From positions 1-64,000 of the forward strand of contig JAIMAY010000010.1 of assembly GCA_023511725.1 (NCBI GenBank): 64,000 nt of DNA. The letters run 5' to 3'. The notes beneath the pieces are model-generated. The model searched no databases and was not told the DNA's origin. It saw only the letters and a list, made by a program, of their open reading frames with translations. The position numbers and the translations under genes are program-made. The DNA comes from Alicyclobacillus sp. GTDB taxonomy: Bacteria > Bacillota > Bacilli > Alicyclobacillales > Alicyclobacillaceae. Below are positions 1 through 64,000 of the stretch, piece after piece. Within the stretch, counting starts at the first letter, position 1. Each line of letters begins with the position of its first letter.

Positions 1-2
1 CC

Positions 3-434
3 AAAACGGCTTACGTCGTCATACACAGTGGCGACGGCGGACGGACATGGCGTGAGGTGGACGCGGACACCGCACCCGACAGAGCTACCGAGCTTCTTTT
101 CCTGGACGTCGGCGATGCGCAGCATGCGTGGTGGCTATGTGCCCTGCCTAAGACAGCCTTTCAACCGGAGCCGGACCGGATCATCGGAGGTCCTAAAGCG
201 GACGCGGTCACCATGAATAGGGTGATGGGCACGTATGTGGTGCGACTGAGCATGGACGGGGGCGCCACCGTGTCTCAGATTCAGTTGCCATGGCCGAGCA
301 GCCGGTGCATCGTGACGGATCTGATGTTCAGCGACGCCCGCCATGGCAGCATCACGCTCGTCGACCAGCAGACGGCGACAAAAACCGCCTACAAAACGGC
401 CGACGGCGGCGCCACGTGGACACTTGTGCACTGA
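3..434 (+). CDS. C-terminal part of an Asp-box (BNR/Ycf48-like) repeat protein, 5' truncated by the window
   Basis: The frame is open from the first bases of the window to a stop at 434, so the start lies outside; 143 residues are visible. Two Asp-box-like segments can be seen, SGDGGRTW at visible residues 9-16 and TADGGATW at 132-139. These S/T-x-D-x-G-x-T-W turns mark beta-propeller blades of the sialidase/Ycf48/sortilin type, usually exported or surface proteins in Bacillota. Substrate and exact family cannot be told from this fragment. The repeat spacing and the aromatic W after each box support a real gene. Confidence 0.7.
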   Translation, partial: KTAYVVIHSGDGGRTWREVDADTAPDRATELLFLDVGDAQHAWWLCALPKTAFQPEPDRIIGGPKADAVTMNRVMGTYVVRLSMDGGATVSQIQLPWPSSRCIVTDLMFSDARHGSITLVDQQTATKTAYKTADGGATWTLVH

Positions 435-464
435 GCCGTGTCAAAAAAGATGGGGTGACATGAT

Positions 465-548
465 ATGGACATCGGAGCCATCGTTGTCGTGGGATTCTTC
501 GCCGTACTCGTACTGGCGCTGTCCGTTCTGGTCTCGCGCGGCGGCTGA
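465..548 (+). CDS. Putative 27-residue single-span membrane peptide
   Basis: A 28-codon frame starts ATG at 465, preceded by a GGGGTG purine run about 8 bases upstream, and ends TGA at 548. Apart from the first two and last three residues (RGG) the peptide is a hydrophobic stretch rich in V, L, I, F and A, long enough for one membrane span. It lies in the 126-base gap between the Asp-box protein and the convergent TetR gene. There is no homology I can name. It may be a genuine small membrane protein or chance; the clean hydrophobic profile and ribosome site argue for coding. Confidence 0.4.
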   Translation: MDIGAIVVVGFFAVLVLALSVLVSRGG

Positions 549-560
549 GCGGCCGTGGGA

Positions 561-1190
561 CTAGGCTGGATCAGCGTCCGTCTCGAGTTCCCGCGGGTCC
601 ACGTGAGGGGCGAGATGGGTTCGCAAACCTGCGAGTACGAAGTCGATCACGCCCTGTTCAAACGCTTTCCGCTCATGGACGGGGACGTACAGTTGAGCGT
701 ACAAGGACATGTCAGCCACCAATGCGATGAGCATCGCCGCGGTCCAGTCGAGATGCGGAATGTCCACGTTGTGGCGCCGGCGCAGCGCTTCCACGAGCAG
801 ACCGCCGAGTCTATGGTACATGGCCTCATCGCGGTGGCGCACAAACGTTTCTCCGCCACCCATGAAGAACACGCGCGCCATCGACGGATCCTCGTCGTGC
901 ATGCGGAAGACCGCGCGCACCACCTCGATGGTGCACTGGCGGAAAGGGATGCTCAGGTCTTCGAGAATCGGCGCAATCCGCTTCCACGTCTGTTCCACGG
1001 TCTGTTCGAACAGTGCCATGAGCAGTTCTTCCAGCGACGAAAAATGGAGATAAAACGTCCCGCGCGCGATGTTGCTGGCGTGGATCACGTCGGCGATGGT
1101 GACCTTGTCATAGCCCCGCTCTTGAAACAGACGCTTGGCGGTTTCCAGGATGTGGCGGTGACGTTCCTCCTTGGACATGGCTTGTCTCAT
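561..1190 (-). CDS. TetR/AcrR family transcriptional regulator
   Basis: 209 residues, normal length for the family. The N-terminal TetR DNA-binding domain is clear: a helix containing HILETAKRLFQERGYDKVT, then the recognition region ADVIHASNIARGTFYLHF (about residues 33-51), followed by an all-helical ligand-binding domain without recognisable specificity. The start overlaps the stop of the upstream LysR gene by 4 bases (ATGA), so the two regulators are translationally coupled. Target and ligand are unknown. The upstream LysR gene is divergent from the M3 peptidase, but nothing shows that the peptidase is the target. Confidence 0.9.
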   Translation of the reverse strand: MRQAMSKEERHRHILETAKRLFQERGYDKVTIADVIHASNIARGTFYLHFSSLEELLMALFEQTVEQTWKRIAPILEDLSIPFRQCTIEVVRAVFRMHDEDPSMARVFFMGGGETFVRHRDEAMYHRLGGLLVEALRRRHNVDIPHLDWTAAMLIALVADMSLYAQLYVPVHERKAFEQGVIDFVLAGLRTHLAPHVDPRELETDADPA

Positions 1191-2077
1191 CCGGGCGAGT
1201 TCCTTTCCAGTTCCGCATAGTAGGCTTTGACCACTTCAATGAACCGTTGCGCCAGCGGGCGCTGCTCCACAGACTCGGGATAGGCCAGCAGAGTCGGACG
1301 ATACCAGGCGGGATCATGCAAGGGGATCACAGCGTAGCGCTTGCTCTCCGCGTCATGAAGGGTTCTGCGCGGCAACAGGCTGACGCCGAGGCCGTGACTC
1401 ACCATCGCCTTGATCCCGTCGATAGCGTCCAGTTCCATGCGCACGTTTGGATGCACCCCGGCCTGCGCGAGCAGGCGAAACACGCGCTGTCGGAAGGGGG
1501 CTGTCGTTCGGCCGAACGCAATGAACGGCTCCGACGCCAGCGCATGGAGGCCCGGAAACGCGTGGGTGAAGTGGTGTCCCTGCGGCACGACCAGGTCAAT
1601 GGCGTCGGGCGCGAATTCAATCTGCCGCACATGCGGGTGGTAGATGGGTTCGCCGACGAAGCAGAAATCCACCTGGTCGGCCAGCAGCGCGTCCGTCATC
1701 TCTTCATACAGCCCCATGCGCACCTGCAGATGCACATGAGCCGTGCGCAGCATCCGTTGCAGACACTCCGGGACATCGTTGGAGATGAAGGCTCGGCCCG
1801 CCATCACGCGCAGCACGGGCGTATCCATCAGGTCCAGCTGTTCCATCTGCCGCTCCAGCTGCACCATACGCTCGGCCAGGGGGAGAAAGCGTTCTCCTTC
1901 CGGCGTGAGCCGCACCCCGCCGGGCAGGCGTTGAAACAGCGTGTATCCGAGCGCACGCTCCAAGCGTTGCAGGCGCGATGTCACCGTCGATTGCGACATG
2001 AACAACTGCTCCGCCGTGCGCGAGATGGAGCCAATGCGCGCAATGGCCAGAAACAGCGACACATCCTTTGTATCCAT
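1187..2077 (-). CDS. LysR family transcriptional regulator
   Basis: 296 residues, typical LysR length. The N-terminal winged helix-turn-helix is complete: residues 1-60 contain FLAIARIGSISRTAEQLFMS and the SQSTVTSRLQRLERALG recognition helix, followed by LFQR and LTPEG. The rest is the periplasmic-binding-protein-like effector domain. ATG start with a GGAGG site about 9 bases upstream. It is transcribed away from the M3 peptidase; the intergenic stretch holds a minus-strand TATAAT at 2107-2112 and a perfect 12-base palindrome at 2142-2153 that could be an operator. Effector unknown. It overlaps the following TetR gene by 4 bases. Confidence 0.92.
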   Translation of the reverse strand: MDTKDVSLFLAIARIGSISRTAEQLFMSQSTVTSRLQRLERALGYTLFQRLPGGVRLTPEGERFLPLAERMVQLERQMEQLDLMDTPVLRVMAGRAFISNDVPECLQRMLRTAHVHLQVRMGLYEEMTDALLADQVDFCFVGEPIYHPHVRQIEFAPDAIDLVVPQGHHFTHAFPGLHALASEPFIAFGRTTAPFRQRVFRLLAQAGVHPNVRMELDAIDGIKAMVSHGLGVSLLPRRTLHDAESKRYAVIPLHDPAWYRPTLLAYPESVEQRPLAQRFIEVVKAYYAELERNSPG

Positions 2078-2141
2078 GCAAGCCGCCTCCAGCGGAAGTT
2101 ACGTCTATTATACCGCGGCTCGAAGCGGCCTCGTTTGGAGT

Positions 2142-2153
2142 GGCACCGGTGCC
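2142..2153. promoter_or_regulatory. 12-base perfect palindrome in the lysR/pepF divergent region
   Basis: GGCACCGGTGCC reads the same on both strands. It sits 65 bases upstream of the lysR start and 60 bases upstream of the peptidase start, where an operator for the divergent regulator would be expected. GC-rich palindromes of this size also occur by chance here, and it lacks the T-N11-A core usual for LysR sites. Confidence 0.25.
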
Positions 2154-2212
2154 CATCTTTTGATAGGGTGAAGGGTGGGATATGGAAGCCGAGAGAGAGT
2201 GAGGGATCCGCG

Positions 2213-3997
2213 TTGGCCGAGCTGAAGCAGACATGGGATCTGGACGTCATCTTTCCTGGCGGGAGCAGCTCCGAGGCGTTTGCCGCCTTCTTGCAAGCGC
2301 TTGCGGAGGACCTGGCGCGCTTTCCGAGTCTGGTGCAGCGTTTGAATACCGAAGCTTCCAATGAGACCTGGACGGACGCGGTGAAAACCGCGCAGGATCT
2401 GTCCGCGCGCCTGCGTGAGGCGGGAGCCTTCGTGGGCTGCCTGACGGCGCAGGATGTGCGCGACGACAAGGCCAAGCAGTTACAGGCTCAGGTTTCCGGA
2501 CTGCAGGCGCAGTTGGCATCCGCCTACACCCAGTTCGATGCCGCGCTGGCCGCCGTGCCGGAAGCGCGCTGGGCGGAACTGATGGCCCTGCCGGCGCTCG
2601 CCGAGGTGCGGTTCGCGCTGGAGGAGCGGCGGAGACGGACGCAGGATCGGCTGGATCCACCGCGGGAAGCGTTGATTGCCCAACTGGGCGTCGACGGATA
2701 CCACGCGTGGGGCGAGCTGTACAACGTGGTGGTCGGCCGCATGACGATGGAGGTGGAGGCCGAGGGCCGGCGGCACACGCTGTCCATGGGGCAGGCCGCC
2801 AACTGGCTGGAACATCCGGATCGCCGTGTGCGCCAGGCCGTGTTCGCGCGGTGGGAGGAGACGTGGGCCGCTGAGGCGGAGCTCTGCGCCCGTGCGTTGA
2901 ACCACCTGGGTGGGTTCCGTTTGGCTGCCTACCGTGCGCGGGGTTGGGAGGATGTGTTGAAGGAGCCGCTCGATGTCAACCGCATGCGTCGCGAGACGCT
3001 GGAGGCCATGTGGGATGCGGTCGTCCGGCACAAGGGGCCGCTCGTCCAGTATCTGCAGCGGAAGGCGAAGCTCATCGGCGTCGATGCGCCGGCCTGGTTC
3101 GACGTAGAGGCCCCCATCGGCAGGAGCGACAAGCGCTACACCTACGACGAGGCCGCGGACTTCATCGAGACCCAGTTCCGCTCGTTTGATCCAGAGTTCG
3201 CCAGTTTTGCCCGCAGCTGCTTCGAGAAGCGCTGGATTGAGGCGGAGGATCGGCCGGGCAAACGGCCGGGCGGGTTCTGCACCAGCTTCCCCGTCAGCGA
3301 GCAGACGCGGGTGTTTGTGACGTTCTCGGGATCGTCCGGCAATGTGTCGACCATCGCGCACGAGTTGGGACACGCCTATCACCAGCACGTGATGCGTGGT
3401 CTGCCCATGTTCGCGCAGCAGTACGCGATGAACGTGGCCGAAACCGCCTCCACGTTCGCCGAGCAGTTGGTGTCCGACGCCGCGCTGGCACAGGCGGGGA
3501 GCGACGAGGAGCGGATTGGCCTGCTGGATGAGCGTCTGCAGCGCGCCGTCGCCATGTTCATGAATATCCACGCGCGCTTCCTGTTCGAGACGCGGTACTA
3601 TGCGCAGCGCCGCCACGGATTCGTCGCTGTGCCCGCGTTGAACGACCTGATGGTGGAGGCGCAGCGCGAGGCGTACCAGAATGCGCTGGCTTCGTATCAC
3701 CCGCATTTCTGGGCGTCCAAGCTGCACTTCTACATCACCGGCACGCCCTTTTACAACTTCCCCTACACCTTCGGCTATCTCTTCTCCAGCGGGATCTACG
3801 CCCGCGCGAAGGCGGAGGGGCCGTCGTTCGCCGCGCGCTATCGGTCGCTCTTGCGCGATACGGCCAGCATGACAGTGGAGGATCTGGCGCAGAAGCATCT
3901 GGGTGTGGACCTGACGAAGCCGGATTTCTGGGACGAAGCGGCGCGGTTCGCGGTGGCCGACGTGGAGACCTTCCTGCGGCTGACGGGAGCCGTTTGA
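2213..3997 (+). CDS. pepF: M3 family oligoendopeptidase (PepF-like zinc metallopeptidase)
   Basis: 594 residues from a TTG start at 2213, chosen because GAGGG lies 7 bases upstream and the protein then begins with the usual AELKQTWDLD segment; the frame is open far upstream but that part is not protein-like. The zinc site HELGH is at residues 383-387 with the likely third ligand E410 in AETASTFAE. The helical N-terminal lobe and the C-terminal FYNFPYTFGYLFSSGIY region are typical of M3 oligopeptidases, cytoplasmic enzymes that trim short peptides. Stands alone, 13 bases before the ECF operon, and may share its transcript. Confidence 0.93.
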   Translation: MAELKQTWDLDVIFPGGSSSEAFAAFLQALAEDLARFPSLVQRLNTEASNETWTDAVKTAQDLSARLREAGAFVGCLTAQDVRDDKAKQLQAQVSGLQAQLASAYTQFDAALAAVPEARWAELMALPALAEVRFALEERRRRTQDRLDPPREALIAQLGVDGYHAWGELYNVVVGRMTMEVEAEGRRHTLSMGQAANWLEHPDRRVRQAVFARWEETWAAEAELCARALNHLGGFRLAAYRARGWEDVLKEPLDVNRMRRETLEAMWDAVVRHKGPLVQYLQRKAKLIGVDAPAWFDVEAPIGRSDKRYTYDEAADFIETQFRSFDPEFASFARSCFEKRWIEAEDRPGKRPGGFCTSFPVSEQTRVFVTFSGSSGNVSTIAHELGHAYHQHVMRGLPMFAQQYAMNVAETASTFAEQLVSDAALAQAGSDEERIGLLDERLQRAVAMFMNIHARFLFETRYYAQRRHGFVAVPALNDLMVEAQREAYQNALASYHPHFWASKLHFYITGTPFYNFPYTFGYLFSSGIYARAKAEGPSFAARYRSLLRDTASMTVEDLAQKHLGVDLTKPDFWDEAARFAVADVETFLRLTGAV

Positions 3998-4010
3998 CGG
4001 AGGGATCCGG

Positions 4011-5807
4011 ATGTCGATCCGGCTTCAGGGCGTCCGCTTCGCCTATCCGCGCACGGGCGAGCCGTCCGCCGGGGCGAGTGAGGTACCGCCGCTCTTTGAC
4101 GATCTATCCCTCACCATCCACCCTGGCGAGTTCGTGGCCATTCTCGGGCCGAACGGCAGCGGCAAATCCACGCTGGCGCGGATGGCCGCGGGGCTGCTGC
4201 GACCGGCGGCCGGTGAGGTGCTGGTGGACGACATCAATCTGTACGATCCGGCCTCTGCCGTCGAGGCGCGGCGCCGGGTCGGCATCGTGTTTCAGGACCC
4301 GGATGCCCAGATCATCGCGACCATCGTCGAGGAGGACGTGGCGTTCGGGCTCGAGAACCGCGGTGTTCCCCGCGAGGAGATGCGCCGGCGCGTGGAGGAG
4401 GCGCTGCGTGCCGTGGGGCTTGGGGCGCACCGCAAACGCCCGCCGCATCAGCTCTCGGGGGGCCAGAAGCAGCGATTGGCCATCGCCGGCTGGTTGGCGG
4501 TAGCGCCGCGGTATCTCATCCTGGATGAGGCCACCGCGATGCTGGACGTCGAAGGCCGCGCTGAGGTGATGGCGCTACTCACCAAACTCCACCGACAGGG
4601 CATGACCTTGGTCATGGTCACCCACCACATGGAGGAGGCGCTGGCGGCGGACCGGGTGTTGGTCATGGCGCGCGGCCGGATGGTGCTGGATGGTCCGCCG
4701 GCGGAGGTGTTCACGCACAGCCGGACCCTGCGCGAGCTGCGGCTCGATGTGCCGGCGGCGGTGGAGGTGGCGGATCGGCTGCGGGCGGACGGTTGGGACC
4801 TGCCACCGGTGCTCACCCCGGCCGATCTCGCCTCCGCCCTCGCTCGCACAGCACGACCTACGCACGGCAGCGGGATGGAAGCCGGGGCTGGGGCGCCGGA
4901 GGGCGCACCGCCGCGTGAGGAGGCTTCCGCTGAAGCCCCCGTGCTGGTCAGCGTGCGCCACGTGTCGCACACCTACCTGCGCGGAACTCCGCTTGCCCAG
5001 CCGGCGCTGGAGGACGTGAGCTTCGAGCTGCGCAGCGGCGAAACCACAGCCATCGTCGGTCACACGGGATCCGGGAAATCGACGCTGGCGCAGGTGCTGG
5101 CCGCGTTGATTGTGCCGGAGCGGGGGGAGGTCGTAATCGGCGGGGTGCGGGTGGAACGCAGCCCATCGGTCCTCCGCCGCGTCCGCAGCCTGGTGGGGCT
5201 CGTCATGCAGCGGCCGGAGGCGCAGTTGTTCGAGGCGCTCGTCGGCGACGACGTGGCGTATGGTCCGCTGCAGCAGGGGCTGTCCATCGATAAGGCGCGC
5301 GAACGGGTGCGGTTCGCCATGGAGGCGGTGGGGCTCGACTTCGCTTGGCGGGATAGGCCGGTGCAGGCGCTGAGCGGCGGCGAGCGACGGAAGGTGGCCA
5401 TCGCCGGCGTGCTGGCGATGATGCCAAGGTTGCTGATCCTCGATGAGCCGACGGCGGGCCTGGATCCGGCATCGCGCGATGAGTTGCTGGCGCGGCTGCG
5501 CGCCCTGGCTTCCGCCCACGGGATGACGCTGCTTCTGATCACTCATCGCATGGAGGAGGTTGCAGCGTTGGCCGACCGGGTGTTGGCGCTGCGAGCCGGG
5601 AAGCTGGTGTGGGATGGGCCGGTGCGCGCCTGGTTCGCGGATCCGGAGCGGCTCGCCGCCCTGGGCATGGGTCTGCCCGACGCGGCCCAGTTGGCCGCCG
5701 CGTGTCGGGCGGTGGGCTTGCCCGTGCGGGGCGTGCCGCTCAGCCGCGACGAGGCGTACCACGCCATCCGGACGGCGCTCGCGCAGGGGAGGCGGGCGGA
5801 TGGCTGA
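4011..5807 (+). CDS. ECF transporter ATPase, EcfA1-EcfA2 fused in one chain
   Basis: 598 residues holding two complete ABC ATPase domains. The first has Walker A GPNGSGKST at about 46-54 and signature LSGGQ near 148; the second has GHTGSGKST near 350 and LSGGE near 453, each followed by a Walker B (LILDEAT, LILDEPT) and an H-loop (VTHHMEE, ITHRMEE). An Ala/Glu/Gly-rich linker (about 285-315) joins them. Energy-coupling factor transporters normally use two separate ATPases; fusions such as YkoD exist. The stop overlaps the next gene (EcfT) by 8 bases. It powers uptake of a vitamin or precursor with the two membrane proteins that follow. Confidence 0.93.
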   Translation: MSIRLQGVRFAYPRTGEPSAGASEVPPLFDDLSLTIHPGEFVAILGPNGSGKSTLARMAAGLLRPAAGEVLVDDINLYDPASAVEARRRVGIVFQDPDAQIIATIVEEDVAFGLENRGVPREEMRRRVEEALRAVGLGAHRKRPPHQLSGGQKQRLAIAGWLAVAPRYLILDEATAMLDVEGRAEVMALLTKLHRQGMTLVMVTHHMEEALAADRVLVMARGRMVLDGPPAEVFTHSRTLRELRLDVPAAVEVADRLRADGWDLPPVLTPADLASALARTARPTHGSGMEAGAGAPEGAPPREEASAEAPVLVSVRHVSHTYLRGTPLAQPALEDVSFELRSGETTAIVGHTGSGKSTLAQVLAALIVPERGEVVIGGVRVERSPSVLRRVRSLVGLVMQRPEAQLFEALVGDDVAYGPLQQGLSIDKARERVRFAMEAVGLDFAWRDRPVQALSGGERRKVAIAGVLAMMPRLLILDEPTAGLDPASRDELLARLRALASAHGMTLLLITHRMEEVAALADRVLALRAGKLVWDGPVRAWFADPERLAALGMGLPDAAQLAAACRAVGLPVRGVPLSRDEAYHAIRTALAQGRRADG

Positions 5808-6636
5808 CTTTGAGCTGGCGCGTTATGTGACCATTGGCCAGTATCTGGCCACGGACTCCGTGATCCATCGCTTGGATCCGCGCGTGAAGCTGGTCGCGTT
5901 TGTCCTGTGGGTGGTGGCCGCGTCTTGCACCGGATCCTTGCTCGGGAACGCGGTGCTGCTCATCCTCGGGCTGGCGGGCCTGGCGCTCGCGCGCATCCCG
6001 CTGCGGTTCGGCCTGTCCGGTGTGGTTCCCGCCATACCGCTGATCCTGCTGATGTCGGTGCTCATGGTCCTGTTCTACCAACCGGATCCCGGGGCGCACG
6101 TGTGGCTGCATTGGAGAATCCTCACCATCACGTGGGAAGGCGTACGCCTGGCGCTGGTCTCTGCGGCGCGCTTCATCGAGATGGTGATGTTCATCAGCAT
6201 CCTCACCTTGTCGACGACGTTGTCGGATCTCACCCGCGCGCTGGAAGCACTGCTGCGCCCGCTGCGCGCACTGCGGTTCCCGGCGGACGAGGCGGCGCTG
6301 ATGGTGAGCATCGCCCTGCGCTTCGTGCCGACGCTAGCGCAGGAGGCGGAGCGTTTGATGAAGGCGCAGGCCGCGCGCGGCGCGGATATCGGGACGGCGC
6401 GCCCGTGGCAACTGATCCGGCGCACTCGCAGCGTGCTCCCGGTCATCGTGCCGCTCTTCGTGTCGGCCTTGCGCCGCGCGGATGAGCTGGTGCTGGCGAT
6501 GGAGGCCCGCGGTTATGTGCCTGGCGCGCCGCGGAGTTCCTATGTCGAGTACGCGGCGCGTGGTTCGGATGCGATGGCGCTGGCCCTGACCGTGCTCCTG
6601 TGTGCGCTCATCGTGTGGCTGCCGTGGCCCTGGTGA
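5800..6636 (+). CDS. ecfT: ECF transporter transmembrane coupling protein EcfT
   Basis: 278 residues from the ATG at 5800, inside the end of the ATPase gene. Several hydrophobic spans are visible in the N-terminal half (about 35-75 and 80-105) and one at the C-terminus. The two cytoplasmic coupling motifs that contact the ATPases are present as Ala-Arg-Gly at 192-194 (AQAARGAD) and 236-238 (MEARGY). The conserved opening HRLDPRVKL is also present. It links the fused ATPase to the substrate-binding S component encoded 84 bases downstream. Confidence 0.93.
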   Translation: MADFELARYVTIGQYLATDSVIHRLDPRVKLVAFVLWVVAASCTGSLLGNAVLLILGLAGLALARIPLRFGLSGVVPAIPLILLMSVLMVLFYQPDPGAHVWLHWRILTITWEGVRLALVSAARFIEMVMFISILTLSTTLSDLTRALEALLRPLRALRFPADEAALMVSIALRFVPTLAQEAERLMKAQAARGADIGTARPWQLIRRTRSVLPVIVPLFVSALRRADELVLAMEARGYVPGAPRSSYVEYAARGSDAMALALTVLLCALIVWLPWPW

Positions 6637-6645
6637 TCTGCCCTC

Positions 6646-6674
6646 TCGACAGCGCGGGCCCGCTCTGTTATAAC
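6646..6674 (+). promoter_or_regulatory. Sigma-A-type promoter for the ECF S component
   Basis: TCGACA at 6646-6651 and TATAAC at 6669-6674, separated by exactly 17 bases, lie 47 bases ahead of the S-component start. This suggests the S component can be transcribed apart from the ATPase and EcfT genes. No riboswitch fold is evident in the short leader. Confidence 0.6.
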
Positions 6675-6720
6675 GAAGGCGTGCGCCAGATGCGTTCCAC
6701 CGACGGAGGGGGACAGTATC

Positions 6721-7302
6721 ATGCAGGGCTACAGCGCGGTTTCTGCCGGCGAGGCCAAGCGAAGCCAGACCCGGCGCATCGTTGTCACGGGCGTGCTCGC
6801 AGCCATCGCCATTCTGCTCGGTGTCACGCGGCTCGGTTTCATCCCGGTGCCGACGGCGGCAGGCAATGCGACCATCATGCATCTGCCGGCCGTGATTGGC
6901 GGCGTATTGGAAGGACCGGTGGTCGGCGGCGTCATCGGCCTCATCTTTGGCCTCACCTCGTTCTTTGATGCGACCAATCCCGTCTTCAAAGACCCGCTGG
7001 TGGCCATTCTGCCGCGGATCTTTATCGGGATCGTCGCCTACCTCGTCTATGCGGGGCTGCGCCGGGTGCGGGTGCCCGCCTGGGTGAATCTGCCGATCAC
7101 GGGCTTCATGGGCTCCGCCACCAACACGGTGCTGGTGCTACTCATGATCTGGCTGCGGTTCCACTGGCGCCTGCCGGTGATTCTCTCGGTTGCGGTGGTC
7201 AATGGCCTGCCGGAGGCGGTGGTATCGGCCATCATCACGACGGCCGTGGTCGGTGCGTACCTGGGCATCACGCGGCGCAACGCCAAATCGAAGATCTCCT
7301 GA
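6721..7302 (+). CDS. ECF transporter S component (substrate-binding membrane protein)
   Basis: 193 residues, about six membrane spans, with the conserved ECF-S pattern HLPAVIGGVLEGPVVGG followed by a small-residue-rich span and FKDPLVAILPR. This resembles the broad ECF-S family that includes proposed pantothenate and hydroxymethylpyrimidine carriers; the substrate cannot be decided from sequence. ATG at 6721 follows a GGAGGGGGA site. It has its own promoter and is followed by a strong terminator. Thiamin biosynthesis genes start 500 bases further on, in the convergent direction, so a thiamin precursor is a reasonable but unproven guess. Confidence 0.85.
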   Translation: MQGYSAVSAGEAKRSQTRRIVVTGVLAAIAILLGVTRLGFIPVPTAAGNATIMHLPAVIGGVLEGPVVGGVIGLIFGLTSFFDATNPVFKDPLVAILPRIFIGIVAYLVYAGLRRVRVPAWVNLPITGFMGSATNTVLVLLMIWLRFHWRLPVILSVAVVNGLPEAVVSAIITTAVVGAYLGITRRNAKSKIS

Positions 7303-7324
7303 CGTAGTTTCGTCGCTCCACGCG

Positions 7325-7373
7325 GCGCGGACTCGGGGTGGAGGCGCACCCGCCACCGGGTCCGCGCTGTTTT
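7325..7373 (+). terminator. Rho-independent terminator of the ECF operon
   Basis: A 12-pair stem (GCGCGGAC plus four more pairs, one G-T) between 7325-7336 and 7356-7367 is followed by TGTTTT. It closes the ECF transcript 22 bases after the S-component stop. Confidence 0.75.
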
Positions 7374-7485
7374 CGCTGGGGAGGGCCCATGTGGTCACTC
7401 CTGGTGGCAGAGAAATGGGCGCCGCTGTCACAATTTTGACTGAAAAGATCAGAAGATTGGGTGGATTTTTTCTGCGGGTCGCGCT

Positions 7486-7491
7486 TATAAT
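7486..7491 (+). promoter_or_regulatory. Perfect TATAAT -10 box ahead of a small CxxC protein
   Basis: TATAAT lies 27 bases upstream of the small gene start. No good TTGACA lies at the expected distance, so the promoter is weak or needs an activator. Confidence 0.4.
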
Positions 7492-7518
7492 CAGAAACAA
7501 CCAAGGGAGTGGTGAGAG

Positions 7519-7659
7519 ATGAAGGACACAACCCAACGCTTCACCTGTGTACTGTGCGGCGCGGAGACGGAGCGCCATGCGGACGACGCGCAGGCATGGG
7601 AGGAACTATGCGGCGACTGCGTCGACCGCTGGGTGCGCGACTCTCAAGCCGAGTGGTAA
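7519..7659 (+). CDS. 46-residue protein with two CxxC pairs (zinc-finger-like)
   Basis: ATG at 7519 behind an AGGGAGTGGTGAG ribosome site, stop at 7659. The peptide carries CVLC near residues 10-13 and CGDC near 32-35, separated by an acidic, Trp-containing stretch, a pattern that suits one structural zinc. It stands alone between the ECF operon terminator and a strong bidirectional hairpin, with its own TATAAT box. I do not recognise a family. Possible roles are a small regulator or adaptor; no function is assigned. Confidence 0.6.
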   Translation: MKDTTQRFTCVLCGAETERHADDAQAWEELCGDCVDRWVRDSQAEW

Positions 7660-7705
7660 CGCATCGGTGAGGCAAAGAACCATGCATCGCGGGTGGTGTG
7701 GCACA

Positions 7706-7743
7706 ACGGATGGGCCCGGGAAGAGATTCCCGGGCCCATCCGT
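7706..7743. terminator. 17-pair perfect hairpin between convergent genes
   Basis: A perfect 17-base inverted repeat (ACGGATGGGCCCGGGAA and its complement) flanks a 4-base GAGA loop. It sits between the small CxxC gene and the end of thiG, so it probably stops transcripts from both sides. The T-tracts on either side are poor, so it may act mainly as a 3' end stabiliser or barrier. Confidence 0.6.
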
Positions 7744-7799
7744 CTGCGACCCCGAAGAGTCGGGTGGCTCCACTTCGGCAAGAGGGAAGGATTCCGCGC

Positions 7800-8603
7800 T
7801 CAGGCCCTTCCCACCACGCCGACGGTCGGGCTGCTGGGGGAGGGCACCTCGGACTTGGGGATGCGGCCGGCGCGATACGCCATTCGGCCCGCCTCGACGG
7901 CGAGGCGCATGGCGCGGGCCATGGTGACGGGATCGCCCGCTTTGGCGATGGCGGTGTTGATCAGCACCGCATCGGCACCGAGTTCCATCGCCAGCGCCGC
8001 GTCCGATGGGGCCCCGATGCCCGCATCGATGACCACCGGCACGCGCCCGTTCACCGCGTCGATCACGCGCTTCAGCCGATCCGGATCCGGCAGCCCCTGG
8101 CCGGTCCCGATGGCGGAACCATACGGCATCACCGTGGCGCACCCGATCTCCACGAGGCGGCGCGCGACGATGTGATCATCGGTGGTATAGGGCAGCACGA
8201 CGAAGCCCTCCCGCACCAGTTGCTCCGCGGCTTCCAGGGTGGCCACGGGGTCCGGCAGCAGCGTGCCGTCGTCCGGGATGACTTCCAGCTTCACCCAGTT
8301 GGACAATCCGGCGGCGCGCGCCAGGCGTGCGGTGCGGACGGCTTCCTCGGCGGTGTGGCAGCCGGCCGTGTTCGGCAGGAGAAAATACCGGTCCGTGTCG
8401 ATATACGCCAGCAGCGATTCCTCGCGCGCATCCAGGTTGACCCGGCGTACCGCCACGGTCACAATCTCCGCCCCGGACGCGTCGAGCGCCTCGCGCATCA
8501 CCGCAAAGTTGGGGTATTTCCCGGTCCCCACCATCAGTCGCGACGAGAATCGGCGTCCCGCTATCGTCAGCGCGTCATCCAGCGTCGTCTGTTCCCATGC
8601 CAT
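7800..8603 (-). CDS. thiG: Thiazole synthase ThiG
   Basis: 267 residues from ATG at 8603, set by an AAGGAGG site 7 bases upstream. Makes the thiazole phosphate of thiamin from deoxyxylulose phosphate, dehydroglycine and ThiS-thiocarboxylate. The TIM-barrel landmarks are present: [11 protein letters not shown] near the N-terminus, the Schiff-base lysine K105 in WVKLEVIPD, the DDHIVARRL segment, and the phosphate-binding GIGAPSDAA and [10 protein letters not shown] loops. Last gene of tenI-thiO-thiS-thiG; the hairpin at 7706-7743 lies beyond its stop. Confidence 0.97.
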
Positions 8604-8678
8604 GACACAACCTCCTTGGATCCGCCCCCGTGGCTGTTTACACAACAGTGGATGCCTCGTCGCTGGGGTCCAGCCTCC

Positions 8679-8879
8679 TCAGCCTCCACCCACGAACCGG
8701 ACAATTTCAATCACGTCGCCATCCTCTATCCGCTCTTCGGCAAACGCCTCGCGCGGCACAATGCGGCCGTTGCGCTCCACCGCCACCCGCTCTTCGCCCA
8801 GCTCGAAGCGCGCCAAAAGCTCCGCCACGGTGCATGGCGCGTCGAGCTCGCGCCGCTGACCGTTGAGGATGAGTTTCAT
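8679..8879 (-). CDS. thiS: Sulfur carrier protein ThiS
   Basis: 66 residues, the normal size of this ubiquitin-fold carrier. The C-terminus is RFVGGG, ending in the Gly-Gly that ThiF adenylates and that is converted to the thiocarboxylate donating sulfur to ThiG. The middle carries VAVERNGRIVPR and IEDGDVIEIV, both typical. It lies between thiO (17 bases upstream) and thiG, in the usual Bacillus order. Confidence 0.96.
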   Translation of the reverse strand: MKLILNGQRRELDAPCTVAELLARFELGEERVAVERNGRIVPREAFAEERIEDGDVIEIVRFVGGG

Positions 8880-8896
8880 CGTCTCCACCTCCCGCG

Positions 8897-10021
8897 TCAC
8901 GCTTCCCCGTCGATCACGGCCGCAGGCGGCAGAAAGTGCCGCCACAGCGGTGGCCATGTCTCGCCGGCCACGGCGGCGGCCAGCATCGCCGCGGTGATAG
9001 GGGAAAGCAGGATGCCGTTGCGGAAGTGACCCGCCGCCAGCAGCAACCGAGGCCGGCCGGGCACCGGACCAATCCATGGCGTACCGTGCAGCGTGCCCGG
9101 GCGCAGTCCCACCCAGGTGCGCTCCAGGATGGCGCCGGCGAGTCCCGGCGCCGCTTCGAGCGCGGCGCTCCAGAGCGCGGTGACGGCGTCCACCGTCACA
9201 TCGCGGTTGAAGCCCGCGCCATGCTCCTCCGTGGCCCCCACCACGATGGTGCCGTCGCGCTTGGGAACCAGATACACGTCCTCGGTCACCAGCGTGCGCG
9301 TCAGGCCCACTCCGCGCGGTGGTCGTACCGCCAGGAGTTGTCCCTTGACTGGGTAGATGCCGCACTCCACGCCGGCCTGCCGCAACAGAATCTTGGCCCA
9401 CGCGCCGACGGCGATGATGGCGTGATCGGCCGTGAACGTGTCGGTCACCGTCTGCACCTGCACCTGCGTCTCACCGCCGCGGATGGCCATGACCTCGGCC
9501 CCCTCCAGCACCGTGCAGAGGCGGCCGACGACAGCCGCCAGAGCGCGCGTCAGCAGCGGAGCGGACAGATTTCCGTCGTCCGGCAGATAAAGCGCCCCGA
9601 TGGCCCGCGCTGCCGCGGGTTCCCACGCCGGCAGGTCAGCGCCGTCGACCCATTCCGCGCGGGTGCCGTCCAGCTGCTGCCAGGCCATGCGCTCCTGCAG
9701 CACCGCTGCCTGCTCCGGTGTCAGGGCCAGCTGCAGAATCCCGTTGTGGACGAGCTGTACGTCGATGCCGGTGCGCTCCTCGAGGGCGGCGACGAAGTCG
9801 GGGTAGCGGGATCGGCTGGCGAGGCAGAGGTCGTAGAACGGCCCGGGTTCATCCACCTCCAGTTGTGCCCCGAGCATGCCGGCCGCCGCGCCCGACGCTT
9901 CGCCTCCCAGCCTTCCGCGCTCGAGCACAAGCACCTGGCGGCCTTCCTCCGCAAGGCGCCAGGCGGCGCTCATGCCCACGGCGCCACCGCCGACCACAAT
10001 CACGTCGAAATGCGTCTTCAT
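8897..10021 (-). CDS. thiO: Glycine oxidase ThiO
   Basis: 374 residues. FAD-dependent oxidase that turns glycine into dehydroglycine (imine) for ThiG. The N-terminal dinucleotide-binding motif VVGGGAVG is at residues 9-16, and the C-terminal part carries WVGLRPGTLHGTPWIGPVP and the GHFRNGILLSP segment common to ThiO/DadA oxidases. ATG at 10021 overlaps the tenI stop by 4 bases (ATGA), showing translational coupling; a GGGAGGG site precedes it. Oxygen-dependent ThiO, rather than ThiH, fits an aerobic host. Confidence 0.96.
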   Translation of the reverse strand: MKTHFDVIVVGGGAVGMSAAWRLAEEGRQVLVLERGRLGGEASGAAAGMLGAQLEVDEPGPFYDLCLASRSRYPDFVAALEERTGIDVQLVHNGILQLALTPEQAAVLQERMAWQQLDGTRAEWVDGADLPAWEPAAARAIGALYLPDDGNLSAPLLTRALAAVVGRLCTVLEGAEVMAIRGGETQVQVQTVTDTFTADHAIIAVGAWAKILLRQAGVECGIYPVKGQLLAVRPPRGVGLTRTLVTEDVYLVPKRDGTIVVGATEEHGAGFNRDVTVDAVTALWSAALEAAPGLAGAILERTWVGLRPGTLHGTPWIGPVPGRPRLLLAAGHFRNGILLSPITAAMLAAAVAGETWPPLWRHFLPPAAVIDGEA

Positions 10022-10704
10022 GCCGTTCCCTCCCCCTCTCGGCCCGCGCGCGGGAAGGCGTGGCGCGGCCTGACCTGAACCTTCGCCATGGCCTCCTTCA
10101 GACGCGCTGCTGCCGCGGCGGGGTCTGCCTGGCCCACCACGGCCCCAATCACAGCGACCCCCGCACACCCGGTCTCCAACACGGGCGCCACATTGTGCAC
10201 GTCAATCCCACCGATGGCGATCACGGGCACATCCACCGTCTCCACCACTCGCGCCAACTCGCGCACACCGCGCGGCGGCAGACCGGGATGGGACTCGCTG
10301 GCGTAGACGTGACCGAACGTCACATAGTCGGCGCCATCCTGTGCGGCCGCCACCGCCTCCTCCAGTGAATGGACGGAGCGGCCGACGAGGCCGCGCCAGC
10401 CCGCGCGGCTCAGTATCCGTTTGACGGCCGCCACGGGCAGCGACTTGGCGGCCAGGTGCACGCCGACCGCGTCCACAGCCAACGCCACGTCCACCCGGTC
10501 ATTCACCACCAGCGGCAGGCGTACACCCGCTGCCTCGCATTGCTCGCGCAATCGCCGGCAGAGCTCGTAGACCTCCAGCGCGGGTGTGCGCTTCTCCCGC
10601 AATTGCACCACATCCGCGCCGCCGCGCAGGCTGGCCACCACCGCGTCGGTGAGCGACAACGTTTGCCGGGCTCTATCCGTCACCACATGCAGCACAAACT
10701 CCAT
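10018..10704 (-). CDS. tenI: Thiazole tautomerase TenI
   Basis: 228 residues, ThiE/TenI TIM-barrel family. Identified as TenI rather than thiamin phosphate synthase because the segment that in ThiE is a G-P loop reads YVTFGHVYASE with the TenI catalytic histidine at H132, and the ThiE pyrophosphate-site Q/D residues after GVHL are replaced by AAKSLP. TenI aromatises the ThiG product. The order tenI-thiO-thiS-thiG is that of Bacillus subtilis. Start at 10704 follows GGAGGAGG. An intrinsic terminator lies just upstream in the leader, so expression is probably attenuated. ThiE activity itself must be encoded elsewhere or by this protein. Confidence 0.85.
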   Translation of the reverse strand: MEFVLHVVTDRARQTLSLTDAVVASLRGGADVVQLREKRTPALEVYELCRRLREQCEAAGVRLPLVVNDRVDVALAVDAVGVHLAAKSLPVAAVKRILSRAGWRGLVGRSVHSLEEAVAAAQDGADYVTFGHVYASESHPGLPPRGVRELARVVETVDVPVIAIGGIDVHNVAPVLETGCAGVAVIGAVVGQADPAAAAARLKEAMAKVQVRPRHAFPRAGREGEGTA

Positions 10705-10725
10705 CGCCGCCTCCTCCGTCTCATG

Positions 10726-10756
10726 AAAAAGGCCGCACCCAGTCCACGGGTGCGGC
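10726..10756 (-). terminator. Intrinsic terminator inside the tenI leader (attenuator)
   Basis: On the minus strand a 9-pair stem (GCCGCACCC with its complement, loop of 7) is followed by C and five T residues, ending only 21 bases before the tenI start. A competing pairing is possible between GGTGGCG (minus strand of 10782-10788) and the first half of the terminator stem. The transcribed leader ahead of it is only about 50-60 bases and has no recognisable TPP aptamer. Confidence 0.75.
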
Positions 10757-10813
10757 GGGTTTCCACTCTGAACCCAGCAAACGCCACCGAATCCAATCGT
10801 GTTGCCACTCTCC

Positions 10814-10843
10814 AAGCTAGCATGGGTCGTTTACGCTCGTCAA
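10814..10843 (-). promoter_or_regulatory. Promoter of the tenI-thiOSG operon
   Basis: On the minus strand TTGACG (10843-10838) and TAGCTT (10819-10814) are 18 bases apart, with an extended TGC in front of the -10 box. The start of transcription would fall near 10807, giving a leader of about 100 bases. Confidence 0.55.
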
Positions 10844-10871
10844 GCACCGCCCCGTGCGTGTCCATCCGTTG

Positions 10872-10877
10872 TACAAT
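10872..10877 (+). promoter_or_regulatory. -10 box (TACAAT) ahead of thiF
   Basis: TACAAT lies 30 bases before the thiF GTG start, on the strand opposite to the tenI promoter. No good -35 hexamer is seen 17 bases upstream. Confidence 0.35.
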
Positions 10878-10906
10878 ACAGACAGCAAGAGGGAGGAGGA
10901 ACGAGG

Positions 10907-11953
10907 GTGCAGGAGGACACGCGGATCCCACCGGACCTCGCCCGCTACTCTCGCCAGGTCCTGTTTCGACCGCTGGGCCCCGACGGCCAGCGCGCCCTGC
11001 GGCAAGCGCGGATGGCCGTGGTCGGGATGGGAGCGCTCGGCACCGCCATCGCGACGCAGTTGGTGCGCGCTGGCGTGGGCTTCGTGCGCTTGATAGATCG
11101 CGACATCGTCGAGGCGTCCAACCTCCAGCGGCAGGTGCTGTACGATGAAGCGGATGCCGCGGCGTTCCGCCCGAAGGCGGTGGCGGCCGCGGAGAAGCTA
11201 CGGGCAGCCAACACCGAGGTGGAGCTGGAACCGGTGGTGGCGGACCTGACGGCCGCGAACGCCGAGACGTATCTGGCGGACGTCGACGTCATCCTGGACG
11301 GCAGCGACAATTTTCAGGTGCGCTACCTGATCAACGATGTGGCGGTCAAGCACGGTATCCCCTGGGCGTACGGCGGTGCGGTGGCGTCGTATGGAACGAC
11401 GGGCTTCATTCGGCCGGGCGAGACGCCGTGCCTGGTGTGCCTGTTTGGCGATGATCCGGGCGGCGGCCACGATACGTGCGATACCGTGGGCGTGATTGCC
11501 CCCATTGTGCAGATCATCGCCGCACTGCAGGTCGCGGAGGTGCTCAAGTGGTGCGCCGGTCGGCGGGAGGCGCTGCGCCCCGGCCTGATGGCGGTGGACG
11601 TCTGGGCCAACGAGTTCCGGACGGTGCGGTATCCGCCGCGCGCACCCGAGTGCCGCTGCTGCGGACAGCGTCAATTCACAGCGCTGGAGGCGGGGAGCGG
11701 CGCGCTCACCGTCTCACTGTGCGGCCGGCGCACGGTGCAGGTGCGGCCCCATCAGCCGTTGGCCATTCCGCTCGAGCGTCTTGGCGCTCGGCTGTCGCGG
11801 GCGGGGCGCACTGTGGTGCAGCCGTATGCGCTGCGATTCGAACCAGGGGACGGGACGGCCATCACGCTGTTTCCGGACGGGCGCGCGCTGATCCACGGCG
11901 TGGATGACGAGGCGGCGGCGCGCGGCCTGTACGCCCGGTACATCGGGATGTAA
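10907..11953 (+). CDS. thiF: ThiF/MoeB family sulfur-carrier adenylyltransferase
   Basis: 348 residues from GTG at 10907, chosen from the GGGAGGAGG site 7 bases upstream. ATP-binding GMGALG is at residues 40-45, followed by DRDIVEASNLQRQ. Zinc-binding cysteine pairs are CLVC (about 174) and CRCC (about 248). ThiF adenylates the C-terminal glycine of ThiS before sulfur transfer. It is divergent from tenI-thiO-thiS-thiG, whereas in B. subtilis it lies in the same operon; MoeB for molybdopterin is the alternative, but the neighbours favour ThiF. The 100-residue C-terminal extension is longer than in E. coli ThiF. Confidence 0.88.
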   Translation: MQEDTRIPPDLARYSRQVLFRPLGPDGQRALRQARMAVVGMGALGTAIATQLVRAGVGFVRLIDRDIVEASNLQRQVLYDEADAAAFRPKAVAAAEKLRAANTEVELEPVVADLTAANAETYLADVDVILDGSDNFQVRYLINDVAVKHGIPWAYGGAVASYGTTGFIRPGETPCLVCLFGDDPGGGHDTCDTVGVIAPIVQIIAALQVAEVLKWCAGRREALRPGLMAVDVWANEFRTVRYPPRAPECRCCGQRQFTALEAGSGALTVSLCGRRTVQVRPHQPLAIPLERLGARLSRAGRTVVQPYALRFEPGDGTAITLFPDGRALIHGVDDEAAARGLYARYIGM

Positions 11954-11973
11954 AGGACAAGGGAGGGGCGGCT

Positions 11974-12606
11974 GTGACGGAGGAGGCAGTGAGGGCGCGG
12001 TGGCGGCCGTGGTGGGAGATCACGGCGGCCATGGTGCGCACAGGGGTCTTGGGCTACGGCGGGGGACCGTCCATCATCCCGCTGATCCGTTACGAGGCGG
12101 TGACACGCTATCGCTGGCTCGAGGACGCCGAATTCGGCGAGGTGCTCGCGTTCGCCAATGCGCTGCCTGGCCCCATCGCGACGAAAATGGCGGCGTATCT
12201 CGGTTGGCGCGTGGCGCGCCTGCCCGGCGCGGTGTGGGCGGTGCTGGCGCACATCCTCCCGAGCAGCGTGGCGATGCTGGTGCTGTTTGGGGTGTACGCG
12301 GCGGTCAGCAAGTCCCCCATCGCGGCGGGGATGGTAGCCGCGGTGAGTCCCGTGATCGCCGTCATGCTCGGCGTGATGGCGTATGAGTTCGCGGCGAAAG
12401 CGTGGAAAGGGCTCGGCCGCGTATGGACCGTGCTGTTCATCGCCATCGCCTTTGTGCTGCTGGAACTTCTGCAGTGGAACGCGGGGCTGGTGGTGGTGCT
12501 GTTTTTGGCGTACGGCGCCATTCATCTGCGGACGGGGGCGCGCTGGCTCGAGCGACTGCGCAAGGCGCGCATGGGCGGCTCCACGGATAAGGGGGCCACG
12601 GGATGA
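11974..12606 (+). CDS. chrA: Chromate transporter, half-size ChrA subunit 1
   Basis: 210 residues, about six membrane spans. The family signature GYGGGPSIIPLIRYE lies near the N-terminus and ANALPGPIATKM in the middle. ChrA proteins are CHR-superfamily anion transporters best known for chromate efflux; short ones work as pairs of homologous subunits with opposite topology. GTG start at 11974 after GGGAGGGGCGG. The stop overlaps the next, paralogous, subunit by 4 bases (ATGA). Lies 20 bases after thiF and could be cotranscribed with it. Confidence 0.93.
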   Translation: MTEEAVRARWRPWWEITAAMVRTGVLGYGGGPSIIPLIRYEAVTRYRWLEDAEFGEVLAFANALPGPIATKMAAYLGWRVARLPGAVWAVLAHILPSSVAMLVLFGVYAAVSKSPIAAGMVAAVSPVIAVMLGVMAYEFAAKAWKGLGRVWTVLFIAIAFVLLELLQWNAGLVVVLFLAYGAIHLRTGARWLERLRKARMGGSTDKGATG

Positions 12607-13142
12607 TGTGGCAGAACCTGTGGCATCTGGTGTGGGGCTTCTTCGTGGCCAACGTCCTCGGATACGGGGGCGGACCGTCCTCGATTCCGCTCATGGAAGC
12701 GCAGATTGTCGACACCTATCATTGGCTGAACGAAACCCAATTCACGCACGTGCTGGCGCTGGCCAACGCGCTGCCCGGTCCCATCGCCACAAAGATTGCG
12801 ACGTATGTCGGCTATGGCGCCGGTGGCTGGGCGGGCATGCTGATCGCCAATGTCGCCACGGTTGTGCCCTCGGCGGTGGCGGTGGTACTGCTCCTGCGTC
12901 TGCTGAATCGCTATCGTCAGTCGGACGTGGTGCGCGGGATGACGCTTCTGGTGCAGCCGGTCATCGCCGTGATGATGGCGCTGCTCACCTGGCAGATTGG
13001 ACGCGATTCGGTGCATATGCTCGGCTGGTGGCAGGCGCTCATCATCGCCGCCGTGGCCTACCTCCTGATGGAACGGCTCAAGGTGCATCCGGCGCTGGTC
13101 ATCCTGGCAGCGTTTGTCTACGGTGGCATCGTGGTACGCTGA
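12603..13142 (+). CDS. chrA: Chromate transporter, half-size ChrA subunit 2
   Basis: 179 residues with about five or six spans, homologous to the preceding protein: GYGGGPSSIPLMEAQ and LANALPGPIATKI align with its motifs. Start ATG overlaps the previous stop by 4 bases, so both subunits should be made in equal amounts, as expected for a heterodimeric short-chain CHR transporter. The real substrate could be chromate or another oxyanion such as sulfate. Confidence 0.93.
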   Translation: MMWQNLWHLVWGFFVANVLGYGGGPSSIPLMEAQIVDTYHWLNETQFTHVLALANALPGPIATKIATYVGYGAGGWAGMLIANVATVVPSAVAVVLLLRLLNRYRQSDVVRGMTLLVQPVIAVMMALLTWQIGRDSVHMLGWWQALIIAAVAYLLMERLKVHPALVILAAFVYGGIVVR

Positions 13143-13169
13143 TGGAGGGAAGGAGGCGAGCGGCTCCCG

Positions 13170-15704
13170 ATGGGTGCTGGATGGGATCTTCGTCTCGACA
13201 CGTGGCGGCTGGGCTGGAGCGACAGCATCGACGGCTTTCGACCGCACCCGGCGGATCCCGACTGCGTGGACCACTTCTGGCTGCCCGTTCGCGTTCCGGG
13301 CGATGTCGTCAGTGCCTGGGTGGAGCATGGGCTGCTCGAGCACCCCTACTTCGGCTACCAGGATCAGAAAGCGCGCGCGCTGGAGCAGCGCGTGTGGTGG
13401 TACCGCACCACGTTCCGGTTGGAGCAGCAGCCAGCGGCGAGGGAGCGGATGTGGCTGGAGTTTGGCGGCATTGACACCTATGGCGTGGTGTGGCTGAATG
13501 GCTTGGAGCTCGTCACCACCCAGAACCAGTTCGTGCCCCTCTCGCTGGACGTGACGGACCATGTGCACCCGGGGGAAAACGTGGTCTGCGTCCGGTTGGA
13601 TCCCATCTCGCTTCATGTGGCCGGAAAGCGCCTGCACCAGTGGGCCGGCTTTGCCAAGGAGCGCGCCTGGGTCCGGAAAGCGCAGATGAGCTGGGGCTGG
13701 GACTGGGCACCGCGCCTCGTCACCGCAGGCCTGTGGCAGCCCGTGTGGCTGCGACGGCGGAGGAGCGGCCGGATCCAATCCCTTCACCTGCGCACGCGGC
13801 AGGTGACGGCGGATGGGCGATGGGCGGTGTGCGTCGTTGAGGCGGAGGTGGACTGGTGGGATCCCGCACCTGGCCGCTTGCGGCTGGAATTGGTGGATGC
13901 CGACGGACGAGTGGTTTGGTCGGGCGAGCAGCCGGCCACGCCTGAACGTGTGGCGTGCGAGGTGTCGGTGGACCATGCACGGCTTTGGTGGCCGCATGAC
14001 CTGGGGGAGCCGTATCTCTACACGTTGCGCGGTGCGTTGATGGATGCCTCGGGCGACGTGGTGGACCGCATGGAGCGCCGCGTAGGGATCCGCACGCTGC
14101 AGTTGCGGACGGAGCGGGACGGCGAGGCGGTGTTTACGTTCGAGGTGAACGGGGTACCGGTGTTCGCCAAGGGGGCCAACTGGATCCCCGTCGATTGTCT
14201 CTACGCCTCGGCGCCGGACGCCCGTTACGAACAGCTCGTGCGGTTGGCCAAGGATGCCCACATGAACATGCTGCGCGTTTGGGGCGGCGGCATTTATGAG
14301 CGGGACCTGTTCTATGACCTGTGTGACCAGCACGGCATCCTGGTGTGGCAGGATTTCATGTTCGCATGCGCCCAGTACCCCGATTACAACGAGGCGTTCA
14401 TGGCGTCGGTACGCCGTGAGGTGGACGCTGCCATCCGCCGGTTGCGCGGCCATCCGTGCTTGGTGCTGTGGTGCGGCAACAATGAGAACGATTGGCTGTA
14501 TGAGATGCTGGTCGCGAGCGGCGGCGCGGACGAACCGTTGTACGGCCGGCGGATCTGGCATGAACTCATACCGCAGCGTCTCGCGGAACTGGACCCGGAT
14601 ACCCCGTATTGGCCGAGTTCGCCGTACGGCGGGAACGACCACAACAGCGCCGAGGCGGGGGATCGGCATAATTGGCAGGTTTGGCACGGTCATGTATATC
14701 CGCGGCGATTCGGTGAACCGGAGCGGATCAACCACAGCGTGGAAGGCGTCTCGTTCAAACACTATGCCGAGGACACGGCGCGCTTCGTCAGCGAGTTCGG
14801 TATGCACGCGTCGGCGAATCGCTACACCTTGGCGCGGTGGCTGCCGGAGGATGCGCTGCGGTGGGGTCACCCGGCGCTCGACTACCGCAACAAGGACTTT
14901 CACCCCGAAAAAGGCCGCCTGCTGATGGCCGGCTATACGGGCGAACCGCGCGACTTTGACACCTACCTTGCGTATTCCATGCTGACGCAGGCCGAAGGGT
15001 TGCGCTTCGGCGTGGAACACTATCGCCGCAGGCGGCCCGCCACCAGTGGTGCCTTGATCTGGCAACTGAACGACAGTTGGCCGGGAACGAGTTGGTCCAT
15101 CGTGGACTATCACCTGCTGCCCAAGGCGGCCTACTACTACGCGCGCAGGTTCTTCCGCCCCGTGCTGTGGTCGCTGCAGGTGTACCAGGGACAATCCGTG
15201 CGCCTCTGGGGGATCAATGATACGCGTCAGCCTGTGCGCGGGCGCATTCGGGTGGAGGTGCGAGACTGGGACGGACGATGCCTGTTCGCCTCGGATCTGG
15301 ATGCCGTGCTCGATCCGTGCTCGGCGAAGCCTCTGGCCGAGTGGTCGGAAGCGGAGCTGGTCGCGGGTGCGGATCCGCGCGACGTCGTGCTCCTTGTGCA
15401 GCCCGTCGATGCGCCCGGACCTCGGCAGGTATCCTACCTTCGCGATCACCGCGAGATGCGCTGGCCAGACTGCACCCTGCGCTGGCACGTGAATACGGAG
15501 GCCGGTACCCTTACCGTCGAAACGGACCGACATGCGCGCTTCATCGAATTGGCGTGGGGGCAACCCGCTATCGTTTGCGACGACAACTTCTTTGACCTGC
15601 CGGCCGGTGAGCGGGTCACCTTGAACGTGGTGTCGCTCACCGGGGATCCCGTGCGATGGGAGGCGCTGCGTGTGCATGCGCTGAACGCGAGGAGGGATGG
15701 TTGA
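13170..15704 (+). CDS. Glycoside hydrolase family 2 beta-mannosidase
   Basis: 844 residues, typical for GH2 beta-mannosidases. It splits terminal beta-mannosyl units from manno-oligosaccharides. Order: N-terminal jelly-roll (WWYRTTFRL, EFGGIDTYGVVWLNG), immunoglobulin-like domain, TIM barrel. The acid/base glutamate is E439 in WCGNNENDWL and the nucleophile E542 in FVSEFGMHAS; the WQLNDSWPGTSWS segment follows. No signal peptide, so cytoplasmic. ATG at 13170 has AGGAGG 13 bases upstream, a long spacing. The stop overlaps the next gene by one base. No mannoside transporter is nearby. Confidence 0.94.
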   Translation: MGAGWDLRLDTWRLGWSDSIDGFRPHPADPDCVDHFWLPVRVPGDVVSAWVEHGLLEHPYFGYQDQKARALEQRVWWYRTTFRLEQQPAARERMWLEFGGIDTYGVVWLNGLELVTTQNQFVPLSLDVTDHVHPGENVVCVRLDPISLHVAGKRLHQWAGFAKERAWVRKAQMSWGWDWAPRLVTAGLWQPVWLRRRRSGRIQSLHLRTRQVTADGRWAVCVVEAEVDWWDPAPGRLRLELVDADGRVVWSGEQPATPERVACEVSVDHARLWWPHDLGEPYLYTLRGALMDASGDVVDRMERRVGIRTLQLRTERDGEAVFTFEVNGVPVFAKGANWIPVDCLYASAPDARYEQLVRLAKDAHMNMLRVWGGGIYERDLFYDLCDQHGILVWQDFMFACAQYPDYNEAFMASVRREVDAAIRRLRGHPCLVLWCGNNENDWLYEMLVASGGADEPLYGRRIWHELIPQRLAELDPDTPYWPSSPYGGNDHNSAEAGDRHNWQVWHGHVYPRRFGEPERINHSVEGVSFKHYAEDTARFVSEFGMHASANRYTLARWLPEDALRWGHPALDYRNKDFHPEKGRLLMAGYTGEPRDFDTYLAYSMLTQAEGLRFGVEHYRRRRPATSGALIWQLNDSWPGTSWSIVDYHLLPKAAYYYARRFFRPVLWSLQVYQGQSVRLWGINDTRQPVRGRIRVEVRDWDGRCLFASDLDAVLDPCSAKPLAEWSEAELVAGADPRDVVLLVQPVDAPGPRQVSYLRDHREMRWPDCTLRWHVNTEAGTLTVETDRHARFIELAWGQPAIVCDDNFFDLPAGERVTLNVVSLTGDPVRWEALRVHALNARRDG

Positions 15705-16756
15705 TGCAGGCGCTGGTGTTGGAGGATGTCGGCGTACTTCGGCTGAAGACGGTGGCCGATCCGGCCCCAGGCCCCGGCGAGGTGCTGCTCCGCGTGGCGG
15801 CATGCGGCATCTGCGGCACGGATGTTCACATCTTTCAGGGCAGCCCGGGTTCGGCGCCGGTGGCACCGCCGGTGGTGCTCGGTCACGAACTCGCGGGAGA
15901 GGTCATCGAGGTGGGAGCCGGCGTACAGGAGCTCCGCGTCGGAGACCGGGTCGCGGTGGATCCCAACATTTATTGCGGGCGCTGCCGTTTTTGCCGTGAC
16001 GGGCGGCCCCAGATGTGCGAGCACCTGCAGGCGGTGGGCGTCACGCGCAATGGCGGGATGGCGGAGTTGTGCGTGGTGCCGGCCGCATCCTGCCACCGGT
16101 TACCCGAGGGCGCCAGTTGGCTGGACGGCGCGTTGGCGGAGCCGCTGGCCTGTTGCCTCCACGGGATCGAGCGGTTGGCACCGCGGGCGGGGCAGCGTGC
16201 GCTCGTGATAGGCGCGGGCTTCATCGGTCTGGTCATGGTGCAACTGCTGCGGATGTACGGTGCGGGGCCTATCGTGGTCAGCGAGCCGGATCCGAAAAAG
16301 CGCGAGATGGCGTTGTCGCTGGGGGCCGACTCGGCATTCCATCCCTACGCGGTCTCCCGGGACGGCGCCGGAGTGCCGGCCGCGCACATGGATGAGGGCT
16401 TCGATTTGGTGGTGGAGTGCGTCGGCCGGCAGGAGACGATGCAGGCGGCGGTCGACGCCGCGGGGCGCGGGGCGCGGGTCTTGATGTTCGGTGTTGCGCA
16501 CCCCGCCGCGGAGATCCGTCTGCATCCGTATGAGGTGTTCGCCAAGGAACTGACCATCCTCGGATCCTTCATCAATCCTCACACACACCGGGCCGCCGTG
16601 GCCCTGGTGGCGCAGCAGCGCCTCCGCCTGCAAGCCCTGGTGTCGCATCGGTTCACGCCGACGCAGGTCGCCGAGGCGCTGCCGCAGTACAGCCAACTCG
16701 GCATCCGCAAAGGTGTCCTCGTCTGGCCGTGGGCGGCAGAGGACAAGCGCGGATGA
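15704..16756 (+). CDS. Zinc-dependent medium-chain alcohol/polyol dehydrogenase
   Basis: 350 residues. Catalytic zinc ligands are C37 (GICGTDVH) with H61-E62 in GHELAGEV; the structural zinc site is C91, C94, C97 and C105 in CGRCRFCRDGRPQMC. The NAD-binding turn VIGAGFIG is near 168-175. It belongs to the sorbitol/threonine dehydrogenase-like MDR group. Its start (TGATG) overlaps the mannosidase stop, so the two enzymes are coupled and it may oxidise a sugar or polyol in the same pathway; the actual substrate is not deducible. A perfect palindrome follows its stop. Confidence 0.92.
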   Translation: MQALVLEDVGVLRLKTVADPAPGPGEVLLRVAACGICGTDVHIFQGSPGSAPVAPPVVLGHELAGEVIEVGAGVQELRVGDRVAVDPNIYCGRCRFCRDGRPQMCEHLQAVGVTRNGGMAELCVVPAASCHRLPEGASWLDGALAEPLACCLHGIERLAPRAGQRALVIGAGFIGLVMVQLLRMYGAGPIVVSEPDPKKREMALSLGADSAFHPYAVSRDGAGVPAAHMDEGFDLVVECVGRQETMQAAVDAAGRGARVLMFGVAHPAAEIRLHPYEVFAKELTILGSFINPHTHRAAVALVAQQRLRLQALVSHRFTPTQVAEALPQYSQLGIRKGVLVWPWAAEDKRG

Positions 16757-16760
16757 CAAA

Positions 16761-16788
16761 GGCCCAGCCTCACGCGTGAGGCTGGGCC
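16761..16788. terminator. 28-base perfect palindrome, probable bidirectional terminator
   Basis: GGCCCAGCCTCACG followed directly by its complement forms a 14-pair inverted repeat starting 5 bases after the dehydrogenase stop. It contains the stop codon of the convergent zinc-ribbon gene (16770-16772). AAA precedes it, giving a short T-run for the minus-strand transcript. Confidence 0.6.
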
Positions 16789-16964
16789 GCATGACCATGC
16801 GGTGGCACAGGACCCGGCATCGGCACAGGTTCGGTCAGTTCACCGTCGCCGATGGCGTACGCGACATACCGCACGCCGCAGACGTGGCAGAAGTAAACCT
16901 CATACTCTGGACCGAAGCCAATCTGCTCCATCCGCCCGTGAGGACCGCAGTGAGGGCAGAGCAT
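16770..16964 (-). CDS. Small zinc-ribbon protein
   Basis: 64 residues from ATG at 16964, 6 bases after an AAGGAGGGA site. It opens with CPHCG, continues with an aromatic EYEVYFCHVCG, so four cysteines form a zinc ribbon, and ends in a Pro/His-rich tail. An in-frame start 36 bases upstream has no ribosome site. Function unknown; such ribbons are often nucleic-acid or protein adaptors. It is driven by a promoter with TATAAT at 17044-17039 and is divergent from another hypothetical gene. Confidence 0.75.
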   Translation of the reverse strand: MLCPHCGPHGRMEQIGFGPEYEVYFCHVCGVRYVAYAIGDGELTEPVPMPGPVPPHGHAAQPHA

Positions 16965-17023
16965 GCCTGATCCCTCCTTCTGCGCGGTAAGCGCTTTCAA
17001 TCGGAATCGGATACCGCGCCGCT

Positions 17024-17051
17024 TTGAGAGGTAACCCTATTATAGTATATT
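17024..17051 (+). promoter_or_regulatory. Promoter for the hypothetical gene at 17146
   Basis: TTGAGA (17024-17029), 16 bases, TATATT (17046-17051). It overlaps a minus-strand -10 box (TATAAT, 17044-17039) that serves the zinc-ribbon gene, so the two transcripts start back to back and may exclude each other. Confidence 0.5.
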
Positions 17052-17145
17052 GGCCAAGAATGCAACCCTCGCGGGACGGTCGAACCGAAAATTTTTTTGA
17101 GTGGCCTAACAACATGATTCGCCGCGAGGTGAGGAGGGTGAAACG

Positions 17146-20694
<3,549 letters not shown>

Positions 20695-20876
20695 AGGGCC
20701 GTTTCCTCCTTTGGTTCCGTGGATTTCGAAACATAGAAATATTGTGTTCGTTGGTCGGTTGTCCAACCTGGGGGTCGTGGGTGCATGCAAGACGAAAAGG
20801 ATCCGGCACCGCCTGTCCTTCCCGACGGCGATTGCGGTACACTGTGGGAGGCAATGTCGGAAGGCAGGTGAACACG

Positions 20877-21821
20877 ATGACGGAGTTGCACGGTGAGGAT
20901 GGCGGTTTCGTGCTGGACAGGGAGCCCATCCTCCATCATCCGCGGGTGCGGTTCGTGTCCGACCTGGTGCCGGTGGAACAGCATCTGGCCGACATCGAGC
21001 ACTTCATCAACGTCTGCTTCGCATCGAGAGGATGGCGGGTGGCCCAGCATCGGCGCGTCATTGCCCTCCGGGCCACGGATCAGGACAGGCTCAGCTCCGC
21101 CTTTAAAGCCAGCCTCTACCTGGGCAAATACCGGGACATGGCGAACACGGAGCGGTTTCTCAAAAGCATGGTGGCCGCGGGGCACTCGTATGAGCCCATC
21201 CGCGGCGAGACGGTGCTGTTCCTTTACATCGCCGTGGCCAAGCCGGTGTACGACCACCTCGTTACATACACCGTGGGCCGTCCAACGCGCATCGCCGGCG
21301 GACAGCGCGCCAACGTACCCTGGGGATTCGAACTGCCGGTGGAGGCAAGGCATCCGGAGGAGTACGAGCCGGAGCTCGACCGGATCCGCGAGGTGATCCG
21401 GCTGGCCAAGCTCGATCGCGCTGAGCAGATGCAGGCGGCACGCGCCAAGCTGCCGGTGGGCTATGTCATGCCGCCATTCCTGCTCGAGTTCTCGGAGGAG
21501 GCGTTGATCAAGCACGTCTTCAAACAGCGCCTGTTCGAGCGTGGTGCGCAGGGGGCGACGGTCGAGATCGTCAGCGATATGCTCGAGGCGTGCCTCAAAG
21601 TGGACCGCGAGAAGTGGGAATTTCTCATGGACTATCATGGGCCGCACATCGCGCAGTGGGAAAAGGCGATGCGGACGCTGCGCAAGGAGCGGTACACACT
21701 GTCGGACCTGGCTGCGCAGCTCGGCATCTCCGCCGAACAGGCAGCGACCATGAATCTGTACGACCTGCTGATGGAAACGGTGGGGAAATTGCCGCCGTCC
21801 ATGTGGGAGAAACAGCGCTGA
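20877..21821 (+). CDS. Divergent ThyX-like protein (flavin-dependent thymidylate synthase fold)
   Basis: 314 residues, ATG at 20877 after AAGGCAGGTG. The order of segments matches ThyX: HSYEPIRGETVLFLYIAVAKPVYDHL (103-128) resembles the FSHP...E.F.F...SR region, and ARAKLPVGYVMPPFLLEF (189-206) with FKQRLFERGAQGATVEI (215-231) resembles the R-x-LP...F...R...AQ-E-I region. The hallmark RHRxxSxxxxSxR motif is replaced by GRPTRIAGGQRA (134-145), so canonical dUMP chemistry is uncertain. It has about 80 extra C-terminal residues. Function not proven; could be a functional variant or a repurposed relative. Confidence 0.5.
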   Translation: MTELHGEDGGFVLDREPILHHPRVRFVSDLVPVEQHLADIEHFINVCFASRGWRVAQHRRVIALRATDQDRLSSAFKASLYLGKYRDMANTERFLKSMVAAGHSYEPIRGETVLFLYIAVAKPVYDHLVTYTVGRPTRIAGGQRANVPWGFELPVEARHPEEYEPELDRIREVIRLAKLDRAEQMQAARAKLPVGYVMPPFLLEFSEEALIKHVFKQRLFERGAQGATVEIVSDMLEACLKVDREKWEFLMDYHGPHIAQWEKAMRTLRKERYTLSDLAAQLGISAEQAATMNLYDLLMETVGKLPPSMWEKQR

Positions 21822-21910
21822 GTGGAACGCTAAGGGTGTGCGTCGGCGAATGCCTTGGGCACTTCGCCGGGTCTGCACAGCGATGACGGACGCAGGAGGG
21901 AACGTGAGCG

Positions 21911-22819
21911 TTGCGAATCGGTCTGATTGGTCTTGGAAAGATGGGGTACAACCTCGGTCTCAACATGATGGAGCATGGCCACACCGTTGTGGCGTACGAT
22001 GTGAGCGAGGATGCACGGCGCAGGTTTGAAGCGGAGGGGGGAGAAACCCGAGCCTCTCTGTCGGATCTCGCCGATGCGCTCACCGACACGCCGCGCGTCT
22101 TCTGGGTGATGGTGCCCGCCGGAGCACCGGTGGACGAGGTGCTGGAGGCGCTGCGCGCCAGCCTTCGCCCGGGGGACATCGTGATTGAGGGTGGCAATTC
22201 CCATTACAAGGATTCGATGCGGCGGGCGGCAGCCCTGGCGGAGCAGGGGGTGCACATGCTCGACGTCGGGACGTCCGGCGGGATGGAGGGTGCGCGGCAC
22301 GGGGCGTGCTATATGATTGGCGGCGATGAAGCGGCCTTCCGCCACGTCGAGGCGCTGTTCCGCGACACGGCCGTCGAGAACGGGTATCTCTACACGGGTC
22401 CTTCGGGCAGCGGACACTTTGCCAAGATGGTGCACAACGGCATCGAGTACGGAATGATGGCAGCGATTGGCGAGGGCTTCGAGGTGCTCGAGAAGAGCCC
22501 GTTCCCATATGACTTCCGCGCCTTGGCCAGGGTCTGGTCGCACGGGTCGGTGATCCGCGGCTGGTTGATGGAGCTCACCGAACGAGCTTTCGCCAAAGAC
22601 CCGAAACTCGAGGGTATTCGCGGTGTGATGCATTCGTCCGGAGAGGGGAGGTGGACAGTCGAAGAGGCGTTGGACCTCGCGGTGCCCACGCCGGTGATTG
22701 CATTGTCGCTGATGATGCGCTATCGATCGCTTCAGGAAGACACCTTTACGGGTAAGGTGGTCGCGGCGCTGCGCAATGAATTTGGCGGTCATGCCGTGGA
22801 ACGCGCCGGACAGACCTGA
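21911..22819 (+). CDS. gnd: 6-phosphogluconate dehydrogenase, short decarboxylating form
   Basis: 302 residues from TTG at 21911, 10 bases after GGAGGG. It oxidises 6-phosphogluconate to ribulose 5-phosphate with NAD(P)H formation. The Rossmann turn GLIGLGKMG opens the protein; catalytic and substrate segments are EGGNSHYKDS, DVGTSGGMEGARHG and KMVHNGIEYG. The protein is about 170 residues shorter than the E. coli type and matches the YqeC-like class. It lies on the strand opposite zwf, about 920 bases from its 3' end, so the pentose phosphate genes are clustered but not in one operon. Confidence 0.94.
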   Translation: MRIGLIGLGKMGYNLGLNMMEHGHTVVAYDVSEDARRRFEAEGGETRASLSDLADALTDTPRVFWVMVPAGAPVDEVLEALRASLRPGDIVIEGGNSHYKDSMRRAAALAEQGVHMLDVGTSGGMEGARHGACYMIGGDEAAFRHVEALFRDTAVENGYLYTGPSGSGHFAKMVHNGIEYGMMAAIGEGFEVLEKSPFPYDFRALARVWSHGSVIRGWLMELTERAFAKDPKLEGIRGVMHSSGEGRWTVEEALDLAVPTPVIALSLMMRYRSLQEDTFTGKVVAALRNEFGGHAVERAGQT

Positions 22820-22841
22820 AACTTGAACGGAGGGGTGGGCC

Positions 22842-23105
22842 GTGATCATCGGCTTCGGGTTTGGCACGCCGCTCACCGCGCTGCTCATGCTGCTGGTGAC
22901 CAGTGTCGCCAGCTATGGCATCTGGCGGCTGGTGTCAGGCCCCCGCCGGCCTCGGGATCCCGAGGCGCGTCGGGAGCAACTTCGCCGCTGGTATTACGAG
23001 CAGCGCGAGTTGGCGCGCCGCATGAGCCGGGAATACGACCTCACCGATGAGGAGATTGAACGACGTATCGACGAAGAACTCAACTCTCGCTGGCGCTGGC
23101 GCTGA
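22842..23105 (+). CDS. Small membrane protein with charged C-terminal helix
   Basis: 87 residues from GTG at 22842, 22 bases after gnd and preceded by GGAGGGGTGGG. One strong membrane span at about residues 8-30, then a highly charged helix with RRPRDPEARREQ and DLTDEEIERRIDEEL. Single-span proteins with such tails often scaffold other membrane proteins, but no family is recognised. Likely cotranscribed with gnd. Its last 26 bases overlap the convergent cyclase gene. Confidence 0.7.
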   Translation: MIIGFGFGTPLTALLMLLVTSVASYGIWRLVSGPRRPRDPEARREQLRRWYYEQRELARRMSREYDLTDEEIERRIDEELNSRWRWR

Positions 23106-23736
23106 CGGTGCTCTTCATGGAGATAAGGAGGACGCGGGCCGGCGCCGCGTCGAGTCCGACCAATTTGAGCGGTGCCGCCACCAGCAGATAACGGTCGGGC
23201 TCCACATCCTTCAATCGCAGCCCCTCAATCACAACAATCCCTGCAGAGAACAGCCGCTTGTGCGTGGGGTGACCGGGCTGATCGCGCTCGATACCCAGGG
23301 CGTCAATCCCCACGCCGCTCACGCCGGCCTGTGCCAGGAAATCTGCGCCATTCTCGCTCAGGTATATGAAGTCAGGCACAAACTCGTCGCAGAAAGAATT
23401 GCGTGTTTTGAACAAGAGAAAGTCACCGGGCTGAGGTTCCGCGGCCTCCAGATCCTTGGCGGTGATGGCCGAAGCCACGTGGGTGAGGTCGATCACGCGG
23501 CATGGACGAACCAATTGCTCCACCGCCAAGGTGTCCACGGTGCGTCCGCCTTCGACCATGTGCAGCGGCGCGTCGACATGGGTGCCGGTGTGCGCGTCCA
23601 AGTGCAGCCGCGTTTCCCGGACGTGATGCGTGGGGTGATCCACGGTGATCTCGAAGGCGGGACGTTTTTCTGGTTTGTTTTTCCAAACCGGCATCCCCTC
23701 GTGTATCGCCATGCTGATGTCGTATATCTTGCGCAC
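23080..23736 (-). CDS. Cyclase/kynurenine-formamidase-like metal-dependent hydrolase
   Basis: 218 residues from GTG at 23736, one base after the zwf stop, with AGGAGGT 8 bases upstream inside zwf. The metal-binding signature HTGTHVDAP is at 49-57 (likely ligands H49, H53, D55). Family members hydrolyse N-formylkynurenine, isatin or related amides and lactones. Coupling to zwf is unusual: a lactonase-type role on 6-phosphogluconolactone would fit the pathway but is only a guess, since pgl enzymes belong to other folds. Confidence 0.87.
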   Translation of the reverse strand: MRKIYDISMAIHEGMPVWKNKPEKRPAFEITVDHPTHHVRETRLHLDAHTGTHVDAPLHMVEGGRTVDTLAVEQLVRPCRVIDLTHVASAITAKDLEAAEPQPGDFLLFKTRNSFCDEFVPDFIYLSENGADFLAQAGVSGVGIDALGIERDQPGHPTHKRLFSAGIVVIEGLRLKDVEPDRYLLVAAPLKLVGLDAAPARVLLISMKSTVSASASES

Positions 23737-23737
23737 C

Positions 23738-25312
<1,575 letters not shown>

Positions 25313-25428
25313 GTGGACCCATCCTTCATTCCAGATTCATCACGCGTCCCTTGCGTGCCGCCCCTTATTTTACCCGCATCACCGCCAAGCTACCAGATGC
25401 AGCATCGCCGCGTTGAGCCGTGTGCTGA

Positions 25429-25752
25429 TCATAGTTCGGTCACCGACTCCACCACCCAGATGCCGCGCGGCCCCTGCCTCTCCGGCTGATACAACTCCAC
25501 AAGGAACACACAGTGACGGTGTCTCACGCGCACTACCGCATGCATCAAGCCGTCACCAGCATCTCGGTACTGCTCCACAAGCGTGTAGCTGTCCGTCGGT
25601 CGCAGACCGAGGTGCGTCGTGCCCACGACCTGCGCCGTGCGAACGGGGCTCAGGCGCCACAGGTTTTGTCCTCTGTCCACGGCTTCCTGAATCCGGCGGT
25701 AATCCTCCCCCGGGATGACGACCCTGCCCGTGCGCACTTCGGGACATGACAT
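25429..25752 (-). CDS. Hypothetical protein, 107 residues
   Basis: ATG at 25752 is 10 bases after AAGGAGGGG. The protein is soluble, strand-rich in its second half (HAVVRVRHRHCVFLVELY), with no clear catalytic motif, and ends GIWVVESVTEL. It lies upstream of zwf on the same strand with a 116-base gap, and is divergent from the rhodanese gene. A minus-strand TACAAT at 25784-25779 could be its -10 box. Function unknown. Confidence 0.65.
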   Translation of the reverse strand: MSCPEVRTGRVVIPGEDYRRIQEAVDRGQNLWRLSPVRTAQVVGTTHLGLRPTDSYTLVEQYRDAGDGLMHAVVRVRHRHCVFLVELYQPERQGPRGIWVVESVTEL

Positions 25753-25881
25753 GCGGCATCCCCTCCTTGTGCTGGTGCATTGTATGCATTCCTCGCTCAT
25801 CTGGTCGAAGCCGCGTGGAAAACACCAAAAGCTTCCGCTACAATGAGGACACAACGTGGAAGCGAAGACGGAGGGATGCTC

Positions 25882-26724
25882 GTGCTGATGACCGTGCAGG
25901 CGCTGCAGGAACGGCTGTCGAGAGAGGGTACGGTCGTGTTCGATTGCCGTTTCGACCTGCATCATCCGGCGCGGGGGCGCGAGGCGTATCTGTCCGCGCA
26001 CATTCCCGGCGCCTATTATCTGGATCTGGAACAAGACTTGTCCGGTCCCAAGCAACCAGGGCGGGGCCGACATCCACTTCCGGATCCGGAGGTCCTCGCC
26101 TCCAAGCTCGGCGCGGCGGGGGTGGGCGAAGCCTCGACCGTCGTCGTCTACGACGAAGGGGAGGGCATGGCACCCCGCGCATGGTGGCTGATTCGCTACC
26201 TTGGACATCCGCGGGTGTATGTGCTCGACGGGGGTTGGCAGGCATGGCTCGCAGCCGGGTACGACACGTCCAATGAGGTGCCCGCGCCTCGGTTTGCGTC
26301 GTTCCCATTGCGAGTCCAGGAGGATTGGGTGGTTGGCGCGGAGGATGTGCTGCAGGTGGTGCGCGGAGCGCGGAAGGCGACGCTCGTAGATGCGCGTGCG
26401 CCGGAGCGCTACCGGGGAGAGGTGGAGCCGCTGGATCCCAAGGCGGGCCATATCCCGGGCGCGGTGAACGCGCCGTGGCAGGAGGCGCTGGATTCCGCCG
26501 GTCGGTGGAAGAGTTCCGCGCAGCAACTGGAACGCTTCCGCCGGGCAGGTGTTGCGGTCGACGAAAGTCCGGAGATCATCTGTTACTGCGGATCAGGCGT
26601 CACAGCTTGCGTGAATCTGTTGGCATTGGAGCTCGCCGGCGTACGCGGGGCCAAGCTGTATGCGGGCAGTTGGAGCGAGTGGTGTGCGGATCCCGCGCGA
26701 CCGGTGGCCACCGGAAATGGGTGA
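25882..26724 (+). CDS. Tandem-rhodanese sulfurtransferase (3-mercaptopyruvate/thiosulfate type)
   Basis: 280 residues using GTG at 25882, 6 bases after GGAGGG; ATG at 25876 touches the ribosome site and ATG at 25888 is also possible. Two rhodanese domains: the N-terminal one is catalytically silent (DCRFDL, SAHIPGAYYLDLE), the C-terminal one has C236 in the loop CGSGVT, the sequence typical of 3-mercaptopyruvate sulfurtransferases. It transfers sulfane sulfur to thiols or cyanide. A TACAAT at 25839-25844 may be its -10 box. Followed 18 bases later by an alpha/beta hydrolase. Confidence 0.92.
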   Translation: MLMTVQALQERLSREGTVVFDCRFDLHHPARGREAYLSAHIPGAYYLDLEQDLSGPKQPGRGRHPLPDPEVLASKLGAAGVGEASTVVVYDEGEGMAPRAWWLIRYLGHPRVYVLDGGWQAWLAAGYDTSNEVPAPRFASFPLRVQEDWVVGAEDVLQVVRGARKATLVDARAPERYRGEVEPLDPKAGHIPGAVNAPWQEALDSAGRWKSSAQQLERFRRAGVAVDESPEIICYCGSGVTACVNLLALELAGVRGAKLYAGSWSEWCADPARPVATGNG

Positions 26725-26742
26725 GGTCAGGAGGGATCAGCC

Positions 26743-27522
26743 ATGACGCTGCAGTGGGCGGATTCGAGCGGGATTCGGATCGCCTATGAGGATGAGGCGG
26801 GATCCGGGCCCGCCCTGGTGTTCATTCACGGTTATCGTATGGCGGGCGCCGTGTGGAACGACGTGGTCGAGGCTTTGCCCCGCGGAAAGTATCGGACCAT
26901 CCGCATCGACCTGCAGGGCGGTGGGCGTTCGGATAAGCCGGATGGCGGCTATGCGCTGGAGGACTTTGCAGCGGACGTTCATGCCGTGCTGCGTGCTGCT
27001 CGGGTGGACAGGCCGGTGTTGATTGGGCACTCCATGGGCGGCACGATTGTGCAATATCTGATAAGCCGCGGGAGGACGGATGCGCGAGCCGCGGTCCTGG
27101 TGGCACCCGTGCCGGCATCGGGGATCGAGCTCGATGAACCCTCGTTGGCATTCTTCCGTCAATCGGTAGCGGATGCCGAAGCGGCGCGTCAGCTGTACGC
27201 TGGATCGGTGGCTGATCCCGGCGTGGTCGACCGACTGATGGCCATCTCGGCCGACACATGCCGGGCCGCGGCGGAGCAGAGCCTGGACACATGGCGGTGC
27301 GCCGATTTCGCCGATGACCTCGCCACCGTGAACGTCCCCGTCCTGATCATCGGCGGCGCCCGTGACGGATTCTTCACGGAGGAACTGCTGCGCCGGGAGA
27401 TCCTTCGGCGTCTGTCCCACGGACGGTTCGAGTTGGTACAGGGCGCGGGGCACTTTATCCCGGTGGAGCAACCGGTGGTGCTGGCTCGACTTGTGGACGA
27501 ATTCGTTTCGTCGCTAGATTGA
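26743..27522 (+). CDS. Alpha/beta hydrolase
   Basis: 259 residues, ATG preceded by AGGAGGGATC. Complete catalytic triad: S97 in GHSMGG, an aspartate near 208 in GGARDGFF, and a histidine near 236 in GAGHFIPVEQP; the oxyanion segment is FIHGYRM. Most like esterases and dehalogenase/peroxidase-type hydrolases. No cap-domain feature allows a substrate to be named. Probably cotranscribed with the sulfurtransferase gene just before it. Confidence 0.9.
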   Translation: MTLQWADSSGIRIAYEDEAGSGPALVFIHGYRMAGAVWNDVVEALPRGKYRTIRIDLQGGGRSDKPDGGYALEDFAADVHAVLRAARVDRPVLIGHSMGGTIVQYLISRGRTDARAAVLVAPVPASGIELDEPSLAFFRQSVADAEAARQLYAGSVADPGVVDRLMAISADTCRAAAEQSLDTWRCADFADDLATVNVPVLIIGGARDGFFTEELLRREILRRLSHGRFELVQGAGHFIPVEQPVVLARLVDEFVSSLD

Positions 27523-27702
27523 CCCGTCCAGACGAGTCAAGATGGTGAAGCCGCGCACACCGCCTCATCTCGTTTCCATGGGTTGACTCGGGCCGGCCGC
27601 GAGCGTCTTATCGATGCGCGGTCCGGCCCTGTCTGCATTCTTATCCCCTCTGGCGCAAATCACCGGACGCGGCACCTCTCTCGCATCTCTAGCATGCACA
27701 GG

Positions 27703-27708
27703 TATAAT
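27703..27708 (+). promoter_or_regulatory. TATAAT -10 box for the phosphodiester glycosidase gene
   Basis: A perfect TATAAT lies 52 bases before the TTG start; the -35 region is poor. A second candidate further up, TTGACT at 27583 with TCTTAT at 27606 (17-base spacing), falls in the same 237-base gap after the hydrolase. Nothing else is recognisable in that gap. Confidence 0.4.
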
Positions 27709-27759
27709 GGTTGCAAGGTCTTCGCCCAGCTGAGGCGGGGATGCGAGGAGGCGTTGCGT

Positions 27760-28842
27760 TTGACAGAGAGACCACGGCGAGGCGCTCACCGACGTGAACG
27801 GCGGCGACGGGCTCGCCGGCTATGGGGTAGGGTGATGCGCATTCTGGCGGGATTTGCGCTGGTGATCCTGCTGGTGGCCGGTGTGGGGGTGGCTATCGGA
27901 TTCGGCACGCCATGGGGCAATCAGGTGCGGCTGGTCGTGGCCGAAACAGTCCTATCCACCCGGCACGGAAAATGGGCGCGTCTGATTACCACCGCGTCCG
28001 AATATACCGCGTTGCGGAACCAGATGTTTCATGCACCGGTGAAAAATACAGATCCGTCCGTATCGTCCGCCGTGTCTCTACACGGGCAGGCGGAAACCGT
28101 CAATGCGGTGGAGGTCATTCCAATTCGCGGGTCTTCGTACACAGGTTACGTGATGCTCGTTCGCGATCCGAAGCGCATCCGTCTGGTCCATGCCAGGGTG
28201 AACGGCGATAATGGCGAGTACATTACGGATATGGCCCAGCGCGTCGGCGCCGTGGCGGGCACCAACGCGAGCGGCTTCATGGACCCGAAAGGAAGTGGTT
28301 GGGGTGGGCGAGTGACGGGCCTGGAATACGTGGGCGGCCAACTACTTCACGGCCCCATGAACGAGGCGGGCTGGGTGACGGTTGGTTTCACCTACGACGG
28401 CGTCCTCGTGATGGGCAACTATTCTGTGGCGGATTTGCGGCGCCTGCATGTTCGCGACGCGATGCAGTTTCACCCGGAATTGGTGGTCAACGGGCAGCCG
28501 ATGATCACCAGCGGTGATGGCGGATGGGGTTACGATCCGCGGACGGCCATCGGTCAGCGAAGTGATGGCACCGTCATCTTCGTGGTCATCAATGGGAGGT
28601 TTCATGGCGGATCGGGCGCGGGGGCATCCCTGCGCCAGGTGATGGACGTCATGCTGCAATACGGTGCGGTCAACGCCTGCGCCATGGATGGCGGCTCCTC
28701 CAGCGTGCTGTATGAGGACGGGCGTATCGTCAATGCACCGTCCACGATTGATCCCCATGGGCAACGCAAGCTGCCCGATGCCTGGATGGTCTTCCCCAGC
28801 GATGCGGCCGCCGACGCGTACACACCGGGTGTGTCGGATTAG
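27760..28842 (+). CDS. Membrane-anchored phosphodiester glycosidase family protein (NAGPA domain)
   Basis: 360 residues from TTG at 27760, 8 bases after GAGGAGG. A very basic N-terminus (RRERRRRARR) is followed by one membrane span (about 26-50), so the body should face outside. The C-terminal two thirds match the NAGPA/DUF2233 fold: GTNASGFMDPKG, FHPELVVNGQPMI, the RTAIGQRSDGTVIFVVING segment and the closing CAMDGGSSSVLY. Relatives cleave phosphodiester-linked sugars or modify exopolysaccharide and teichoic polymers. Monocistronic by position. Confidence 0.88.
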   Translation: MTERPRRGAHRRERRRRARRLWGRVMRILAGFALVILLVAGVGVAIGFGTPWGNQVRLVVAETVLSTRHGKWARLITTASEYTALRNQMFHAPVKNTDPSVSSAVSLHGQAETVNAVEVIPIRGSSYTGYVMLVRDPKRIRLVHARVNGDNGEYITDMAQRVGAVAGTNASGFMDPKGSGWGGRVTGLEYVGGQLLHGPMNEAGWVTVGFTYDGVLVMGNYSVADLRRLHVRDAMQFHPELVVNGQPMITSGDGGWGYDPRTAIGQRSDGTVIFVVINGRFHGGSGAGASLRQVMDVMLQYGAVNACAMDGGSSSVLYEDGRIVNAPSTIDPHGQRKLPDAWMVFPSDAAADAYTPGVSD

Positions 28843-28914
28843 GTGTGGCTGGTGGCCTGGGCGTATACTGGAAGCGAAATCGCCGTGATGAAGCGGCACA
28901 GAAGGAGTGGCACG

Positions 28915-30435
28915 ATGGTGTTGACGCAATCGGCCGAGGAGGCGGTCCGGCAGCTGAAGGAGACGCTTCGGATTGCCGGACATCATCAGCAGGCGCTGTA
29001 TCTACTGAGCTGGGACAACCGTACCGGGGCCCCGAAAAAGGGGGTGCAGCTCCGTGCGGAGGCCATCGGCACACTGTCCGAAGAGGTCTTTCGCATGATG
29101 ACCTCCGAGCAGATGGGCGAATGGCTGGATACGCTGGCAGAGCCTGATGTGTTTGCCTCGCTCGATCCCGTCACGCAGGCGACGGTCCGCTACGTGCGCC
29201 GCAACTACGAGCGCAATCGCCGATTGGATCCCGCGCAGCATCGGGAATTCGTGACGCTCGTCGCGGAGGCCGAGAGCGTCTGGGAGGGTGCCAAGCACGC
29301 CGCCGATTTCGCGAGACTGCGGCCGTATCTGGAGCGCATTGTCGAATTCCAGAAGACCTTTGCGCAGGCGTGGGGCTATGCGGACCATCCCTACGATGCG
29401 CTCTTGGACAAATATGAACCAGGACTCACCGTGGCGCAGTTGGATCCGCTGTTTGAGCACTTGAAGACGGAGACCACGGCGCTGCTCCGGGCCATTGTGG
29501 GCACCGGTCGGCGTTCGGAGTGGCCGCAAGGGCGGCGTTTTGATGCGGCGAAGCAGCGCGAGGTCTGTCTCCATCTGTTGAAGTCGATAGGGTATGACCT
29601 GGAGATGGGGCGGCTGGATGAGACCGAGCACCCGTTCCAGATCAGCATCAACCGCTACGATGTCCGCGTCACCACGCGTTACGTGGAGGAAGACTTGCTC
29701 TCCGCCTTGTTCGGGACCATCCACGAAGGTGGACATGCTCTCTATGAACAGGGGATCTCGCCGGATCTGATCAACACACCGCTGTGTGAAGGCGCGTCCA
29801 TGGGGATACACGAGTCCCAGTCGCGTTTCTGGGAGAATATCATCGGCCGATCCCGGGCGTTTTGGGAGCACCACTACCCGGTGCTGCTGCAGGTGTTCCC
29901 GACGCAGCTGGCCGACGTCTCGCTGGATGTGTTTCACCGCGCTATCAACGAGGTGCAGCCGTCGCTGATCCGGATAGAAGCGGATGAGGTGACGTACAAT
30001 CTGCACATCATCCTGCGGTACGAGTTGGAGAAGGCTCTCCTCACCGGGGATTTGAAGGTGGCCGACCTTCCGGCGGCATGGAACGAGAAGATGCGCGAGC
30101 TGCTTGGTATCGTCCCGCGCCACGACGGCGAGGGCGTGCTGCAGGACGTGCACTGGTCGGGCGGAGATTTCGGGTATTTCCCGTCCTATGCGCTTGGCAA
30201 CCTGTACGCCGCACAGTTCTTGGAGGCCATGGAGCGAGTTGTACCTGACTGGGAGGACCAGTTGCGGCGCGGACAGGTCGACGGTATCCTCGGCTGGCAG
30301 CGGGAGCACATCCATCGCTACGGACGCATGCTGGAACCGGCAGAGATTGTTGTGCGCGCCACCGGACGGCCGCTCGAAGCGGAGCCGTGGCTGCGCTACC
30401 TCAAGCGCAAGTACGGCGCCCTGTACGGGGTGTGA
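28915..30435 (+). CDS. M32 family carboxypeptidase (Taq type)
   Basis: 506 residues, ATG at 28915 after AAGGAG. Thermostable-type zinc carboxypeptidase acting on peptide C-termini in the cytoplasm. The zinc motif HEGGH is at 270-274, followed by ALYEQGI; further family segments are GASMGIHESQSRFWEN, HIILRYELEKAL and FGYFPSYALGNLYAAQ. A TATACT -10 box lies at 28864-28869. Closed by the terminator at 30466-30500. Confidence 0.95.
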   Translation: MVLTQSAEEAVRQLKETLRIAGHHQQALYLLSWDNRTGAPKKGVQLRAEAIGTLSEEVFRMMTSEQMGEWLDTLAEPDVFASLDPVTQATVRYVRRNYERNRRLDPAQHREFVTLVAEAESVWEGAKHAADFARLRPYLERIVEFQKTFAQAWGYADHPYDALLDKYEPGLTVAQLDPLFEHLKTETTALLRAIVGTGRRSEWPQGRRFDAAKQREVCLHLLKSIGYDLEMGRLDETEHPFQISINRYDVRVTTRYVEEDLLSALFGTIHEGGHALYEQGISPDLINTPLCEGASMGIHESQSRFWENIIGRSRAFWEHHYPVLLQVFPTQLADVSLDVFHRAINEVQPSLIRIEADEVTYNLHIILRYELEKALLTGDLKVADLPAAWNEKMRELLGIVPRHDGEGVLQDVHWSGGDFGYFPSYALGNLYAAQFLEAMERVVPDWEDQLRRGQVDGILGWQREHIHRYGRMLEPAEIVVRATGRPLEAEPWLRYLKRKYGALYGV

Positions 30436-30465
30436 GCGGATCGGAAAGATGGTCGGAAACACTGT

Positions 30466-30500
30466 GGAGCGCGGGGTCTGCGCAACCTCGCGCTCCTTTT
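30466..30500 (+). terminator. Rho-independent terminator after the M32 carboxypeptidase
   Basis: A 12-pair stem with one G-T pair (30466-30477 with 30485-30496, loop of 7) is followed by TTTT. It ends 12 bases before the stop of the convergent GtrA gene. Confidence 0.8.
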
Positions 30501-30512
30501 GTTCGGGGATCT

Positions 30513-30977
30513 TCAGGTAAACGCGCGGCGTGGGCGGCGAAACACCCACAGGCGAAGGCATAGGTAGGTGACACTGGACGAAGTGAACATGGCCAAGCCC
30601 TTGGCGGCGTTGTCGGCCCACAGCACCGGGAGGGTGTGGAGGCTCAGCAGCCAAGCGTCGGCCGCTGTGAGCACCGCGTCATTGATGACCACGTTGAACG
30701 CAGCCTGGATGAGATATGATAGAAACTCTCGCTTTCCGCCGCGCGCCGTGTCGCGGAACGTCCACCAACGGTTCCAGAGGTAGCTGTTGAGCACCGCGCC
30801 GACTACCGCCCCTGTGTTGTACAGCGTCAGCAGCCATGCCGTGTGCGTCGGATGGAGATGGAGCAGGAGGTTGAGGATACCCAGATCCACGAAGGCGTTG
30901 AGCGCGCCGACCATCAGGAACCGGCTGAAACGCGACCAGCCAGCGGGCTGGCGGCGCCTCCCAGTTGCATGCGACAC
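30513..30977 (-). CDS. GtrA family membrane protein
   Basis: 154 residues from GTG at 30977, 8 bases after AAGGGAAG. Four membrane spans, with the family pattern RFLMVGALNAFVDLGILNLL at the first and NSYLWNRWWTFRD after the second. GtrA proteins are thought to flip or help transfer polyprenyl-linked sugars for cell-wall glycosylation. The usual partner glycosyltransferase is not adjacent; the nearest is about 3.5 kb away. Confidence 0.88.
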   Translation of the reverse strand: MSHATGRRRQPAGWSRFSRFLMVGALNAFVDLGILNLLLHLHPTHTAWLLTLYNTGAVVGAVLNSYLWNRWWTFRDTARGGKREFLSYLIQAAFNVVINDAVLTAADAWLLSLHTLPVLWADNAAKGLAMFTSSSVTYLCLRLWVFRRPRRAFT

Positions 30978-31165
30978 GGAGACATCTTCCCTTCTTACGC
31001 TGAGAGGACAGATACGGTCAGAATACCATGCTTTCGCCTGCGTTACCTTCAGCATAGCCGCGGTTTCTCGAAAAAAACTTTAAGAGTACAATGAAAGGCG
31101 TGCGGCGGGGCCGATGCCGCCGTACCGCCGCATGCCGGCGATGACGGAAAGGGGCGCAGGAAAAC

Positions 31166-31519
31166 GTGAGGGCCATCACCAGCCTTGACGAATACTTCAC
31201 GGTGGTTCGCGAGGATAAACCGGCGGTCATGATCTTCTCCGCCGGATGGTGTCCGGACTGCCGGTATCTCGATGTGTTCATCGACGACGTCGAGGAGAAG
31301 TACCGGGATCAGATGGATTTTTACAAGGTGGACCGAGATCAGTTCCTGGAACTGTGCGAAACCCTGGACATCATGGGCATTCCCAGTTTTCTGGTGTACC
31401 GCCGTGGACAAGTCGTGGGCCGGTTCGTGAACGGCAAGCGCAAAACGCGGGAAGAGGTGGAGGGCTTTCTCGATGAGGTGCTGGCGCGTGCCGAAGGAGC
31501 CGGAGGCGACGGCCAATGA
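31166..31519 (+). CDS. Thioredoxin-like protein
   Basis: 117 residues from GTG at 31166. Thioredoxin fold with the redox pair in WCPDC (28-32) and the cis-proline in MGIPSF near residue 73. The WCPDC variant differs from WCGPC and is found in YtpP-like thioredoxins of Bacillota. The stop overlaps the next gene by 4 bases (ATGA). A TACAAT box lies at 31087-31092. The coupling suggests that it serves the flavoprotein that follows, for example by keeping a thiol reduced; this is inference. Confidence 0.9.
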
Positions 31520-32736
31520 CGGGACACATCGCGGCGCCGGACCTGTGGTTTGCGCGCACAGAGGACGAGGTCCGGCGCCTGCAGGCCATCGCCCGCTTGG
31601 CGCACCGTTTCGCGGAGCGTGCGGCGCGGCACGATGAGGAAGCGTCGTTCCCGCACGACAACATTCAGGACCTGCGCGATCTCGGCTATGTCCGCTGGAC
31701 CGTGCCGCGCGCGTTCGGGGGAGACGAAATCCCGCTTTACACGATGCTGCTGTGCCAGGAGGAGTTGGCACGAGGGGACGGATCGACCGCACTGGCCATT
31801 GGCTGGCACGTCGGAATGATGCTGAATCTGCGCTTCTCACACGCCTTCCCGCCCGAGGTCTACGAGGAAGTCTGCCGCTCCGTGGTCCAGCGTGGCAGCC
31901 TGATCAACAGTTGCGCCACGGAGCCGGCCACAGGCAGCCCGAGCCGAGGCGGGCGACCGCAGACCACCGCCACGCGCGTCGAGGGCGGCTGGCGTATCAC
32001 AGGGCGCAAGACCTTCAGCACACTGAGCCCAGCCCTTGACTGGATCCTGGTCACCGCGGGCATCGACGGTTCCGAGGATGTCGGCGAGTTTCTCGTGCGC
32101 GGCGCCGACGTGGAGATCATCGAGACGTGGAATGTCATGGGGATGCGCGCCACCGGCAGCCATGATATCGTGCTGCGGGATGTGTTTGTGCCCGATGTGC
32201 ACCTGATTGCCCGGATGGCGCCGGGACAGAGGTCCGCACGCAACCAGGATGGCGGCGGTTGGATGCTGCATATTCCCGCCTGCTACCTCGGCATTGCGCG
32301 GGCGGCGCGCGATGCGGCGGTGCACTACGCAGCCACGTACCAGCCCAACAGCCTGTCGCATCCCATCGCCGAGTTGCCCCACATCCAGGACAAGCTCGGA
32401 CAGATGGAGCTCAAGCTGCTCAGCGCGCGCACGTTGATGTATGATCTGGCGCGCCGCTACGACGAGGCGTCTCCCGAGCAGCGGCCGAAACTCCGACCCC
32501 AGCTCGGCGCCGTGAAGACGTTGGCGACCAACGCAGCGGTGGAAGTGGTCGATCTCGCCATGCGTGTCGTCGGGGCACGCAGCCTATGGAAGGACATGGT
32601 GTTTGAGCGGCTGTATCGGGATGTCCGTGCCGGCCTGCACAATCCGCCGATGGATGATGTCGTGCTCACCATGCTCGCGCGTCATGCGTTGGCGGAGGTC
32701 AAGGCGCGGGTGGAAGCTCCCTGGGAGGAAGCCTGA
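31516..32736 (+). CDS. Acyl-CoA dehydrogenase-fold flavoprotein, possibly a monooxygenase
   Basis: 406 residues with the acyl-CoA dehydrogenase layout: helical N-terminal domain, middle beta domain ([30 protein letters not shown]) and C-terminal four-helix domain. At the position where many dehydrogenases carry the E-G-T segment with the catalytic base, the sequence is GLHNPPMDD (373-381). This resembles flavin-dependent monooxygenases such as DszC and the YdbM-like group rather than true acyl-CoA dehydrogenases. Coupled by 4 bases to the thioredoxin-like gene; an acyl-CoA synthetase follows 141 bases later under its own promoter. Confidence 0.8.
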
Positions 32737-32797
32737 CGCCAGGTACGCGGTGGCGGCGGAGGAACCCGCCGCCGGCGCGGGCTGGCAAAGGTTTGCC

Positions 32798-32826
32798 TGG
32801 ACGTATCAGAACATTCACCGTACAAT
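32798..32826 (+). promoter_or_regulatory. Promoter of the acyl-CoA synthetase gene
   Basis: TGGACG (32798-32803), 17 bases, TACAAT (32821-32826), 52 bases ahead of the GTG start. Confidence 0.5.
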
Positions 32827-32877
32827 GAAGGCGCGCGGCATACGGAGACTCGATGCGATTCAAAGGAGCGTGACATT

Positions 32878-34464
32878 GTGGGTTACAATTTTGCGCGCGA
32901 GGTGGACAAATATGCGGAGGCGCACCCGGAGAAGCTGGCCGTGCTGTGCGTGGATGCGCAGGGACAGCCGCACCGGCTGCATTACGGGGAACTCGCGCTG
33001 CGCACGGGGCGTCTCGCGAATGGGCTGAGCCGCATTGGGCTGAAACGGCAGGATCGGGTGCTGGTGCTGCTGCCGCGGGGGATTGAACCCTACGTCGTCT
33101 ACCTGGCCCTGCTCAAACTCGGGGCCACCATCATGCCGGGTTCCGAGATGCTGCGCGCGGCGGACGTGCGCTACCGGGTCCAGCATGCGAAGGCACGCGC
33201 GGTGATTGTCCACCACTCGCTGGTGGGCGTGGTCGATGAGATCCGCGCCGAGTGCCCGTCGCTGGAGTACTTCTTCGTGGTGGGAGGCGAGCAGGAGGTA
33301 CCAGGTTGGACGCCGGTGTCGGCAGCGCTCGATGTCGCTTCTGTAGCGGACTTCATCGCCGACACGGAGGACACGGACGTGGCATTCCTGTCCTACACCA
33401 GCGGTACGACGGGCGGCCCCAAAGGCGTGATCCATACCTACGACTGGCCGCGCGAGCATCTGCGCGTCGCGGGCACACACTGGTTTGATGCGCACGAGGA
33501 TGACCTGGCATGGGCCACGGCGGGTCCCGGTTGGGCAAAGTGGGTGTGGAGTCCGTTCGTCTCCGTGCTTGGCAATGGGGCCACAGGGTTCGTGTACCAG
33601 GGCCGCTTCCAGCCGGAGGTTTTCCTGTCGCTGCTCGACCAGTATCCCATCAGCCTGCTCTGCGCCACGCCGACGGAATATCGTCTGATGGCCAAGGTGC
33701 CGGATCTGGACAGGTACCATCTGCATCTGCGGTCCGCCTGTTCCGCGGGCGAACCGCTCAACCGCGAGGTGATTGACACCTTCCGACGGCAGTTCGGGAT
33801 CACCGTCCGCGACGGCTATGGTCAGACGGAGAACACCCTCCTCGTCGGGACGTTTCAAGGACTGGAGGTACGGCCGGGCTCCATGGGCAAACCGTTCCCG
33901 GGCACACCCGTCGCCATTGTCGACGACGAGGGGCACGAGTTGCCGGCGGGGGAAGTCGGGCACATCGCGGTTCATCGCAGTTTCCCGGCGCTGTTCAAAG
34001 GCTATCTGGATGATCCCGAACGCACCGCCCGCGCGTTCCGCGGCGATTGGTACATCACCGGCGACAAGGGCCGCATGGATGAGGACGGTTACGTCTGGTT
34101 CGAGGGGCGGGCCGACGACATCATCATCTCCGCCGGCTACACGATTGGGCCGTTCGAGGTGGAGGACGCGCTGGTCAAGCACCCGAAGGTGGCGGAGTGT
34201 GCCGTGGTGGCCAGTCCGGATGACGAACGCGGTCACATCGTAAAGGCGTTTGTGGTGTTGCGCAATCCCGCGGACGCTGAGGATCCGGGGCTCGTCAGCG
34301 AGTTGCAGGAGCACGTCAAACAGGTGACGGCACCGTACAAATATCCGCGGGCTATTGAGTTTGTGGAGAGTCTGCCGAAGACGACCAGCGGTAAGATCCG
34401 CCGCGTCGAACTCCGGCAGTTGGAAGAGGAGCGTTACCGGGCGCGGAAGGCGGGATCGCCCTGA
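32878..34464 (+). CDS. AMP-forming acyl-CoA synthetase (medium-chain/acetyl-like)
   Basis: 528 residues from GTG at 32878, with AAAGGAG upstream. Activates a carboxylic acid to its CoA ester through an acyl-AMP. Motifs in order: YTSGTTGGPKG near 173, DGYGQTE near 315, ITGDKGRMDEDGY near 393, and KTTSGKIRR at the C-terminus with the catalytic lysine. The pattern is closer to medium-chain (ACSM/MbcS) enzymes than to acetyl-CoA synthetase. It ends two bases before the convergent glycosyltransferase gene, with no room for a terminator between them. Confidence 0.92.
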   Translation: MGYNFAREVDKYAEAHPEKLAVLCVDAQGQPHRLHYGELALRTGRLANGLSRIGLKRQDRVLVLLPRGIEPYVVYLALLKLGATIMPGSEMLRAADVRYRVQHAKARAVIVHHSLVGVVDEIRAECPSLEYFFVVGGEQEVPGWTPVSAALDVASVADFIADTEDTDVAFLSYTSGTTGGPKGVIHTYDWPREHLRVAGTHWFDAHEDDLAWATAGPGWAKWVWSPFVSVLGNGATGFVYQGRFQPEVFLSLLDQYPISLLCATPTEYRLMAKVPDLDRYHLHLRSACSAGEPLNREVIDTFRRQFGITVRDGYGQTENTLLVGTFQGLEVRPGSMGKPFPGTPVAIVDDEGHELPAGEVGHIAVHRSFPALFKGYLDDPERTARAFRGDWYITGDKGRMDEDGYVWFEGRADDIIISAGYTIGPFEVEDALVKHPKVAECAVVASPDDERGHIVKAFVVLRNPADAEDPGLVSELQEHVKQVTAPYKYPRAIEFVESLPKTTSGKIRRVELRQLEEERYRARKAGSP

Positions 34465-34465
34465 A

Positions 34466-35641
34466 TTACTGCGGGCCCGTGCCCGGGGACAAAAGACGGC
34501 GGAGGGTCCGGTCGACTTCATCGACCCGGGCATCCCACGAATGGCGGGCGGCGAAGGCCGCCCGTTCGTCGTCGGAAAGCCGGCGCTCACCGGCCAGAAT
34601 GCGGCGCACCGCGGCCACAGCCGCGTCCACGTCCCCGGCGAGCCACACGGCATCCGCCATGCGCTGGAGTTCCGGGATGGGGGTTGCCACCACCTCCACG
34701 CCCGCCGCGATGGACTCGTACACCTTGATGGGATTGACGCTCTGGGCCACCGGGTCATCCACGCGGAACGGGCTCAGCGTGGCGCGGAAACCGGCCAAAT
34801 ACCGCGGCAAGTCCGCATAGGGTCGGCGACCCAAGACATGGATGTTGGGCTCGGCGGCGAGTTGGGATACGTCGGTTTCCGCAGGCCCGATGACGACCAT
34901 CTGCACGTCGGGCAGGCGACGGGCCAGCCCAATCATCCACGCTTGGTCTATCCACGTGCCAAGCCCGCCGATAAACCCGATGCGGGGCTCGGGGATGGCG
35001 CGCAGTTCTTCGTGGGGCGTGGCGTGGAACGCCGTTCGGAAGTGTTCCACGTCGGCCGCATTGGGCAACAGGCGCACGTCCCCGTGAACGTCCGTCAGCC
35101 GGGCTTTCAGCGGTTCGGCCGTGGCGAAGACGGCGGCGCTGCGTCGGGCGAGATCGCGCTCCATGGCATCCACCACATCGGGGCGGATCAAGCCGTGAAA
35201 TTGGCTGTGGAGGTCGACGCAATCGTACACCACCGCGCGTGGGCGCAGCGGCGTGAGGAGGTCCGCCGCCGTGGGCACCATCGACCAGAGCGCAAGCGCT
35301 CCAGGTTCCGCCCGCCGGATGGCCCGAGCCAGAGAGCGCTGATTGAGCCGATTGATCATTCGTCGCATGTTGCCGAAGGGCAACCATGCCGGGGGGATGA
35401 GAACCCGCAATCGGCCAGGGACGTTCTGAGCTGTCACATCCTCCAGCGGGTGGGCGGGTCGCAATCGCGCCACCAGCTCGCGGCGGCGGAGGGGGCTCAG
35501 CCAGGTGATGGCGGGATCGACAAACAGAACGGACCAACCGCGGCGGGCGAGTCCCAGGGCGAAATGATGAGGGCGCGCGACAACGCCCTGCCACGGTGAG
35601 GCGGAGAGGATGACGACGGTCACATCCGGGATGCGATTCAT
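34466..35641 (-). CDS. Glycosyltransferase (TuaH-like, GT-B fold)
   Basis: 391 residues. N-terminal segment RPHHFALGLARRGWSVLFVDP and the YDCVDLHSQF segment are typical of TuaH-like transferases; the C-terminal half has RIGFIGGLGTWID, VVIGPAETD, and the donor-site region NPIKVYESIAAGVEVVATPIPE. Last gene of the five-gene minus-strand cluster; its ATG overlaps the CDP-alcohol phosphatidyltransferase stop by 4 bases. By context it may add a sugar to a lipid made by the two enzymes upstream. Donor and acceptor unknown. Confidence 0.88.
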   Translation of the reverse strand: MNRIPDVTVVILSASPWQGVVARPHHFALGLARRGWSVLFVDPAITWLSPLRRRELVARLRPAHPLEDVTAQNVPGRLRVLIPPAWLPFGNMRRMINRLNQRSLARAIRRAEPGALALWSMVPTAADLLTPLRPRAVVYDCVDLHSQFHGLIRPDVVDAMERDLARRSAAVFATAEPLKARLTDVHGDVRLLPNAADVEHFRTAFHATPHEELRAIPEPRIGFIGGLGTWIDQAWMIGLARRLPDVQMVVIGPAETDVSQLAAEPNIHVLGRRPYADLPRYLAGFRATLSPFRVDDPVAQSVNPIKVYESIAAGVEVVATPIPELQRMADAVWLAGDVDAAVAAVRRILAGERRLSDDERAAFAARHSWDARVDEVDRTLRRLLSPGTGPQ

Positions 35642-36399
35642 GGCTCCCCCTCCGCGGACAGTCGCCGACGCGCGCGACCGCTCTTCCAAAACAGCACCGC
35701 AGGCCGGTAGATGCACATCAGAGCGCCGAATACCGCCACAAACTCGAGCAGGGGGCGCACGGCGCCAAACGCCAGGAAGATGGCGAGTACGAGATATTGC
35801 TCTCCAATATTGAAACCGCGAAATGGCACCAACCGCCGCCAGGACGGCACCACATCCTTCACGCCGGCGCCTGCCGTGGTGGTCTCACCAGCGGATGACA
35901 CGGCGGACAGGGGGGCCAGCACGCGAGCCAGTGACTTTTCTCGGATCTGGTCGTAGTACTCCAAAAAGTGCAGGGCGAACACGGAAATCATCGCCCACAC
36001 CCAGATGTCCCAAGCACCGGGATGCGTACGTTGATAACCGAGCGCCAAGGTCAGGTAGATCAAAAACTCTTTCACGCGATCACAGACCATGTCCAGCCAC
36101 ACGCCGATGGGGGAGAACTGTTGCCGATAGCGGGCAAGCTGCCCGTCCGCACAGTCGAACACATAACCCAGCTGGACCAGAATAAGGCCTGCCGTCAGCC
36201 AGGGCCTCGTACCGACGGCAAAACAAGCGCCGCCGACGATGGCGAGGACGAGCGCGAACAGCGTCAGCGCGTTCGGGGTGATCCACCGGATACGGCGAAC
36301 CGCGTACACCAATCGCAGCGAAAAGAAATAGCAGACGTACGTGGTCCACACGTCGACCGGATGTTTCGCGCAGCGCTTGACGCGTTCAAATTCCGTCAC
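35638..36399 (-). CDS. CDP-alcohol phosphatidyltransferase family membrane protein
   Basis: 253 residues with about six spans. The full family motif is present: D82, D85, G86, A89, R90, G99, D103 and D107 (DCADGQLAR then GVWLDMVCD). Such enzymes move a phosphoryl-alcohol from a CDP-activated donor to a second alcohol, making phospholipids or soluble phosphodiesters such as di-myo-inositol phosphate. Both ends overlap their neighbours by 4 bases. The upstream nucleotidyltransferase most likely supplies its CDP-linked substrate; the alcohols involved are not known. Confidence 0.92.
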   Translation of the reverse strand: MTEFERVKRCAKHPVDVWTTYVCYFFSLRLVYAVRRIRWITPNALTLFALVLAIVGGACFAVGTRPWLTAGLILVQLGYVFDCADGQLARYRQQFSPIGVWLDMVCDRVKEFLIYLTLALGYQRTHPGAWDIWVWAMISVFALHFLEYYDQIREKSLARVLAPLSAVSSAGETTTAGAGVKDVVPSWRRLVPFRGFNIGEQYLVLAIFLAFGAVRPLLEFVAVFGALMCIYRPAVLFWKSGRARRRLSAEGEP

Positions 36400-37151
36400 G
36401 CTGTGTCACCTCCGCCCCGGACGGCCGGAGCCTGAGGTTCAAAGTGGCGAATCACTTCGGACACGGCGTAATCGTAGTCCTCGGGGAAGTCCACCTCGAC
36501 GCACGGAAGCCCCGTCACATCGACGGGAAACAGGTGGGCCTTGTCCGGCCACCGGTCCAGGGCGTATTCAAAGAACTGCATCTCATTGCCCGCCACAGCG
36601 TCTGCCAGCACCTGCGCTCGGAAGGATCTTGCGGCGTTCCCACAGAACTTGGCCACGCCGATGAACTCGCCGTCACACGTTTCCGGGTTGAGGTGCTTGC
36701 CGATGGCTATAATCCTGCCGTTTTCAATCTGGACCTTGACCTCTTCTTCCCGGCACTGCTTTTTGTCGATGGCCAGGTATGCGCCGTCCTCACCGGGTGC
36801 GAGGCGCGCCATGATCTGCGGATCGAACACCACGTCCGCGTTGAGGTAGTAGAAATCCCCCTCGTGGGTCTCGAGTGCACACCGAAGTGAGAAGAGGGTG
36901 TTGGTCGTGGCGAAGTTGGGATTCTCCACATACGTTATCCGCATATCGGGGTGTTGGGCCAGGTGCCCGCGGATCATGTCCTGGCGATACCCGACGACCA
37001 CCAACAGGTCATGAACCCCAACGGAGCGCAGGGCGTCCAGTTGCCAGTCGAGGATGGTTTTGGATCCCATCGGCAACAGGCACTTGGGCCGGTCGTCGGT
37101 GAGCGGCCTCAGCCTCATGGATCTGCCTGCCGCAAGAATGATGGCAATCAA
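36396..37151 (-). CDS. NTP-transferase (likely CTP:phosphoalcohol cytidylyltransferase)
   Basis: 251 residues from TTG at 37151, 8 bases after AAGGAGG; a GTG at 37157 is only two bases from that site. The N-terminal nucleotide site LAAGRSMRLRPLTDDRPK is complete with lysine K22; YLNADVVFDP carries a metal-site aspartate. Length and context fit small cytidylyltransferases (LicC, PntC, or the inositol-1-phosphate type) that form a CDP-alcohol for the membrane enzyme encoded next, which it overlaps by 4 bases. Glucose-1-phosphate transferases are the alternative. Confidence 0.87.
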   Translation of the reverse strand: MIAIILAAGRSMRLRPLTDDRPKCLLPMGSKTILDWQLDALRSVGVHDLLVVVGYRQDMIRGHLAQHPDMRITYVENPNFATTNTLFSLRCALETHEGDFYYLNADVVFDPQIMARLAPGEDGAYLAIDKKQCREEEVKVQIENGRIIAIGKHLNPETCDGEFIGVAKFCGNAARSFRAQVLADAVAGNEMQFFEYALDRWPDKAHLFPVDVTGLPCVEVDFPEDYDYAVSEVIRHFEPQAPAVRGGGDTA

Positions 37152-37178
37152 GATCACGGCCTCCTTGGCCGGCGCTCG

Positions 37179-38483
37179 TCATGCGTGCGCCGCCTCATCG
37201 TCGTCTTCGAGATACAGCACCTTCGTGCTCTCGTCATAGGCAAACAGCTCGGAGTAGCGCGCCCAGTCGATGATGGTGTCCAGCTGGCTCTCCGCCTCCT
37301 CCGTGCCGACGTTCTTACGGATAACTTCCAAAAAGAATTCGCGCGGCATGCGCCGGTTGCGTTTGGACTCCAAGACCCAGCGAATGCGCTCGAAGATAGG
37401 CAGGCGTTCGTGCAGTTGAGCGCGGAAGATCTCCTTGCGTTCCAGCACATTGGCGGCGGCGAATCGCTTGCCCACCTCGGTCAGGGAGATATCGCCCTGA
37501 CTCACGGTCGCAAACCCGAGCAACTGGGCCGCTTCCACAATCGGAAGCAGTTCATCGAGGTCAAACATGATCTCATCCGCCAGTTTGTACAGGTCGGATT
37601 TGATCTCGAGATCATCGAGCAGTTCGAGAAAGCCGGTCAGCGCACCCGCCTGCACGGGTGGCAGCACAACGTATCGGCGCTGGGCGCCGCTCGCGGTGAT
37701 CAGCGTCTTTTGGTGCGCCTCACGCGAGTGCGTGAGGATGGAATAGATGCGATCCACCAGCCGCGTGAAAGCTTCTTCTTTGCGCTCGCGCCAGTGCGGC
37801 AGACCGATATGGATATCCGCAATCACGGTGGCCGGGTCTCGGCTGAGCACCACGGCCCTATCCGCCATGTACACCGCTTCCTCGATGCCGTGCGTGACCA
37901 TGATGATGGATTTCGTCGGTATCTTGCGCTCCAGCCACAACTCCAATAGGTCACGGCGAAGGTTCTCCGCCGTGAGCACATCCAGTGCGGAGAATGGCTC
38001 GTCCATCAGCAGGATGTCCGGTTCCATCACCAAGGCGCGCCCGAGGCCGACGCGTTGGCGCATACCGCCCGACAACTCGCGCGGGTACGCCCCTTCAAAA
38101 CCGTCGAGCCCAATCATGTCGATCACGTCCAGCGCCCGCTGTCGCTTCTCCTCTTCGCTCAAGGGCTTGTAGCGCAGCCCCAGTTCCACATTCTCGAGCA
38201 CCGTCAGCCAAGGGAAAAGCGCGAACGATTGAAACACCATGCTGACACCGGGGTTCGTGTCCTTTATCGGTTGTCCGCGATAGCGGACCTCCCCGGAGGA
38301 GGCGCGCACCAAGCCGGCGATGATGCGCAGCAATGTGGACTTACCGGACCCTGAAGGCCCCAAAATGGCGACGAATTCGCCTTCCTCGACGGTGAGATCG
38401 ATGTCCTGAAGCACGGACACCTGCTGCTCACCGGGCGCGTCGTAGCGCTTGGTAATGTGCCGGAGTTCCAACAGCGCTGCCAT
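37179..38483 (-). CDS. NitT/TauT-type ABC ATPase with C-terminal AAA-associated domain
   Basis: 434 residues from ATG at 38483, 8 bases after AAGGAGG. Residues 1-260 are an ABC ATPase: Walker A GPSGSGKST, Q-loop FQSFALFPWL, signature LSGGMRQR, Walker B ILLMDEPFSALD and VTHGIEEA. The remaining 170 residues form the extra helical domain often fused to this branch of nitrate/taurine-type ATPases, probably regulatory. It lies 29 bases after the fused permease gene and 27 bases before the cytidylyltransferase gene. No substrate-binding protein is encoded nearby. Confidence 0.9.
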   Translation of the reverse strand: MAALLELRHITKRYDAPGEQQVSVLQDIDLTVEEGEFVAILGPSGSGKSTLLRIIAGLVRASSGEVRYRGQPIKDTNPGVSMVFQSFALFPWLTVLENVELGLRYKPLSEEEKRQRALDVIDMIGLDGFEGAYPRELSGGMRQRVGLGRALVMEPDILLMDEPFSALDVLTAENLRRDLLELWLERKIPTKSIIMVTHGIEEAVYMADRAVVLSRDPATVIADIHIGLPHWRERKEEAFTRLVDRIYSILTHSREAHQKTLITASGAQRRYVVLPPVQAGALTGFLELLDDLEIKSDLYKLADEIMFDLDELLPIVEAAQLLGFATVSQGDISLTEVGKRFAAANVLERKEIFRAQLHERLPIFERIRWVLESKRNRRMPREFFLEVIRKNVGTEEAESQLDTIIDWARYSELFAYDESTKVLYLEDDDEAAHA

Positions 38484-38512
38484 CCGGATCGCCTCCTTCC
38501 TGCCCGCCATCG

Positions 38513-40261
38513 TCAGCGCCCGCTGACCTCAATCCGGTAACGGCGGTCCGCCAATTGATACAGCGGTCGCCATACAAATCGGTTGACCAGCGTGACCAAG
38601 AGCGCCATGATCACGATGCCCAGGATGATCCGCGGCCAATCGCCTCGCGCCGTGGTTTCCGTGATGTAGGCGCCGAGCCCGCTGGCCGTGAGTGTCGTCG
38701 ACTGCCAATGCACGAGTTCCGCAATGATGCTGGCGTTCCATGCACCGCCGCTGGCGGTGATGCAGCCGGTGATCACATACGGGAAGATACATGGCAGGAT
38801 CAGCGTCTTCCAACGTTCCCAGCCGCGAAGCCGGAGCACCTTGGCCGCCTCTTTGAGGTCGTTCGGGATGGCCTGTGCGCCGGCTATCACGTTGAAGAGT
38901 ATATACCATTGCGTCCCCAGCATCATCAGCGGAATGGCACCGAGTTCAAAGTTGACGTGCAGGTGCAGATACAAGAGCGCAATCAGCGGAAAGAACATGT
39001 TCGCCGGGAACGACGCGAGAATCTGCACCACGGGCTGCGCGATCCGCGACGCGCGCGGGTTGGTACCGATGGCCACGCCGACGGGGATGGTCCAGACCAG
39101 CGCAATCAGCGTCGAGGCCATGACTCGCAGCAGCGTGAACATCCCCAGCAGCACGGCCTGGCCCAGATCCGCCCAGCCCAGGGCCGCAATCTCGTTCACG
39201 CCGATCCATGCATAATACGCGGCGCCAATCGCGATAACCGAGGTCAGAGCCCATGCCAATGCCCTTCGCACGACGCCCTTTCCACGCTGTTCCCGCGTCG
39301 CCTGGCGCCGGGCCATCACCGTGTGGAGGATGGCTCTATCCAGCGCTCGGTAGGCTGCACCAAAGATGTGCCGAGCTATCCACGCCGACACCTTCGAGCG
39401 GCGAAGCAGATCCAGAAACCACGAGCGCGGCGGATCCTGCGCGTTGCTGAGCTCCATCTTGAACTTCTGCGACCATGCGACCAGCGGACGCCAGAACAAT
39501 TGATCCACGAGGACGATCACGATCACCATCGCCACGATGGCCTCCAGCAGCGCCGGAATGTCGCCCTCGGTCATGGCCTTCGCCATGAAGGAGCCCAGCC
39601 CAGGCAGTTGAATGTTTTGGCCGAGTACGGAGATGGATTCACTCGCGGCGAGGAAGAACCAGCCGCCGCCAAAGGACATCATGCCGTTCCACACGAGGCT
39701 GATCATGCCGTGCGGGAGTTCCAGGCGCGTGAACCGCGTGAAGCCGTCGAACCGCTGAATCGCGGCGGCCTCGCGCAGTTCACGCGGAATGGTGCTGACG
39801 GCGTGATAAAAGCCAAACGTCATATTCCAGACCTGTCCCGTGAAGATGGCGAAGATGGCCGCAAACTCGGCGCCCAACAGCCGATGCGGAAACAGCGCCA
39901 GGAACGCGGTCACGGTCACCGAGAGAAAGCCCAGCACGGGCACCGATTGCAGAATGTCAAGGAGCGGAATCATGATGCGCTCGGCGCGGGCGTGCAGCGC
40001 CGCGAATCGCCCGTATATAAAGGTGAAGATGAGGGACAGCCCCAGCGCGATAAACATGCGCAGGAGAGACCGACCGGCATAGTACGGGAGCATGCGCCAG
40101 TCGAGGCTGATCTGCGGTCCTTCGCCCGGGGAGAAAGGTACACCCATGCCACTGCCCAGCCGAACGATGACGTATAGGAGCGAGAACACGAACAAGATCA
40201 CCACGGCGTCCACCCAGCTGAACCGCACCGGTCGTCCGCCGATGGTCCCCGTTCTGAGCAT
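38513..40261 (-). CDS. Fused double permease of an ABC transporter (NitT/TauT-like)
   Basis: 582 residues containing two binding-protein-dependent permease domains in tandem, joined by a hydrophilic linker (about 280-330). Each half has the ATPase-contact loop: REAAAIQRFDGFTRFTRLELP in the first and KEAAKVLRLRGWERWKTLILP in the second. A two-domain permease can serve both sides of one transporter. First gene of the minus-strand cluster with the ATPase next. No periplasmic-type binding protein is present, so substrate and even direction of transport are uncertain. Confidence 0.9.
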   Translation of the reverse strand: MLRTGTIGGRPVRFSWVDAVVILFVFSLLYVIVRLGSGMGVPFSPGEGPQISLDWRMLPYYAGRSLLRMFIALGLSLIFTFIYGRFAALHARAERIMIPLLDILQSVPVLGFLSVTVTAFLALFPHRLLGAEFAAIFAIFTGQVWNMTFGFYHAVSTIPRELREAAAIQRFDGFTRFTRLELPHGMISLVWNGMMSFGGGWFFLAASESISVLGQNIQLPGLGSFMAKAMTEGDIPALLEAIVAMVIVIVLVDQLFWRPLVAWSQKFKMELSNAQDPPRSWFLDLLRRSKVSAWIARHIFGAAYRALDRAILHTVMARRQATREQRGKGVVRRALAWALTSVIAIGAAYYAWIGVNEIAALGWADLGQAVLLGMFTLLRVMASTLIALVWTIPVGVAIGTNPRASRIAQPVVQILASFPANMFFPLIALLYLHLHVNFELGAIPLMMLGTQWYILFNVIAGAQAIPNDLKEAAKVLRLRGWERWKTLILPCIFPYVITGCITASGGAWNASIIAELVHWQSTTLTASGLGAYITETTARGDWPRIILGIVIMALLVTLVNRFVWRPLYQLADRRYRIEVSGR

Positions 40262-40337
40262 GTACGTCGCCCCCTTCGTCCCATGGTGCTGATCTTCTCC
40301 ACTCTAACATGTCGCCGGATCCAGCTTCAACCCAACA

Positions 40338-40366
40338 TTGACAGCGCCTCTCGGGCGTGATATAGT
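40338..40366 (+). promoter_or_regulatory. Consensus promoter of the metX-hom operon
   Basis: TTGACA (40338-40343), 17 bases, TATAGT (40361-40366), the best promoter in the window. It leads into the SAM riboswitch 40 bases downstream. Confidence 0.85.
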
Positions 40367-40405
40367 AGCGCCAAATTCAATCGCATAGTGCTCGCAAGAC
40401 AACGA

Positions 40406-40515
40406 CTCTTATCAAGAGTGGCGGAGGGACTGGCCCGATGAAGCCCGGCAACCACCGCGGTATGCGGAGAGGTGCCAATTCCTGCAGAACGCAGATGCGT
40501 TCTGAGAGATGAGAG
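40406..40515 (+). ncRNA. SAM-I (S-box) riboswitch
   Basis: The S-box core is plain: closing stem CTCTTATC (40406-40413) pairs with GATGAGAG (40508-40515); inside are AGAGTGGCGGAGGGACTGGC, CCGATGAAGCCCGGCAACC and GGTGCCAATTCC. It binds S-adenosylmethionine and, when bound, lets the terminator at 40543-40570 form, shutting off metX-hom. The 402-base region between the permease start and metX holds only the promoter, this RNA and its terminator. Confidence 0.97.
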
Positions 40516-40542
40516 GAGTGTGTGTCTGACCTGCGTCGTCGG

Positions 40543-40570
40543 AGCCGCTTCTCTCGCAGAAGCGGCTTTT
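40543..40570 (+). terminator. Riboswitch-controlled terminator ahead of metX
   Basis: A 10-pair stem AGCCGCTTCT with its complement (loop CTCGC) followed by TTTCTC. It is the expression platform of the SAM riboswitch. Confidence 0.9.
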
Positions 40571-40663
40571 CTCATAGGTCGAGCGGGCGGACACACAGGC
40601 GGAGGTCTTGCGGACACCCTCGGGGTCCGCGGACATGAACCGCCACGCAGGAGGGATGAACGC

Positions 40664-41824
40664 ATGTCCGTGGAACCTATCCCCTGTTCTTCCATCGCGT
40701 GGGACCCTGCCAGCACCGCGCAGCATGCGAGAGGTGTGCTGCGTATCCCCGGTTTTCACTTTGAATGCGGCGCCATCTTACCCGAGATCGAGATCGCCTT
40801 CGAGACTTGGGGTCGGTTGGATGCCGCCCGCTCGAATGTGATGGTGGTCTGCCATGCGCTGACGGGCGATGCGCATGCCGGCCCGGGCGACACCCCGGGG
40901 TGGTGGCAGGAACTGATTGGGCCGGGTTGTCCCATCGATACCCGGGTATGGTTCGTCGTGGCATCGAATGTGCTCGGGGGATGCGCCGGTTCCAGCGGTC
41001 CGGCATCGCTGGCCTCGGACGGGCGCCCGTATGGGCTTCGCTTTCCGCTGGTGACCGTGCGCGACATGGTCCGCGCCCAGATCTGCTTGCTGGATGCGCT
41101 GGGAGTGGACCGGGTGGACACCGTGATCGGCGGATCGCTCGGAGGGATGCAGGTATGGGAGTGGCCGTTGCTGGCGCCGGGCCGTGTGCGCCGCGCCGTG
41201 GTGATTGCGGCCCATGCAGCGTTCACGCCACTCGCCATCGGCTATAACGAAGCGATGCGGCAGGCGATTGTGGCGGATCCCCACTGGCACGGTGGAGACT
41301 ATTATCGATTCGGTGTGCGGCCAGAGGCGGGCCTCGCCGCGGCGCGAAGCATCGGCATGTTGACCTATCGATCCGACCGTCTCTTCGATGCCCGCTTCGG
41401 GCGTGGCGCGGTGGGGCCAGAGCGGCCGGATGGATGGCCGTTTCGCGGTGATGCGCGCGAGGTGTTCACCACACCACAGTTTCAGGTGGAATCGTATCTG
41501 CATCACCAGGGTGACAAGCTGAATCGGCGCTTTGATGCCAACAGCTACCTGTACCTGACGCGGGCCATGGACAGCCACGACATCGGTCGCGGGCGCGGCG
41601 GATTGGAAGCGGCATTGCGGGCTTTCGATGCGGAGTTGACCGTGATTGGCATCGATACAGATTATCTCTACACACCGCAGCAACTGCGGGAGACGGTGGC
41701 ATTGGCGCGAAGTTGCGGTGTTCGCGCGTCGTACCGCGAGATGTGTTCCGATTATGGTCACGACGCATTTTTGGTGGAACAGTTGAAGCTGGCGCGATTG
41801 CTGGAGGAGGGGGACGGGCGATGA
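40664..41824 (+). CDS. metX: Homoserine O-acetyltransferase MetX
   Basis: 386 residues, ATG at 40664 after AGGAGGGATG. Transfers acetyl from acetyl-CoA to homoserine, the entry to methionine synthesis. Alpha/beta-hydrolase fold with nucleophile S158 in GGSLGGMQ, the family segment NVLGGCAGSSGPAS, and the C-terminal SDYGHDAFL with the catalytic histidine. A family relative could use succinyl-CoA, which sequence alone does not exclude. First gene under the SAM riboswitch; its stop overlaps hom by 4 bases. Confidence 0.95.
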   Translation: MSVEPIPCSSIAWDPASTAQHARGVLRIPGFHFECGAILPEIEIAFETWGRLDAARSNVMVVCHALTGDAHAGPGDTPGWWQELIGPGCPIDTRVWFVVASNVLGGCAGSSGPASLASDGRPYGLRFPLVTVRDMVRAQICLLDALGVDRVDTVIGGSLGGMQVWEWPLLAPGRVRRAVVIAAHAAFTPLAIGYNEAMRQAIVADPHWHGGDYYRFGVRPEAGLAAARSIGMLTYRSDRLFDARFGRGAVGPERPDGWPFRGDAREVFTTPQFQVESYLHHQGDKLNRRFDANSYLYLTRAMDSHDIGRGRGGLEAALRAFDAELTVIGIDTDYLYTPQQLRETVALARSCGVRASYREMCSDYGHDAFLVEQLKLARLLEEGDGR

Positions 41825-42831
41825 AACGGTTGCGGCTCGGACTGCTGGGATGCGGTGTGGTCGGCGGCGGTGTCGTGGAGGGGATTCATCGAAATGCGGA
41901 TCACATCGCCGCTCAGACGGGAGTGGAGGTCTGCATCACCCGCATCGCCGTGCGCGACCTGTCACGCCCGCGAACGCCTCACGTGCGACGCGAGTGGTTG
42001 ACGGATGACTGGCGTCAGGTATGCGAAGCTCCGGATGTGGACGTGGTGGTCGAGGTGATGGGCGGGCTGCACCCGGCGCTCGAGGCCACCCGCCTGGCGC
42101 TGGTTCGAGGCAAGCACGTGGTCACTGCCAACAAGCAGTTGATGGCGCTGCACGGGGAGCATCTGCTGGCCTTGGCCGCGGACAGTGGCCGGGAAATCCT
42201 TTATGAAGCGAGTGTCCTCGGTGGGATCCCGGCCATCCACAACATCCGCACCTATTTTCGCGCCACCCGCGTGCAGCACCTGCGGGGGATCCTGAACGGC
42301 ACATGCAACTACATCCTGACCCGTATGGAGGAGGGGCTGGAGTTCGACGAAGCGCTCCGCCAGGCGCAGGCGGAGGGATACGCCGAGGCTGATCCAACGC
42401 TGGATATCGACGGCTGGGATGCGCTCTACAAGATCCAGATCCTCGCGGCGCTGGCGTTTCATGAACGTATGGATGTCACCGCGATTGCGCGCGAGGGGAT
42501 CCGCAGCGTCAGCGGACAGATGGTCCGGGAGGCACGCGCGAGGGGTCAGCGGGTCCGCCTGGTGGCTGAAGCGGAGCGGACGCCGTCAGGCCGAGTGACC
42601 GCGCGCGTGGGACCACAGTGGTTGGATCCGGCGGATCCGCTGTACAATGTGAACGGAGTCCAGAATGCGCTGTGCGTCAGCGGCGACCTCGCCGGATCCA
42701 TCCTGCTCGCAGGACCGGGGGCCGGACGGTTTCCCACGGCGAGCGCCGTGATGGAGGACATCGTGAAGCTCGCGGGTCAGGTGCGCGATGTCAGACGGAT
42801 GGACCTGCCGCTGTCGGTCAGCGCCGGCTAA
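41821..42831 (+). CDS. hom: Homoserine dehydrogenase
   Basis: 336 residues. Reduces aspartate semialdehyde to homoserine. The coenzyme motif GLLGCGVVGGGVVEG is N-terminal, and the catalytic region NGTCNYILTRMEEG with AEADPTLDIDGWDA is intact. The C-terminal ACT domain usual in longer enzymes is absent, so threonine feedback through that domain is not expected. Overlap with metX by 4 bases puts both enzymes under SAM control, making this a methionine-dedicated copy by inference. Confidence 0.95.
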   Translation: MKRLRLGLLGCGVVGGGVVEGIHRNADHIAAQTGVEVCITRIAVRDLSRPRTPHVRREWLTDDWRQVCEAPDVDVVVEVMGGLHPALEATRLALVRGKHVVTANKQLMALHGEHLLALAADSGREILYEASVLGGIPAIHNIRTYFRATRVQHLRGILNGTCNYILTRMEEGLEFDEALRQAQAEGYAEADPTLDIDGWDALYKIQILAALAFHERMDVTAIAREGIRSVSGQMVREARARGQRVRLVAEAERTPSGRVTARVGPQWLDPADPLYNVNGVQNALCVSGDLAGSILLAGPGAGRFPTASAVMEDIVKLAGQVRDVRRMDLPLSVSAG

Positions 42832-42848
42832 GGGGCGGAGGCGCAAGC

Positions 42849-43652
42849 GTGGGTAGACCATCGGAAGAGCGCCGGACCATCGATGACTGGGCGCGCGAAT
42901 ACGGCATGGTGGTGCTGGATTACGACGGCTTTGACGGCATCGCGGATCCCGCCACACCCATCGAGCGCCAGTTGTTTACGAGGGCCGAGTTCGAGCGGGG
43001 GATAGCGTCGTGCACGGTGGTTTGGCGTCGGGGCTCGTCGAGGCCGCGCGAGAGCCGCGCCGCGCTGGATGATGCTCGGCATACGCCGGAAGCATCCCTC
43101 AAGGCGGAGGATGCGCCCGCTGCTTCGGCTCGGCAGCATGCGGGCCAGCGTACTCAGCTCGGTCCGTGGCGTCGCCGGAGTCTGATCCTGTTCACCTTGC
43201 CGACGTTGGCGGAATGGCTGGTGTTCAGCCTCCTGCAGCAACTGCGCGTGCGGCTGAGGATTCGCTGGTGGTGGTCCGCAGCGCTGCTCGCGGCGGCCCT
43301 ATTTGTGACGGGTGTCGTCCCGGGAACCACGCTGCTGTCGGGGCCGCTGTTCGTTTGGTACGAGGTGATTCGGTGGGGGATTGGCTTGTTCATGGCCGCC
43401 CTCGGTCACGCCGCTGTATCCGTGCTGGGCGGAACCGCGCCTTCGTGGACGGGTACACCTCGCTTTCTCCAGGAGATGGTGTGGTTCGGCACACCCATGC
43501 CGGACTATTTCACGCCGGCGCGAGCTGTGACCAGCGGCGCTGTGCTCGGTGTCGGAATAGGCGCCTTCCGAGACCTCTGGCAGCGGCTTCGGACCCCCGC
43601 GGACGAAGGCAACGCAGCGCCCTCCGAGCGTGATGCGGGCGGAAGCTCATGA
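42849..43652 (+). CDS. Hypothetical membrane protein, third gene of the SAM-controlled operon
   Basis: 267 residues from GTG at 42849, 8 bases after GCGGAGGCG. The first 50 residues are soluble and aromatic/acidic (DDWAREYGMVVLDYDGFDG), then a low-complexity Ala/Arg/Glu linker, then about three membrane spans in the second half (around 115-135, 145-170 and 175-200). It starts 17 bases after hom with no terminator between, so it likely shares SAM-riboswitch control. No family recognised; a transport or anchoring role is only a guess. Confidence 0.7.
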   Translation: MGRPSEERRTIDDWAREYGMVVLDYDGFDGIADPATPIERQLFTRAEFERGIASCTVVWRRGSSRPRESRAALDDARHTPEASLKAEDAPAASARQHAGQRTQLGPWRRRSLILFTLPTLAEWLVFSLLQQLRVRLRIRWWWSAALLAAALFVTGVVPGTTLLSGPLFVWYEVIRWGIGLFMAALGHAAVSVLGGTAPSWTGTPRFLQEMVWFGTPMPDYFTPARAVTSGAVLGVGIGAFRDLWQRLRTPADEGNAAPSERDAGGSS

Positions 43653-43686
43653 CGGGATGGCCAATCCGGTTTCTTTCTCCGCAGGA

Positions 43687-43715
43687 TTGACACGGTGTCA
43701 TTTCCCTGATAGCGT
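43687..43715 (+). promoter_or_regulatory. Promoter with overlapping inverted repeat ahead of the acyl-CoA synthetase
   Basis: TTGACA (43687-43692) and TAGCGT (43710-43715) are 17 bases apart. A perfect inverted repeat TGACAC-G-GTGTCA (43688-43700) covers the -35 box, a good place for a repressor. A second palindrome, GCAGATCTGC, lies at 43735-43744. Confidence 0.5.
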
Positions 43716-43813
43716 TGTCATGTAAGCGTTTCATGCAGATCTGCGGGGAATTTGAATAGCGACAGGAACCGTCCGATTCCGGCTCCGGGCCTGACGCGAG
43801 TGGAGGCACCAGC

Positions 43814-45649
43814 ATGACAAAGCCTTACTCCAATTTGACGGAGTTGCTCGAAGCCAGTGTTACGCGGTACGCGTCGCGACTCGCGCTGCGTACGCCTAGC
43901 GCGCAGGGATATGATGAATGGACGTATGCGCGGCTTTGGCGCGACGTGCGGCAGGTGGCCGGACGCCTGCACGACTGCGGCGTGGCGTCCGGTGACATGG
44001 TCGGGGTGCTCTCGGAGAGTCGCGCGGCATGGGCGATATCCGATTTCGCCGTGACCAGCCTGGGCGCCTGTGTGGTCCCCGTGTACCCCAGTCTGCCTGC
44101 AGGACAGATTCAGTACATTGTGGCGCATGCGGGGATGAAGGGCATGTTTGTGCAGAACGAGGCGCAGTTGGCGAAGCTCTTGGCGATTCCTGAGGAACAG
44201 ATCCCCAGCCTGCGTTTTCTCGTCCTGTACGACGATGACATTCATCCAACCACCCGCGCGGAGGCGGCTCGCCGCTGGGTCCTGTACGATTTTTCGGAGT
44301 GGTTGAACGCGGCCGACGCCTGGACGGAGGAGGCGTGGTTGCGTCACGTGCGGGCGGTGGGACAGGAACAACTCGCCACCATCGTGTACACCTCGGGCAC
44401 GACGGGTACGCCCAAGGGCGTGATGCTCAGCCACGACAATCTGCTCAGCAACGTGGAGGGCATTCAGCAATACGTCAAACTGTATCCGGACGATGTGTCC
44501 CTCTCTTATCTGCCGCTATCCCACATCTTTGAGCGAACGGCGGGCTTGCTGATTCCCCTCGCTGCGGGGAGTCTCATCGTCTACTCCCGCGGCATTGCGG
44601 ATGTCCCCGAGGAGTTCCGGACCGTGGCACCCACCACATTCACCACAGTACCGCGGCTGTTGGAAAAGGTCCATGAGCAGGTCTTGAAACGCATGGCGGA
44701 TGCTCCCGGCTGGCAGCGGTCGCTCTTCCAGCAGGCTGTGGTGGCGGGCACGCGCGCAAGAGTCCAAGGGCAAGCGGTGCCGAGTTGGCGCCTGCGTCTC
44801 TACGACAAGCTGGTCTTCAGCAAGATCCATGAGGCGGTCGGTGGCCGCATGCGCATGGTGGTGGTCGGCGGTGCACCCATGCCGCGGTATGTCGGTGAAT
44901 TCTTCACTGCCGCGGGCCTCACGGTCGTCGAAGGCTATGGTATGACCGAGACGTCACCGGTGGTCTGCGTCAATCCGCCGGATGCCGTGCGCCTGGGAAC
45001 TGCAGGAAAAGTGCTGCCCAACGTGGAGGTCAAGATTGCCGAGGATGGGGAGATCCTCGTCCGAGGTCCCAGCGTGACGCGCGGATATTACCGCAATGAG
45101 GAAGCCACCCGCGAAGCGTTTACGGAGGATGGATTCCTGCGCACCGGCGACATCGGTGAGCTCAGCGCCGATGGCTACCTGAAGATCACGGATCGAAAGA
45201 AGAATCTCCTGATCCTATCGACCGGCAAGAATGTCACGCCGGCACCGATTGAGGCGGAGATCCTGCGCAGCCCGTACATTGATCAGGTGCTGCTGGTCGG
45301 CCACGGCTACAAATTTGTCAGCGCGATTGTGGTTCCGAATGAACCCGCGGTGCGCGAGTGGCTGATTGCGCAGGGGCGTCCCGGCGTGCCGCGGGAGCGC
45401 TGGAGGCATGACGAAGCGCTTCAGGCGTTCCTTCTGCATGAGGTGGAGGAAGCCGTGAAGTCGTTCGCGAGGTTTGAGCAGCCGAAGAAGATCATCATTG
45501 CGGAACCTTTCACCGTGGAAAACGGCATGCTGACGCCGACGTTGAAGGTGAGGGCGCGGCAGGTCCTGGATGCGTACCGCGAGGACATCGAAGCGCTCTA
45601 CACAAGCGCAGCGGCCGCGCAGGAGATTGCGGCTTCGCATGATCACTGA
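43814..45649 (+). CDS. Long-chain acyl-CoA synthetase (FadD/FAA type)
   Basis: 611 residues, ATG at 43814 with GGAGG upstream. Long-chain class with the motifs YTSGTTGTPKG near 195, LPLSHIFERTAG, EGYGMTET, LRTGDIGELSADGYLKITDRKK (split here only for description) and ILSTGKNVTP. It activates fatty acids for oxidation or lipid synthesis. Monocistronic, with a promoter overlapped by an inverted repeat that could bind a fatty-acid-responsive repressor. Ends at a bidirectional terminator shared with folE. Confidence 0.95.
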   Translation: MTKPYSNLTELLEASVTRYASRLALRTPSAQGYDEWTYARLWRDVRQVAGRLHDCGVASGDMVGVLSESRAAWAISDFAVTSLGACVVPVYPSLPAGQIQYIVAHAGMKGMFVQNEAQLAKLLAIPEEQIPSLRFLVLYDDDIHPTTRAEAARRWVLYDFSEWLNAADAWTEEAWLRHVRAVGQEQLATIVYTSGTTGTPKGVMLSHDNLLSNVEGIQQYVKLYPDDVSLSYLPLSHIFERTAGLLIPLAAGSLIVYSRGIADVPEEFRTVAPTTFTTVPRLLEKVHEQVLKRMADAPGWQRSLFQQAVVAGTRARVQGQAVPSWRLRLYDKLVFSKIHEAVGGRMRMVVVGGAPMPRYVGEFFTAAGLTVVEGYGMTETSPVVCVNPPDAVRLGTAGKVLPNVEVKIAEDGEILVRGPSVTRGYYRNEEATREAFTEDGFLRTGDIGELSADGYLKITDRKKNLLILSTGKNVTPAPIEAEILRSPYIDQVLLVGHGYKFVSAIVVPNEPAVREWLIAQGRPGVPRERWRHDEALQAFLLHEVEEAVKSFARFEQPKKIIIAEPFTVENGMLTPTLKVRARQVLDAYREDIEALYTSAAAAQEIAASHDH

Positions 45650-45662
45650 GTCGTCGAAAGTG

Positions 45663-45689
45663 AAAGGACGGGGTGCGCCCCGTCCTTTT
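45663..45689. terminator. Bidirectional terminator between the acyl-CoA synthetase and folE
   Basis: An 11-pair stem AAAGGACGGGG with its complement, loop TGCG, flanked by A-run on one side and TTTT on the other, so it works on both strands. Confidence 0.85.
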
Positions 45690-45724
45690 CAGTTCTCGGG
45701 CCAGCGGTAGCGGCCGATAAGCAA

Positions 45725-46333
45725 TCACACACCCGTGCGGCGCTCGAGCAACCTGAAGAATTCGGCGCGCAGCGTGGCATCGTCGCGGTACTGTCCGCGA
45801 ACCGCGGTCGTGACTGTGCGCGATCCGGGCTTCTTGACCCCCCGTGCACACATGCACAGATGCTCGGCTTCCACCAACACCATGACACCGTGAGGCTTAA
45901 GCACGCGGTCGATGCTGTCCGCAATCTGCTCGGTCATCCGTTCCTGCACCTGCAGGCGGCGGCTGACCACCTCCACCAGGCGGGCGATTTTGCTGAGTCC
46001 GACAATCCGATCCGCCGGCAGATAAGCCACATGCGCCGTGCCAAAGAAGGGCAGCATGTGGTGTTCACACAGGCTGTAGAAGATGATGTCGGCCACGACA
46101 ACCGGACCATCGGTTTTTTCCTCGAACGTGGTGCTGAGCACGCTGTCGGGATCCACCGTCATGCCGGCGAGCAGTTCCTCGTACATTTTGGCCACGCGCA
46201 GCGGCGTATCCGCAAGACCTTCACGGCTCACGTCCTCGCCCAGCAGGCGAAGGATCTCGCGCACATGAGCCGCCACCGCTTCGATCCGCTGTTCGTGCGC
46301 CGTCTCTGTCTGGTTTACAGATGAAGTGATCAT
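45725..46333 (-). CDS. folE: GTP cyclohydrolase I
   Basis: 202 residues from ATG at 46333, 5 bases after AAGGAGG. Converts GTP to dihydroneopterin triphosphate for folate (and queuosine-type) synthesis. Zinc ligands are in SLCEHHMLPFFG and HLCMCARGV; substrate segments GLSKIARLVE and RLQVQERMT are intact. Alone here; folB lies 9 kb away and the rest of the folate genes are outside the window. A minus-strand TATAAT is at 46421-46416. Confidence 0.97.
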   Translation of the reverse strand: MITSSVNQTETAHEQRIEAVAAHVREILRLLGEDVSREGLADTPLRVAKMYEELLAGMTVDPDSVLSTTFEEKTDGPVVVADIIFYSLCEHHMLPFFGTAHVAYLPADRIVGLSKIARLVEVVSRRLQVQERMTEQIADSIDRVLKPHGVMVLVEAEHLCMCARGVKKPGSRTVTTAVRGQYRDDATLRAEFFRLLERRTGV

Positions 46334-46520
46334 GCCAGCCTCCTTGCTGCCACCGGCGAGTTCATGCACGCGCATGCCGCCGGCCGCTGTGGCACGTTTG
46401 CCGTCTGTCCACCCTATTATACCCGAACCCTTCGCCGGCGGCCGCGGCGCGAAGGGCGCTTGTCCTGCAGAAACACACCGTGATAGGCTAGAGGGTGCTG
46501 CACGCGGAAGGAGGAGAGGG

Positions 46521-48653
46521 ATGGAACCGGCATCTCGTCTGCTGACCGGCTTGAATCCGGAACAGCGCAGAGCTGTGGAGACGACGGAGGGGCCGGTACT
46601 CGTGTTGGCCGGCGCCGGGAGCGGGAAAACGAACGTGCTGACGCGCCGGATTGCCTACCTGATGAGCGTGCGCGGCATCCCCGTGCATCAGATCCTGGCC
46701 ATCACCTTCACCAACAAAGCGGCCAAAGAGATGCGAGACCGGATACGGGGGCTCGTCGGGGACGCGGCCGACGACCTCTGGATGGGTACCTTTCACAGCG
46801 TCTGTGTGCGCATCCTTCGGCGGGAAGCGGAGCGGATTGGGTACACCCCCCATTTCACCATCGTTGATCAGGAGGACCAGCGAGCGCTCGTCCAACAGGC
46901 ACTCCTGGATCTGCATCTCGATCTCAAAAAGTTTGACGCGTCGGTGATCCTGAGCGTCATCTCGCGCTGGAAGAACGCCCTGCTGTCGCCCGAGCGCGCG
47001 CCCGGCGAGGGACTGACCGAGCAGGTGGCGAAAGATGTCTACGCGCTGTATCAGTCACGCCTGTTCGGCGCCAACGCGATGGATTTCGATGACCTCATCC
47101 TGCAGGTCATTCGGCTTTTTGACCAGCACCCGGATGTGCTGAATCAATACCAGGACAAGTTCCGATACATCCATGTGGATGAGTATCAGGATACGAATCA
47201 CGCGCAGTACCAACTGATCCAGCGGCTGGCGGCACGCTATCAGAATCTGTGCGCCGTCGGTGACTCGGATCAGGCCATTTACGCGTGGCGCGGCGCCGAC
47301 ATCCACAACATCCTCGATTTTGAACGCGACTTTCCACAGGCGCAGGTGATCACGCTGGAGCGCAACTACCGCTCCACGGCGCTCATCCTCGAAGCGGCCA
47401 ACCACGTGATTCGGAACAACCGGCAGCGCAAGGATAAGGTTCTAAAGTCCGTGCGCGGCCCGGGTGAGCGAATCCGCGTCTGCACGTTCACCGATGGCGA
47501 GGATGAGGCGCGGTTTGTGGCCGATGAGATCCGGGCGCACGTGGAGGCCGGCGGCCACTATTCCGACTGCGCCGTGCTGTACCGGGCCAACGCCCAGTCG
47601 CGCGCCATCGAGGAGGCGCTGCTCAGCCAGGCGATTCCGTACACCATCGTGGGCGGTTGGTCGTTTTATGATCGGCGAGAGATCAAAGATGTGCTGGCGT
47701 ATCTGCGGGTGCTCGTCAACCCGCGGGACGAGATCTCGCTTCTTCGCATCATCAACACACCGAGGCGGGGCTTGGGCGACCGGGCGGTGGACGAGCTGCT
47801 GGAGTTCGCGCACCAAGAGGGAATCTCCCTGTTCGAAGCGCTCGATCACGGCCGCGAAGCGGGCCTTGCGGAGAAGGCGGCCGAGGCAGCCAAAAGCCTG
47901 CACGACACACTCTCCGAGCTGACGCTGTGGATGGAAGGCATGCCCGTGACCGATTTTCTGGCCGAGGTGTTGCACGCCACCGGCTACCGCGCGATGTATG
48001 AGCAGAGCGGCAAAAAGGAGGATCTGCAGCGGCTCGAGAACATCGAGGAGTTGTTCAGCGTGACGAGGTCCTTCGATAAGCGGCGCGGTGCCGGGGTGGC
48101 GGAGTTTCTTGCGGAGGTGTCGCTGCTGAGCGAGATCGACCGGACCAAGGACAGGCAACGCGATGAGGTGCGGCTGATGACTTTGCACGCCAGCAAGGGC
48201 TTGGAGTTTCCGGTCGTTTTCCTGATTGGCATGGAGGAAGGTGTGTTTCCGCACGCGCGTTCGTTGGATGACGAGGCGGCGTTGGAGCAAGAGCGGAACC
48301 TCTGTTATGTGGGCATCACCCGGGCGATGGACAGGCTGTACCTCACGCACTGCACGGAGCGCACGCTGTATGGGCAGGTGAGTCTGCGTGATCCGTCCCG
48401 CTTCCTCAGCGAACTGCCCGAGCACTGCATCGAACGCCTGTGGCTCACGCGGGACCAGCAGTACGACTGGCACGTCGGCGACAAGGTGTTGCACCCCCGC
48501 TTTGGCGAAGGGATTGTACTGGAGCTCAACGCGGGTGCCGACGGCGAGGAACCGTCCATCACGGCGATGTTTCATCCGTCCATCGGTATGAAAACGTTCC
48601 CCAAACGTCAGGCGCGGCCAGTTGCCAACGCGACTGGGGCCGGATTGCGCTAA
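46521..48653 (+). CDS. pcrA: ATP-dependent DNA helicase PcrA/UvrD
   Basis: 710 residues, ATG at 46521 with AAGGAGGAGAGG upstream. Superfamily 1 3'-5' helicase for replication and repair. Helicase motifs in order: GLNPEQRRAV (Q), AGAGSGKT (I), TFTNKAAKEM (Ia), HVDEYQDTN (II), GDSDQAIYAWRGA (III), LERNYRS (IV), LMTLHASKGLEF (V) and VGITRAMDRLYL (VI). The C-terminal Tudor-like tail VGDKVLHPRFGEGIV is typical for PcrA and binds RNA polymerase. No adjacent ligA, unlike the common pcrA-ligA operon. Confidence 0.97.
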   Translation: MEPASRLLTGLNPEQRRAVETTEGPVLVLAGAGSGKTNVLTRRIAYLMSVRGIPVHQILAITFTNKAAKEMRDRIRGLVGDAADDLWMGTFHSVCVRILRREAERIGYTPHFTIVDQEDQRALVQQALLDLHLDLKKFDASVILSVISRWKNALLSPERAPGEGLTEQVAKDVYALYQSRLFGANAMDFDDLILQVIRLFDQHPDVLNQYQDKFRYIHVDEYQDTNHAQYQLIQRLAARYQNLCAVGDSDQAIYAWRGADIHNILDFERDFPQAQVITLERNYRSTALILEAANHVIRNNRQRKDKVLKSVRGPGERIRVCTFTDGEDEARFVADEIRAHVEAGGHYSDCAVLYRANAQSRAIEEALLSQAIPYTIVGGWSFYDRREIKDVLAYLRVLVNPRDEISLLRIINTPRRGLGDRAVDELLEFAHQEGISLFEALDHGREAGLAEKAAEAAKSLHDTLSELTLWMEGMPVTDFLAEVLHATGYRAMYEQSGKKEDLQRLENIEELFSVTRSFDKRRGAGVAEFLAEVSLLSEIDRTKDRQRDEVRLMTLHASKGLEFPVVFLIGMEEGVFPHARSLDDEAALEQERNLCYVGITRAMDRLYLTHCTERTLYGQVSLRDPSRFLSELPEHCIERLWLTRDQQYDWHVGDKVLHPRFGEGIVLELNAGADGEEPSITAMFHPSIGMKTFPKRQARPVANATGAGLR

Positions 48654-48734
48654 AGCGGAGGCCAGGCGGGCAGAAGGGTGCCGCCTCTTCGGCCGCCGCG
48701 CCGGCCCCGTGGCGGTGAGCGGTGTACCTCGGCA

Positions 48735-48763
48735 TTGACGGGACGTCGGTGAGGTGATACATT
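48735..48763 (+). promoter_or_regulatory. Promoter of the R2lox gene
   Basis: TTGACG (48735-48740), 17 bases, TACATT (48758-48763), about 100 bases before the start codon. It separates R2lox from pcrA transcription. Confidence 0.6.
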
Positions 48764-48860
48764 GCAGTAAAATCGACTGAAAATAATGACATCCATCACC
48801 CGGCCTGCGGGGAACGCATGGGCGCATGCGGTTGGGTACAAGGGCAAAGGAGGCGAGGAC

Positions 48861-49754
48861 ATGGCGCGCGTGTTTAAGACCACAGGGCTGGGACTGGACG
48901 CGGAGAGTCTACCGTATCGGCTGTTCCAGAAGGCGAAACGGCTTGGCGTTTGGGACCCGCGCGACATCGATGTCAGCCAGGACGTGGAGGATTGGCGCAC
49001 CTTGACGGAGGAGCAGCGCGAGGAGACGCTGCGCACAGTCGCTCAGTTCCAGGCGGGCGAAGAAGCGGTGACCCTGGATCTGCTACCGCTGATCTACGCG
49101 ATTGCGCGGGAGGGCAGGCTGGAGGAGGAGATGTACCTCACCACCTTCCTGTTTGAGGAGGCGAAGCATACCGAGTTCTTCCGGTTGTTCCTCAACGCGG
49201 TGGGTGAGACGGGGGATCTGTCGGTGTACCACACCCCGAACTACCGGCGGATTTTTTACGAGATCCTGCCCGAGGCGATGAACACCCTGCTCACAGACGC
49301 CACGCCCCAGGCTATGGCCAGGGCATCCGCCGTGTACAACATGTACGTGGAGGGCGTGTTGGCGGAGACCGGCTACTTCAGCTTCCGCAACGGGCTCGGG
49401 AAGCTCGGCAAAATGCCCGGTTTGTTACGCGGTGTGCAGTACATCGCCACGGATGAATCGCGTCACATCGGTTATGGCACGTATCTGTTGCAGAGGCTCA
49501 TCAGCGCAGATCCCAGACTGTTGGACGTGGTGCGAAGCGTCCTCGAGGAGTTGGCGCAACTGCCGCTAAACCAGGGATTGCCTGAGCGCGAGGTGACACC
49601 GTTTGGGGTACCCACATCGTTGGTGCAGGAATATGCGCAATCGCGCATGCAGCAGCGGTTGGCAGTGCTGGCGAGGGCGCTGAGCCTGTCGCCGCAAGAA
49701 GCTGAGCGCGTGACGGAGGCGGAATTGGGGATCGAGGAAACGGTCGAGGGGTGA
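48861..49754 (+). CDS. R2-like ligand-binding oxidase (R2lox), Mn/Fe protein
   Basis: 297 residues, ATG after AAAGGAGG. Ferritin-like R2lox, not a ribonucleotide reductase subunit. All metal ligands are present: E67, E100 and H103 (EEAKHTE), E164 (YVEGVLAE), E199 and H202 (DESRHIG). The residues that form the known Val-Tyr ether crosslink are also kept: V70 (GEEAVT) and Y159. The family assembles a Mn/Fe cofactor and binds a fatty-acid ligand; its reaction in the cell is unknown. It has its own promoter downstream of pcrA. Confidence 0.92.
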   Translation: MARVFKTTGLGLDAESLPYRLFQKAKRLGVWDPRDIDVSQDVEDWRTLTEEQREETLRTVAQFQAGEEAVTLDLLPLIYAIAREGRLEEEMYLTTFLFEEAKHTEFFRLFLNAVGETGDLSVYHTPNYRRIFYEILPEAMNTLLTDATPQAMARASAVYNMYVEGVLAETGYFSFRNGLGKLGKMPGLLRGVQYIATDESRHIGYGTYLLQRLISADPRLLDVVRSVLEELAQLPLNQGLPEREVTPFGVPTSLVQEYAQSRMQQRLAVLARALSLSPQEAERVTEAELGIEETVEG

Positions 49755-49826
49755 TCAGGGCGTTCATTTATCCAGATGCGGCGCGACCCGCCGCGGCACC
49801 CGGCGCCGGGCCGCGCTGTACGGTGG

Positions 49827-50276
49827 TCAGGTTCCGGCACCAATCAGCTTTTTCACAAGCGGAATTTGGCCACGATGGTGCGCGGTGTGGGCGATGGTGT
49901 ACGCAATCAATTGGCGCTTGTTGACTTCTCCGACGCCGAGTTTCGCTGCGAACGCGTCGAGGTCGTGCTCTGTCAGGCGCTCGAGCACCTCTTGTGCATA
50001 GGGCAGAACACTCTCCCAGTCCTTGCGTATCTGCTCCAGGTCCCAGCTCTGCGCCCTGAACGGTGCCCCAGCGTCCACATCGGGGTTCTGACCGGCCAGA
50101 ACGGCGAGGAAGCGCTTTTCCACCAGGGCGGTGTGATGCACGATGGACGCGATGTTATTCATGTTAGGTGCCGGTTTCTGAACCCACTGCTCCGGCGTGA
50201 GATTCTCCACCATGCGGTCGATGGTCGCATGAATCATTTTCAGCAACGCGAGTTGGTCCGCCACTTCCTTCAACAC
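49827..50276 (-). CDS. DinB/YfiT family protein
   Basis: 149 residues from GTG at 50276, 8 bases after GAGG; a GTG at 50285 lies inside the ribosome site. Four-helix DinB fold with conserved metal-ligand histidines in SIVHHTALVEKRF and the C-terminal IAHTAHHRGQI. Family members are thiol transferases or damage-linked proteins; partner unknown. Convergent with R2lox. Confidence 0.9.
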   Translation of the reverse strand: MLKEVADQLALLKMIHATIDRMVENLTPEQWVQKPAPNMNNIASIVHHTALVEKRFLAVLAGQNPDVDAGAPFRAQSWDLEQIRKDWESVLPYAQEVLERLTEHDLDAFAAKLGVGEVNKRQLIAYTIAHTAHHRGQIPLVKKLIGAGT

Positions 50277-50445
50277 GACAATCACCTCACACCCTTGGAC
50301 TCACTATCTATCATGACAAATGCGCCAGGACCTGGCAACCTCCGTGATACGGATGGCGACCCGGCGCGGGGTGCAGACATCCATCGTTTCATGGTAGAAT
50401 ATCCTGCGAAATGATGCCGCTTGGAGGAGAGCAGGGGGAACGTCT

Positions 50446-50916
50446 GTGTGGTATTGGATCATCGTGATTGGGCTGCTGGTCATTCTGATTGGCGGTTACA
50501 CCGCGTTGTTTCTTTATGCCCGAAAACGGCAGCGAGCGTTTGAGGAGCAGTACAATGCACTGAAGGAACGTCGCGAACTGTTTGTGCTCAACAAGAAGAT
50601 TGTGAAGGAACGGCCGCAAACAGGATGGATGCGGTTTGCCCGTGTGAAGACGTATCAGGTGACGGCGCGCGTCCCTGTCTCCCAGACCATCCGCGGCATC
50701 CAGATGAACCGGATGCAGGTGATGACCTTCCACACCACCAAATCGGAGTGGGAGAAGATCCAACCCAATCACAAGTACAAGATGGACATCGCCGGCAACT
50801 ACATCGGTTACGTGGTGGCTCCTCCGCCGACCCGGGACAGCAAGAAGAAGGACAAAGACGCCGGCAATGGGAAACAGGACAAGAAGCCTGCCAAGCGGTG
50901 GCGCTTCTTTGGCTGA
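50446..50916 (+). CDS. Membrane-anchored hypothetical protein with basic tail
   Basis: 156 residues from GTG at 50446. One N-terminal span (about 3-25), a cytosolic helical segment, a compact middle domain (VTARVPVSQTIRGIQMNRMQ) and a lysine-rich tail that ends KRWRFFG. TAGAAT at 50395-50400 could be its -10 box. A strong terminator follows. No family recognised. Confidence 0.7.
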   Translation: MWYWIIVIGLLVILIGGYTALFLYARKRQRAFEEQYNALKERRELFVLNKKIVKERPQTGWMRFARVKTYQVTARVPVSQTIRGIQMNRMQVMTFHTTKSEWEKIQPNHKYKMDIAGNYIGYVVAPPPTRDSKKKDKDAGNGKQDKKPAKRWRFFG

Positions 50917-50932
50917 GATGGGAAGGAAACGC

Positions 50933-50971
50933 AGGTGTTGCCGCCAAGGACGCGGCAACACCTTTCATTTT
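50933..50971 (+). terminator. Rho-independent terminator
   Basis: A perfect 12-pair stem AGGTGTTGCCGC with its complement, loop of 7, followed by TTTCATTTT, 17 bases after the membrane-anchored protein's stop. Confidence 0.85.
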
Positions 50972-51028
50972 GGCTGGGCATATGTTGTGGGTGTGCCAGA
51001 CCCACGCCCACACAGGGAGGTTGTGCCT

Positions 51029-51637
51029 ATGCCAGACCGCAAGCGAGCGCGACCTGCGTCCGCCGGCCGGAGAAAAAAGAAGGCGGCACGCCCGGCAGCC
51101 AAATCCGCCCGAGCGCGGCGGATGCCGGACGCCACGCTCATCGTACGGGACAGGACGCCGCAAGACGACGAATTCATCCTCCAGTTGACCGAAGAACAGT
51201 GGAGAACCATGCCCCAGCCGGGTGCGCCTGCGTTTCCGCGCGACGTGTTTGCTCGCTATCTGCAATCGGGGATGCCCACCCGCGTCGTGGAACGGGGCGG
51301 TAAGCGAATTGGCTATTACTCCTACGTGGTGGGGCCGGATGCGAGGCTGCACGTGAGCGCCTTCATGCTGGAACCCACGGAGCAAACGGATGGCGTGCTT
51401 CAGACGGTCCGCGAACACCTGGAAGGTGAGGCGCGGCGCTATGGGGTGCGGGTGATGGAGGTGTTGATTCCGGCCGATCACGCCCGCGGCACGCAACTCG
51501 CCGAACGCCTCGGCTTCCGCGAGGCCGTGCGGATGCCGCAAGGGCTTGTGGTATACCAGCGAGCGGTGCCCGCCGCGACCGGGGACGCGGGGGCGGCTGC
51601 GGCGCCCATGCCGGGTTATGAGGGGCCTCTCCCGTGA
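51029..51637 (+). CDS. GNAT family N-acetyltransferase with basic N-terminal extension
   Basis: 202 residues, ATG at 51029 after GGGAGG. The first 35 residues are almost all Arg, Lys, Ala and Ser, a nucleic-acid- or ribosome-binding type tail. Then follows a GNAT domain: LIVRDRTPQDDEFILQL, RIGYYSYVVGPDARLHV, ATLAERLGF-like HARGTQLAERLGFRE. The acetyl-CoA loop is poorly conserved. Substrate unknown. Its end overlaps the convergent DUF378 gene by 22 bases. Confidence 0.8.
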   Translation: MPDRKRARPASAGRRKKKAARPAAKSARARRMPDATLIVRDRTPQDDEFILQLTEEQWRTMPQPGAPAFPRDVFARYLQSGMPTRVVERGGKRIGYYSYVVGPDARLHVSAFMLEPTEQTDGVLQTVREHLEGEARRYGVRVMEVLIPADHARGTQLAERLGFREAVRMPQGLVVYQRAVPAATGDAGAAAAPMPGYEGPLP

Positions 51638-51837
51638 TCCGGGTCATGGCGCATACGCCGGCGCCCCAGCAACGACAGGCAGGAAAGCCCGCCCAAGCCG
51701 ATGATCACGTCGACGATGCGCGTCGCGGGAGCGCTCACACCGCCCAAGGCCGCGCTGATCACATCATATTGGAACAGTCCCACCATCAGCCAGTTCAAGG
51801 CACCGACAATGGCCAGCACCAGGGAAATCTCGTTCAC
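51616..51837 (-). CDS. DUF378 (YuzA-like) small membrane protein
   Basis: 73 residues from GTG at 51837 with GAGGAGGGG upstream. Two membrane spans with the family pattern VGALNWLMVGLFQYDVI and VDVIIGLGGLSCL. Function of the family is not known. The start overlaps the stop of the upstream coiled-coil protein gene, so the two are coupled. Confidence 0.9.
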   Translation of the reverse strand: MNEISLVLAIVGALNWLMVGLFQYDVISAALGGVSAPATRIVDVIIGLGGLSCLSLLGRRRMRHDPDHGRGPS

Positions 51838-52292
51838 AGCGTCCCCTCCTCACCCGGAGTATGCGCGGGTGGGGAGGGGGGCATGCGCTCCGGTGTCCTG
51901 CTCGCTGCGCCGGTTGGGGCTTCGGAGCCAGGCATCCGAGCCTTGAGCTGTGTCAGCTCGTACACCAGCGCATGGTGGAGCTTCTGCAATTCGGCTTGGG
52001 CGGCCTGCAGTTCGCGCAGGGCCTGCTCGGTGCGCTGCAACCGCTCGGCCAGATCTTGCGGGGCGCTGGCGGCGCCCTGTCCGGTCGCCATCTTTCCTTG
52101 TGCTCCTTTGCCCGCGGCGCGGCGACGCTTGCGGGCGCGTTGTTGCGGTGCGCGCACCTGGGATCCGGAACGCGTTGCAACCCGCGGGGACGTATGGCCC
52201 TCGAATCCCTCCATCCCGGCACGTTGTCGCGCCTCTTCCCATGCTTTGAGGAACATCGGGATCCATTTCAACCTATCCGGCCATTCTGCCAC
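51834..52292 (-). CDS. Hypothetical protein with basic linker and coiled coil
   Basis: 152 residues from GTG at 52292, 9 bases after GAGGGAG. Three parts: an aromatic N-terminus (EWPDRLKWIPMFLKAWEEA), a very basic linker (RARKRRRAAGK), and a heptad-like coiled coil at about 92-128 (LAERLQRTEQALRELQ). The tail is Pro/Ser-rich. Its stop overlaps the DUF378 start (GTGA). Could be a scaffold or granule-associated protein; nothing proves this. Confidence 0.6.
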   Translation of the reverse strand: MAEWPDRLKWIPMFLKAWEEARQRAGMEGFEGHTSPRVATRSGSQVRAPQQRARKRRRAAGKGAQGKMATGQGAASAPQDLAERLQRTEQALRELQAAQAELQKLHHALVYELTQLKARMPGSEAPTGAASRTPERMPPSPPAHTPGEEGTL

Positions 52293-52411
52293 GGCTATCG
52301 TCTCCCTCGCACCGCTATGCACGGCGAGATCATGGTATCCTATGGTGGAAAGGCGGTGGCCGTCCAGGACACCCGCCCTAGGCCGAGGGTGCTTGCAGGA
52401 GGACACCTTTG

Positions 52412-52435
52412 CGCGTTATGCTGTAAGATAACGCG
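52412..52435 (+). promoter_or_regulatory. 8-pair inverted repeat just upstream of the NifU-domain gene
   Basis: CGCGTTAT and ATAACGCG flank 8 bases, ending next to the GGGAGGG ribosome site. It overlaps a possible TAAGAT -10 box (52424-52429). It may be an operator or an RNA hairpin at the translation start. Confidence 0.35.
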
Positions 52436-52449
52436 GGAGGGATAAAGCC

Positions 52450-52680
52450 GTGTCAACGGAGGACAAAATCAAGGAGGCGCTGGAGTCCATCCGAGAAGCC
52501 ATTCAGATGGACGGTGGGGACGTCGAATTCGTGGCGTACAACGAGGACACGAAGACCGTGTATGTGGCGCTCCAAGGATCCTGCATCGGGTGCCCTGCCA
52601 GCGTCCTGACGCTGAAGATGGGCGTAGAGCGGGCCATTAAGCAGCAGGTGCCCGAGGTGGAGCACGTCGAGGCGTATTGA
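52450..52680 (+). CDS. NifU-type iron-sulfur scaffold domain protein
   Basis: 76 residues from GTG at 52450 with GGGAGGG upstream. A lone NifU C-terminal (Nfu) domain: MDGGDVEFV and the cluster cysteines C45 and C48 in GSCIGCPAS. Two such domains bind one 4Fe-4S cluster between them and deliver it to client enzymes. Matches the YutI class of Bacillota. Confidence 0.95.
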   Translation: MSTEDKIKEALESIREAIQMDGGDVEFVAYNEDTKTVYVALQGSCIGCPASVLTLKMGVERAIKQQVPEVEHVEAY

Positions 52681-52813
52681 CGGTGCTGCGCGCAGCCGTG
52701 CGCAGGCAGCGTGTCGGTGGCGCAGGCCATGAGATTGCAACAGGATGAAGGAACACCATCGGCGCGGTGACGAGGGGCCACCGCGCCTTTGTTGCTGGAT
52801 CGGGGCGTGACGC

Positions 52814-53761
52814 ATGGACGTTCGCGTACAGGGCGACGGATTGGTGCTGACGACCGACGGGCAGCACGGCGAATGGAAGGCGCAGGACTGGCTGCAGTTG
52901 GGGATGCGGTTGCCATCACGCTTCACCAGGCAACTGTTTGAACAGCACAGGGTGTGGCTGGGAACGGTTCGCCTCACGCCGGATGCGGTGGTGCCGCCCG
53001 GGCGGCGGATCCATCTGCGCGGCGGCGTCGAAGCCGATGCAGGTTTGAGTTTCCGGCGGGCGCTCCAACCCGCCGAGGTGCTGTGGGAGGACGAGCATTT
53101 CTTGGTGGTGAACAAACCGGCAGGGCTGCTGATCCATCCCGGTACGCCGGAGGACACGGACACGCTGGATCACCGCGTGGCGGCGCTATATGCCGTACGC
53201 GGCGAACGGCGCCGCGTGCTGCATGCGCACCGGCTGGACAGGGAAACGAGTGGCGCCGTGCTGTATGCCAAACACGCTTACGCCGCGCGAGCGGCGGATG
53301 CCATGGTGGCAGGCCATGAGGTGACGCGAGTGTACCTGGCGGTGACGGACAGCGTGGTCCGGCCGCAGGTTGGGACCATTGTGGCGAACATTGGGCGAGA
53401 TCGGCATGTGGCGGGTCGGTACCGGGTGACAGCACGCGGCGGGATGCCGGCCGTGACCCACTATCGCACCCTGGCCGCTGCGGCGGACGGTCGCGCGCTC
53501 ATTCTCTGCACCCTGGAGACCGGACGGACGCATCAGATCCGCGTGCATCTGAGTGCGCGGGGTGCACCGGTGGCTGGGGATGCGCTGTACGGTTCTCGCA
53601 CGGCCTGGCCCGCTGGACATGCCCTCCATGCGTGGGAGTTGTCGTTCGTCCACCCGTATACAGGGGAACGTGTACGGGCCCAGGCACCGTTGCCCACGGC
53701 GTGGCGCTCGTACTGGGCGACCGCGGACTGGCGGTGGCAGGTCGAGGAGGTTCGCCTGTGA
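52814..53761 (+). CDS. RluA family RNA pseudouridine synthase
   Basis: 315 residues. Catalytic aspartate D142 lies in HRLDRETSG; FLVVNKPAGLLIHPG precedes it and LETGRTHQIRVHL follows, all RluA/RluD hallmarks. An S4-like N-terminal segment is short or divergent. Isomerises uridine in rRNA or tRNA; the site cannot be assigned. The stop overlaps the YihY gene start. Confidence 0.93.
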   Translation: MDVRVQGDGLVLTTDGQHGEWKAQDWLQLGMRLPSRFTRQLFEQHRVWLGTVRLTPDAVVPPGRRIHLRGGVEADAGLSFRRALQPAEVLWEDEHFLVVNKPAGLLIHPGTPEDTDTLDHRVAALYAVRGERRRVLHAHRLDRETSGAVLYAKHAYAARAADAMVAGHEVTRVYLAVTDSVVRPQVGTIVANIGRDRHVAGRYRVTARGGMPAVTHYRTLAAAADGRALILCTLETGRTHQIRVHLSARGAPVAGDALYGSRTAWPAGHALHAWELSFVHPYTGERVRAQAPLPTAWRSYWATADWRWQVEEVRL

Positions 53762-54594
53762 CGCAGCGGTCTTCACCATCCGCCGGGTTCGTACGGTTCA
53801 TACGGCTGTTGGCGGGGTGTCTGTGGCGCAATGACATCGCGTCGCTGGCGGCCGTCATTGCCTTCTACGCCCTGTTCTCGGTGTTCCCGATGCTTTTGCT
53901 CCTGCTCTATGCGGCGTCCTGGCTGGTGCCCAGGTGGCAGAGTCATCCTTTGCTCCTGTCGCTGCTGCACTCCTACTTTCCGACGCTGCCGGATGAGATT
54001 GTGCGGAACTGGGACACGCTTTTGGCCGCCGGCGGCAAACTCGGCGTACTCAGCGCCATCTCCCTGCTGTGGTCGGCGGGCAGCGCCTTTATTGCGATGC
54101 AGCAGGCGCTTGACACCCTGTGGAGCGTCAGCACCCCGCGTTCCTATGCATCACGGCGCCTACTGGCGTTTATGATGCTGCTTATCCTGCTGGCCCTCAC
54201 CGTCCTGTCCGGCCTGGGCATGGCGCTCGTTGTGCCGCTGCGGGCGGCGTCGTGGTTACCGGGGTGGATACGCGTGCTTCATGGCGTCTCACGCCTGCTC
54301 TTCCCGATCTCGATCTTCCTCGGATTGCTCGTCTTCTATCGCTTTCTTCCATCTCGCACCATGGCCTGGCGGCATCTGATTCCGGCCGCATTGATGGCCA
54401 CCGCCGCGCTGGACGCGGGGCGGGCTGTGTTCGTATGGTACGCCGCGCACCTTGTGACATACCAGTTGGTGTACGGCAGCCTCGCCGCGGTGATGCTGTT
54501 TGTGCTGTGGGTTTACATCGGGAGTATCCTGATGCTGTTTGGCGCTGCGGTGGCGTGGTCATTGGAGCAGTGGTGGGAGGCGGACGCCGAATGA
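53758..54594 (+). CDS. YihY/virulence factor BrkB family membrane protein
   Basis: 278 residues from GTG at 53758, overlapping the rluA-type stop by 4 bases (GTGA), after GAGGAGG. About six spans; family patterns SLAAVIAFYALFSVFPMLL and WSAGSAFIAMQQALDTLW at the N-half and YGSLAAVMLFVLWVYIG near the end. Once thought to be RNase BN, the family is a membrane transporter-like group without a settled role. Confidence 0.93.
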   Translation: MTQRSSPSAGFVRFIRLLAGCLWRNDIASLAAVIAFYALFSVFPMLLLLLYAASWLVPRWQSHPLLLSLLHSYFPTLPDEIVRNWDTLLAAGGKLGVLSAISLLWSAGSAFIAMQQALDTLWSVSTPRSYASRRLLAFMMLLILLALTVLSGLGMALVVPLRAASWLPGWIRVLHGVSRLLFPISIFLGLLVFYRFLPSRTMAWRHLIPAALMATAALDAGRAVFVWYAAHLVTYQLVYGSLAAVMLFVLWVYIGSILMLFGAAVAWSLEQWWEADAE

Positions 54595-54635
54595 CGCCCG
54601 CCGCAAGACCTTCGCGTGTGGAGAGGGTGTTCGCG

Positions 54636-55088
54636 CTAGGAGATGCGAGTCGTCTGCATGTGCACTTTGGGAAACACCTCCACGCGTACATTGCCTCGCA
54701 GGGCGGAGGAGACCATGCAGGCATGTTCAGCGTGCTCGGCCAAAGTGATCAGATAGTCCTCGTCGCACGGCTGATCCACGACAATGGTCGGATGGTGCTC
54801 AATTCGGTCGAAACGCAGGCCGTGATCCCGCACCACGTAACCGTGAGACTCCAGTTCAATCTGCACGACGGGCACCTCTCGGTTCGCGTACAGTGTGGCG
54901 AGCGTAATCAGGTAGCAGCCGGCGGCCGCGCCGAGCAGCAGTTCTTCGGGATTGGTGCCGATGCCCGGTCCGCCGAGATTGACCGGGATGCTCAGCTTAG
55001 TGGAGAGAGATTCGCCGGTCAGTTTGCCATGGCCGAGGCGGCCACCCGACCATTGGGCATCCATCCTATAGCGAACGATTGTGGTCAT
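54636..55088 (-). CDS. OsmC/Ohr family peroxiredoxin-like protein
   Basis: 150 residues with the two reactive cysteines C58 (AAAGCYL) and C124 (HACMVSSAL). The family reduces organic hydroperoxides with thiols. SIPVNLGGPGIGTNPEELL is a typical OsmC segment. Divergent from folB. A tandem repeat of CGATCACG lies 34 bases upstream and may be a regulator site. Confidence 0.92.
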   Translation of the reverse strand: MTTIVRYRMDAQWSGGRLGHGKLTGESLSTKLSIPVNLGGPGIGTNPEELLLGAAAGCYLITLATLYANREVPVVQIELESHGYVVRDHGLRFDRIEHHPTIVVDQPCDEDYLITLAEHAEHACMVSSALRGNVRVEVFPKVHMQTTRIS

Positions 55089-55121
55089 CGCGGTCTTCCT
55101 TTCTCCTGATGGGCAATCTTT

Positions 55122-55137
55122 CGATCACGCGATCACG
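55122..55137. repeat. Tandem 8-base repeat in the osmC/folB divergent region
   Basis: CGATCACG occurs twice in direct succession, 34 bases upstream of the OsmC-family start. Placement fits a regulator site for the peroxide-defence gene. No known consensus is matched. Confidence 0.35.
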
Positions 55138-55264
55138 ACCCAACACAACACCCTCGGCGGCGAATGAGCGGGACTTGATCGAAACGAACGAATTGTACCT
55201 TCATTTTAGCGCCGTTTGACGCGAAATACCAGTTTTCATTCGTGAAATCCAGAGGTGAGCGAGT

Positions 55265-55633
55265 TTGGACGAGATTGTCCTGCGCGGCATGCAATTTTAC
55301 GGAAGGCATGGTGTGAATCCGGCAGAGAAGGAGATGGGTCAGCGATTCATCGTTCACCTGGTCCTGGGGCTTGATGTTCGAGAGGCGGCGGCATCCGACG
55401 ATGTTCGGCGCACCGTCAACTATGCGCAGGTGTATCGGGTGGTGCAACAGCTCGTGGAAGGGGAACCGGTGCGGCTCATAGAGACGCTTGCCGAGCGTAT
55501 CGCGGGACATCTTTTGGATAGATTCCCGCGGTTGCTGCGCGTCCAGGTGGAGGTCGAGAAGCCCGGTGCGCCGATTCCGGGCATCTTCAGCACGGTGTCC
55601 GTGCGCCTGGAACGCCGGCGGGGCGAGGGCTGA
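55265..55633 (+). CDS. folB: Dihydroneopterin aldolase FolB
   Basis: 122 residues from TTG at 55265 with AGAGGTGAG upstream. Cleaves dihydroneopterin to hydroxymethyl-dihydropterin in folate synthesis. Family segments are LRGMQFYGRHGVNPAEKEMG, TVNYAQVY, the ETLAERIA helix with its catalytic region, and VEVEKPGAPI with the catalytic lysine. It is separated from folP and folK, with which it usually forms an operon in Bacillota. Confidence 0.94.
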   Translation: MDEIVLRGMQFYGRHGVNPAEKEMGQRFIVHLVLGLDVREAAASDDVRRTVNYAQVYRVVQQLVEGEPVRLIETLAERIAGHLLDRFPRLLRVQVEVEKPGAPIPGIFSTVSVRLERRRGEG

Positions 55634-55651
55634 GGGTGCCCCTGATCCGTT

Positions 55652-56074
55652 TTACGGCCGGGTCATCATCAGGTAGCCGATCACGCCCAGCAACCCGATG
55701 GCGACCAACCCCACGCACCAATTGCTCGTTCGCAGATGACGGATTTCATCCTCCGCGATGCGTTTGCGGGATGCGGAGATCTGATCCAGTTCGCGCATCA
55801 GGACGAAGCGGATGAGGACGAACACCAGCAGGTAGAGGACGATGCTCACCAGCATCCAGGTCTGCGTCAGCAGGTGCCAGTTGGTGAGGGCAATCAGCCC
55901 GGCGCCTGTGAGCCACACCACCCAGTCCGCACCGCGCTGTACAGGGCGCCAGCGAGCGAGGAACGTGCGCACGTCGTCGACGCTTCGCAGCCTGGGGATG
56001 GCGAAAAAGAGGCTGATCTTCACAAGCACAGCGCTGACGTGAACGATGATCAGTGCGAAAAACCCGGCCGGCAT
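55652..56074 (-). CDS. Four-span membrane protein of unknown function
   Basis: 140 residues, four hydrophobic spans (about 3-25, 50-70, 75-92 and 118-137). The layout, with HVSAVLVKISLFF in the first span and a Trp-rich second, resembles small DUF2269-like membrane proteins. Downstream of the YtpB-type gene on the same strand, 31 bases away, so it may be cotranscribed with it. No function assigned. Confidence 0.7.
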   Translation of the reverse strand: MPAGFFALIIVHVSAVLVKISLFFAIPRLRSVDDVRTFLARWRPVQRGADWVVWLTGAGLIALTNWHLLTQTWMLVSIVLYLLVFVLIRFVLMRELDQISASRKRIAEDEIRHLRTSNWCVGLVAIGLLGVIGYLMMTRP

Positions 56075-56105
56075 TCACCACCCCTCCCGTCACGGTCGCA
56101 TTGTA

Positions 56106-57173
56106 TCACAGCGCAAAGCGCTGCCGGTAGCGTCGGCAGGCGGCGTAGTAGAGGGCACAGCGCGGTCCGGCTTCCCAGATCCAGCGATGGGCCCGCCGCG
56201 CCAGCGGCACCTTCGTGGCTTTCGGATCCGATAGATACATGGCGAGCAGCCCTTCGACCACGCGGGTGTGAAGCTCTCGGCCAGGGTGGGGGGCGGATCG
56301 CAATCGGTCAGCGGCGCGCCAGGCGTCTCCTCCGATGCGGCGGATGCGCCGAAGCGCCGTATCTCCTGTGGCATAGCAGCGGACGAAGTTGAAATCACCC
56401 TCCTCGGCGTCCTCCTCCAGGTCAATCAGGTAGTCGAGCAGAATGTGAAAAGCGCAAATGGCTGGGAAATACGCGGAAAACACGGCACGGGCGACCTGGT
56501 CGGAGAGCGGCTGGGTGGCGGCGGCGAAGAGTGCGAACATGCCGAGGGTGGAGCCGCTGGCGGCGGCGAATTCCCACCCGTACAGCCCTGGAAACATCGC
56601 GGCGTAATGCGACCACCAAGCCTCCAGCCGCAGCCGGCGGATGTGCGGGTGCGCGTGTTTGAACGTCTGCAGCTCGCAGTACCGCCGCATGAGCCAGCGT
56701 ACATACGGCAGCGCGGTGGAGAAGCCCGGCAACTGCCGGAGCACCTCGCGACAGGTCTCGACGAGCGCCGCGAGGTAGCCACCGTCGTCCTCGCCTTCCG
56801 TGTAATAGGCAGCGCGCGGTGCCCACGGTTCGATGGCGTCGCGCATCGCCCGGTGCAGTCGCCATGTGCGGCGCTCGCTGAACGTATCGGCACGGTCCGT
56901 GAGGTTGTCCAAGTAATCGCTGATGGTCTGCAGGGCGACAATCAGGCGCGTCAGCGGCTGCAAAGCGTCGGGCGCAAATGCGGCGTAGACGCTGCCGCCA
57001 TCGGCGTGAAACCGTTTTTGGTGAAGGCTGGCGAGCGCCTGCTCGCGCAGCCAAGGATGAGGGATGGCGGACGCTCGCGCTCGCCAATGATCCAGTTCGG
57101 CGGCGGCCGCGGGCGTGACGTCGCGCCACAAGCGGAGCAGAAACGGCGTGACGGCGGGTGGTATGTAGGGCAT
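56106..57173 (-). CDS. ytpB: Tetraprenyl-beta-curcumene synthase-like terpene synthase (YtpB family)
   Basis: 355 residues, ATG at 57173 after AGAGGAG. DUF2600 family, the large-terpene synthase of Bacillus that cyclises C35 heptaprenyl diphosphate. Two acidic metal sites are visible: D86, D89 and D93 in SDYLDNLTD, and D247, D251 and D255 in DYLIDLEEDAEEGDF. Products are sesquarterpenes of the membrane. In hosts with a squalene-hopene cyclase, the product can be cyclised further; that gene is not in the window. Confidence 0.92.
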   Translation of the reverse strand: MPYIPPAVTPFLLRLWRDVTPAAAAELDHWRARASAIPHPWLREQALASLHQKRFHADGGSVYAAFAPDALQPLTRLIVALQTISDYLDNLTDRADTFSERRTWRLHRAMRDAIEPWAPRAAYYTEGEDDGGYLAALVETCREVLRQLPGFSTALPYVRWLMRRYCELQTFKHAHPHIRRLRLEAWWSHYAAMFPGLYGWEFAAASGSTLGMFALFAAATQPLSDQVARAVFSAYFPAICAFHILLDYLIDLEEDAEEGDFNFVRCYATGDTALRRIRRIGGDAWRAADRLRSAPHPGRELHTRVVEGLLAMYLSDPKATKVPLARRAHRWIWEAGPRCALYYAACRRYRQRFAL

Positions 57174-57301
57174 GCATGTACTCCTCTCTGCCGAGGGGGC
57201 ATGGTGGGGCGAGCGCCAGAAGCTGGCGAAGCGTCGCAGCTTGTAGGGTTCCACCCTGGGCCGCATGCATTCGTGCGGGACCGCTGGACCCGCCCCGGCC
57301 G

Positions 57302-57673
57302 TCAGCGCGGTCGTGGCGGGTCAATCAGCAGGCTGGCCGCCGTGCGTGTCATGTGGGCCAATCGGCGCGCCGTCCGCCGGTTGATATAGCGGCGCAGGGC
57401 CGGGGGGAGCGCAGGTGCCGCGGCGGCTGGGGCAGATGGTGCCGACGACGCGGCTGGGCTGGCGCTGGACGACTTGGCCGCTTTTTCCTCTGCCCCCTTG
57501 TCGGCGGTGCTGGCCGCGCTTGTCGATGGCGTTCCCAGAGACGGTGGCCATGGGCCCAGCAGGCCGCGGCGCCGGGCTCCGCGGTGGATCAGCGTGGCCA
57601 TCTCGCGGACCTTCTCGTCCTGAGCGATGGAGAAGGCAAGAGATCCCATCTTGATCAGGGTGTCCAAGCGCAT
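57302..57673 (-). CDS. Hypothetical protein with Ala/Ser/Pro-rich linker
   Basis: 123 residues from ATG at 57673, 7 bases after AAAGGAGG (the ATG at 57679 is too close). A helical N-terminus (TLIKMGSLAFSIAQDEKVRE), a low-complexity Ala/Ser/Pro centre and a basic C-terminal helix (RRYINRRTARRL). Divergent from the dynamin genes and upstream of ytpB on the same strand. No family recognised; the N-terminal helix may lie along a membrane. Confidence 0.65.
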   Translation of the reverse strand: MRLDTLIKMGSLAFSIAQDEKVREMATLIHRGARRRGLLGPWPPSLGTPSTSAASTADKGAEEKAAKSSSASPAASSAPSAPAAAAPALPPALRRYINRRTARRLAHMTRTAASLLIDPPRPR

Positions 57674-57780
57674 CGGCATTCCTCCTTTCCCGTGCAAGTT
57701 ATGTTATCGTGAAGGATATGGACACGGCGGCGGGGGCCGTCGTCGCCTGCCGACAGCGAGAGGAGAGGACGGACCGGATC

Positions 57781-59274
57781 ATGGAAGTGCAGACGGCGGA
57801 GAGACACGCTCGCCTGCTTGATGTGGTGGAACAATGGCGGCGAGAGGGGGATGGAGAAGGCGCAGATAGGCTGGCGCAGGCCGCGGTTCGCATGGCACGC
57901 GCTCACGAACCGCAGGTGGTGCTGCAGGTGGTGTTTGCCGGCCTGTTTTCCGCGGGGAAATCCAGCCTGCTCAATCGCCTTACGGAAACTGCACTGCGCG
58001 CTGTGGGGGCGGTGCCCACCACTGCGGAGCGCGCTGCGCTGGACCTGCCCGGCAGCGGCGGGTGCGTGCAGTTGATCGATACGCCCGGTGTGGATTCCAC
58101 CGATGAAATGCATCGCAGGATCACCGAGGCCGCGTTGCAAGAGGCCGACGTGGTGGTGTTGGTGATGGACTATCAGCACGTCGAGGCGGAGGCCAATCTG
58201 CGCCTGGCCCAGAGCTGGCAGCGTGAGGGGCGGCCCTTGTGGCTGGTCATCAATCAGATTGACAAGCACCTGGACTTGGAGGGGCCGTTTGACGCGTTTC
58301 GGCGCCGCATTCAACAAACGTGGACGAATTGGGGCATTCGGCCGGACGCCGTGTTCTGCGTGAGTGCCGCTGGAGATCACCCCGTGAGCGAACTGGAACA
58401 ACTGCGCGAGGCGCTGCTCGGGTTGCAGGACCAGGCGCATGAACTCGCGCCGCGCGCAGCGGCGGCCGAGATTCGAGAGATCATCCGCGAGCATGTCGCC
58501 CGGGTCATCGAGGACCGGCGGCAGACGGTGGAAGAAGCCGTGTGGTCCGCACTGGGTTGGCTCCCCTATGACCAGGCCGAGGCGGAAACGCTGCTCGCCG
58601 AGCGCACGGCCAGGTTGGAGGAAATCGAGCAGCGGCGCATGGCGGATCGACAGGCGCTGCATGAGGCGCAGGAGGCCGCGCTCGCCGCCTGGTTGCGGCT
58701 GATTGAACTGGCGCAGATCTCGCCTCACGATACCACGGAACTTGGCCGATCCTATGTCGAGAGCCTGCGTCCGGACTTCAAGGTCGGGTGGTGGCGATCC
58801 GCGGATCGTACGGCAGCCGAACGCCGTCGCCGGCTCGAAGCGTTTGCGGAGGCGCTGCGTGAGAAGGTGCGGACGAACCTGGTATGGCCCTTGCAGAACC
58901 AGCTTCGCGAGTTCGTGCAGGAGACGTCCTGGGCGGATGCAGGCTGGTTGGCCGACGTGGATGGGGTCGCCGTCGAAGTGACGGAGGCCGCGCTCGAAGC
59001 GGCGGTCAAATCCGGCGCGCTGATTTCGGATCGCTATCCGTATCAGTACGTGAAGGATGTGACCGCGGCGCTGAAGGGTGAACTGAGGGGCAAGCTGCAG
59101 ACGATGGCGGAGCAGTGGTTTGCCGCCGCGCTGGCCAAGGCGGCGGAGGCAGCGGAGGCGGATGCCGAACTGGATGTCCTCCGGCAGGAATGCGATGCGC
59201 TCCGGGCATGGCTGGCGCTGGATGCGGCCGCACTGGCGGAAGAGGAGAGGTGGATGCAACAATGCGGCGTGTGA
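57781..59274 (+). CDS. Dynamin-like GTPase, first half of a split DynA
   Basis: 497 residues from ATG at 57781. GTPase motifs: P-loop GLFSAGKS (54-61), switch threonines T80/T81, DTPG (100-103) and NQID (158-161). A long helical stalk follows and includes EEAVWSALGWLP, with no clear membrane span. B. subtilis DynA has two dynamin modules in one chain of about 1190 residues; this protein plus the next (497 + 673) give nearly the same total and order. It probably tethers or fuses membranes under stress. The 13-base overlap with the next gene couples the two. Confidence 0.87.
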   Translation: MEVQTAERHARLLDVVEQWRREGDGEGADRLAQAAVRMARAHEPQVVLQVVFAGLFSAGKSSLLNRLTETALRAVGAVPTTAERAALDLPGSGGCVQLIDTPGVDSTDEMHRRITEAALQEADVVVLVMDYQHVEAEANLRLAQSWQREGRPLWLVINQIDKHLDLEGPFDAFRRRIQQTWTNWGIRPDAVFCVSAAGDHPVSELEQLREALLGLQDQAHELAPRAAAAEIREIIREHVARVIEDRRQTVEEAVWSALGWLPYDQAEAETLLAERTARLEEIEQRRMADRQALHEAQEAALAAWLRLIELAQISPHDTTELGRSYVESLRPDFKVGWWRSADRTAAERRRRLEAFAEALREKVRTNLVWPLQNQLREFVQETSWADAGWLADVDGVAVEVTEAALEAAVKSGALISDRYPYQYVKDVTAALKGELRGKLQTMAEQWFAAALAKAAEAAEADAELDVLRQECDALRAWLALDAAALAEEERWMQQCGV

Positions 59275-61283
59275 GCAGCGGGGCCACGGCAGATGTGGCC
59301 ATCTCGGTTGACCAGGCGCTGCGCGTGCTGGACGAGGCACACGCGACTGTCGGCGGCCTGCGCGGGCTGGAGGGGTGGCAGCGTGAGGCGGTGGCGCTGC
59401 GGGATCGGCTGCAGACCCGCAGGCACACCGTGGCGGTGTTCGGGGCCTTCTCCACAGGAAAATCTTCACTGATCAATGCACTGCTGGGCCGCCCCGTGCT
59501 GATCTCGTCGCCTCATCCTACGACGGCCGCCGTGACGCGCGTGAGCCTGGGTGCGGCGGATACATCGGCGCGAGTGGAGCTGAAGAGCGAGGCGCAGGTA
59601 TGGGAAGATGTGCGCCGCGCGTGCGAGCTGCTGCATCGTCCGGCAGCCTCCCTGGAGGCCGCCATTCAGCAGGCCGGGCGCATACGACTGCCGGACCTGC
59701 CTGCCGCGGCTCGCCCGGCGGGGGCGTTTCTGCAGGCCGTCGCCGCCGGTTGGCCGTCCATGCGGGATAAACTCGGGCAAACGCTCGAGGTGCCGATGGC
59801 AGAGTTGCGAACGTATACGGCGGAGGAGCAGACCGCGGCGTTCGTTTCCCAGGTGGATGTGGTTTGCCAAGCGGGCGAGGCGGACCCAGGTATTGTGTGG
59901 GTGGACACGCCCGGGGTTGATTCGGTGCACCGCCGTCACACGGAGGTGGCCTTCGACTACCTTCGGCATGCGGACGCGGTCGTGCTGGTGCTGTACTTCA
60001 CGCACGCCATGTCGCGCGCGGAGAAGGACTTTCTGCTGCAGTGGGCCGGGGTTCAGGATGTGACCGGGATCGACAAGCTGTTCGTCGTGATCAACGCCGT
60101 GGATCTGGCCTCGTCCCGCGAAGAGCGCGAGGCCGTACGGGAGCGCGTGGTTCAGGAGCTTCGGCACGCGGGTATCGCCCGGCCGCGGGTGTTCGAGGTC
60201 TCCAGCCAGCTGGGGCTGGCCGCGGCGATGTGGTCGCACGCGCCGGGAGATCCGCAGGTCGAGGCTCTTCTGCGGCAGCGCCTGCGGCTGACCCCGGCCC
60301 ATCCGCTGCCGGACCTTGCCTCGCTGCACCAGCAAGCCGGCGTCGAGGCGCTTCGCGAGGCCATCACGGAGCATGTGAGCACGACGGCGGACGCCATGGC
60401 CGTGGACGCGGTGGCCCGTTCGCTTCGCGAGGCCATCCGCATCACGGAGCAGCGGATGCAGCAGCTACGGATGGCTCGGGAGGCGGATGCAAAGCAGCGT
60501 GCGGCATTGGAAGTGCGGCGCGAAGCATGGCGAGCTGCCTGGCAAACGCAACGAGACCAGGTGGTGGCGGGCGCTGCGGAGGAGATGCGCGCGCTCGAGG
60601 GCCAGTGGAAGGAATTGGTCTTCCATATGGGTGAGCGGATTCGGCTGCGGCTCCCCGAGCTCTTTAAGGAAGCCTTTTATCCTGGCCGTTTTCGCGATCC
60701 CGCCACGGCTCGTCGTCAACTCGCGGAGGCCGCAGAGGAATGGATGGCTGCGCTGGCGCGCCAGGTGGAGGTGGAAGGGCGAACGTACGCGTTGCGCATC
60801 GCCTCGCAGGTGGCCGCGCAATTGGACAGGATTCGGGATGCATACATGCGGGAAGCGCTGGCGCTGGGTGTCATGCCGGGCCTGCCCAGCATCCCGTCCG
60901 CTGACCAACTGGCGGATGGCATTCACATCCCCGAAGTCAGGCTCATGCCACAGTCGCTCAGCCGTGTGTTGGGTCACTTCCGCAGTGCACGCCAGTTTTT
61001 CGAGGAAGGCGGGGCGCGGCGGATGCTGGACGAGGCGGAGCCTCTTTGCATGGCGCAGGTCAGGGACGCCATTGCCACGGTCACGAAGAAGGCGGAGGAC
61101 GTGGTGCGAGACCACCTGCGCGAAACGTGGCTCGCGTGCGGGGATGCCGTGGCGGCGGCACTTGACGCAAGCACCACGGCGGACGAGGCGGATGAGCCTG
61201 CGGCTTATCAGCGTGCGGCGGAAGCCCTGCGCCGTCTTGGTGAGGTCATCGGATTGGGATATGATGAGCCCATGGAGGGATGA
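59262..61283 (+). CDS. Dynamin-like GTPase, second half of a split DynA
   Basis: 673 residues from ATG at 59262, inside the end of the previous gene. GTPase motifs: P-loop GAFSTGKS (61-68), switch T88/T89 in PHPTTAAV, DTPG (215-218) and NAVD (278-281). A long helical stalk rich in Arg and Ala follows, with a mildly hydrophobic paddle-like stretch around 535-560. It has an own ribosome site (GGAGAGGTGG). The two GTPases likely assemble together. The HtrA gene starts 4 bases after its stop. Confidence 0.88.
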   Translation: MRRVSSGATADVAISVDQALRVLDEAHATVGGLRGLEGWQREAVALRDRLQTRRHTVAVFGAFSTGKSSLINALLGRPVLISSPHPTTAAVTRVSLGAADTSARVELKSEAQVWEDVRRACELLHRPAASLEAAIQQAGRIRLPDLPAAARPAGAFLQAVAAGWPSMRDKLGQTLEVPMAELRTYTAEEQTAAFVSQVDVVCQAGEADPGIVWVDTPGVDSVHRRHTEVAFDYLRHADAVVLVLYFTHAMSRAEKDFLLQWAGVQDVTGIDKLFVVINAVDLASSREEREAVRERVVQELRHAGIARPRVFEVSSQLGLAAAMWSHAPGDPQVEALLRQRLRLTPAHPLPDLASLHQQAGVEALREAITEHVSTTADAMAVDAVARSLREAIRITEQRMQQLRMAREADAKQRAALEVRREAWRAAWQTQRDQVVAGAAEEMRALEGQWKELVFHMGERIRLRLPELFKEAFYPGRFRDPATARRQLAEAAEEWMAALARQVEVEGRTYALRIASQVAAQLDRIRDAYMREALALGVMPGLPSIPSADQLADGIHIPEVRLMPQSLSRVLGHFRSARQFFEEGGARRMLDEAEPLCMAQVRDAIATVTKKAEDVVRDHLRETWLACGDAVAAALDASTTADEADEPAAYQRAAEALRRLGEVIGLGYDEPMEG

Positions 61284-61286
61284 CCG

Positions 61287-62516
61287 TTGGCGAAGTGGGA
61301 AGAGCATGACCCCTGGCGGCGTGGAGGACGAGGGGGTTCGGCTGCCGTTTTGACGGTGGCGGGCATCGTGATCTTCGTGGCTGGCGTGGCGGCAGGCAGC
61401 ACCATGCAGCGGACGCGGGGCACGGTCCCCGCACCGACGCCGCCTGCGGTGTCGAACACGCCGAGCAGTACCAACACGGCGCAGGCGGAGGAGCCACCGC
61501 AGACCGGTGTCGGCGGCAATACCACCGTCGAGCCGCCCATCGCCGCGGCGGCCGGGACGGTGATCACCCGCATCTATAACGCGGCGAAGGACGGCGTGGT
61601 GACCATCACGGCGGTGAGTCAACAGGGGAAGCAGGCGCCGCAGGAGTCGGTGGGCACCGGCTTTCTCATTGATACAAACGGCGATATCGCCACGAATGAG
61701 CACGTCGTGAGCGGAATGAAAACGGTATCCGTGCGGTTCGGCAACACCACAGTGACGGGCACGGTGATTGGAACGGATCCGCTGGACGATCTCGCCGTCG
61801 TCCGCATCCAGCCGCCGGCAGGCATGCATCCTCTCTCACTCGGTACGAGCGTGGGGCTGCAGCCGGGGGATCTGGTCGTGGCCATCGGCAACCCGTTTGA
61901 GCTGACCGATTCGGTCACGGCCGGCATCATCAGCGGCCTCAACCGATCCATGCCGACGGAAAGCGGACGCGTGATGAGCGGGCTGCTGCAGACGGATGCG
62001 GCGCTCAATCCCGGCAATTCCGGTGGTCCCTTGCTGAATGCCGACGGGCTGGTGGTCGGGATCAACACGGCCATCGAAAGTCCGGTGGAGGGATCCGTCG
62101 GCATCGGCTTTGCCATTCCCATCGACCGTTTTCGGCAGGTGTTGCCGCAATTGCTGAAGGGCGAGAAGATTGACCATCCCTGGCTGGGCATCTCCGGCGA
62201 GGACATCACGCCAGGGGTTGAGCAGCAATACCACCTGCCCGTGAGCCAGGGCATCCTCGTGATCAGCTGCGTGCCCGGTGGACCGGCCGCGAGCGCGGGC
62301 CTGCACGGGGATTCGGGCGGTGAAGACCAACCGAAAGGCGACGGTGACATCATCACGGCCGTGAACGGCAAGCCGGTGGCCAGCGTCGCCGACCTGACGG
62401 CGGCCATCTCGGCCTATCCGGTGGGCACCACCGTCCAGCTGACGGTGCTGCGGCACGGGCAGACCATCGAGATCAGCGTCAAACTCGGCGCCTGGCCCGC
62501 CAACGGCGTGAAGTGA
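61287..62516 (+). CDS. HtrA/DegP-type serine protease with PDZ domain
   Basis: 409 residues from TTG at 61287, 7 bases after GGAGGG. N-terminal span (about 20-38) anchors the enzyme outside the membrane; a Thr/Pro-rich linker follows. The catalytic triad is H139 (ATNEHVVSG), D168 (DPLDDLAVV) and S245 (NPGNSGGPL). One C-terminal PDZ domain begins with HPWLGISGEDI. A 25-residue acidic insert (GDSGGEDQPKGDGD) is seen in the PDZ. It degrades misfolded envelope proteins. Its last 38 bases overlap the convergent YfhO gene. Confidence 0.95.
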   Translation: MAKWEEHDPWRRGGRGGSAAVLTVAGIVIFVAGVAAGSTMQRTRGTVPAPTPPAVSNTPSSTNTAQAEEPPQTGVGGNTTVEPPIAAAAGTVITRIYNAAKDGVVTITAVSQQGKQAPQESVGTGFLIDTNGDIATNEHVVSGMKTVSVRFGNTTVTGTVIGTDPLDDLAVVRIQPPAGMHPLSLGTSVGLQPGDLVVAIGNPFELTDSVTAGIISGLNRSMPTESGRVMSGLLQTDAALNPGNSGGPLLNADGLVVGINTAIESPVEGSVGIGFAIPIDRFRQVLPQLLKGEKIDHPWLGISGEDITPGVEQQYHLPVSQGILVISCVPGGPAASAGLHGDSGGEDQPKGDGDIITAVNGKPVASVADLTAAISAYPVGTTVQLTVLRHGQTIEISVKLGAWPANGVK

Positions 62517-64000
62517 CGCCTCCCGCCACGTACAGCCAGCCTGCGAGGGCGGAGCCGGAGGTCCAGAGGCCGGATCGGAGTGCGGGGAATCGGTACGTCA
62601 GGGTGACGGTGTGCGTCCCCGCGGGTACTCGTACCGCCGTCAGGAAGCCAAGGGCGGCCTCGACGCTCGCAGGATGGCCATCCACGGTGGCTGTCCAAGA
62701 CGGGTCATACGTCTGGGACACGACGAGGACGCCGCCTGGGCCCGTGACCTGCCAAACCTGGCGGGTCGGCGTCCAGGCGGTGGATTGCGCCTGACCCACC
62801 GCGGTCTGTGGCAACGGGACCGAAGTATCGGCGCTTACCCAGCCGGGGAGCACCGTGTCCGGGTTGCGCCAGACGGTCTCATGGGCGGTGCGCAGCACCG
62901 GCGTCCAGGAGGGGGCCTCCAGCCGCGCCCAGGGATGTCTCTCCAGAGACGTGCCCTCGCCCTTCACCTCCACGCTCTCCAGCCACATCCACCCCGTCCA
63001 GTTGTCGTTCTCCACGGTGATCTGCAGCGGTTCCCCCTGCGCCTCCACGCGCACGTCGACCGTGGGCACGCTCTGGCTGACGCTGGTTCGGAACGCGTGG
63101 GTCGTGCTACCGGATCGCACGAGAATCAGGACATTGGAGGCGTTCACACTCCAGGGCACATTGAAGGTGAAGACGAGATCGACCGGCCCCTTATCCGCGG
63201 GGAATTCGCCAGTCCAGGCGGTGGGGCCGGTGCTGCCCACGCTGAACGGCGGCGTGCTGTTGTCGGTGACGATGTATTCGACACCCCAGGCATCCGCGGT
63301 GGATCTTGGCTGGGCCAAGAACGTCTGATCCCCCCACTGCAGGTCTGCGTAGGCCGCGTACCAGGCAGGGACGAGCGAGTCTTCGCCGTTCAGCATGGGA
63401 ATGCGCCACGTGAGCCCCTTGTCCTGGCTGACGCTGCCGGTATCCAGTGAGGCAGCGCGCACCCACGGCGTATCGGCTGGCAGATGCTGCTGGAGATACT
63501 TCTGGACAGGCGTCGGCTTCACATACTCGGCGGGCGCCCAGAACACGAACGACGCGAACGATCCGCCCCATAGACCAGCATCGGCGACGCCGAGCAGGCA
63601 CCAGGCCCGTACACGGAAGTCAGCGGACAAGGAGGCCGGTAGGGCGGTCAGCACTACGCCCAGGCACCACAGCGCAGGTATGATCCACGCCCACGACGGC
63701 ATGGTCGGGGTGGGGTAGCGGAGGACGTGCAGTGCGATGACGGCGAGGCCGGCGGCTGCGGCGCATCCTGCCACCAGTCGGCGGCCGTGATCAGCCTCGC
63801 GTGGTTGCCCGAGCCACCGCGCGCAGCCGGCGGCGGCGGTACCGGCGAGGAACAGGCTGGCCGTGAGCATGTAGCGGCCGGGATCGCGGAAGAAATCAAA
63901 GCCGGGCACATGCGTCAGCACTGGCGTCAGCGGTCCGTAGCCCCCCAGTGCCAGCAGGACAAACAAAATGCCCGCCAGGCACAGCCCGAGGAGCCGCCGG
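62479..64000 (-). CDS. YfhO family membrane protein, C-terminal part (5' end outside window)
   Basis: The frame stays open past 64000, so at least 506 residues are visible and the N-terminus is missing. Visible parts: spans at the start, the FDFFRDPGRYMLTASLFLAG segment typical for YfhO/GT-C-like proteins, further spans, then a large extracellular beta-rich domain and a final span near residue 485 with a basic end (SRRWRARRR). VVSQTYDPSWTATVDG is the common YfhO closing motif. The family puts sugars on lipoteichoic or related polymers from polyprenyl donors. Specificity unknown. Confidence 0.88.
   Translation of the reverse strand, partial: RRLLGLCLAGILFVLLALGGYGPLTPVLTHVPGFDFFRDPGRYMLTASLFLAGTAAAGCARWLGQPREADHGRRLVAGCAAAAGLAVIALHVLRYPTPTMPSWAWIIPALWCLGVVLTALPASLSADFRVRAWCLLGVADAGLWGGSFASFVFWAPAEYVKPTPVQKYLQQHLPADTPWVRAASLDTGSVSQDKGLTWRIPMLNGEDSLVPAWYAAYADLQWGDQTFLAQPRSTADAWGVEYIVTDNSTPPFSVGSTGPTAWTGEFPADKGPVDLVFTFNVPWSVNASNVLILVRSGSTTHAFRTSVSQSVPTVDVRVEAQGEPLQITVENDNWTGWMWLESVEVKGEGTSLERHPWARLEAPSWTPVLRTAHETVWRNPDTVLPGWVSADTSVPLPQTAVGQAQSTAWTPTRQVWQVTGPGGVLVVSQTYDPSWTATVDGHPASVEAALGFLTAVRVPAGTHTVTLTYRFPALRSGLWTSGSALAGWLYVAGGVTSRRWRARRRV

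Follow-up and report, generated by a model that had tools for sequence, protein, structure and literature searches.

Thymidylate synthase is an essential enzyme. The ThyA form is described as yielding dihydrofolate and needing DHFR, whereas ThyX does not (PMC6514825), and ThyX is under study as an antibiotic target (PMC5954106). For the ThyX of M. tuberculosis, published work describes binding of the FAD phosphates and the flavin ring by the RHR motif, binding of dUMP by the first arginine of RHR, an upstream arginine, a later arginine and the serine and arginine of the S-x-R-Y motif, and a lid formed by the S-x-R-Y tyrosine (PMC6514825).

The 64,000-nucleotide stretch of Alicyclobacillus sp. 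DNA analyzed here (the window) encodes a protein, P0001, that is best read as filling the role of ThyX with the fold of ThyX, but not as a canonical ThyX, since it lacks the defining motif and escapes the family profiles. P0001 has in common with known ThyX (such as TM0449 of Thermotoga maritima) the fold, over residues 53-257, as well as G-H, F, AR..LP, a basic residue (K122), and an arginine and AQ near its end; the two are also alike in that thyA is replaced and in that DHFR was not detected in 12 of 13 carriers of the P0001-type gene. It differs in the absence of RHR, S-x-R-Y and E-H, in a new conserved pattern, in scores below the PF02511 and TIGR02170 cut-offs, and in length. Here the initial annotation needs correcting: instead of about 80 extra residues at the C-terminus, the match to T. 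maritima ThyX at 53-257 leaves about 52 extra residues at the N-terminus and about 57 at the C-terminus.

Several other described proteins share the fold. Thy1 of Thermus thermophilus (6j61; Z 14.5) also has an extra C-terminal domain, according to its entry title, but carries RHR and is not found by a sequence search with P0001. The atypical ThyX of Corynebacterium glutamicum (3fnn and 3ge9; Z 13.3 and 12.9) comes from an organism that depends on ThyA, as the entry titles state, whereas no ThyA was found beside P0001. PolB, a UMP/dUMP methylase of Streptomyces cacaoi, acts in antibiotic synthesis, whereas the P0001-type gene stands in for thyA. The KYV-type ThyX of a sister-family genome (G221; L026:1396-2151) resembles P0001 in that RHR is absent, with KYV and a longer loop instead, but it keeps NExSxRY, matches Pfam Thy1 with an E-value of 1.2e-34 and gives no match in the P0001 search; judged from its sequence, it deviates from the textbook motif in its own, separate way. 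No description of a ThyX without RHR was found in the open-licence literature, a scope outside which most subscription papers lie, and a 2004 paper by Liu and Yang reportedly mentions distinctive ThyX motifs in its title. A lineage that seemingly does the job of ThyX without RHR tests which parts of the chemistry are needed.

The gene and its locus

The genome that contains P0001 (2.66 Mb, 76 contigs, completeness 97.7%) places the gene next to those of an S15-type peptidase (minus strand) and a 6-phosphogluconate dehydrogenase (plus strand), and a purine-rich stretch, GGAAGGCAGGTGA, lies 5' of its ATG. The reading frame proved real and conserved. It is not a chance frame, because relatives 75-81% identical to P0001 are present in a further 30 family genomes and at 21 loci recovered by a scan of genome contigs (mainly Alicyclobacillus, in the same identity range), and because dN/dS is low, at about 0.02-0.05 in two close pairs of P0001-type genes, these being the two of six pairs for which a value was computable (three of the other four involved P0001). 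The surroundings are conserved as well: the gene at 17435-18730 of the window, which reads as mnmA-like from its putative product, has a homologue upstream on the opposite strand in 20 of the 21 genome-contig loci, and at the 21st (L013) the contig starts 484 bases before the match.

A ThyX fold below the profile cut-offs

An AlphaFold2 model of P0001 based on alignment A6, an input without any RHR-bearing ThyX, has a pLDDT of 88.9 and a pTM of 0.87, its weakest core part being the region of the lost motif (mean pLDDT 68 and 77, residues 131-150). A model built on the close relatives alone reached a pLDDT of just 49.6, a poor value, and was excluded from the fold searches. The top Foldseek match in the PDB is the ThyX entry 1o26_A (E 1.2e-5, TM (target) 0.69), and the remaining matches listed are also ThyX, PolB being included as a ThyX-fold relative. 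In VIA-align, residues 53-257 of the model superpose on T. maritima ThyX (1o28_A) with a Z of 14.7 and an rmsd of 2.7 over 193 residues; among the matches listed, the first 47 are ThyX-fold entries with a Z of at least 11.8, and the next, unrelated, has a Z of 3.4. The ThyX-like architecture proposed from the sequence is therefore also that of the predicted structure, and neither a different fold nor a clear match to another family came to light. The idea that the C-terminus forms a regulatory HTH domain was considered and dropped, the match to HipB/lambda-repressor HTH structures being weak (Z no higher than 3.4).

In profile searches for ThyX, a check suggested by the initial annotation, P0001 itself drew no match, whereas its relatives did. 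Searched alone against Pfam, NCBIfam, PHROGs and the PDB sequences, P0001 returned nothing usable and stayed below all family cut-offs, and against PF00303 (ThyA) there was no match up to an E-value of 1. Of the 41 members of A6, 22 match Pfam Thy1 (PF02511; E up to 0.01), 16 match TIGR02170 (thyX; E up to 0.1), and 14 and 6, respectively, match two PHROG thymidylate synthase families. Alignment of A6 with nine RHR-bearing ThyX sequences by hhalign gave a probability of 97.3 and an E-value of 2.6e-11, although this canonical set (A5) consists of the nine weak matches of profile A2 and was chosen because of that match, a bias from which the Pfam and structural results are free. The close-relative alignment A1 compared weakly with canonical ThyX sequences selected in this same way (probability 14.7, E 0.0018), and in searches of the PDB sequences the A6 profile found only two unrelated matches (E 0.36 and 0.5) and the sister-family protein L030 found none. 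Homologues from this sister family, which are about 250 residues long, lack RHR and are 35-37% identical to P0001, form a bridge to ThyX because Pfam Thy1 recognizes them as well (E 1.7e-10 for L030; a match in 12 of 12 genomes).

A conserved residue set in place of the RHR motif

The observation that started this analysis, the absence of RHR and the presence of GRPTRIAGGQRA where the motif was expected, holds for the whole group: this string corresponds to residues 134-145 of P0001, and RHR occurs neither in P0001 nor in any of the 41 rows of A6. All 41 rows instead contain K-x2-YDH-x3-Y...R-x3-G-x-RA, and R109, G110, E111, F115, K122, Y125, D126, H127, Y131, R138, G142, R144, A145, R189, P193, Q217, R218, Q225 and T228 are each present in 41 of 41 rows, an invariance that is partly a product of ascertainment, given that the scan patterns contained RG(E) and KxVYDH peptides. 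The same residue pattern is seen in proteins of the sister family and of family f54 that came from whole-protein or profile searches. H103 is found in 40 of the 41 rows, and the seven sister-family rows of A2 have an aspartate at this place. A6 comprises 16 of the 22 proteins from the window and the genome contigs (six close relatives were dropped) and 25 proteins from viral contigs, with near-duplicates such as L079, L099-L101, L107, L108, L114, L117 and L119 left out; some rows of A1 and A6 include a short stretch of residues ahead of the probable start codon (e.g. L009, L010, L013 and L019).

In all three MAFFT modes, R138 falls on the arginine of S-x-R-Y, the rest of which is not seen in A6, where the serine column holds P, N, D or T and the tyrosine column I, V or A. 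By alignment, the upstream dUMP-binding arginine of known ThyX would correspond to K122 and the S-x-R-Y arginine to R138, with RHR, the serine and the tyrosine apparently gone. The likeness to the ARxxLP...AQ-E-I region noted earlier holds for AR..LP (188-193) and for GAQ (223-225), but the canonical AQ-x-E-I reads AQ-G-A-T (Table 1). Of the two extensions that flank the core, the N-terminal one was modeled with a pLDDT of 96-97 at residues 11-50, and the sister-family proteins have about 20 fewer residues in the C-terminal one.

Table 1. Features of the P0001 gene, in window coordinates, and the evidence for each.
Feature	Position	Strand	Evidence
CDS of the RHR-less ThyX-fold protein P0001 (314 aa)	20877..21821	+	translation, homologues, model
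N-terminal extension ahead of the ThyX core, residues 1-52	20877..21032	+	VIA-align starts at 49-57 in Thermotoga ThyX rows
ThyX-fold core, residues 53-257	21033..21647	+	VIA-align, Foldseek
Invariant R109-G110-E111, near the place of canonical E-H	21201..21209	+	41/41 rows; alignment to canonical ThyX
Replacement signature K122-x2-Y125-D126-H127-x3-Y131...R138-x3-G142-x-R144-A145	21240..21311	+	41/41 A6 rows
T130-Y131-T132, aligned to the place of RHR	21264..21272	+	MAFFT local and global modes; gap in third mode
A188-R189-x2-L192-P193 (AR..LP), common to canonical ThyX	21438..21455	+	R189 and P193 in 41/41 rows
Q217-R218...G-A-Q225-x2-T228; R and AQ as in canonical ThyX, E-I lost	21525..21560	+	alignments
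Helical extension at the C-terminus, residues 258-314; conserved MW close to the end	21648..21818	+	secondary structure of the model

Replacement of thyA

The best evidence for the function of P0001 is the distribution of its gene among genomes. The P0001-type gene is carried by 31 of the 41 family genomes searched, in 11 of 16 genera, and all 31 copies are open frames of 307 codons or more that no internal stop interrupts. A thyA match was obtained in 11 of the 41, comprising all ten non-carriers, nine of which have the gene in one piece, and a single carrier (G443); thyA was not found in the other 30 carriers, and what G443 retains is a relic only. By these searches, each of the 41 genomes has one apparently usable synthase gene. 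The chance that ten thyA genomes would be exactly the ten non-carriers is 9e-10 if the genomes are treated as independent, which they are not. Because the division between carriers and non-carriers follows genera, it may go back to a few switching events. The search for thyA in the genome of P0001 itself, recommended in the initial annotation, found none, nor was there a Pfam Thy1 match in that genome, and PF02511 had no match in any of 19 family genomes, 13 of them carriers. As Pfam shows neither Thy1 nor ThyA in these 13 carrier genomes, P0001 fills an apparent missing gene.

Two thyA loci of the family have unusual structures. In the non-carrier G442, a group I intron (L123:848-1076, minus strand; RF00028, 71 bits) lies inside thyA, so that the gene matches in two parts. 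In G443 (A. mengziensis; L009), the thyA relic is a 200-residue frame without model positions 132-212 (L122:1631-2496, plus strand), followed in the next frame by a DHFR fragment covering positions 1-44 of 159; this thyA-folA pair is in decay, and the intact RHR-less gene lies elsewhere in the genome.

Outside the family, thyA was found in none of 12 sister-family genomes, ten of which have RHR-less homologues, and in none of nine genomes of family f54, three of which are known carriers of the RHR-less gene. The sole Thy1 match of the sister-family genome G228 is a 480-residue protein with two Thy1 stretches (L027:1465-2904). The single-contig f54 genome G089 has no thyA and apparently belongs, among the 199 genomes searched, to those without a P0001 match; with both lacking, either another synthase is present there or the P0001 search missed it.

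Folate and salvage context

Within a subset of 19 family genomes, DHFR was found in all six thyA genomes versus 1 of 13 carriers. This absence of DHFR from carriers is the genomic proxy for a tetrahydrofolate product; in their DHFR pattern the carriers resemble ThyX organisms, not ThyA organisms, as is to be expected of ThyX-type chemistry. Among the 12 sister-family genomes, one (G227) has DHFR. Two genomes, G213 and G227 (L069 and L070), combine DHFR with an RHR-less gene and have no thyA.

Thymidine kinase was found in 8 of the 13 carriers. Salvage by this enzyme was considered as an explanation of the missing synthases and was dropped, the kinase not being found in the other five, which include the single-contig genome G205 along with G207 (85% complete) and G214 (82% complete).

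Proposed activity and alternatives

P0001 can with good confidence be regarded as the ThyX-fold thymidylate synthase of its bacterium, most likely forming dTMP from dUMP in the manner of ThyX, a reading built on the computed fold, the homology, the replacement of thyA, the coupling to the absence of folA and the phage context. In such a reaction, methylene-tetrahydrofolate would be the carbon source, a bound flavin, the presumed cofactor, would relay both the carbon and the electrons, and the enzyme, which may be a tetramer, would release tetrahydrofolate and not dihydrofolate. With the RHR clamp gone, R109-G110-E111, K122, Y125-D126-H127, Y131, R138, G142 and R144 probably rebuild the cofactor/nucleotide site, and P0001 is best read as belonging to a lineage that is sister to ThyX and differs in this rebuilt site. 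Of the two possibilities raised in the initial annotation, a remodeled active site accords with a ThyX fold in which the RHR region is altered in a conserved way; another substrate is not supported, as the P0001-type gene takes the place of thyA, genomic evidence that points to the conversion of dUMP to dTMP. The FAD and dUMP ligands of known ThyX appear, from the alignments, to be missing in P0001, and methylation of dUMP by the same mechanism may thus not be taken as assured. A bolder proposal, which we put forward tentatively and hold to be possible rather than probable, is that of a third active-site solution, in which the FAD clamp would have been swapped for a different, strictly conserved set, with another flavin, another mode of FAD binding or another mechanism as the result, in an enzyme that would be the essential synthase for the majority of a bacterial family and is carried by phages.

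That the protein is a ThyX-fold thymidylate synthase in which FAD is not the carbon carrier, a different flavin or none being used, appears unlikely. The RHR residues, which hold FAD in known ThyX (PMC6514825), are absent from all 41 sequences and a new invariant set is present, which would suit such an enzyme; but two arginines that bind dUMP in known ThyX have K122 and R138 as their aligned counterparts, and the lack of detectable DHFR in 12 of 13 carriers suggests that tetrahydrofolate is not oxidized, in keeping with an outside reductant such as a reduced flavin. Quite improbable is a ThyX-fold enzyme that modifies another nucleotide, like PolB or as a dUMP hydroxymethylase, with dTMP made by a further route. 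This alternative draws on the rebuilt active-site motif, on the presence of PolB (4p5b and 4p5a, Z 13.2 and 12.9) among the structural matches, and on the copies carried by phages, but it would require a second synthase of another sort in every carrier, where no intact thyA was found in 31 carriers, no Pfam Thy1 in the 13 searched, and no thymidine kinase in five of those 13. A degenerate, inactive ThyX paralogue, which the loss of the signature residues might suggest, is highly implausible in view of the uninterrupted frames in all 31 carriers, the dN/dS of 0.02-0.05 in the two close pairs, the invariant alternative residues, and the failure of the searches to find a second intact synthase in carriers.

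Distribution in bacteria and phages

Searching 31 near genomes with P0001 gave matches in 23: its own family accounts for 13 (of 19 searched) and the sister family for 10 (of 12). Farther afield the gene is sparse: P0001 matched 2 of 199 phylum-wide genomes, its own (G000) and G050, and profile A2 matched 13 of 398, with strong matches (E below 1e-130) in G000 and three genomes of family f54 (G050, G333 and G355) and nine weak ones (8e-6 to 9e-4), all RHR-bearing. A plasmid search returned no match. G050 holds three RHR-less copies (L023, L024 and L025); some of these are probably prophage genes, to judge from the apparent presence of two of them at viral-contig loci L074 and L075.

Among 50,697 phage records, one matched, that of Alicyclobacillus phage KKP_3916, whose homologue is 63% identical to P0001, was deposited as hypothetical, and follows nrdA, nrdB and a gene for a dUTPase-domain protein. 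A word search of the main text of the KKP_3916 paper (PMC10297869) returned no instance of thymidyl-, ThyX, ribonucleo- or nucleotide metabolism. Viral contigs contributed further loci in overlapping sets, 9 found with A2, 24 with A3, 4 with L078 and 1 with L076. In 6 of 9 phage and viral loci (L072, L073, L078, L080, L104 and L110), the neighbors examined included no nucleotide-metabolism gene, and two of these loci, L104 and L110, have replication genes near the homologue. At L076, a dCMP-deaminase gene lies downstream of the homologue, and at L105, a dUTPase gene lies upstream with one small frame between. The nrdB gene of KKP_3916 is itself divided in two by a gene for an HNH endonuclease (L071:8961-10846), as expected of a mobile element.

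Follow-up and report, generated by a model that had tools for sequence, protein, structure and literature searches.

Five minus-strand genes at 34466–40261 of the window, by which we mean the whole 64,000-nucleotide stretch of Alicyclobacillus sp. DNA that was analyzed, probably represent two modules at one syntenic site. One is a CDP-alcohol phosphodiester pathway encoded by three genes, and the other is a separable ABC transporter of the importer type encoded by two. From the sequence relationships described below, the product of the trio is probably a glycosylated phosphodiester, either an envelope lipid or a solute.

Gene layout and conservation of the locus

The cluster begins with a fused double ABC permease (38513–40261, minus strand, 582 aa) made of two BPD_transp_1 halves with an EAA loop in each. 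It is followed by an ABC ATPase (37179–38483, minus strand, 434 aa) in which Walker A, LSGG and Walker B are present. Then come a LicC/PntC-type nucleotidyltransferase (36396–37151, minus strand), an AF2299-like CDP-alcohol phosphotransferase (P0004; 35638–36399, minus strand) that overlaps its neighbor on either side by 4 bases, and a 391-aa glycosyltransferase of the GT-B type, loosely TuaH-like (34466–35641, minus strand). The Pfam domains in the cluster are BPD_transp_1 (two stretches), ABC_tran plus AAA_assoc_C, NTP_transf_3, CDP-OH_P_transf and Glyco_trans. Together with the ORFs, they agree with the place and order that an earlier sequence-only reading of this DNA had given, and the extra C-terminal ATPase domain noticed there is AAA_assoc_C (PF09821).

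The junctions from permease to glycosyltransferase, by ORF coordinates, are 29, 27, −4 and −4 bases. These are the gaps and overlaps originally reported, with the 27 depending on which start is assigned to the nucleotidyltransferase. The mechanical ORF start is a GTG at 37157, which would make the ATPase gap 21 bases. The DNA at this point reads AAGGAGG-CCGTGATC-TTG, and because AAGGAGG is spaced 8 bases from the TTG at 37151 and only 2 from the GTG, the TTG and the 27-base gap are the better call. A strong promoter and terminator in that gap had been proposed as the sign of separate units; inspection of the gap found no promoter- or terminator-like site. The flanking genes, an acyl-CoA synthetase-like gene downstream and a metX-like gene upstream, are both on the plus strand, so the five genes stand alone, and they may be co-transcribed in this genome. 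The metX-like gene is preceded by a SAM riboswitch (RF00162, 98 bits, 40406–40515, plus strand). A small GtrA-like membrane protein gene was also seen by eye 3.4 kb beyond the cluster (30513–31055, minus strand), and it is not conserved in the neighbors.

The family survey covered 41 Alicyclobacillaceae genomes. Orthologues of the phosphotransferase occur in 35, of the nucleotidyltransferase in 32, of the glycosyltransferase in 27 and of the transporter ATPase in 10. The phosphotransferase accompanies the nucleotidyltransferase in 32/32 genomes (Fisher p 2e-5, in a test that ignores shared ancestry). In a sample of 398 Bacillota genomes, the phosphotransferase had three matches besides the window's genome, all weak, and by this sequence comparison it appears nearly confined to Alicyclobacillaceae. 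Several members of the family also carry a second CDP-alcohol phosphotransferase paralogue at 27–32% identity.

The search for the same five-gene order in other Alicyclobacillaceae, suggested by the sequence-only reading, found it in G029, G030 and G038; G034 and G039 show it too, up to where their contigs end. Since the order recurs in this way, it is not due to chance. The recurring clusters have 46–86% protein identity and occupy the same syntenic site; the ATPase orthologues are 78–86% identical in nine relatives. The two modules also occur apart. The transporter adjoins the trio in six genomes (G000, G029, G030, G034, G038 and G039), is 8.9 kb from the pathway genes in G031, and occurs without the CDP-alcohol genes in G032, G033 and G037. 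In G033, it adjoins the glycosyltransferase only, and a search of the 1.4 kb gap there for remnants of the missing genes gave no match. In G037, it is alone at the same syntenic site. Many genera have the trio without the transporter, set between these same flanking genes, with the metX-like gene and homoserine dehydrogenase on one side and acyl-CoA genes on the other. In Sulfoacidibacillus (L103) and at a further locus (L105), the glycosyltransferase comes first, followed by the nucleotidyltransferase and then the phosphotransferase, again with no transporter. The trio itself is not obligate, because the A. acidocaldarius-like group is missing the glycosyltransferase, having the core pair only and at a different site, and the g5 genomes have no nucleotidyltransferase orthologue. 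The simplest reading is that there was an ancestral five-gene site and that lineages have since lost one or the other module.

The probable CDP-alcohol pathway and its product

The phosphotransferase is closest to AF2299 in both sequence and predicted fold. A profile search gave AF2299 at 1e-20, IPCT-DIPPS at 7e-7 and the PI-phosphate synthases at 1e-5, and the predicted model (pLDDT 87) matches AF2299 with a Z of 23.2 and an rmsd of 2.1 over 206 residues. AF2299 binds CDP-glycerol with the glycerol part in a small hydrophilic pocket (PMC4634129). The CDP-alcohol motif DxxDGxxAR(x8)GxxxDxxxD, earlier described as complete, does have all eight of its residues (D82, D85, G86, A89, R90, G99, D103 and D107); it is invariant in a 16-sequence alignment, and the PF01066 match is over the Pfam cut-off. 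We considered and rejected the possibility that this gene is a housekeeping duplicate: besides it, three CDP-alcohol genes occur in the genome, read by eye as two PgsA-like and one PssA-like.

The nucleotidyltransferase is probably a CTP:phospho-alcohol cytidylyltransferase. Its profile matches LicC at 5e-22 and PntC at 4e-16 along the whole domain, while the Archaeoglobus inositol-phosphate cytidylyltransferase reaches only about 1e-6 to 1e-5. The predicted model (pLDDT 92) has PntC as its top match with a Z of 29.4, followed by LicC at 27.4. The glycosyltransferase scores 68.5 bits against the NCBIfam TuaH equivalog, for which the cut-off is 550, and so falls outside TuaH proper; TuaH, a wall-polymer family, is nevertheless the nearest, and in that loose sense the original label can be kept. 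Its role in the trio would be to add a sugar.

Judging from its nearest relatives, the nucleotidyltransferase would activate a small phospho-alcohol with CTP. The fold and motif of the six-helix phosphotransferase suggest that it would take the phospho-alcohol off its soluble CDP donor and attach it to a hydroxyl acceptor, most likely a membrane lipid or a lipid-linked glycan, yielding a phosphodiester and CMP. The GT-B enzyme would then glycosylate the product, or else make the glycosylated acceptor. The coherence of this module is supported by the constancy of the core pair, by the survival of the trio through reordering without the transporter, and by relatives of all three genes at a single distant Bacillota locus (L130, 3043–14260). 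The route from cytidylyltransferase through CDP-alcohol transferase to glycosyltransferase is the part of the earlier proposal that has support, and the part concerning the transporter has none.

The L130 cluster contains, in addition to trio relatives at 30–38% identity, MurJ, glycerol-1-phosphate dehydrogenase, an SLH protein and CsaB. It is of interest in itself in that archaeal-type glycerol-1-phosphate is possibly used there in a bacterial wall polymer. Homologues of the nucleotidyltransferase in Neomarinimicrobiota (L108–L110) have Glyphos_transf and LicD genes as neighbors. This envelope context, and the fact that TuaH is the nearest family to the glycosyltransferase, argue against a product that is a soluble glycosylated phosphodiester osmolyte, along the lines of diglycerol phosphate or mannosyl-DIP, instead of an envelope lipid. 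Nonetheless, we give the osmolyte perhaps one chance in a few, since neither AF2299 nor DIPP synthase, structurally the closest relatives, acts on lipids (PMC4634129), and the passage on fulgidus in PMC1224877 also counts in its favor. In either case, that a family of acidophiles conserves the pathway is a pointer to a compound of the envelope or a solute, one which appears in the family's routine lipid profiles only under unidentified phospholipids and glycolipids (PMC11123200). In the polar-lipid literature on Alicyclobacillaceae, we found nothing specific on a phosphoglycolipid.

The ABC transporter

Each half of the permease has an importer-type EAA motif, one at residue 164 and the other at 471. 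Such loops are typical of importers that need a binding protein. Like the Type I importers of the NtrB/SsuC/TauC group, the permease has the BPD_transp_1 fold and the EAA loops. It departs from them in that, as the sequence-only reading had it, no cognate binding-protein gene adjoins the transporter at the locus. An orphan binding protein encoded elsewhere was also sought and rejected: a search of the whole genome for the NMT1 type gave nothing convincing, the only match being to PF09084 at an E of about 1e-5.

The same permease/ATPase pair is found on plasmids of other phyla, alone or beside divalent-cation genes. In 7 of the 17 such regions, the neighbors are VIT, CDF, MgtC or Nramp genes, and in none of the 17 are there lipid genes beside the pair. 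Since the neighbors elsewhere are often divalent-cation genes, an inorganic ion would by analogy be the most likely cargo. These seven neighborhoods are also a hint that PF09821 transporters more generally have a divalent-cation or related ion role. The literature on COG4986/COG4754 yielded a passing mention only, and none was found on the AAA-associated domain. The transporter is a widespread orphan of the importer type, probably with a job separate from that of the pathway. It would work without a binding protein, would have joined the site of the pathway genes in an ancestor, and would be at most co-expressed with the trio in the window's genome.

One could instead suppose that the five genes are one functional unit, with the transporter importing the alcohol, the phospho-alcohol or a needed ion for the CDP-alcohol pathway, much as choline uptake feeds the lic pathway. 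The short gaps with no terminator, the adjacency of transporter and trio in six genomes and the importer type of the EAA loops all fit such a unit, and the tight packing in the window's genome does leave some room for a functional link. However, close packing alone is no evidence of joint function, and the survey speaks against it. The phosphotransferase is present in 7/10 genomes with the transporter versus 28/31 without it, and over the 41 genomes the transporter shows no link to the nucleotidyltransferase or the phosphotransferase (one-sided p 0.87 and 0.98, with shared ancestry ignored). The junction between the modules varies in relatives from 15 to 206 bases and opens to kilobases in G031, whereas the trio junctions overlap in the window. 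The transporter persists in G033 and G037 though the CDP-alcohol genes are absent, and the unrelated flanks (metX and the acyl-CoA genes) are also syntenic over a wide range. Outside Alicyclobacillaceae, among the 17 regions, the pair never adjoins CDP-alcohol or lipid genes. We therefore regard a single unit as unlikely. About equally doubtful is the broader proposal of an undescribed, family-wide glycosylated phosphodiester lipid or wall component, made by a separated AF2299-like route, to which the importer supplies a precursor or metal in some lineages. The suggestion that the transporter carries the product, or some precursor of it, across the membrane finds no support in the importer-type loops, the lack of co-occurrence, the three genomes in which it occurs without the CDP-alcohol genes, and the plasmid neighborhoods free of lipid genes. 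Two modules at one site remains the reading that we prefer.

The probable alcohol and comparison with known systems

Of the PntC consensus, R15 and K25 are invariant in the aligned nucleotidyltransferase orthologues. The acid that faces the amine of the substrate is D105 in LicC and E104 in PntC (PMC6697681). At that position, all aligned orthologues have Asn106, as do L130 and the Neomarinimicrobiota homologues. The sharing of Asn106 with those loci argues, indirectly, for an envelope role and for a small uncharged polyol, glycerol being an example; we consider such a polyol likelier than choline, an amine or inositol. No strong match to glycerol-1-phosphate dehydrogenase (PF13685) was found in the window's genome, nor in several others that hold the core pair, so that a strict requirement for the glycerol-1-phosphate route is rejected and the alcohol or its isomer may differ.

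A phosphonate substrate such as 2-aminoethylphosphonate, leading to a phosphonolipid or phosphonoglycan, would accord with PntC being the top structural match and with the place of PntC genes in phosphonate pathways (PMC6697681). It is quite improbable, given that the amine-facing acid is replaced by Asn106 and that no PEP mutase is among the annotated neighbors of the cluster. An inositol-phosphate pathway to phosphatidylinositol phosphate, or to the di-myo-inositol phosphate that had been listed as an option, is very improbable: archaetidylinositol-phosphate and DIPP synthases are the best NCBIfam names for the phosphotransferase, though far below cut-off, but inositol-phosphate synthase (MIPS, PF07994) is absent from 41/41 family genomes, and the positions of K135 and R137 of the Mtb PI-phosphate synthase appear to hold Gly, Asp, Gln or Ile in a profile alignment in which R152, R155 and R195 are not safely alignable. 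In many other Bacillota, a fused cytidylyltransferase/CDP-alcohol phosphotransferase of ~450 aa lies directly after inositol-phosphate synthase, and these homologues have the motifs GNGxS, MADH and VDCG where the Alicyclobacillaceae have TNTxxS, NAD and GEFIG.

The transporter is the same two-gene module as other duplicated-permease ABC systems with a PF09821 ATPase, which are related to NtrB/SsuC/TauC, are annotated as "nitrate/sulfonate/bicarbonate", and likewise have no adjacent binding protein; among the regions searched, a CDP-alcohol pathway stands alongside only in Alicyclobacillaceae. With LicC (CTP:phosphocholine) and PntC (CTP:2-aminoethylphosphonate), the nucleotidyltransferase shares the whole-domain profile, the fold, R15 and K25, but it differs in the asparagine near the amine and in having a CDP-alcohol phosphotransferase as partner instead of LicD, with no lic or PEP mutase neighbors seen. 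The pathway is built from already known parts in a new arrangement, and its product is uncharacterized. It resembles AF2299 and IPCT-DIPPS of Archaeoglobus fulgidus in combining a cytidylyltransferase-type domain with a CDP-alcohol phosphotransferase and, as predicted for the cluster, a soluble CDP-alcohol donor. The cluster differs from them in having a nucleotidyltransferase of the LicC/PntC type, in being without inositol-type motifs or inositol-phosphate synthase, and in placing the activities on separate overlapping genes, after which the glycosyltransferase follows. Activities that the archaeal bifunctional enzymes join in one protein are here on separate genes, each of which can be assayed by itself.
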